Shown one piece after another: positions 1 to 21,744 of a DNA stretch of 21,744 nt. This DNA comes from a virus. Location of the stretch: positions 1-21,744 of IMG/VR virus record IMGVR_UViG_3300042519_001035; one strand, given 5' to 3'. A program made the translations under genes and the position numbers. The notes under the pieces were generated by a model, which had not been told where the DNA came from, made no database searches, and saw only the letters and a program-made list of their open reading frames with translations. Each line of letters starts with the position of its first letter. Within the stretch, counting starts at the first letter, position 1.

Positions 1-483
1 ATTGAACACTATGAATATCCTACATTAAAATTTCTTAAAGAAACTATTGATAATGATAGTGATTCTTATATTTTGTATTTTCATGTTAAAGGTGCTAGCA
101 AAAATAACGTTAAACCAATACACGACTGGCGGTTTCTATTAGAGTACTATAATATAGTAAACTATAAAAAATGTATAGAGCTATTAGACACCGGTTATTG
201 TACTGTTGGTATATTGTATAGCGAAGGAATGATTAGTCAATGGCCTCATTATAGTGGAAACTTTTGGTGGGCTAACTCTAATCATATTAAAAAATTACCC
301 AAGCTACCTCACAAAAATGAATCTATTATAGGGGAAGTTAGTACAATTAGTAAAATGATGTATATATCTGATTACTTTAGATATGACCATGAAGCTTGGA
401 TAGGATGCATTCAACCATGGAATTATGTATCATTGTTTCAGGGTGACATTGAAAGAGAAGTTATTAGGATTACAAATACATGA
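1..483 (+). CDS. Glycosyltransferase-like protein, C-terminal part (5' end outside window)
   Basis: The reading frame is open from base 1, so this is the last 160 residues of a longer protein. The visible part contains a YFHVKG segment, an aromatic DWRFLLEYY stretch and the block HYSGNFWWANSNHIKKLP. That combination recurs in uncharacterised glycosyltransferase-like proteins of phages and algae; I assign it from memory of the pattern, not from a search. It ends in an ATGA overlap with the downstream 2OG oxygenase, so the two are translationally coupled. A role in modifying glycans or virion components is inference. The catalytic N-terminal part is not in the window. Confidence 0.5.
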   Translation: MEHYEYPTLKFLKETIDNDSDSYILYFHVKGASKNNVKPIHDWRFLLEYYNIVNYKKCIELLDTGYCTVGILYSEGMISQWPHYSGNFWWANSNHIKKLPKLPHKNESIIGEVSTISKMMYISDYFRYDHEAWIGCIQPWNYVSLFQGDIEREVIRITNT

Positions 484-1196
484 CAGAATCAAACATACCC
501 TTTTATCATTTGATAATTGATAATTTCTTTGAACAAGAAATGGCAGAAAAATTGTCAGACGAATTTATTGATTATAATGATGAACGTTGGTTTTATTACA
601 ACAATGTGATTGAAAATAAAAAAACGTTGAATGATTGGAGATTTTTACCTAAACATGTATATCAAGCATTTACTCAGTTTTGCTCAGATGAGTTTGTTAA
701 AAAACTACAGGATATGACTGGTATAGAAAAATTGTATCCTGATTATGGATTGCATGGTGGTGGCTGTCATATGCATGGTAGAAACGGCAAACTTAATATA
801 CATAGAGATTATTCTGTACACCCTAAATTAGGATTAGAACGCAAGTTAAATCTTATTGTATATCTTTCTAAAGATTGGGATAACTTATGGGGTGGTGGCT
901 TAGAATTATGGTCACATGATACTAAAAACAATCAACCAAAAGAAAAAGTAAAAGAAGTAGAATGTGTTTATAATCGTGCTGTACTTTTTGACACCACACA
1001 AAATTCTTGGCATGGGTTACCTGAACCGTTGCGTTGCCCAGAAAGTGTATACAGAAAAAGCCTAGCCATGTATTATATGACTAATCCTAGTGTAAATGTT
1101 GATCCAAGACAACGTGCATTATTTGCACCTACAAAAAATCAAAAAAATGATATTGAAGTGAAAAAATTCATAGAAGAAAGAACTAAGCTATCTTAA
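480..1196 (+). CDS. 2OG-Fe(II) oxygenase (prolyl-4-hydroxylase-like)
   Basis: A 238-residue protein with the facial triad of Fe(II)/2-oxoglutarate oxygenases: H108-x-D110 in NIHRDYSVH and H178 in NSWHGLPEP. A following arginine (R187 or R192, in RCPESVYRKS) fits the 2-oxoglutarate carboxylate contact. The core strand KLNLIVYLSKDW followed by WGGGLELW is typical of the P4H-like branch. Members hydroxylate protein side chains, sugars or bases; the substrate is unknown here. The ATG overlaps the stop of the glycosyltransferase-like gene (ATGA), suggesting joint expression and perhaps a shared modification pathway (inference). Many T4-like phages carry several such oxygenases, and a second candidate lies at 4210. 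Confidence 0.85.
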   Translation: MTESNIPFYHLIIDNFFEQEMAEKLSDEFIDYNDERWFYYNNVIENKKTLNDWRFLPKHVYQAFTQFCSDEFVKKLQDMTGIEKLYPDYGLHGGGCHMHGRNGKLNIHRDYSVHPKLGLERKLNLIVYLSKDWDNLWGGGLELWSHDTKNNQPKEKVKEVECVYNRAVLFDTTQNSWHGLPEPLRCPESVYRKSLAMYYMTNPSVNVDPRQRALFAPTKNQKNDIEVKKFIEERTKLS

Positions 1197-1199
1197 TAT

Positions 1200-1274
1200 C
1201 TGGCGTTAGTATAATGGATAATACAGTAGCCTTCTAAGCTATCAATAGAGGTTCGATTCCTCTACGCCGGACCA
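1200..1274 (+). tRNA. tRNA-Arg (UCU)
   Basis: Cloverleaf with acceptor CTGGCGT/ACGCCGG, anticodon loop CTTCTAA (anticodon TCT), T-arm AGAGG-TTCGATT-CCTCT and encoded CCA. It reads AGA/AGG codons, which are common in AT-rich phages and rare in many hosts. Its last 13 nt overlap the 3' end of the antisense J-domain gene. Confidence 0.95.
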
Positions 1275-1858
1275 TCAACGTTTTCTAGTAGTAATCGCCA
1301 TTCATCACTACTAAAGTGGTAATCGTCTAATACTTCTAACATCCTAGCAAAAACTATTAAACCTCTTTTGTGATTAATTACTTCATTATGAAGTCCTAAT
1401 ACTTTTTTGTCAACTACTAACTTTAACAAGTTCTCGCCTTCTTTTTTTAATCTAATCTTTTTAGAAATAATATTAAATTTGGCAATTAGATCATTACATT
1501 CTACAATGGCATTTGTAGTCAGTTGTTGTAATGCACGAATTTCAATTTTCATTTTTAATATTAAATCATCAAACTCTGGGTTAATATGTTGAACAAACTG
1601 TGAAACCATAAAAGCTAATCTTCCCATAACCTCACTGTCAATATTAATATCATTATAATGATCTCCGGTCGAGTCATAGTGTTCACGTTTAATTGGGTCA
1701 CTTAACACCTCGTATGCCAATTTCATTCGTTTAAACTTTTCCACATCCCCTCCCTTATCAGGATGATGTAGTTGTGCTAAGATTCTGTATTTTTGTTTGA
1801 TTTCTTCAGAGGTACAAGTTTTTGGTAATTCTAGTTCATCATATAGGGAGGTTGTCAT
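1262..1858 (-). CDS. J-domain (DnaJ-like) co-chaperone protein
   Basis: A 198-residue protein with an N-terminal J-domain (about residues 4-65). It has the HPD tripeptide at 32-34 in LHHPDKGGD, helix III AYEVLSDPIKREHYD, and a basic helix II. It lacks the Gly/Phe and zinc-finger regions of full DnaJ; the rest is helical and unrecognised. J-domains stimulate ATP hydrolysis by Hsp70/DnaK, so it probably recruits host DnaK to a phage target (inference). I chose the ATG at 1858. A TTG two codons upstream is open, but it would lie within the 6-nt spacer after a late-promoter TAAATA (1865-1870), and there is no Shine-Dalgarno. The gene is antisense to the tRNA operon, and its 3' end lies inside tRNA-Arg. 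Confidence 0.88.
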   Translation of the reverse strand: MTTSLYDELELPKTCTSEEIKQKYRILAQLHHPDKGGDVEKFKRMKLAYEVLSDPIKREHYDSTGDHYNDINIDSEVMGRLAFMVSQFVQHINPEFDDLILKMKIEIRALQQLTTNAIVECNDLIAKFNIISKKIRLKKEGENLLKLVVDKKVLGLHNEVINHKRGLIVFARMLEVLDDYHFSSDEWRLLLENVDGPA

Positions 1859-1864
1859 AAACAA

Positions 1865-1871
1865 TATTTAT
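1865..1871 (-). promoter_or_regulatory. Late promoter motif (GATAAATA) for J-domain gene
   Basis: Read on the minus strand, GATAAATA is followed by TTGTTT and then the ATG at 1858. T4-type late promoters (TATAAATA) start transcription about 6 nt beyond the motif, so the mRNA would begin at or near the start codon. The assignment is by motif only. Confidence 0.5.
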
Positions 1872-1913
1872 CATCAAGTATTTTATGTAGTATTAAGTAC
1901 TAAAATCGTAAAT

Positions 1914-1942
1914 TTGACAACAAATCCTCAATCTGCTATACT
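1914..1942 (+). promoter_or_regulatory. Sigma70-type promoter, TTGACA-N17-TATACT
   Basis: Perfect -35 box at 1914-1919, TATACT -10 at 1937-1942, spacer exactly 17 nt. It shares ATTTGACAACAAAT with the repeated phage promoter motif but lacks the terminal GG. It is the first of two tandem promoters ahead of the tRNA-Glu to tRNA-Ser run. Confidence 0.8.
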
Positions 1943-1994
1943 CTAGACATAGATTGATTGAACAAGTTCTTGGGAAACAGTGAAACAAAAGAAT

Positions 1995-2023
1995 TTGACA
2001 ATAAATGGTAGTTATGATACAAT
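1995..2023 (+). promoter_or_regulatory. Sigma70-type promoter with AATAAATGG spacer motif
   Basis: TTGACA at 1995-2000, TACAAT at 2018-2023, spacer 17 nt. The spacer begins ATAAATGG, as in the promoters at 12088, 15449, 15644 and 16620. The start point would be near 2030, upstream of the boxA-like element and the hairpins before tRNA-Glu. It probably drives the tRNA array. Confidence 0.85.
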
Positions 2024-2062
2024 CATAGCATGAGTTGAGAAAGTCATCGTACTAATCAACAA

Positions 2063-2074
2063 AGTTCTTTAAAA
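2063..2074 (+). promoter_or_regulatory. boxA-like antitermination element
   Basis: GTTCTTTAAAA in the transcribed leader resembles the boxA of bacterial rRNA leaders (E. coli TGCTCTTTAAC), which is bound by NusB/NusE. A second copy lies at 4814-4824, ahead of the next tRNA run. Both copies are just downstream of promoters and upstream of tRNAs, which supports an antitermination role. Confidence 0.5.
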
Positions 2075-2084
2075 TTCTGAGTTA

Positions 2085-2181
2085 TCATATAGCCCTGTTT
2101 AAGTTACAGGGACTATATGAAAACACACTATACAGTCGGTGTCTCGCCCGCAAATAGCGAGGTAGTGTGTTTTCATATAGT
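2085..2181 (+). ncRNA. Leader RNA with two mutually exclusive hairpins upstream of tRNA-Glu
   Basis: Hairpin A: TCATATAG-CCCTGT (2085-2098) pairs with ACAGGG-A-CTATATGA (2106-2120), 14 pairs with one bulge and a 7-nt loop. Hairpin B: a perfect 19-bp inverted repeat, 2112-2130 with 2163-2181, enclosing 32 nt that contain an inner CTCGC/GCGAG stem (2143-2147/2157-2161). The segment 2113-2120 takes part in both, so only one can form. This stretch fills the gap between the tandem promoters and the tRNA-Glu start three bases later. It may be an attenuator, a processing signal for RNase III or RNase P, or a small structured RNA. It has no coding potential. Confidence 0.6.
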
Positions 2182-2183
2182 CT

Positions 2184-2259
2184 GCTCGGTTCGTCTAGAG
2201 GCCTAGGACAACGCCCTTTCACGGCGTGAACAGGGATTCGAATTCCCTACCGAGTACCA
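2184..2259 (+). tRNA. tRNA-Glu (UUC)
   Basis: Acceptor GCTCGGT/ACCGAGT with a first-position G-U, anticodon loop CTTTCAC (TTC), T-arm around TTCGAAT, discriminator A, encoded CCA. First tRNA after the tandem promoters. Confidence 0.95.
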
Positions 2260-2604
2260 GAATCCGGTTACTACTTTCCTTAAAGTAGCGTTTGAATAGC
2301 GATAGAGTTCCGGTGGCAGAAAACCGTTAGCGTGAGGAATGGAAGTAACGCAGTTCCACTACCCTCGCAGGCTCTGATAGGCAGAATCTCAACTGCACAC
2401 AGACTTTGAATAAATGGAGATGGACAGAGTAACTGCTCAATTAAGGGCTTGTGTGGAAACAAGTAGCTTATACTAATTCAATATAGATGTGTATGATAAT
2501 ACGGTTGTTGTACACATCTATGTTATACTGAGTTTTGAGAGCCACATCGCCTGGATACTTCCTTTGGTAACAAAGCACTAGGTCCTGCAACCGTGGCTCT
2601 CCCT
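2260..2604 (+). ncRNA. Structured non-coding region between tRNA-Glu and tRNA-Tyr
   Basis: 345 nt without a credible gene but with many helices. They are CTACTTT/AAAGTAG (2271-2277/2282-2288); an 11-bp ATAGATGTGTA/TACACATCTAT stem (2483-2493/2511-2521); and a compact domain at 2537-2601. In that domain a 9-bp GAGAGCCAC/GTGGCTCTC stem closes CCTGG/CTAGG and then CTTTG-GTAA-CAAAG, a GNRA-type loop. The domain ends three bases before tRNA-Tyr. The stretch appears richer in G and C than flanking coding DNA, as structured RNA often is in AT-rich genomes. It matches no RNA family I recognise: I see no tmRNA, RNase P or group I intron signatures. Confidence 0.5.
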
Positions 2605-2689
2605 GGAGATGAAGCATCAATGGTGATGCAGTGGACTGTAAATCCGCCGCTTTATAGCACGACTGGTTCGATCCCAGTAATCTCCACCA
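2605..2689 (+). tRNA. tRNA-Tyr (GUA)
   Basis: Class II tRNA with a long variable arm (CCGC..GCACG region), anticodon loop CTGTAAA (GTA), T-arm ACTGG-TTCGATC-CCAGT, discriminator A and CCA. The last acceptor pair is a G-A mismatch; the other six pair. Confidence 0.92.
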
Positions 2690-2762
2690 AGAATATAGGA
2701 GAGTCGCTGGGCAGGCGTACTCTTAAACGACCTAGGCCAAAGGGGTGTCCTGTTTCATATTT
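2690..2762 (+). other. 73-nt spacer with weak stem-loops between tRNA-Tyr and tRNA-Asp
   Basis: GC-richer than most spacers here. AGAGT/ACTCT and GTCG/CGAC helices are possible around 2701-2731. It is not a cloverleaf and has no reading frame of note. It could be a processing spacer or a degenerate RNA gene. Confidence 0.3.
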
Positions 2763-2839
2763 GCACCGTTAGATCAGTTGGTTAGATCGCATGCCTGTCA
2801 CGCATGAGGCCAGGGGTTCAAGTCCCCTACGGTGCGCCA
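2763..2839 (+). tRNA. tRNA-Asp (GUC)
   Basis: Acceptor GCACCGT/ACGGTGC, discriminator G (the Asp identity base), anticodon stem-loop CATGC-CTGTCAC-GCATG (GTC), T-loop TTCAAGT, encoded CCA. Confidence 0.96.
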
Positions 2840-2887
2840 AATTATTTGACTACAATCATTGTATGATATATAATGATAACATGATTT

Positions 2888-2972
2888 GCGACTGTGGTGA
2901 AATAGGTAGACACAAGAGACTTAAAATCTCTCGCTTAACAGCATCCCGGTTCGATTCCGGGCAGTCGCACCA
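2888..2972 (+). tRNA. tRNA-Leu (UAA)
   Basis: Class II, acceptor GCGACTG/CAGTCGC, anticodon stem-loop AGAGA-CTTAAAA-TCTCT (TAA), long variable arm, T-arm CCCGG-TTCGATT-CCGGG, discriminator A, CCA. One of two leucine tRNAs in the window. Confidence 0.95.
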
Positions 2973-2981
2973 AAGAATGAT

Positions 2982-3059
2982 GCCTCTATAGCACAATTGG
3001 TTAGTTGCAAGCGACTCATAATCGCTAGGTTCCTGGTTCGAGTCCAGGTGGAGGCACCA
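2982..3059 (+). tRNA. tRNA-Ile2 (CAU, lysidine type) rather than elongator Met
   Basis: Acceptor GCCTCTA/TGGAGGC, T-arm CCTGG-TTCGAGT-CCAGG, CCA. The anticodon stem-loop AGCGA-CTCATAA-TCGCT is nearly identical to that of E. coli tRNA-Ile2, where C34 is converted to lysidine by TilS so that the tRNA reads AUA. AUA codons are frequent in these phage genes. On anticodon alone it could be elongator Met, but the stem favours Ile2. Confidence 0.8.
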
Positions 3060-3065
3060 AGTATA

Positions 3066-3154
3066 GGAGAGTTGGGTGAGTGGTTAAACCAGCAGATTGC
3101 TAATCTGTCACTGTGAATAACGGTGCGTGGGTTCGAATCCCACACTCTCCGCCA
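3066..3154 (+). tRNA. tRNA-Ser (GCU)
   Basis: Class II with a long variable arm, acceptor GGAGAGT/ACTCTCC, discriminator G, anticodon stem-loop GCAGA-TTGCTAA-TCTGT (GCT), T-arm GTGGG-TTCGAAT-CCCAC, CCA. The stop codon of the antisense 60-aa gene starts two bases past the CCA. Confidence 0.95.
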
Positions 3155-3155
3155 A

Positions 3156-3338
3156 TCATTTCTTTTTTACTCGGTCTATAATTTCATTGCGAAACATAGG
3201 ATTTTCAATCATCATTCGAGCAAGTAAACCAGTGAGGTAACCCCGTTCATATAATAACTGTTCGTGGCTATCTTTGTAATTACGTTTGTTTTGACGCAAC
3301 AACTTTTCAACAACATCAATATAGTTTTGTAGTTCCAT
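3156..3338 (-). CDS. Small phage protein, 60 aa, antisense to the tRNA array
   Basis: The product starts MELQNYIDVVEKLLRQNKR and ends DRVKKK. It is helical and charged, with a YERGYLTGLLARMM segment. It has the look of the many small T4-like phage ORFs of unknown role; I do not recognise a domain. I chose the ATG at 3338 over an upstream alternative (3389) because CAGT separates it from a TAAATA late motif at 3343-3348, the same layout as at four other genes. There is no Shine-Dalgarno. It lies tail-to-tail with tRNA-Ser. Confidence 0.65.
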   Translation of the reverse strand: MELQNYIDVVEKLLRQNKRNYKDSHEQLLYERGYLTGLLARMMIENPMFRNEIIDRVKKK

Positions 3339-3342
3339 ACTG

Positions 3343-3348
3343 TATTTA
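3343..3348 (-). promoter_or_regulatory. Late promoter motif (AATAAATA) for 60-aa gene
   Basis: The minus-strand motif AATAAATA ends four bases before the ATG at 3338. The spacing predicts a leaderless transcript. Confidence 0.45.
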
Positions 3349-3640
3349 TTAAAGAACGTTCCGAGTGTCTTCGGATAGTGTGGTCCCACACGATGAGAAG
3401 TACTGTGACAAGTACGGGCGGTTCTGGTCTAGCCTGACCAGCGTTGGCAATACGAGAACGGTCCCTGTCGGGAAGCGGGTGGAAGGTACATATGGGGGAT
3501 ATGATAGCGTCATATCTTCCAGTACTATAATTACCGCCGGGGGATGCAGAGCATATTGAAGCATATTGATATTCGGTCGTAGCGGTTCATTGAACCTTAG
3601 TATATACCGAGAGTGTTAATGTGTTTCAATATGCTTTTTA
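3345..3640 (+). ncRNA. Large structured RNA candidate upstream of tRNA-Cys
   Basis: About 296 nt, GC-rich against its surroundings. GGCGGT (3417-3422) pairs with ACCGCC (3533-3538) and closes a multibranch domain. Inside it are CTGGTC/GACCAG (3424-3429/3436-3441), TCCC/GGGA, and a TGGAA/TTCCA plus GATATGA-TAGCG-TCATATC arm (3480-3521). After it comes a second domain. There AAGCATATTGA (3559-3569) pairs with TCAATATGCTT (3626-3636), enclosing TCGGT/ACCGA and GGTTC-ATT-GAACC, and runs into TTTTTAT like an intrinsic terminator. AGCATATTGA is duplicated in tandem (3550-3569), giving two alternative partners. A 64-codon open frame from GTG 3365 shows no ribosome site and is probably incidental. 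No known RNA family is recognised. Confidence 0.55.
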
Positions 3641-3641
3641 T

Positions 3642-3719
3642 GCACAGGTGGCAGAGTGGCCAAATGCAACGGATTGCAAATCCGTAAAACCGTGAGTTCA
3701 AATCTCACCCTGTGTTCCA
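3642..3719 (+). tRNA. tRNA-Cys (GCA)
   Basis: Acceptor GCACAGG/CCTGTGT, discriminator T (U73 is the cysteine identity base), anticodon stem-loop ACGGA-TTGCAAA-TCCGT (GCA), T-loop TTCAAAT, CCA. It starts right after the T-tract of the upstream structured RNA. Confidence 0.95.
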
Positions 3720-3780
3720 AATACATAGACTTATTGTGTAATAACAATATTCTAATCATGTAAAGAGACTGTATTTTGAA

Positions 3781-3817
3781 TCCTTCACAAAGAGGTAAAT
3801 ATTAGTTTGTGAAAGGA
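3781..3817 (+). promoter_or_regulatory. Inverted repeat around a TAAATA motif before the 79-aa gene
   Basis: TCCTTCACAAA (3781-3791) and TTTGTGAAAGGA (3806-3817) are inverted repeats differing by one base. They enclose GGTAAATA (3794-3801), a late-promoter-like motif. If transcription starts near 3807 the repeat is a DNA operator. If it starts upstream, the hairpin would hide the AAAGGA Shine-Dalgarno. Confidence 0.45.
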
Positions 3818-3826
3818 AACAAAAAC

Positions 3827-4066
3827 ATGGAAAAAATGAACAACGCATTCGATATTGCTGGTGGATTTCTAGGTCATGTAGTTGACATGGGAGTTAAGTT
3901 ATTAGCAGTAGGCGTAATCTTACAAATCATTTTTGGAGCGGCAGTGCCATTCATAGGTTTAGACATTTTAGGTAATGTTCTAAAGTTTGTGACAGCATTG
4001 GGTAGTCAAGGTCTAGTAGGTCTTGTTGCTCTAGGAGTTTTATTCTGGGCCTTTGATAGGAAATAA
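3827..4066 (+). CDS. Small membrane protein, 79 aa
   Basis: Two hydrophobic segments, about residues 22-42 (VKLLAVGVILQIIFGAAVPF) and 62-76 (LVGLVALGVLFWAF), with a short charged end FDRK. This fits a small two-pass inner-membrane protein. The function is not recognised; a holin-like role is possible but unsupported. I chose ATG 3827 over the in-frame GTG 3809 because AAAGGA lies nine bases before it. The gene stands alone, closed by an intrinsic terminator 24 bases downstream. Confidence 0.75.
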   Translation: MEKMNNAFDIAGGFLGHVVDMGVKLLAVGVILQIIFGAAVPFIGLDILGNVLKFVTALGSQGLVGLVALGVLFWAFDRK

Positions 4067-4089
4067 AACTTTTCACACACATACAAAGG

Positions 4090-4115
4090 GCCCACTAAAT
4101 ACAGTGGGCTTTTTT
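4090..4115 (+). terminator. Intrinsic terminator directly abutting tRNA-Gly
   Basis: GCCCACT (4090-4096), 6-nt loop, AGTGGGC (4103-4109), then TTTTTT. It ends the 79-aa gene transcript. The next base is the first nucleotide of tRNA-Gly. Confidence 0.88.
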
Positions 4116-4189
4116 GCGGGGTTCGTATAGTGGTAATACCTTAGCCTTCCAAGCTAATGCTGACAGTTCGATTCTGTTACCCCGCTCCA
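4116..4189 (+). tRNA. tRNA-Gly (UCC)
   Basis: Acceptor GCGGGGT/ACCCCGC, anticodon loop CTTCCAA (TCC), T-loop TTCGATT, CCA, discriminator T. No promoter is visible between it and the preceding terminator, so it probably depends on read-through. Confidence 0.94.
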
Positions 4190-4197
4190 TATTATTT

Positions 4198-4205
4198 TAT
4201 AAATA
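4198..4205 (+). promoter_or_regulatory. Exact T4-type late promoter motif TATAAATA
   Basis: A perfect copy of the T4 late -10 element, four bases before the ATG at 4210. This predicts a transcript starting at or next to the start codon. Confidence 0.55.
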
Positions 4206-4209
4206 AGCA

Positions 4210-4764
4210 ATGAACAATTTATTATTCGTGCCATTAGATATTCAAGTTACTGAAATTAGTTTTGAGTTAGGAGAACGACAAATATATCATCAAAACTTTT
4301 GGGAAACCAAAACGGTGCTTGGTAAAGAAAATAATTATCAACAGTATAGAAGTCTGTTAGACCAAATACCAATAGTAGATATCACAACATTTACGCATAA
4401 GTTTCAACAAATGATAGTTAAGCCGCACTATGATTATTATCATAATGGCAATGTCTCAGATGAATATAACCATATTGTAGAAAATGAACCTTCTGGATAT
4501 CATGTAGTATTGAACGGCAAGTGCGATTCATTGGAAGTCTTTGACGGCAAAGAATGGATAACTCCTATATTGCCTCAAGTTCCCATAGCCTACGTACTTA
4601 GTCTTACTTCATGTTTACATAGAGTAAAGGAAGATCACATAAGAGAAACTCTTTATATAAAAGGTTTTTTGGATGTAGAAAAACATCAACAATTGATAGA
4701 GCGTAGTATCAAACGCTACGGTGATTTAGCAATATATCAAAAAACTCTTAAGAGCACCACATAG
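4210..4764 (+). CDS. Putative 2OG-Fe(II) oxygenase-like jelly-roll protein, 184 aa
   Basis: Contains H73-x-D75 in VKPHYDYY, a later H137 (SCLHRVKED) and R145 before LYIKGFLD. Their spacing fits the HxD...H...R pattern of 2-oxoglutarate oxygenases of the aspartyl-hydroxylase type. The middle (GYHVVLNGKCDSLEVFDG, then TPILPQVP) looks like beta-strands of a double-stranded beta-helix. I propose this from the residue pattern; a metal-free cupin-like protein is the alternative. There is no Shine-Dalgarno, and the late motif TATAAATA lies four bases upstream of the ATG. It is followed by the second tRNA promoter. Confidence 0.5.
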   Translation: MNNLLFVPLDIQVTEISFELGERQIYHQNFWETKTVLGKENNYQQYRSLLDQIPIVDITTFTHKFQQMIVKPHYDYYHNGNVSDEYNHIVENEPSGYHVVLNGKCDSLEVFDGKEWITPILPQVPIAYVLSLTSCLHRVKEDHIRETLYIKGFLDVEKHQQLIERSIKRYGDLAIYQKTLKSTT

Positions 4765-4773
4765 ATACCCAAT

Positions 4774-4813
4774 AGTAGTAGACAGATAAATAACTATCTG
4801 TTATAATACTACT
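4774..4813 (+). promoter_or_regulatory. Promoter (TAGACA-N17-TATAAT) embedded in a palindrome
   Basis: -35 TAGACA at 4779-4784, -10 TATAAT at 4802-4807, spacer 17. The spacer is a perfect inverted repeat ACAGATA-AATAAC-TATCTGT (4782-4801). Outside it AGTAGTA (4774-4780) mirrors TACTACT (4807-4813). This looks like a repressor operator overlapping both promoter boxes. It drives the Leu-Ala-fMet-Pro-Val-Trp tRNA run. Confidence 0.75.
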
Positions 4814-4824
4814 TGTTCTTTAAA
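4814..4824 (+). promoter_or_regulatory. boxA-like element, second copy
   Basis: TGTTCTTTAAAAG occurs directly after the promoter and nine bases before tRNA-Leu. It matches the copy at 2063-2074. Confidence 0.5.
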
Positions 4825-4832
4825 AGTTTAAT

Positions 4833-4917
4833 GCGTTTGTGGTGTAATTGGTAGCCACGCTGGTCTTAGAAGCCAGTGCCGAAAGGCGTGTCAGTTCGAG
4901 TCTGACCAGACGCACCA
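4833..4917 (+). tRNA. tRNA-Leu (UAG)
   Basis: Class II, acceptor GCGTTTG/CAGACGC with one G-U, anticodon loop CTTAGAA (TAG), variable arm TGCCGAAAGGCG, T-arm GTCAG-TTCGAGT-CTGAC, CCA. Confidence 0.95.
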
Positions 4918-4923
4918 GAGTTT

Positions 4924-4999
4924 GGGGGTGTAGCTCAGTTGGGAGAGCGGTTGCTTTGCAAGCAATAGGTCGCAGGTTCGATCCCTGTCTCCTCCACCA
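4924..4999 (+). tRNA. tRNA-Ala (UGC)
   Basis: GGGGGTGTAGCTCAGTTGGG start typical of bacterial tRNA-Ala, anticodon stem-loop GTTGC-TTTGCAA-GCAAT (TGC), T-loop TTCGATC, CCA. The acceptor has one T-T mismatch at pair 6-67 and a G-U at 3-70, the Ala identity pair. Confidence 0.94.
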
Positions 5000-5008
5000 A
5001 GATCACCA

Positions 5009-5044
5009 TTACACACGGTGTATATTATGATAAGTAGTGTGTAA
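5009..5044 (+). repeat. Inverted repeat before the initiator tRNA
   Basis: TTACACAC (5009-5016) and GTGTGTAA (5037-5044), perfect 8-bp arms with a 20-nt loop, between tRNA-Ala and tRNA-fMet. A possible processing hairpin. Confidence 0.5.
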
Positions 5045-5052
5045 CAGAATTA

Positions 5053-5127
5053 CGCGGGGTGGAGAAGTAGTAACTCATCAGGCTCATAACCTGAAGATCG
5101 GCGGTGCGAATCCGTCCCCCGCATCCA
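5053..5127 (+). tRNA. Initiator tRNA-fMet (CAU), atypical D- and T-loops
   Basis: It starts CGCGGGG against CCCCGCA, so C1 and A72 are unpaired, the signature of bacterial initiator tRNA and unlike any elongator. Anticodon loop CTCATAA; discriminator T; CCA encoded. It departs from E. coli fMet in three places. The anticodon stem TCAGG/CCTGA has an A-U where the first of three G-C pairs is expected. The D-loop lacks a GG doublet. The T-loop reads TGCGAAT, with G instead of U at position 55. It may be a divergent working initiator or a decaying copy. Confidence 0.88.
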
Positions 5128-5141
5128 ATTAGGAGAATTAT

Positions 5142-5291
5142 ATGCCAATGTATGAAACAACAGTTAGAACACCAGCTGGTGAAAAGAAAGAAAAAGTCTT
5201 TGCACCTAATGTACAAGAAGCTAAAAAGCTTTTTGAACAAACATATGGTCCTAGAAATGTTCCATTCATACCGCATATAATACCAAGTTAA
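5142..5291 (+). CDS. Small conserved-type phage protein, 49 aa
   Basis: The product begins MPMYETTVRTPAGEKKEKVF and ends PFIPHIIPS, with a central NVQEAKKLFEQTYGPRNV helix-turn. The AGGAG ribosome site lies six bases before the ATG. Peptides of this shape occur as unannotated small ORFs in T4-like phages, but I know no function. It sits between tRNA-fMet and tRNA-Pro in the same transcript, so translation and tRNA processing share one RNA. Confidence 0.7.
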   Translation: MPMYETTVRTPAGEKKEKVFAPNVQEAKKLFEQTYGPRNVPFIPHIIPS

Positions 5292-5297
5292 GTCTGT

Positions 5298-5371
5298 CTC
5301 GGTATGGTGAAATGGTATCACTGAACGTTTGGGACGTTCGAGCGTAGGTTCGATTCCTGCTACCGAGACCA
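5298..5371 (+). tRNA. tRNA-Pro (UGG)
   Basis: Acceptor CTCGGTA/TACCGAG, anticodon stem-loop GAACG-TTTGGGA-CGTTC (TGG), T-loop TTCGATT, discriminator A, CCA. Confidence 0.95.
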
Positions 5372-5396
5372 ATCATTTTTTAAAAGAGGAAATAGT

Positions 5397-5561
5397 ATGA
5401 CATGCAGAGGTTATGATTCAAGGGCAGTTAAACTCCCTAAAGCAGTTAAACGTGCGGCAACACTTATTCGTGATGCACATGCACGTGGAGCTTTTATTCG
5501 TAGTTTTGTTGAGATTGAAAAAAGCAATTTACGTAGTCCGTCACGCAAGGATAATAAATGA
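5397..5561 (+). CDS. Small basic phage protein, 54 aa
   Basis: It starts MTCRGYDSRAVKLPKAVKR and ends SPSRKDNK. It is strongly basic with a helical AATLIRDAHARGAFIRSFVEIEK core, perhaps nucleic-acid binding (inference). AGAGGA precedes the ATG by six bases. Its stop overlaps the next start (ATGA), so the two small genes are coupled. I recognise no family. Confidence 0.7.
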   Translation: MTCRGYDSRAVKLPKAVKRAATLIRDAHARGAFIRSFVEIEKSNLRSPSRKDNK

Positions 5562-5737
5562 GTAAAGGTAGCTTGCCAAAACCCTATAGTGTTGATTTGA
5601 ATACATTCAACAATAATTGGGATAGTATTTTTCGCAAGCCTGATCCAAGAATTATTGAGGATCAAAAGAATGAAGATGAAGCATTTGAAAAAATTGCTAG
5701 TCAATCAGAAGTTAAAGACAGTAACCAGGGTGGTTAA
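5558..5737 (+). CDS. Small phage protein of the MSKGS..DxxTFxxNWDxIF type, 59 aa
   Basis: The N-terminus MSKGSLPKPYSVDLNTFNNN followed by WDSIFRKP matches a small-protein pattern common in T4-like phages (SVD-x-x-TF-x-x-NW-x-x-IF), known only as conserved hypothetical. The C-terminal half is acidic and probably disordered (EDQKNEDEAFEKI, then QSEVKDSNQGG). It is coupled by ATGA to the gene before it and followed five bases later by tRNA-Val. Confidence 0.72.
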   Translation: MSKGSLPKPYSVDLNTFNNNWDSIFRKPDPRIIEDQKNEDEAFEKIASQSEVKDSNQGG

Positions 5738-5742
5738 TCATC

Positions 5743-5818
5743 GGGTCGTTAGCGCAGTTGGTAGAGCGTCTGCCTTACACGCAGAATGTCGGGAGTTCGA
5801 GTCTCTCACGACCCACCA
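5743..5818 (+). tRNA. tRNA-Val (UAC)
   Basis: Acceptor GGGTCGT/ACGACCC, anticodon stem-loop TCTGC-CTTACAC-GCAGA (TAC), T-loop TTCGAGT, discriminator A, CCA. Confidence 0.96.
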
Positions 5819-5833
5819 AACAAAGGAGTAATT

Positions 5834-5974
5834 ATGAGCAAAAGTGAAGATGTAATTAATAGAGCATACGGACACATTGTAAAAGAAGTTAATCCTATAA
5901 TTAATTTTGATATTACTATATTTCGTGGTTTCAAATACTATTGGTACAAGTTGATTAGAAAAGTTACAAGATAA
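5834..5974 (+). CDS. Small protein, 46 aa, unknown
   Basis: It starts MSKSEDVINRAYGHIVKEVN and ends YYWYKLIRKVTR: an acidic-to-neutral N-terminal helix and a basic aromatic tail. AAAGGAG sits six bases before the ATG. It lies five bases upstream of the methyltransferase-omega gene and is probably co-transcribed with it. I recognise no domain. Confidence 0.68.
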   Translation: MSKSEDVINRAYGHIVKEVNPIINFDITIFRGFKYYWYKLIRKVTR

Positions 5975-5979
5975 CAATT

Positions 5980-6747
5980 ATGGCACACCCTCAACAATTT
6001 CAATATATACAAAAACTTAAACTACTATATCCTACTCAGTTCTTTAATAGCAAAGTACTTGAAGTAGGTAGTCTTAACATTAATGGTTCAATACGAATCT
6101 TTTTTAATCATTGTGATTATTTAGGAATTGATGTTGGCCCGGGTAATGATGTTGACTTAGTATGTGAAGGTCAAACATTAGATCATCCAGACAGTATATA
6201 TGATACCGTTGGTAGCTGTGAATGTTTTGAGCATAATCCTTATTGGGTAGAAACATTCGTTAACATGCATCGTATGGCTAAACCAAATGGTCTAGTGTTT
6301 ATGACATGTGCTACTACTGGTAGACCAGAACACGGTACTACTCGTACTACACCACAAGATAGTCCTCTTACTACAGGTATAGGATGGGACTATTATAGAA
6401 ATTTAACTGAAGAAGATTTCAGAAAAGAATTAGACATAGATGATATGTTTAGTACATACAAATTTGAAGTGGGCGCACCTCACGCAGATTTGTATTTTTA
6501 TGGTATTAAAAAAATAAAGGTAAATATGTCACAAAGCAGAGCAAGATATACAAGTGAAGAAGCCGCAAACATGGTTGGTAGTCGTTTTGATTTAGTTCTT
6601 ATCGCCTCACAACGTGTAAGAGAATTAAAACGCGGACATCGTTCACTACTTAATACTAAAGCAGGACCAATGGTAACTGCATTAGAAGAAATTGAAGCAG
6701 GACTAGTCGGACGAGAATATCTTAAACGTATTAGAAAGAATTTGTAA
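5980..6747 (+). CDS. Methyltransferase fused to an RNA polymerase omega (RpoZ-like) domain
   Basis: Residues 1-180 are a class I SAM methyltransferase: motif I VLEVGSLNINGS (26-37), acidic end of strand 2 at D51 (YLGIDVG), DTVGSCECFEHN (75-86) and KPNGLVFMTCAT. Residues 183-255 match the omega subunit of bacterial RNA polymerase: YTSEEAANMVGSRFDLVLIA, then SQRVRELKRG and VTALEEIEAGLV, closely parallel to E. coli RpoZ (IGNRFDLVLVAARRARQM, then TVIALREIEEGL). Omega supports assembly of the beta' subunit. The junction is an A7 run (6508-6514). With one A fewer, the methyltransferase would end in TAA, followed by AGGTAAAT and ATG 6526, a normal gene start. So the read-through fusion may be real, programmed, or a sequence error. 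Confidence 0.88.
   Translation: MAHPQQFQYIQKLKLLYPTQFFNSKVLEVGSLNINGSIRIFFNHCDYLGIDVGPGNDVDLVCEGQTLDHPDSIYDTVGSCECFEHNPYWVETFVNMHRMAKPNGLVFMTCATTGRPEHGTTRTTPQDSPLTTGIGWDYYRNLTEEDFRKELDIDDMFSTYKFEVGAPHADLYFYGIKKIKVNMSQSRARYTSEEAANMVGSRFDLVLIASQRVRELKRGHRSLLNTKAGPMVTALEEIEAGLVGREYLKRIRKNL
6508..6528 (+). other. A7 run at the methyltransferase-omega junction with a possible internal start
   Basis: Seven A residues precede TAAAGGTAAATATG. In the current frame there is no stop. In the +1 frame the TAA directly after the A run closes the methyltransferase. The AGG lies six bases before ATG 6526, which would start a 73-aa free omega-like protein. Confidence 0.6.
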
Positions 6748-6752
6748 ACAAT

Positions 6753-6828
6753 ATCTCGGTAGCTCAATTGGCAGAGCACTGGTCTCCAAAACCAGGGGTT
6801 GTAAGTTCGAGGCTTACCCGGGATGCCA
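6753..6828 (+). tRNA. tRNA-Trp (CCA)
   Basis: Acceptor ATCTCGG/CCGGGAT, discriminator G (Trp identity), anticodon stem-loop CTGGT-CTCCAAA-ACCAG (CCA), T-arm GTAAG-TTCGAGG-CTTAC, encoded 3' CCA. Last tRNA in the window. Confidence 0.95.
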
Positions 6829-6842
6829 AATAAAGGAAAGTT

Positions 6843-7445
6843 ATGCCCGCAGTATTTTTAACAAGTGACACACACTTCGGGCATGCCGGAGTATGTCATT
6901 TCATACGTAACGATGGTGTTACAAAATTAAGACCATGGACTGATCCAGATGAAATGGATGAAGAAATGGTTAAGCGTTGGAACGAAACAGTACGACCAAA
7001 CGATAAAATATATCATTTGGGCGATGTAGTTATCAATAGAAAAGCATTAAAGATTATGAGTCGCTTGAACGGTGATAAAGTATTGATTCGTGGTAACCAC
7101 GATATCTTCCGTGATGATGAATATAGATTATACTTCCGTGAACTACGTGCTTACCATGTTATGAATGGAATGATCTTAAGTCATATACCTATTCATACCG
7201 AATCGTTAGGTCGTTTTGGTACTAACATTCACGGTCACTTACACGCAAATCGTGTGATGAAAACTGTTGAAACATTACATGAATTTCACCAACGTGGTAC
7301 TAGACATTATATTGATGTCCGCTATCATTGTGTATGCGTAGAACATACAGACTATAGACCTATACTGTTTGAAGATGTTATCAAACGTATCGAAAGTGAA
7401 GGTGGTAGTGTAGGATTTAAGAACGGTAATGGACCTACAATGTGA
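6843..7445 (+). CDS. Calcineurin-like metallophosphoesterase
   Basis: 200 residues with the complete two-metal set: D9-x-H11 (TSDTHFGH), G60-D61 (YHLGDVV), G84-N-H-D87 (IRGNHD), H114 (ILSHIP) and G131-H-L-H134 (NIHGHLHANR). Such enzymes hydrolyse phosphodiesters or phosphomonoesters. The short single-domain form resembles phage and bacterial proteins usually annotated as metallophosphatases; the substrate is unknown. AAAGGA lies six bases before the ATG. The gene is last in the plus-strand tRNA transcript and ends at a strong terminator shared with the opposing late genes. Confidence 0.9.
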   Translation: MPAVFLTSDTHFGHAGVCHFIRNDGVTKLRPWTDPDEMDEEMVKRWNETVRPNDKIYHLGDVVINRKALKIMSRLNGDKVLIRGNHDIFRDDEYRLYFRELRAYHVMNGMILSHIPIHTESLGRFGTNIHGHLHANRVMKTVETLHEFHQRGTRHYIDVRYHCVCVEHTDYRPILFEDVIKRIESEGGSVGFKNGNGPTM

Positions 7446-7473
7446 AAATAGACCCTTCGGGGTCTATTTTTTT
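7446..7473. terminator. Two-way intrinsic terminator
   Basis: AAATAGACCC-TTCG-GGGTCTATTT, a 10-bp stem with a UUCG tetraloop, runs into a T tract on the plus strand. The A-run at the start gives a shorter T tract on the minus strand. It separates convergent genes. Confidence 0.92.
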
Positions 7474-7478
7474 GGATA

Positions 7479-8708
7479 TTATCTAACTATTTGATTGTCG
7501 GCATAATCTTGCATATACATACGACCTCTAGGTATTCTATTTTTTACAGCATATTTTTCTAATTCTTGCATAGCTTGTTCTTGTGTTTTATTTATTGCTG
7601 TAGCAACTTGTCGTCCTGCATTATAAATTCTCCAATCACTTATACGTGGACCTTCAGGTTCAATAGCTTGTGTTGGTTGTGTAGCTTGAGTTGGTTCTGG
7701 TTCAGCTGGTTGATTTACAAATTCATTATCATCAGGTGATATATTCTTTCCGGGTGCACCCGGTACTGATTTATAACTTTGAGGGAATTTTGCTACTATT
7801 TGTTTGGCAGCTTCTCTAATATCATATCCATTAGGTGGGCTAATTTCTTTACTACCATCTTTTATTTCACTTGCTTTTGTGAGAATAGCTTTAACAATTT
7901 CTTTCATTAAGCCGGGAAATCTTTTAGCAAACTCAGCATCAGCGCCAACTCTATTATATCGTTGATCCTGTGTACTGTTTACTAGTTGACTAGTTGGTGC
8001 ATGTAATTGCCACTTACCATTTTTATTATCAATATTTTGTTTATCAATGATACTAATGATAGGACCATCAGGTGCATAATTATTAAACCAATTTAATCCA
8101 CTAGATCCACCTGTACAGAAATTACTCATGTGTCCTGTTTGATTGTTAAATGTATAACAAGCACCATAGTTCAATGGCATGATAACATGAAATCTATCGT
8201 TATCTAATAATACTATTTCTTTTCTATTGCGTTTATGTTTTTCTAATGCTTCGGCATCTTTAATTCTTCTTAAAGTATTACGATACTCATCTTTTTCCAT
8301 TGCCTGTTGTAACGCCCGTATACTAGGAAACTTATTAAAATCTTGGTCTGGTTTCTTTAATAAACCACGTGTGCTTAATGCTTGCCAAGCACCTAGTGCG
8401 TCTCCGCCCTCACCATTCAAATCTTCATAATCTATAGCGTGATTATTATATAGTTTTAACAACCAACTATCAAACTTACCTTCTTTACTTAGATCACCAT
8501 ATTCATTTTTAGCGAGTGTTTGATTAACTAATTTACTCCAAGATTGAACATAATCAGCAACTGTAGGTCTTGGACCCATATCTGCTATTTCATTTTTTGG
8601 AAATGTTCTATCGTGTCTAACAGCAATAGCTAACATTTTTGCTAGCTTTGGGTCTTTCATTATATTAGTACCGATATCGGCTTCAGTTAAAAAGTGTGTT
8701 GCTCTCAT
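7479..8708 (-). CDS. Conserved phage protein, 409 aa, unknown
   Basis: Starts MRATHFLTEADIGTNIMKD. The middle (about residues 165-250) reads DRFHVIMPLNYGACYTFNNQ, then SNFCTGG, NWFNNYAPDGPIISIIDK and KWQLHAPTSQLVNSTQDQR. This resembles a recurrent T4-like phage module with a WC-T-A, N-x-F, Y-x-x-G, Q-x-H pattern (from memory; function unknown). A proline/glutamine linker (EPEPTQATQPTQAIEP) leads to a C-terminal helical region. Its start overlaps the stop of the upstream 301-aa gene (TAATG), so the two are coupled. Late motif and neighbours suggest a virion-associated or late role (inference). Confidence 0.7.
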   Translation of the reverse strand: MRATHFLTEADIGTNIMKDPKLAKMLAIAVRHDRTFPKNEIADMGPRPTVADYVQSWSKLVNQTLAKNEYGDLSKEGKFDSWLLKLYNNHAIDYEDLNGEGGDALGAWQALSTRGLLKKPDQDFNKFPSIRALQQAMEKDEYRNTLRRIKDAEALEKHKRNRKEIVLLDNDRFHVIMPLNYGACYTFNNQTGHMSNFCTGGSSGLNWFNNYAPDGPIISIIDKQNIDNKNGKWQLHAPTSQLVNSTQDQRYNRVGADAEFAKRFPGLMKEIVKAILTKASEIKDGSKEISPPNGYDIREAAKQIVAKFPQSYKSVPGAPGKNISPDDNEFVNQPAEPEPTQATQPTQAIEPEGPRISDWRIYNAGRQVATAINKTQEQAMQELEKYAVKNRIPRGRMYMQDYADNQIVR

Positions 8709-9613
8709 TATACTAAACTCCGTTTTAGATATGCGAGAACTGCACTTAATTTTTCTCTATCTCCGTTAGCTATATCTGATAATACCTTTACCATACCTTC
8801 AGTTTTTTCTGTTGTTAAACCATTATCACGATATCTATAACCACTAGTTACATTACCAGTAAGTTGTGGATAGTAATATCTTGCTGTTAATATTACACTG
8901 GCACTCACCGCATTACCAAGGACGTCACTTATCTCATTGTTATCTAAACCTTGAATTGCTTGGTCAATTAATTTTACTTGATCAATTTTTTTATCTACTT
9001 TGTGATGAGCATCATTTTTTGCCATACTAGCAATTACACCATTGATATCAGCTTTGGAAGCAACTAGTATTTTTCTAAAAAGTGGTTTGAATCGTTTGGT
9101 CAAGGTAGTTACGTTAACGGTGTTAAAGTCTGATATAGGTTTATTTGTACCACGAGTTTGTTTTAATTCTTTAGAGTACTCACTATCTACAAAGTAAAAT
9201 TTTCTAGCATCACCTATAATACTTTTTAATAAACCATTAGCATCAGTAACATTGTCCGCAAAGGTAGAATATACCATATTGCCCTCATCAGGATCAGGTC
9301 TACCATTACTAGTAAATATTTGATATGATCCAGATCTTGATGCTCTTCTGCCATAAGTATCGGATACCATAAATCTTACTGCACCAAATCCTTTATTACC
9401 TGCTATTAACAACCATGATCCGGGCTTGTCTTTGAGATCAGTCCATTTAGGTCTGACTGCAGGTTCAGGTTGCACATCATGTCCTAATGCATCTTTAGAA
9501 TGTAGTTGTTTTAATACTTCCTGTGCGCCCGGCCCAGTAAACTGAGCCATAGTTGTGCTGGCTTCTGAAACTATGCTTTCGCATAATTGCGAAAAATACT
9601 TATAATTATCCAT
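8708..9613 (-). CDS. Phage protein, 301 aa, unknown, possibly structural
   Basis: N-terminus MDNYKYFSQLCESIVSEAST shares a hydrophobic-x-x-(S/T)EA ending with the downstream 409-aa protein (HFLTEAD). A Gly/Trp-containing beta region (GSWLLIAGNKGFGAVRFMVS) is followed by a mainly helical C-terminal half. I recognise no domain. Expression probably starts at a TAAATA late motif five bases before the ATG, with no Shine-Dalgarno. It is the first gene of a two-gene late unit; the coupling argues that the two products work together. Confidence 0.68.
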   Translation of the reverse strand: MDNYKYFSQLCESIVSEASTTMAQFTGPGAQEVLKQLHSKDALGHDVQPEPAVRPKWTDLKDKPGSWLLIAGNKGFGAVRFMVSDTYGRRASRSGSYQIFTSNGRPDPDEGNMVYSTFADNVTDANGLLKSIIGDARKFYFVDSEYSKELKQTRGTNKPISDFNTVNVTTLTKRFKPLFRKILVASKADINGVIASMAKNDAHHKVDKKIDQVKLIDQAIQGLDNNEISDVLGNAVSASVILTARYYYPQLTGNVTSGYRYRDNGLTTEKTEGMVKVLSDIANGDREKLSAVLAYLKRSLV

Positions 9614-9618
9614 ACATG

Positions 9619-9625
9619 TATTTAT
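9619..9625 (-). promoter_or_regulatory. Late promoter motif (GAATAAATA) for 301-aa gene
   Basis: The minus-strand AATAAATA is followed by CATGT and the ATG at 9613. The five-base gap predicts a leaderless mRNA. Confidence 0.45.
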
Positions 9626-9635
9626 TCTTTTTTAA

Positions 9636-10226
9636 TCATTTGGTTCCTATAATCATATAGCGTTTATATCCATTAGTAGCATATGGTATGTTTTTTACCC
9701 CGGAATATAACAAATTACTCAGGTTAAACTTATTAACTAACTCATCTAAACTATCGGTAGTTTGTTTAATAAACCAGGGAAATTCTGGATCTTTCATATT
9801 AGTAGTTTGGATACATACTAAACTACCATTTGGAATTGAATTATACCAGTTATTGTTATCCATTTGGTCTATACTACAATTAATGAAAATACTGTTAGCA
9901 TGTAGACTGTAATCATATTCGTTCACATCCTGTACATGATTATAAACTTTAGGAGATTCATATTTCCACATATCACATACTTTATTAGCATTAGATATTG
10001 CTTCTGGATTTATATCATATCCGTGTACAGTATTATAGAATGTAGGTTTGCGGGTAAGTAACATAAATGCTAATAGATTATCCCAGCATCCTAGAATATG
10101 TAATGAGGGTTTTACAAGACATTCACGGTATATAGCTGTCTCTAATTCCTCACATAACCATAGTTTGCTTTTAATCAATCCGTGATAAAAGGATTCATGT
10201 GTATCAAATTTATTTGAATTTGTCAT
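9636..10226 (-). CDS. Putative SAM-dependent methyltransferase, 196 aa
   Basis: Rossmann-like pattern: strand 1 and loop LHILGCWDN (42-50), strand 2 with acidic end VHGYDINPEAI (67-77), VQDVNEY (98-104), then FINCSIDQMDNNNWYNSIPN (114-133) and GSLVCIQTTNM (134-144). The I-x-C-S-x-(D/E)-x-M block and the following W resemble small phage class I methyltransferases. Motif I is weak (G-C-W instead of G-x-G), so a degenerate fold is possible. It overlaps the 3' end of the PP-loop gene by 17 bp and is expressed with it. The substrate is not evident. Confidence 0.6.
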   Translation of the reverse strand: MTNSNKFDTHESFYHGLIKSKLWLCEELETAIYRECLVKPSLHILGCWDNLLAFMLLTRKPTFYNTVHGYDINPEAISNANKVCDMWKYESPKVYNHVQDVNEYDYSLHANSIFINCSIDQMDNNNWYNSIPNGSLVCIQTTNMKDPEFPWFIKQTTDSLDELVNKFNLSNLLYSGVKNIPYATNGYKRYMIIGTK

Positions 10227-11115
10227 TTTCAGTAATTGGTGTATTTAATAATGCTTTAATGGTATCATTCCATTTAATATGTGAACTGGTTGGTTTTAAT
10301 TGTTTAATTAACTCTATTTTATAATTCATTAGATTAAATGATTTTGTTTTATGATGTTCCCATCCATGACTTTTTAATCTAGGATTTAATTCTGGATACA
10401 TTACTTGGTACATACGTGATTTAAAATTAGATATTGTTTCTCCGAGTATATGATTATTTAAATGAATTTCTATCAATTTATAGCTAGATGCTAAACTATA
10501 ACTAATCATATTCCCAATGCCGTTAATACCTTTATCACTCATAAACCTTTCATAACTAGAATACTCTAATCTAAAAGGGGATAATACTTTTTGTGGAATA
10601 TGTGTTTGTGGCCACGGCCAATCTCCACCGATAATTGGGAAATAACTACATTGTTCAACTAACCATAAATGTGTTGCTACGTGCGGTTCTATGATATAAT
10701 AAGGACACAAATATGATAAATGATTCCCGTTTTGAAAAAATTTATCTGCATCCAATTCAACCAATTTATGAGTTATATAATTTTCTCTACAAAACTTTTC
10801 TGCATAATACAAATCATGGGTATTAATGATTAACCCTTCTATTTTAATAACTAATGTTATTGCTATTATCGGTATATTGTTTTTTAAACAAGACAATAAC
10901 ACTAATTCACTATCTAAACCTCCACTATATAATATCTCTACATATTTGGTCTGTCTATTTGATAAATGGTCATTAAATATGTCAGTAATATTACGGTTAT
11001 TTTCAAATGGAACATCCAATAATTCTGTGGTAAATTTATGAGAATTTTCTCCTAATTCTAGGGTACATTTCTTAAAATCATTTAATCCAACATTCCATTC
11101 AATAACATTTTCCAT
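10210..11115 (-). CDS. PP-loop ATPase, asparagine-synthase-like
   Basis: The pyrophosphatase loop SGGLDS is at residues 64-69 (YVEILYSGGLDSELVLL), followed by IPIIAITLV and a helical stretch YYAEKFCRENYI. The later IGGDWPWPQTHIP takes the place where asparagine synthetases have their second conserved block. No glutaminase domain is present, so it is a stand-alone synthetase domain that would adenylate a substrate and transfer a nucleophile. It lacks the cysteine pairs of QueC. It is paired with a methyltransferase (17-bp overlap), suggesting a two-step modification. The ATG follows the late motif CTAAATA by five bases with no Shine-Dalgarno. Confidence 0.72.
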   Translation of the reverse strand: MENVIEWNVGLNDFKKCTLELGENSHKFTTELLDVPFENNRNITDIFNDHLSNRQTKYVEILYSGGLDSELVLLSCLKNNIPIIAITLVIKIEGLIINTHDLYYAEKFCRENYITHKLVELDADKFFQNGNHLSYLCPYYIIEPHVATHLWLVEQCSYFPIIGGDWPWPQTHIPQKVLSPFRLEYSSYERFMSDKGINGIGNMISYSLASSYKLIEIHLNNHILGETISNFKSRMYQVMYPELNPRLKSHGWEHHKTKSFNLMNYKIELIKQLKPTSSHIKWNDTIKALLNTPITENDKFK

Positions 11116-11120
11116 GACAA

Positions 11121-11127
11121 TATTTAG
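11121..11127 (-). promoter_or_regulatory. Late promoter motif (CTAAATA) for PP-loop gene
   Basis: The minus-strand CTAAATA is separated from the ATG at 11115 by TTGTC. It has the same layout as four other genes. Confidence 0.48.
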
Positions 11128-11151
11128 TGGTTAAAAAAAGTATCTAAATAA

Positions 11152-11178
11152 TAGCATATTTTAAATTTATGCTAAATA
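11152..11178. promoter_or_regulatory. Palindrome and plus-strand late motif in divergent gap
   Basis: TAGCATA (11152-11158) and TATGCTA (11168-11174) form a perfect inverted repeat. The right arm runs into CTAAATA (11172-11178), a late motif for the GNAT-like gene. A further CTAAATA lies at 11144-11150. The gap between the divergent genes therefore holds late motifs facing both ways. Confidence 0.45.
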
Positions 11179-11202
11179 TGAATAACACTACCCAAGGCTA
11201 AA

Positions 11203-11703
11203 ATGCTACACTTCATTAAAGACATCACACACAAACTATTAGATTTTATTAAAGACGATCCAGTAAGACCTGAAATCTCAGCCGATTTTAGAGTTAGTAA
11301 TGGACGATTAGTTGCCGCATTAACTGATGAATCGGAAGATAATCCGGACGCTATGGTATGTGTTAGTTTCCATGATTTTATTCCAGAAAATGTAAAAGAT
11401 TTGGATAATACTACACAAGTACCTACAACCGCAGTATTCTATACAATATGGAGTTATAAAGCAGGTAAAGGTGCTGAATTATTATATAGAGCGGTTAAGG
11501 GTATTCAGGAACAATATCCTAGTGTTAATAGATTTGTAACATTAAGTCCTAAAACTAATATGGCTAGAAGATTTCATTTACGTAATGGAGCTATTGTTTT
11601 TAGAGAGAATATAGAAACAATTAATTATGAATATACACCGATAGTAAATACAGATAATAACTCGGAGAATAATAATGAGCAAAGAGAATCTATTAATAGT
11701 TAA
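11203..11703 (+). CDS. GNAT-like acetyltransferase-fold protein
   Basis: 166 residues. FYTIWSYKAGKGAELLYRAV (79-98) fits motif A of the GNAT fold, with an acetyl-CoA pyrophosphate loop K-A-G-K-G-A. RFVTLSPKTNMARRFHLRNG (110-129) fits the last strand and helix, where N-terminal acetyltransferases read out the partner. The C-terminal tail (from about 145) is Asn/Glu-rich and probably flexible. Substrate unknown; phages use such enzymes on host or virion proteins. There is no clear ribosome site; a CTAAATA motif lies 24 bases upstream. Its end overlaps the next gene by 29 bp. Confidence 0.7.
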   Translation: MLHFIKDITHKLLDFIKDDPVRPEISADFRVSNGRLVAALTDESEDNPDAMVCVSFHDFIPENVKDLDNTTQVPTTAVFYTIWSYKAGKGAELLYRAVKGIQEQYPSVNRFVTLSPKTNMARRFHLRNGAIVFRENIETINYEYTPIVNTDNNSENNNEQRESINS

Positions 11704-11968
11704 AGAAGTAGAAGATGAAGATCCGGAAATGTGGCAATTTGAACATAGTGCCATTATCGCATCAGAATTCATTAATGATGTATTATTAAATCAATTAGAT
11801 AAATTTGAACTTGATAATGACGATGATACTTATATATATGGTATTGCTAGTCATGGTTTATTTGTTTCATTAATAGCACGTTTAGGTGAAATGGGATATA
11901 CCGAAAAAGAATTACGTAAAGAAATTAAGACTTGGCTTAATACTAGTGTAGGCCAAGTTGTTCACTAA
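11675..11968 (+). CDS. Acidic phage protein, 97 aa, unknown
   Basis: Starts MSKENLLIVKEVEDEDPEMW; strongly acidic, with a central YIYGIASHGLFVSLIARLGE and an amphipathic C-terminal helix EKELRKEIKTWLNTSVGQ. GGAG lies nine bases before the ATG, inside the upstream gene. It has no domain I know. The stop codon is part of a 16-bp palindrome. Confidence 0.7.
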   Translation: MSKENLLIVKEVEDEDPEMWQFEHSAIIASEFINDVLLNQLDKFELDNDDDTYIYGIASHGLFVSLIARLGEMGYTEKELRKEIKTWLNTSVGQVVH

Positions 11969-11987
11969 TACTTAAGTATTACATTTT
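11966..11987 (+). terminator. Weak AT-rich terminator-like palindrome
   Basis: TAATACTTAAGTATTA is a perfect 16-bp palindrome (6-bp stem, TTAA loop) followed by CATTTTTT. The stem is AT-rich, so termination may be inefficient. Confidence 0.4.
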
Positions 11988-12028
11988 TTACAAACAAAAG
12001 TACTCATTTAGTCACCTCAGGTGCTTCA

Positions 12029-12079
12029 AAATCGCTAGAATATACAGGAATACATACTGATACACTTCTAGCGGTTTTT
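12029..12079 (+). terminator. Terminator-like stem with long loop
   Basis: AAATCGCTAGAA (12029-12040) pairs with TTCTAGCGGTTT (12066-12077), 12 pairs with one G-U, then a T run to 12079. The 25-nt loop is unusually long. It ends nine bases before the next -35 box. Confidence 0.55.
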
Positions 12080-12087
12080 GCCAATAT

Positions 12088-12116
12088 TTGACAATAAATG
12101 GGTTTTCATGTACAAT
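12088..12116 (+). promoter_or_regulatory. Sigma70-type promoter with AATAAATGG motif
   Basis: TTGACA at 12088-12093, TACAAT at 12111-12116, spacer 17. The -10 ends six bases before the ATG at 12123, so the transcript would start at or near the A of the start codon. Confidence 0.85.
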
Positions 12117-12122
12117 ACTAAC

Positions 12123-12461
12123 ATGAACTCAAAAATCGCCCGTAAACGTAGAACAGATCGTAATCAAGTGTTATACTATATTCAAGATACAGTAACACAG
12201 GAGTACTACATTGGTTTAACTGCTATGTGCTTTGCAGGTAATGTTCGTAAGACACTAGTCCGTCGTATGCAAAAACATATGCAACGGGCCATGACTGAAA
12301 ACAAAACTTGGGGTTTGTCACGTGCCCTGCGTGAGTATGGTGCTGAACGTTTTGTATTCGGTACCTTAGAAATTGTTCGAGGCAAGCGTCCTGCTCATGC
12401 CCGTGAAACAGAATTGATTAACACATTGCAACCAGCATTAAACACATTTGGAGTAAAATAA
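12123..12461 (+). CDS. GIY-YIG-type endonuclease-like protein
   Basis: 112 residues. LYYIQDTVTQEYYIGLT (17-33) is a variant GIY-YIG core (Y-Y-I, then Y-I-G). RRMQKHMQRAM carries the arginine region, WGLSRALREYGAERFVFGTL the next strand, and RETELINTLQPALN (95-108) the catalytic glutamate and terminal asparagine. Free-standing enzymes of this kind nick DNA and often act as homing nucleases. The ATG at 12123 is chosen because the promoter -10 ends at 12116; the ATG at 12108 lies inside the promoter. No Shine-Dalgarno. The C-terminal FGVK codons (TTTGGAGTAAAA) provide GGAG for the next gene. Confidence 0.75.
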   Translation: MNSKIARKRRTDRNQVLYYIQDTVTQEYYIGLTAMCFAGNVRKTLVRRMQKHMQRAMTENKTWGLSRALREYGAERFVFGTLEIVRGKRPAHARETELINTLQPALNTFGVK

Positions 12462-12673
12462 TGAATCAAAAAATTCAAGATTTGATGTATCATTCAGGAC
12501 TAACTGCACAAGGATGCTGGGATGAAATGGATGATTATGATAAACAGGCTATTGAAAAGTTTGCCGAGTTGATTGTTAAGGAATGTATGAATGTTTTAGA
12601 TCCAGGTGGTCATCAATTGATAGCACGGTTCCACACAAGACAATGGTTGTCAGAACATTTTGGAGTAAAATGA
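12461..12673 (+). CDS. Small phage protein, 70 aa, paralog of the gene at 13233
   Basis: Pattern M-N-x-K-I-x-x-L at the start, then EKFAELIVKECMNVL (32-46) and a C-terminal LSEHFGVK. It shares the first and second blocks with the 78-aa product at 13233 (MNKKIKDLA, then EKFYEIVVRECAKEV). The family is widespread in T4-like and cyanophage genomes as a conserved hypothetical protein; I know no function. It starts by TAATG overlap, with GGAG eight bases upstream. Its own last codons (TTTTGGAGTAAAA) again form the ribosome site of the following gene. Confidence 0.75.
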   Translation: MNQKIQDLMYHSGLTAQGCWDEMDDYDKQAIEKFAELIVKECMNVLDPGGHQLIARFHTRQWLSEHFGVK

Positions 12674-12897
12674 AATTAAACGATATATTACAATGGGTTG
12701 GGGCAGTATTCATTATTGTTGGCCATATCTGTAATGCCATTGGACCTGATGCACATCCCTACAACATTGTAGCATTTACATTAGGTACAATTATGTTTTT
12801 GACTTGGACAATACGTGTAAAGAACAATCCGCAATTGGTAGTGAACGTGGTAGCAATAGTTACTTGTTTAATTGGATTAGTGAACGCTTGGAGATAA
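12670..12897 (+). CDS. Small membrane protein, 75 aa, three TM segments
   Basis: Hydrophobic stretches at about 5-24 (DILQWVGAVFIIVGHICNAI), 31-49 and 56-73 suggest three passes, with a basic IRVKNN loop between the second and third. Phage conserved hypothetical type; no transporter or holin motif recognised. The start ATG overlaps the previous stop (ATGA) with GGAG nine bases upstream. I reject the longer in-frame start at 12583, which lies inside the preceding gene. Confidence 0.78.
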   Translation: MKLNDILQWVGAVFIIVGHICNAIGPDAHPYNIVAFTLGTIMFLTWTIRVKNNPQLVVNVVAIVTCLIGLVNAWR

Positions 12898-12898
12898 T

Positions 12899-13207
12899 AT
12901 GAACAAATTAGTTAGAGATGGAATGGTTGCTGTATTATACAGCCCGGGATTTGGTGCAGGCTGGTCCACTTGGAACCCTACAATGCCTGAACTTATTTTT
13001 GAACCTGCTATAGCACAATTTGTATTGGACGAAAAGTTTGATGAACTACGAACATATGTGGCATTGAAGTATCCTGAAATATACGATGGTGGTCTGATGG
13101 ACTTAGAAGTTGCTTGGGTACCTGAAGGCATTGAGTTTAAAATCAATGAGTATGATGGAGCCGAATCGGTTGAAGCAAAAGAAGATATAGATTGGTTTAC
13201 GGCATAA
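12899..13207 (+). CDS. Conserved phage protein, 102 aa
   Basis: MNKLVRDGMVAVLYSPGFGA followed by GWSTWN is a pattern I recall from many phage genomes, always without known function. It is followed by an acidic helical middle (VLDEKFDELRTYV), a GG-L-x-x-L-E-V-A-W-V-P-E-G block (84-86% of the way through) and an acidic tail. GGAG lies seven bases before the ATG, and the gene begins one base after the previous stop. Cytosolic by sequence. Confidence 0.8.
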   Translation: MNKLVRDGMVAVLYSPGFGAGWSTWNPTMPELIFEPAIAQFVLDEKFDELRTYVALKYPEIYDGGLMDLEVAWVPEGIEFKINEYDGAESVEAKEDIDWFTA

Positions 13208-13232
13208 GTAATGTATTATTGAGGGCTGATTA

Positions 13233-13469
13233 ATGAATAAAAAGATTAAAGACCTTGCCAAAGATGCTGGCTTTGTTACTTGGGCTAATGAACCGCATGG
13301 TCCGGGCCCGGGCAATATTGATTGGTCTAGTTCCTATGATAAAGAACTAGAAAAGTTTTATGAAATAGTGGTACGTGAGTGTGCCAAAGAAGTTAAAGAT
13401 GTATATAAACAAGGTGGCGGTACTTATGCTGAAACTATTTTGAAAAAAATGAATGTTAAAATCAAATGA
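13233..13469 (+). CDS. Small phage protein, 78 aa, paralog of the gene at 12461
   Basis: MNKKIKDLAKDAGFVTWANE, a Gly/Pro loop HGPGPGNIDWSSSYDKE, then EKFYEIVVRECAKEVKDVYK (about 46-65) and the end ILKKMNVKIK. The first and third blocks match the 70-aa protein at 12461. It belongs to a common family of phage small proteins with the E-x-x-x-x-V-R-E-C core; function unknown. GAGGG lies eleven bases upstream of the ATG. Its stop overlaps the next start. Confidence 0.78.
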   Translation: MNKKIKDLAKDAGFVTWANEPHGPGPGNIDWSSSYDKELEKFYEIVVRECAKEVKDVYKQGGGTYAETILKKMNVKIK

Positions 13470-13588
13470 TACTTTATATAACTAACAAAGCTCGTACGGT
13501 CTTTTTACCCTACGAAGAAGGTATGATTGAATGGTTACAAGAAAAGTATCCCTTCAGTCAATATAGAATAGAAGAATATGAAAAGTAA
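13466..13588 (+). CDS. Micro-ORF, 40 aa
   Basis: MILYITNKARTVFLPYEEGM, then IEWLQEKYPFSQYRIEEYEK. It starts by ATGA overlap with the preceding gene and itself overlaps the next start by 11 bp, so it is embedded in a chain of coupled small genes. Composition is normal for a folded small protein. No family recognised. No separate ribosome site is needed if re-initiation operates. Confidence 0.62.
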   Translation: MILYITNKARTVFLPYEEGMIEWLQEKYPFSQYRIEEYEK

Positions 13589-13775
13589 AGAAGAAATCAT
13601 AACTGAGATGTGCTATGCATATAGACAGGATTATGATTTAAATAAAGATCCGGATAGTCCATCATGGTGTGCAGGGATGACGCCAGAAGAACGTACGGGA
13701 TTGTATAATACAATGTCTAACATTTATGAAAATAATATTGAACCATTGCTTAAACAAAACGGAGAAAAGAAATGA
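13578..13775 (+). CDS. Small phage protein, 65 aa
   Basis: Starts MKSKEEIITEMCYAYRQDYD and contains SPSWCAGMTPEERTGLYNTM, then SNIYENNIEPLL. Helical and acidic, with a C-x-x-x-T-P-E-E-R block that recalls small phage proteins of unknown role. It is coupled on both sides (11-bp overlap upstream, ATGA downstream). Confidence 0.7.
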   Translation: MKSKEEIITEMCYAYRQDYDLNKDPDSPSWCAGMTPEERTGLYNTMSNIYENNIEPLLKQNGEKK

Positions 13776-13942
13776 CAGAAGATAATAGAGTTGAAGTTGA
13801 ATTAGATTTAGATGAACATGAAATATACCTGCTAGCCATGGAAGCACACAAGCGTGATATTACACTAAATAAAATGATAGAGGGTATTTTACAAGAGGTA
13901 GTTGACAAACATAAAGTCAACGGAACACTAGTAAATGAATGA
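13772..13942 (+). CDS. Ribbon-helix-helix-like small protein, 56 aa
   Basis: One predicted strand (RVEVELDLD) followed by two helices (DEHEIYLLAMEAHKRDI and TLNKMIEGILQEVVDKH) gives the strand-helix-helix order of Arc/MetJ-type RHH domains, with T-x-N-x-x-I at the second helix start. RHH proteins bind palindromic operators as dimers and act as repressors. It could act on the palindromic promoters in this window (inference). GGAG lies nine bases before the ATG. It is fully coupled to both neighbours. Confidence 0.6.
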   Translation: MTEDNRVEVELDLDEHEIYLLAMEAHKRDITLNKMIEGILQEVVDKHKVNGTLVNE

Positions 13943-14222
13943 TATTTTTTATGGAATTTTTAATTGGATCAAAGATGATTACCGTACTCATCCTTTTAGG
14001 TTTGGCATTGAGTTGCTTGCTTGGGGCATTTCAATTGGCTGTTCGATTACCATGGCTCTCACAGTCCCCAATCCGCCTTTACTTACTTTGTACCCTATTT
14101 GGATCATCGGCTGTGGTCTCTATGCTTGGGCTAGTTTTACTAGGAAATCTTTTGGGATGCTGGCTAACTACTTGCTACTTGTAACAATTGATAGTGTAGG
14201 ATTAATAAGGATGTTAACGTGA
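13935..14222 (+). CDS. Membrane protein, 95 aa, three TM segments
   Basis: Begins MNDIFYGIFNWIKDDYRTHP. Hydrophobic segments at about 24-43, 50-68 and 76-93 suggest three membrane passes, with LYPIWIIGCGLYAWASFTRK in the second. I do not recognise a family. It overlaps the RHH-like gene by 8 bp and ends by GTGA overlap with the DUF805-like gene. Confidence 0.7.
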   Translation: MNDIFYGIFNWIKDDYRTHPFRFGIELLAWGISIGCSITMALTVPNPPLLTLYPIWIIGCGLYAWASFTRKSFGMLANYLLLVTIDSVGLIRMLT

Positions 14223-14596
14223 TAAACAAATTAGAACAATATAAAAAGTATTTTGCCTTTACTGGTACTAGTACTCGTAGTGAATATTGGGGTGTATATT
14301 TAATTAGTTGGGCCCTACTAGGTCTTACTAGTTCATTGGCTTTTATGATATTTGTACTAAGCTTACCCTTTACCATTGTCGTAATAGGATTACTTGGGTG
14401 GATTATTTCACTAGCAATATTATGTGTAGGTAGTGTACTATCATGTTGGTTATGGATTGCAACCACAATTAGGCGTTGTAATGATGCTGGAATCAATCCT
14501 TGGTTTGCTATTACTGTACTGTTACCTCCACCTTTTGGCACTATCCCTGTCGTTGTGTTTGGGTGCTTGAACCAGGATACAACTGCCAAAAGTTGA
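14219..14596 (+). CDS. DUF805-family membrane protein
   Basis: 125 residues with the DUF805 landmarks: an N-terminal F-x-G-x-x-x-R-x-E-Y-W (FTGTSTRSEYWG, 14-25), long hydrophobic segments (about 28-50 and 52-80), and a C-terminal R-R-x-x-D-x-G (RRCNDAG, 85-91) followed by P-W. The family comprises bacterial inner-membrane proteins of unknown function, also seen in phages. The start is a GTG overlapping the previous stop, with AAGG ten bases upstream. Its TGA stop lies inside the -35 box of the next promoter. Confidence 0.85.
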   Translation: MINKLEQYKKYFAFTGTSTRSEYWGVYLISWALLGLTSSLAFMIFVLSLPFTIVVIGLLGWIISLAILCVGSVLSCWLWIATTIRRCNDAGINPWFAITVLLPPPFGTIPVVVFGCLNQDTTAKS

Positions 14597-14622
14597 CATA
14601 AATACGTTTCCTGTGCTATAAT
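14593..14622 (+). promoter_or_regulatory. Sigma70-type promoter, 18-nt spacer
   Basis: TTGACA at 14593-14598 (its TGA is the stop of the DUF805 gene) and TATAAT at 14617-14622. The -10 ends seven bases before the ATG at 14630, so the transcript should be leaderless or nearly so. Confidence 0.85.
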
Positions 14623-14629
14623 ACGTATT

Positions 14630-14788
14630 ATGAAACGAAAAATCTTATCATTCACTATTGAACAGCCCAAACATCGGGCTCATAAAGTGTTGTTTTCTAG
14701 CAACACTCCGTTCAAACCTAAGGTCGTACTATCCAAAAAAGGTATGTACGTTCGTAAACCCAAGCATCCAAACAGCACCGAAATTTGA
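14630..14788 (+). CDS. Basic small protein, 52 aa, leaderless
   Basis: MKRKILSFTIEQPKHRAHKV, then LFSSNTPFKPKVVLSKKG and a KPKHPNSTEI end. Very basic, possibly nucleic-acid or ribosome binding (inference). There is no Shine-Dalgarno. The promoter -10 ends seven bases before the ATG, matching a transcript that begins at the start codon. Its TGA stop lies inside the TTGACA of the following promoter. No family recognised. Confidence 0.65.
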   Translation: MKRKILSFTIEQPKHRAHKVLFSSNTPFKPKVVLSKKGMYVRKPKHPNSTEI

Positions 14789-14813
14789 CAACAAATGGTT
14801 TTGGCGCTATAAT
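14785..14813 (+). promoter_or_regulatory. Promoter with AACAAATGG motif and conserved leader
   Basis: TTGACA 14785-14790, TATAAT 14808-14813, spacer 17. The leader AGAGTCTTATTCAGTCAAAA then gives an AAAGGAG ribosome site. This leader is shared with those at 15478 and 15673. Confidence 0.9.
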
Positions 14814-14842
14814 AGAGTCTTATTCAGTCAAAAGGAGTTCAA

Positions 14843-15118
14843 ATGAACATCAAGCAAATTAATACTGCTATCATGCAGGGTGACTTTACTAATGAAGATT
14901 TGGTTAGTATTGGCGATGCTATTCGTTTTGCACGTGCCCAACTAGTGGTACGAAACAAATCGGCATTAACAATTGGATCCAATGTGAAATTTACTAGTTC
15001 AACACGTGGTACAATATCCGGTGTTGTAAAGAAAATCAATCGTAAATTTATTATTGTAGATCAGACCGGACAGTTCCGTAGTTGGAGAGTGCCCGCTAAC
15101 ATGTTGGAGGTTGTATGA
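14843..15118 (+). CDS. Conserved phage protein with KOW/SH3-like C-terminal half, 91 aa
   Basis: An N-terminal helical part (MNIKQINTAIMQGDFTNEDL, then IGDAIRFARAQLV) is followed by a small beta domain from about 43: IGSNVKFTSSTRGTISGVVK, KKINRKFIIVD and WRVPANMLEVV. The G-x-x-V-x-F...G-x-V-x-K...V pattern is that of SH3/KOW-type barrels. Proteins like this are common in T4-like phages with no known role. AAAGGAG lies five bases upstream. It is the first of three coupled genes (ATGA overlaps). Confidence 0.8.
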   Translation: MNIKQINTAIMQGDFTNEDLVSIGDAIRFARAQLVVRNKSALTIGSNVKFTSSTRGTISGVVKKINRKFIIVDQTGQFRSWRVPANMLEVV

Positions 15119-15288
15119 GTTATTTTGTTGTAATTGTAATTGTCATTGCCCTCGTTGCAATTGGCCCGTTATTGACTATTTGGTCACTGAATGTGTTGTT
15201 CCCGTTATTAGCTATTAAGTACTCATTAGAGTCCTGGTTAGCTATAGTGATTTTGGGTGGTTTATTTAATATTAGGAAAGCAAAATGA
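15115..15288 (+). CDS. Small membrane protein, 57 aa
   Basis: MSYFVVIVIVIALVAIGPLL, then TIWSLNVLFPLLAIKYSLES and a second hydrophobic stretch WLAIVILGGLF. Two predicted membrane passes with a basic end (RKAK) on the cytosolic side. Phage small membrane protein; function unknown. ATGA overlaps at both ends, GGAGG six bases before the ATG. Confidence 0.72.
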   Translation: MSYFVVIVIVIALVAIGPLLTIWSLNVLFPLLAIKYSLESWLAIVILGGLFNIRKAK

Positions 15289-15446
15289 GTGATTTAGAAA
15301 TTGATATCATGGAAATGTTGGAAAAAGGTACACACCCTGCAACTATTTCCGCTGTATTAGAAGTGCCTGTAACCTGGGTCTATGACGTGTCCGATTCCGT
15401 TAAGAATAGGGAAGTGTTTAGCCCGTTCAAAACTGTCAACTCCTAA
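15285..15446 (+). CDS. Small helix-turn-helix-like protein, 53 aa
   Basis: MSDLEIDIMEMLEKGTHPAT, then ISAVLEVPVTWVYDVSDSVK. The stretch from residue 5 to 37 reads like a helix-turn-helix (L-E-x-G-x-x-P-x-x-I-A/S-x-x-L-x-V-P-x-x-W-V), as in small phage HTH proteins. A DNA-binding or regulatory role is inferred. It is coupled to the membrane-protein gene by ATGA, with AGGAAAG upstream. Its stop is two bases from the next -35 box. Confidence 0.6.
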   Translation: MSDLEIDIMEMLEKGTHPATISAVLEVPVTWVYDVSDSVKNREVFSPFKTVNS

Positions 15447-15448
15447 AT

Positions 15449-15477
15449 TTGACAATAAATGGTCTTTCTGCTACAAT
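15449..15477 (+). promoter_or_regulatory. Promoter with AATAAATGG motif and conserved leader
   Basis: TTGACA 15449-15454, TACAAT 15472-15477, spacer 17; leader AGATACTTAGACAGTTAA, then AAAGGAC. Confidence 0.9.
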
Positions 15478-15510
15478 AGATACTTAGACAGTTAAATAAA
15501 GGACTTCAAG

Positions 15511-15642
15511 ATGTATAAAGCAAATGGCTATTTATTTCGTAATGTAGAAGCACTAGGTGAATACTTAAAGATTCATTCTGGAAAAGACATTGTTGTCACC
15601 TATGTAACCGAGTATTTTCTTGGTGACCCGATGGAACAATAA
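15511..15642 (+). CDS. Micro-ORF, 43 aa
   Basis: MYKANGYLFRNVEALGEYLK, then IHSGKDIVVTYVTEYFLG and DPMEQ. It has its own strong promoter and an AAAGGA site nine bases before the ATG, so it is very likely expressed despite its size. No family recognised. The next promoter begins two bases after its stop. Confidence 0.72.
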   Translation: MYKANGYLFRNVEALGEYLKIHSGKDIVVTYVTEYFLGDPMEQ

Positions 15643-15643
15643 T

Positions 15644-15672
15644 TTGACAATAAATGGATTTGGTGCTATAAT
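15644..15672 (+). promoter_or_regulatory. Promoter with AATAAATGG motif and conserved leader
   Basis: TTGACA 15644-15649, TATAAT 15667-15672, spacer 17; leader AGAATCTTAAACAGTAAAC, then AAAGGAC. The best match to the consensus. Confidence 0.92.
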
Positions 15673-15705
15673 AGAATCTTAAACAGTAAACAAAAGGACT
15701 AACAA

Positions 15706-16122
15706 ATGGCTTACATGAATCAGGAACGCAAAGCAAAGATTACACAAGCACTTAAGCCTATCTTGGCTAAGTACAAAGTTAAAGGATCTTTGTCAGTTCG
15801 CAATCATATGACTATTGTTCTGACCCTCAAATCGGGTGCTATTGACTTTATTGGAAATAGCAACAAGGTTTGCGGCAATGACCACTATCAAGTGGCTCGT
15901 GGTTTCAAACCCAACACAAATGGTTACGATCAGGTAAATCAATATTGGTTTCAGGATCACTATGATGGTGTTGCTAAGGAATTTTTAACCGAGGCTTTTC
16001 AAGCATTAAAAGCGGCCGATTGGTTTGACGAATCGGACGCAATGACAGACTATTTTAATACAGCATACTATGTTGACGTTAATATTGGTAAATGGAATAA
16101 ATCTTACATTTTGGAGAAATAA
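15706..16122 (+). CDS. Conserved phage protein, LPD29-like domain, 138 aa
   Basis: MAYMNQERKAKITQALKPIL leads to YKVKGSLSVRNHMTIVLTLK, a V-N-x-Y-W block (QVNQYWFQDHYDGVAKEFL) and the end SDAMTDYFNTAYYVDVNIGK plus WNKSYI. I recall this as the LPD29 (large polyvalent protein-associated) domain found alone in many phages and within large mobile-element proteins; function unknown. A strong promoter, a conserved leader and AAAGGAC precede it. The HNH nuclease gene follows after three bases. Confidence 0.8.
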   Translation: MAYMNQERKAKITQALKPILAKYKVKGSLSVRNHMTIVLTLKSGAIDFIGNSNKVCGNDHYQVARGFKPNTNGYDQVNQYWFQDHYDGVAKEFLTEAFQALKAADWFDESDAMTDYFNTAYYVDVNIGKWNKSYILEK

Positions 16123-16125
16123 ATT

Positions 16126-16599
16126 ATGGTTAAAATTAAAATGAAACCAATCAAGGGTTTTAAAGACTATCATATCACAGAAACCGGAGAACTGTATTCT
16201 ACTAAGCGAGGAGAACCTACCAAGCTTAAGCCGAATGTCTTTCAGGGATATGAACGGGTTAAACTGTCATCAGTTGATGGTGGTATACATAATACTACTA
16301 TTCATCGGCTAGTGGCAGAAACATATTTGAGAAAGCCTAAAAATAAAAACATTGTCAATCATATTGATGGTGTTAAAAACAACAACAATGTCTCTAATTT
16401 AGAATGGACTGACCATCGTGGCAATATGAAGCACTATGGCGAGAAACTAGAAAAGGGATATCGTGCTAAACGAGGCAAGGTTAAACAGGACCTTGAAAAA
16501 GCCAAGCAAACTATTCTGAATTTGGCTTATGACTTGTATTCTAAAACGCAAACTCCTGAGGAGTTTGTAAAGTTGTATGGTGCTACCCACAACTTGTAA
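16126..16599 (+). CDS. HNH homing endonuclease (NUMOD4 + HNH_3 type)
   Basis: The N-terminus IKGFKDYHITETGELYSTKR is a NUMOD4-like DNA-binding segment. HRLVAETYLRKPKNKNIVNH (60-79), then IDGVKNNNNVSNLEW, is the HNH core, with H60, H79 and the N-x-x-x-N-L-E-W ending. The basic C-terminal part probably contacts DNA. Free-standing HNH genes spread by cutting alleles that lack them and repairing from the donor. It sits three bases after the LPD29-like gene with no strong ribosome site of its own. Confidence 0.9.
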   Translation: MVKIKMKPIKGFKDYHITETGELYSTKRGEPTKLKPNVFQGYERVKLSSVDGGIHNTTIHRLVAETYLRKPKNKNIVNHIDGVKNNNNVSNLEWTDHRGNMKHYGEKLEKGYRAKRGKVKQDLEKAKQTILNLAYDLYSKTQTPEEFVKLYGATHNL

Positions 16600-16608
16600 A
16601 ATAATGGG

Positions 16609-16648
16609 TAACACAATGGTTGACAATAAATGGCTATTGTGTTATCAT
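16609..16648 (+). promoter_or_regulatory. Promoter with AATAAATGG motif inside an inverted repeat
   Basis: TTGACA 16620-16625 and TATCAT 16643-16648, spacer 17. TAACACAAT (16609-16617) and ATTGTGTTA (16636-16644) form a perfect 9-bp inverted repeat around the -35. A second repeat, TGTTAT/ATAACA, covers the -10. Both look like operator sites. Confidence 0.75.
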
Positions 16649-16709
16649 TATAACAGTGCTGAGTGATATCAGTACATTTTTAACTTAGCTTTTTAATTAA
16701 AGGAAACAT

Positions 16710-17099
16710 ATGGCTAATTCTAATCAAACTTTCAAAGTCGCTGGTATTACTATTCACAATGGTAACGCTAAAGTTCGTTTCACAGATGACATGGTCCGTC
16801 GTATCAAGCAATTCACTAAAGGTGGTGCTAGTCGTGTGGAATTTGTTGAGCTACCTTCAGAAATGACAAAAGTAGAAGCATTAAAATATCTTGCTACTCT
16901 ATCTGAGTTTGCTAATGCAAGTGATCAGGCAACTATTGCTGATACACTTGAAGATAAAACTAAAGAGGCAAGTAAAGGTGAAGTTAAAGTAAAAGCTTCT
17001 AAAACAAAGCCTAGCATTGACGCTATCAAAGCACGTGCTAAAAAAGCAAAAGTGTCCGCAGAAGATATTCTTGCGGCAGTTGAAGACGCTCCATTCTAA
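16710..17099 (+). CDS. Conserved phage protein, 129 aa
   Basis: MANSNQTFKVAGITIHNGNA leads to KVRFTDDMVRRIKQFTKGGA, an FVELP-x-x-M-x-K-x-x-A-L-K-Y-L block and a Lys/Ala-rich tail (KGEVKVKASKTKPSIDAIKA). The tail resembles nucleoid-like or low-complexity DNA-binding ends. I recall similar proteins in T4-like phages without function. It has its own regulated promoter, a 60-nt leader and AAAGGAAA before the ATG. Confidence 0.75.
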   Translation: MANSNQTFKVAGITIHNGNAKVRFTDDMVRRIKQFTKGGASRVEFVELPSEMTKVEALKYLATLSEFANASDQATIADTLEDKTKEASKGEVKVKASKTKPSIDAIKARAKKAKVSAEDILAAVEDAPF

Positions 17100-17124
17100 T
17101 TAACAGGGCTTAGGCCCTTATACT

Positions 17125-17337
17125 ATGAACTTAAATCTATCTACATTCCGTCGCTCGTTTAATCCTCGTAGAGAATTTAATCCTGCAGATAAAAAAGATT
17201 TGCTAGAATTTAAATTCTTTAAGAAGAATGGTAAATGGAAAACAGGGTGTCCATTCTTTTTAGAGGATCCGTTTGTTGAGATTCCAGCAATGTGTGAAAG
17301 TAAATTCACAAACTATATGCTAGAGAAGATGAAATAA
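17125..17337 (+). CDS. Small basic phage protein, 70 aa
   Basis: MNLNLSTFRRSFNPRREFNP, then KKDLLEFKFFKKNGKWKTGC and PFFLEDPFVEIPAMCESKFT. An aromatic, basic middle and a C-terminal helix YMLEKMK. No domain recognised. It lies 25 bases after the 129-aa gene. GGGC-TTA-GCCC occurs in the gap and there is no Shine-Dalgarno, so expression may depend on coupling. A terminator follows immediately. Confidence 0.68.
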   Translation: MNLNLSTFRRSFNPRREFNPADKKDLLEFKFFKKNGKWKTGCPFFLEDPFVEIPAMCESKFTNYMLEKMK

Positions 17338-17362
17338 AAAAGCCCCTTAATTGGGGCTTTTT
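17337..17362. terminator. Two-way intrinsic terminator
   Basis: AAAAAGCCCC-TTAATT-GGGGCTTTTT, symmetrical, so it can terminate on both strands. It separates the early-type plus-strand block from the late minus-strand tail genes. Confidence 0.93.
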
Positions 17363-17380
17363 ATTGGATACTTAAATTAA

Positions 17381-19885
17381 TTAAGCATTAGGTGCTTTGA
17401 TAACCATAAATCTAATAGTGATTGTCTCATCACTAGTTGTAAAACCGCTGATGTTTACAATGTTTATGTAGAAACCATTGTCGAATCCACCGATAATAGC
17501 AGGACCTGCAATACAATTATATGTTCCTAGGTTAGGACTAACTATTTGTGCTAGCACAATATCAGTATTAGGATCCACTGAACTATTTATAACAGAGAAT
17601 GTATCAATTTCGTTTGCTGCCATAGCAACACTAGTTGTTATAATAGTTCCTGCTAGTGCATTGATAGTTACCCCGTTACCTCTGTTTGTAGTTTGTGTAA
17701 CAGTTGAACCTGACGCATAACCAATCTTACCCGTACTTGTCAATGTACCAGTGACATTAGCACCGGTGCTTGTAACTACTAGTTCAACATTGCTACCGGC
17801 TGCTTGAATTGAAACATTGCCGTTACTAGTAATAGTGATGTTTGAGTTACCATTCTGTAACAGACCACTATTGATAGTAGTGATGTTACCAGTTGTAATG
17901 ATTGCTGTTGTTGTATCTAAGTTACCTACGTTAGCATTACCTGTTACTGATAAACTTGTTAGTGTACCAACTGAAGTAATATTAGGTTGTGCGTTTGTGT
18001 ACACTGTGCTAGCCACTAATGCGTTGCCTACCTGCCCTGACACATTAGCGCCAGTTAAGCCAGTCAAGGCTTGTCCATTACCAATGATGTTACCAACTGA
18101 TACATTACCAGTTGTACTTATAGTATTAGAGCCGTAACTTGCTAATAATGTTACGACATTACTATCACCGTATGTACCACCAGCCGGAGCTGATGCAAAT
18201 ACACCGTTACCATATAATATGTTACTTAAATTACCGTCTAGGTTAATAGTAGCAATATTACCCAAACCTGATACGTTTGAGGCCGCAACTGCAAAAGCCG
18301 TATTAGCAACATTAGCATTAGGTACAAAACCTGATACATTTGCACCTGCTAATCCAGTCAAGGCTTGTCCATTACCTATAATATTACCAACTGATACATT
18401 ACCAGTTGTAGTCATTGTATTACTGCCGTAACTAGCTAAGAATGTTGCAACATTGCTGTTACCATAACCTCCACCAGCCGGAGCTGATGCAAAGACACCA
18501 TTACCATATAATATGTTACTTAAATTGCCGTCTAGGTTAATAGTAGCAATGTTGCCTATGTTAGTAGCAATAATATTACCTACTGCAACATTAGCATTTA
18601 TAGAAATATTGCCAGCTGTATTAGCAACAAGCGTCACACCGTTATTAAAGCGAATATCTGCTTGCTTGAATGGAGTGGTCGTTCCCGCTACATTTAAATT
18701 AATGAATTGCAAGTCTAATCCGTAATCAAATCCTGAGCCAGGAGTTGAGTTTTTCATACTGACACCATATGCTGAACCAGCGGTAGTCAATCCACCGTCA
18801 CCGTCTAAGTAAGCAACAACAGCCGCATTTGCTGTAGTTGTTTGATCTCCTACAACACCAAGTAAACCAGTGTTAATAAATTCGCTTGCATTAGTACCAG
18901 TAACTAAGTATTGACCGGTTACACCGGCTACATAATTACGTGTTTTAGTTAGATTGCTACCTGTTACACGACCACGTACCGCTTGTGCGCTTGCCGGATC
19001 ATTTGCGTCATTGCTACCAAATGCTGAATCAATTGCTAATATACTACGTACTCCAATTGTTGCACCACCACCGACTGTAGTAGCATTACCGGTTACATTT
19101 GCATAACCATTTGGAATATTAATGTTACCACCAGTGATATTACCTGTCGTTGTAATTGTGTTACTGCCGGCAGCAATAATACCAATAATGTTACCACCAG
19201 TGATATTACCTGTCGTTGTAATTGTATTGCTACCAAACGCACCCATTAAACTTACTACATTACTATTACCATATGTGGTTGCATCACTTACCCAACTTAA
19301 TACTCCACTACCGTTAGTAGATAATACTTGACCTGCAGTACCACCGGTAATTGTTACATTACCTACTGCACCAAGATTAGCTGTAGTAGAAACATTTACT
19401 ATAGTTAGTGATGCTGATCCTGTAGAACTTATACCGCTAGTGTATACTGTACCTGTTACATTAACATTGCCAGCACCAACATTACCGGTGAATGTAGGAA
19501 GATAATTTGCAACATCATTATTGCTATATTCATTTCCTGCATAGTTGTTAACTTTATATGAATTTACTGTTTGATTAACTGCGCTAACAGAGATAGCTCT
19601 ATTAGTGTTATATACAGTTACCACATCAGCTGGCTCATTACTAGTTGCTGATGTAATAGTTAATGATGTTCCTGAGGCTGTTTGAGTAGCTTGATTATAT
19701 GTTGTTGTAGCACCGGACACTTGTGGTGCAATACCTCTGGCTACTGCTGTTCCGCCTGATGTAGCTGAACCTGTAGTAGCAGAGACTGTCGGGGGACTTG
19801 TTCTTGCTACTGACGGAGTTGGTGTTTCTAGTGATCTTAATACAGAAGGATCGGATCCGCCGATCATTGGGGGTGTTGTTGCCAT
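17381..19885 (-). CDS. Tail-fibre-like repeat protein, 834 aa
   Basis: Low-complexity Gly/Thr/Asn/Ser protein of the phage fibre type. The N-terminus MATTPPMIGGSDPSVLRSLE is probably the virion-attachment part. Beta-repeat motifs follow: GSNTITTTGNITGGNIIG (22-residue period, two copies) and a 98-residue block with YGNSNV..GSNTxTTTGNVSVGN and NGQALTGLxGANVSG, two near-identical copies. A Y/F-rich region (LAIDSAFGSNDANDPASAQA onward) sits between. The C-terminus (VVTSTGANVTGTLTSTGKIG, ending IRFMVIKAPNA) may be the trimerised receptor-binding tip. AAAGGA lies before the ATG and a CTAAATA late motif lies 28 bases upstream of it. Confidence 0.8.
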   Translation of the reverse strand: MATTPPMIGGSDPSVLRSLETPTPSVARTSPPTVSATTGSATSGGTAVARGIAPQVSGATTTYNQATQTASGTSLTITSATSNEPADVVTVYNTNRAISVSAVNQTVNSYKVNNYAGNEYSNNDVANYLPTFTGNVGAGNVNVTGTVYTSGISSTGSASLTIVNVSTTANLGAVGNVTITGGTAGQVLSTNGSGVLSWVSDATTYGNSNVVSLMGAFGSNTITTTGNITGGNIIGIIAAGSNTITTTGNITGGNINIPNGYANVTGNATTVGGGATIGVRSILAIDSAFGSNDANDPASAQAVRGRVTGSNLTKTRNYVAGVTGQYLVTGTNASEFINTGLLGVVGDQTTTANAAVVAYLDGDGGLTTAGSAYGVSMKNSTPGSGFDYGLDLQFINLNVAGTTTPFKQADIRFNNGVTLVANTAGNISINANVAVGNIIATNIGNIATINLDGNLSNILYGNGVFASAPAGGGYGNSNVATFLASYGSNTMTTTGNVSVGNIIGNGQALTGLAGANVSGFVPNANVANTAFAVAASNVSGLGNIATINLDGNLSNILYGNGVFASAPAGGTYGDSNVVTLLASYGSNTISTTGNVSVGNIIGNGQALTGLTGANVSGQVGNALVASTVYTNAQPNITSVGTLTSLSVTGNANVGNLDTTTAIITTGNITTINSGLLQNGNSNITITSNGNVSIQAAGSNVELVVTSTGANVTGTLTSTGKIGYASGSTVTQTTNRGNGVTINALAGTIITTSVAMAANEIDTFSVINSSVDPNTDIVLAQIVSPNLGTYNCIAGPAIIGGFDNGFYINIVNISGFTTSDETITIRFMVIKAPNA
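18045..18540 (-). repeat. Near-identical 294-bp tandem block in the fibre gene
   Basis: DNA at 18061-18250 recurs at 18355-18544, for example CAGTCAAGGCTTGTCCATTA at 18061 and 18355, an offset of 294 bp (98 codons). Near-identity at DNA level suggests recent duplication. Confidence 0.8.
19121..19233 (-). repeat. 66-bp tandem repeat in the fibre gene
   Basis: AATGTTACCACCAGTGATAT starts at 19121 and again at 19187; the period is 66 bp (22 codons). Confidence 0.85.
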
Positions 19886-19913
19886 TATAATGGTCCTTTA
19901 ATTGTTGTATTAG

Positions 19914-19920
19914 TATTTAG
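19914..19920 (-). promoter_or_regulatory. Late promoter motif (CTAAATA) for the fibre gene
   Basis: The minus-strand CTAAATA lies 28 bases before the ATG. The leader carries AAAGGA, unlike the leaderless late genes. Confidence 0.5.
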
Positions 19921-19934
19921 TCTAAAATATCTAA

Positions 19935-20780
19935 TTACGGGTTGTTAACTGACTTAATTATCCAATAATCACTGCTCATACTTGTATTGGTAACAACATT
20001 AAATGGCATATAGAAGTACCCTTTAATACCCCATCTAGTGCCCCAACTGTTTCTTGCAATAAAGACTTTCTTACGCTTATCATATCCAACTAGTAGTACC
20101 GCATGACCACCTAACAATCGTTCACGCCTTGTGTTTGGATAAGGCATATTGCCAGTACGTGCTACACTAGCAGACATAAAACTAGTATATACATGAAATC
20201 CCATTACAACCGGATATCCATTCGTTAATGCATCTATACATCCATTATAATCATTTACTCTTTCATATCGTGTTACTTTACGATTTAATGCATCATTTTT
20301 TGCTTCAGTAATTGGTTCTTGTCTAAACTTTCTAATATCATGTGGCCACAATGATTCTAAGCTTGCACCATAATGATTTGTTGCTTTGATCCCATCTCGT
20401 ATGTAGGCACCGCTATCGTAGTTAACTGTACCAAGTAATAATCGTTCATAGTAGTAGATAAACAATCTACTAACATCGGTTGGTTTACCACTTCGTTTGT
20501 TTAGTAGTTCTATTGCTCCTGCAATTGCTTGACCAGTACAGCTACCAAGACTACCTTGATTTTCTATTGGACTGCAATATTTTCTTAAATCTACAACATT
20601 AGGACTTACTTTTTGTGTTACTTGATATTTGTAATCTCTAGTATCTATTTTATCAGTTTTCCATATTAAATTAAATTTGTCGTCAAGTGTCCTAGGTCTG
20701 ACTTTTTTGTCGGCAGGGGGATTGAAGGTATGATCCTCGTCAGTGTTTATTATTGTTCGTGGATCTTGTTTCAATGCCAT
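19935..20780 (-). CDS. Papain-like C1 family cysteine protease
   Basis: 281 residues with the full catalytic set: oxyanion Gln75 and Cys81 (IENQGSLGSCTGQA), His226 (GGHAVLLVGYD) and Asn244 (ARNSWGTRWG). The first ~60 residues may be a short propeptide or virion-attachment segment; there is no signal peptide. It lies between two fibre genes and probably shares their late expression, so it may act in virion maturation, on fibres, or on host surface proteins during entry (inference). The ATG follows a TAAATA motif by 11 bases; AAGGA overlaps the expected start point. Confidence 0.92.
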   Translation of the reverse strand: MALKQDPRTIINTDEDHTFNPPADKKVRPRTLDDKFNLIWKTDKIDTRDYKYQVTQKVSPNVVDLRKYCSPIENQGSLGSCTGQAIAGAIELLNKRSGKPTDVSRLFIYYYERLLLGTVNYDSGAYIRDGIKATNHYGASLESLWPHDIRKFRQEPITEAKNDALNRKVTRYERVNDYNGCIDALTNGYPVVMGFHVYTSFMSASVARTGNMPYPNTRRERLLGGHAVLLVGYDKRKKVFIARNSWGTRWGIKGYFYMPFNVVTNTSMSSDYWIIKSVNNP

Positions 20781-20791
20781 TTATTATCCTT

Positions 20792-20797
20792 TATTTA
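20792..20797 (-). promoter_or_regulatory. Late promoter motif (GTAAATA) for the protease gene
   Basis: The TAAATA includes the TAA stop of the upstream fibre-like gene. The protease ATG is 11 bases downstream. Confidence 0.42.
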
Positions 20798-21744
20798 CAG
20801 TTTAGTATAACCATAATTAACAACTGCAGTATTACCACTATTGTTAGTGATACCAAATGTAAACACATTAGCCGTGTTGCCAATGTAAGTATTAACATTG
20901 CTGATTGAACCTACTGTGCCAGTAAACTGATCAGGTATTGTCGTAAACACTAACGCATTCCCAACTGCGTAGTACCAAGCATATTGTTCACCTAGTACTG
21001 GTACATTTGTATTTGTAACAACAGCAGTCGCAGTATATGTTATAATACCGTTTGGAATATTACCGTTAACCCAGATTGCGTAGGTTCCATTCAATGGAAC
21101 ACTAATGCTTACGGTATTATTACCTGACGCAAGTGACCAACTACTTGATATTTTTGTTGCAACATTAGATAAACCGCCACCGTTACCAGTAAAGTTGTTA
21201 GCTGAAATATTACCAGACGCACTAACTGATATACTACTGATACTATCAAATCCACTGATACTTGGGGCAGGGCTTGCACCACTACTAATCAAGTTACCCG
21301 GGAGTGTTGTAGTACCATTAGCATTAAAGTCCCATAGATTAGGACCACCGGCGCCGCCATTTTGTCCTACTGCTATTCTAACAATACCTGATCCTGAAGT
21401 AGGATTAGCATACACTGCCGCTATATTACTAGTGCCGACGTTGCCAATATCTTCTACCCAAAGACTTGATACACCACCGTTACTACCACTTGATACTGAT
21501 AGTAATGGTAGATCAGGATTTGATTGTAGTAATGCAACATTTGATCCAAATACATTTGTGAGACCATTGATTACTAGATTGCCCGGCAATGTTAGATTAC
21601 CATCTGTGTCAAATGTCCACATAGCATTACTACTATTACCATCATTACTGTTGATAACAATATTACCTGTATTTGCTAACTTAACATAGAAGTTATCACT
21701 ACCTAAGAACAACTCGGTTGCATACAAGTTTCCACTTGTCATAT
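20795..21744 (-). CDS. Tail-fibre-like protein, C-terminal part (5' end outside window)
   Basis: At least 315 residues, open to the window edge; the first visible Met need not be the start. It has two copies of the phage fibre motif W-x-F-x-x-(D/N)-G-x-x-x-L-P-G-N (MWTFDTDGNLTLPGN; LWDFNANGTTTLPGN), then NISANNFTGNGGGLSN and a C-terminal globular region (SGNNTVSISVPLNGTYAIWV, ending VVNYGYTKL). The L-P-G-N repeats are typical of fibre and short-tail proteins in marine and freshwater myoviruses. Its stop codon overlaps the late motif of the protease gene. Confidence 0.78.
   Translation of the reverse strand, partial: MTSGNLYATELFLGSDNFYVKLANTGNIVINSNDGNSSNAMWTFDTDGNLTLPGNLVINGLTNVFGSNVALLQSNPDLPLLSVSSGSNGGVSSLWVEDIGNVGTSNIAAVYANPTSGSGIVRIAVGQNGGAGGPNLWDFNANGTTTLPGNLISSGASPAPSISGFDSISSISVSASGNISANNFTGNGGGLSNVATKISSSWSLASGNNTVSISVPLNGTYAIWVNGNIPNGIITYTATAVVTNTNVPVLGEQYAWYYAVGNALVFTTIPDQFTGTVGSISNVNTYIGNTANVFTFGITNNSGNTAVVNYGYTKL

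Follow-up and report, generated by a model that had tools for sequence, protein, structure and literature searches.

What is encoded in the GC-rich island that separates the tRNA-Ser and tRNA-Cys genes of a 21.7-kb virus record, where does the product begin and end, and what might it do? The whole of this record (21,744 nucleotides, IMG/VR; hereafter the window) was analysed. It carries 14 tRNAs on the + strand according to ARAGORN, and a protein encoded in its middle part matched 19 related IMG/VR loci, one of them within a 348.7-kb contig. One extra tRNA at 2605–2686 (+) was missed by ARAGORN and scored 36 bits with Rfam; its anticodon, read by eye, is GTA (Tyr). The island has 53–58% G+C against about 30–40% in its surroundings, and a first-pass annotation had assigned it, from 3345 to 3640, to one large structured RNA of two domains, of no recognized family, lying within a tRNA transcript. 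The features of this region are as follows.

3066–3154, + strand: tRNA-Ser(GCT), the upstream neighbour of the RNA (ARAGORN).
3156–3341, − strand: small divergent ORF, between tRNA-Ser and the RNA in the window.
3354–3553, + strand: core noncoding RNA (model R1, 200 nt), GAACGUUCC...GAUGCAGAGCA, delimited by a covariance model, homologues and sharp ends.
3551–3634, + strand: RNA-B, a separate hairpin with the AGCATATTGA duplicate and a U tract after it; an optional neighbour.
3642–3719, + strand: tRNA-Cys(GCA), the downstream neighbour (ARAGORN and Rfam).

The R1 covariance model matched positions 3354–3553 with 209 bits (E 1e-59), the window sequence being among those used to build the model. 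In relatives the ends of this RNA are sharp and fall at a tRNA CCA or at a tRNA start. At locus L003 the RNA begins directly after the CCA of tRNA-Ser. Loci L009 and L014 lack the long hairpin, and there tRNA-Cys follows immediately on the end of the RNA. Because of the ends seen at these three loci, we define the RNA as 3354–3553 and treat 3551–3634 as another module. The structured island from 3345 to 3640 is therefore real but joins two units, of which only the first is the RNA proper.

The strand 3345–3640 was calculated to fold at −112.8 kcal/mol, compared with −82.7 kcal/mol for shuffled sequences (z = −5.9). Most of this extreme value is due to the 3′ hairpin (about −40 kcal/mol), and the core RNA alone gave z = −2.1. 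The evidence for the core RNA is covariation rather than folding stability. The proposal that no protein gene here is credible held up: a search for protein families among the ORFs crossing the island gave no Pfam match, and no frame is open throughout the 67 homologues, the best being open in 19 of them, with lengths of 0, 1 and 2 modulo 3 mixed. Neither ARAGORN nor Rfam identified the core RNA as a tRNA or tmRNA, and the Rfam search of the window assigned it to no family even at E≤10, in keeping with an unclassified RNA.

To describe the fold, 67 sequences from the extracted copies were aligned, and the structure was drawn from these same sequences. The R1 model has 10 helices including two pseudoknots: the hairpins P1–P5, a long-range helix P6 (GUCCCU/RGGGAY), P7, P8, PK1 (the P2 loop with GGGU) and PK2 (the P4 loop with GGU). 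The 5′ domain consists of the five hairpins P1–P5 and the two probable pseudoknots, and the 3′ domain of P6–P8, with an internal loop and a tail that hardly vary. The parts of the core RNA in the window are listed here.

3360–3375, + strand: hairpin P1, UCCGA-GUGUCU-UCGGA; 5/5 pairs changed on both sides, 96% paired, 2 pairs passing the phylogeny-aware test.
3378–3391, + strand: hairpin P2, loop GGUCCC (GACCC in most relatives); 3/4 pairs changed on both sides, 2 passing.
3400–3415, + strand: hairpin P3, GUACU-GUGACA-AGUAC; 4/5 pairs changed on both sides, 3 passing.
3416–3422, + strand: linker GGGCGGU, pairing with the P2 loop (PK1) and the P4 loop (PK2); suggestive only.
3424–3441, + strand: hairpin P4, CUGGU-CUAGCCUG-ACCAG, longer in some relatives; 4/5 pairs changed on both sides, 2 passing.
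3442–3454, + strand: hairpin P5, CGU-UGGCAAU-ACG; 100% paired, with a C-G/U-A exchange, 1 pair passing.
3461–3466, + strand: 5′ strand of P6, GUCCCU, with its partner GGGGAU at 3540–3545; 99.8% paired, UA to AU in 5/67, whole-matrix E about 9.
3475–3485, + strand: GCGG of P7 and the internal-loop strand GUGGAAG (opposite UAUAAUUA, 3526–3533); near-invariant in 67 sequences.
3486–3525, + strand: P8, a stem with an exchangeable tip cassette; 3/4 basal pairs changed on both sides, 3 passing.
3526–3553, + strand: 3′ strand UAUAAUUACCGCCGGGGGAUGCAGAGCA (P7, P6 and the conserved tail); near-invariant.

Across the alignment, 97.9% of the 2,876 cells of the model are paired, and both-sided changes occur in 23 pairs (380 cells). 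None of 500 shuffles matched the covariation of the model, and sliding by 1–3 columns reduced the paired fraction to 38–52%. Because the structure had been drawn from the same sequences, we added a phylogeny-aware simulation in which columns evolved independently along a FastTree tree. Among about 20,100 column pairs, 14 reached E<0.05; 13 of these are pairs of the model (in P1, P2, P3, P4, P5 and P8) and the remaining one lies inside the P8 tip. Compensatory changes are thus abundant in the homologues. The first-pass annotation had set two refuting conditions, a protein-family match and a lack of compensatory changes, and both checks favoured it. G-U pairs, which would not be tolerated by a structure in DNA, are also common among the cells of the model and favour an RNA made from this strand.

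For P6, P7 and both pseudoknots, conservation is too high for proof by covariation. The P7 pairs are invariant in the alignment and hence fall outside covariation testing. PK1 and PK2 are 98.9% and 99.5% paired, with an A-U to G-C change in four sequences and a whole-matrix E of about 10. P6 and PK1 show few independent changes (whole-matrix E about 9–10), and the covariation in these two pairings is suggestive. The conserved fold differs from the closed multibranch domain that folding of the single sequence had indicated, with P4, P6, P7 and the pseudoknots all departing from the minimum free energy structure. The possibility that the UGAUG/UGAUG loop of P8 forms a K-turn was considered and given up, as relatives such as L022 and L027 have Watson–Crick pairs in its place.

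The setting of the RNA was quantified over 108 distinct contexts, counting tRNAs within 500 nt. All 378 tRNAs lie on the same strand as the RNA and none on the opposite strand. A tRNA ends 2–7 nt before the conserved CG of the RNA in 60 of the 108 contexts (exactly 3 nt in 42), and a tRNA starts 3–19 nt after the AGAGC tail in 34. The abutting upstream tRNAs are varied (Tyr, Ser, Asp, Cys, Pro, Asn, Glu, Arg and Met). Together with the covariation, this strict same-strand packing strongly supports the view that a structured RNA resides within a tRNA transcript. The tight abutment to tRNA ends means that tRNA processing could release the RNA, and we consider it likely that it would be transcribed inside a polycistronic tRNA transcript, with the maturation enzymes of the flanking tRNAs generating its ends. 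Copies without a preceding tRNA would instead depend on read-through from the preceding gene or, at a few loci, on a sigma-70 promoter of their own. Among 37 copies that abut no tRNA, three have a candidate for such a promoter (10–11 of 12 matches within 9–33 nt), where about one is expected, and so it is not a general feature. A further conserved noncoding element of ~160 nt, TTTTTATAGTCAAGCATCGATAAAGGTATCG...GGGCCTAACTG...AGGTCCTG, was noted 3′ of the core RNA in about ten contexts (L023 from about 5120, L065, L071 and others).

To establish how widespread the RNA is, exact scans were made with core motifs. Two motifs each gave at least 119 viral stretches, and a third scan added further ones. 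The core RNA is present in more than 100 IMG/VR contigs; at least 154 copies were extracted, with 103 distinct among the matches listed. When R1 was run over whole records, all 19 contained a match, 18 of them as a single copy, and two copies were present only in the 524-kb record. The carriers have T4-like terminases; one shares 48–50% identity with its counterparts in PA5oct-like and Phosso jumbo phages, and another is 54–55% identical to cyanophage terminases. BLASTN with a consensus-like element (E≤0.1) gave no match among INPHARED phages or PLSDB plasmids, and R1 gave none at E≤10 in nine isolated phages (T4, PA5oct, Phosso, S-CREM1, XbC2, Kaldavass, LPCS28, S-SCSM2R and XaC1), a search in which strict filters may lose weak matches. 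An exact gapped pattern did not recover the core RNA from 84,980 bacterial and archaeal genomes; its sole prokaryotic match, in Micromonospora (L191), is GC-rich, is not matched by R1 and is a different sequence. No earlier description was found in the literature searched, the coverage of which is incomplete, so that one may exist.

The similarity of the RNAs does not track that of their carriers. RNA identity is 77–96% while carrier terminase identity drops to 32–35%, and RNAs that are 81–84% identical occur between carriers with terminases down to this level. For example, G002 and G015 have 82% identical terminases and 81% identical RNAs, and for G001 and G012 the values are 35% and 84%, respectively. 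Such a mismatch would mean strong constraint, horizontal exchange, or both. Within the RNA, 33 types of P8 tip are combined with 27 types of 5′ domain, and identical tips are found on 5′ domains that are merely 36–45% alike. The P8 tip is thus swapped as a cassette between divergent copies. At the loci examined, these tips were found nowhere beyond this RNA, the sole outside matches lying in a copy truncated by the end of its contig.

The core RNA is therefore very probably a working RNA, the fold of which is kept while one hairpin tip is swapped. The covariation, the placement, the copy number, the divergence of the carriers and the exchange of tips together lead us to favour, with some confidence, a gene of large T4-like phages for a noncoding RNA that acts in trans. 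As to how such an RNA might act, the invariant core may dock one conserved host or phage partner (the translation, tRNA-handling or polymerase machinery), either as an RNP scaffold or as a decoy, with the swapped P8 tip giving a host- or target-specific contact; this is a tentative proposal, less likely than not to be right. Such a swapped contact is what would be expected of a component in a phage–host conflict, and our best guess at the function is an RNP scaffold that bears a variable tip. A bolder version, which we regard as rather unlikely, would see in the RNA either a ribozyme or the core of a phage RNP, its working centre invariant and its P8 tip a recombining specificity cassette, spread horizontally among giant T4-like phages within a noncoding-RNA toolkit that is borne on tRNA arrays and serves translation take-over or counter-defence.

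The same cassette exchange could be the mark of an arms race if the RNA were a decoy or inhibitor directed against host defences such as tRNA-targeting nucleases. Location in tRNA arrays, the discrete nature of the exchange and the spread over divergent phages are all consistent with this, but no tRNA model matches over the RNA, and the idea overlaps the functional part of the scaffold or decoy explanation; as a separate reading we think it doubtful.

Comparison with known RNAs provided analogues of the core RNA, not relatives. GOLLD (RF02032) is a structured noncoding RNA of phage tRNA islands, often longer than 800 nt and of unknown function (PMC12286853). Of the known RNAs it is the most similar in kind. 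The core RNA too sits in phage tRNA islands, but no common sequence or fold was found: RF02032 misses the core RNA, R1 misses GOLLD, and the GOLLD conserved-region model (threshold 150 bits) did not match the core RNA. GOLLD is instead a separate RNA in five of 30 carrier records (189–204 bits), 0.65–3.5 kb downstream of the core RNA and on the same strand, with none in the other 25. The GOLLD RNAs above the Rfam cut-off are at L221 930–1394, G006 141221–141685, G009 362284–362748, G020 65824–66288 and G024 311–775. ROOL (RF03087), a phage and prophage RNA found near tRNA islands, also of unknown function (PMC12286853), has 574 model positions compared with the ~200 nt of the core RNA. Its model gave no match in the window (E≤10) or in 19 carrier records, the latter run lacking a working positive control.

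The RNAs C and D of T4 (species 1 and 2) are similarly packed: they are small stable RNAs of the T4 tRNA cluster that lie within 1–6 nt of a tRNA and of one another. The carriers of the core RNA have T4-like terminases; the two differ from it in length, at 139 and 119 nt. To our knowledge, the functions of both are unknown. R1 found nothing in the T4 genome, and with filters off gave chance-level scraps of at most 3.8 bits. RNA D was considered as a distant homologue and rejected on these chance-level scores; its vague P1-P2-GAUG likeness is a lead only. The core RNA adds a well-supported family to this short list of phage tRNA-island RNAs and shows that a noncoding RNA of phages can evolve through the exchange of modules. 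Its length of 200 nt brings it within reach of structure determination and genetics, and its spread over phages with terminases about one-third identical, with a near-invariant core and swapped tips, makes the role of such RNAs directly testable.

The size of the RNA, its probable pseudoknots, its near-invariant internal loop and junction residues and its residence among tRNA precursors would also suit a ribozyme, either self-cleaving or acting on tRNA precursors, perhaps as a permuted or divergent form of a known one. tmRNA, RNase P RNA, group I and II introns and known ribozymes have a similar size range and complexity, but none had an Rfam match in the window at E≤10, and the ribozyme, RNase P and intron models gave none over ten other loci at E≤1. 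These results make a ribozyme improbable. A faint letter likeness to twister and group I has no model support and, in the case of twister, looks like chance.

What follows the RNA bears on whether it could be a cis-regulatory leader or riboswitch for the next gene. Its near-invariant unpaired positions are aptamer-like, several copies precede an ORF, and a ribosome-binding site and start codon closely follow at L022, L031, L033, L125 and L143. There is, on the other hand, no conserved class of downstream gene, the neighbours being a mixture of about 16 tRNA isotypes, other structured RNAs and unrelated ORFs; no common expression platform was seen, and many copies have tRNAs on both sides. We consider a leader quite improbable as a general reading, though a cis role may apply at some loci. 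A selfish RNA-encoding insertion, hitch-hiking in tRNA arrays and conserved for its own spread, would fit the varied neighbours and mosaic distribution but is very improbable given the single copy in nearly all records, the lack of a constant endonuclease or transposase neighbour (in an unsystematic ORF annotation) and of any target-site signature noticed.

The trans-acting RNA that we favour is often not followed by RNA-B: of 100 distinct contexts compared downstream, 18 have this hairpin, with a few related ones besides. The supposed second domain is accordingly a separate, optional module, absent after most copies. The arms of RNA-B are 99.5% paired over 12 sequences, with two pairs changed on both sides (UA to AU and AU to GC), and a conserved outer stem surrounds exchangeable inner parts. 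The tandem AGCATATTGA, previously read as two competing partners in a switch, is genuinely duplicated in the window. The two copies, however, pair one after the other within a single arm of the same hairpin. Most homologues have GCACATTAA, ATACATTAA or ACACATTCG as their second copy; since most relatives differ in this way, a competing-partner switch is not conserved, and the switch-like reading found no support. The terminator scan, which is blind to a loop this large, made no call at the U tract after RNA-B, and tRNAs or other RNAs follow within a few bases. At L003 (15564–16573) and L017 (15551–16559), ~1 kb that is absent from the window lies between RNA-B and tRNA-Cys and may be an inserted gene.

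Elsewhere in the window, a structured element of ~65–70 nt at 2535–2604 (+), GAGCCACATCGCCTGG...AGGTCCTGCAACCGTGGCTC, lies just 5′ of a tRNA, and the same element is found 5′ of the core RNA at L050, L160 and L164. A possible additional small RNA (GGAGAGTCGCTGGGCAGGCGTACTC...) is located at 2699–2760 (+), 5′ of tRNA-Asp. The protein encoded at 480–1196 (+) resembles 2OG-Fe(II) oxygenases (PF13640) and is labelled DNA endonuclease V in PHROGs, so that its annotations conflict. The protein encoded at 5980–6747 (+) has a SAM-methyltransferase part at its N-terminus and an omega-like RNA_pol_Rpb6 domain (PF01192, E 1e-10) at its C-terminus, a fusion that is unusual in phage.
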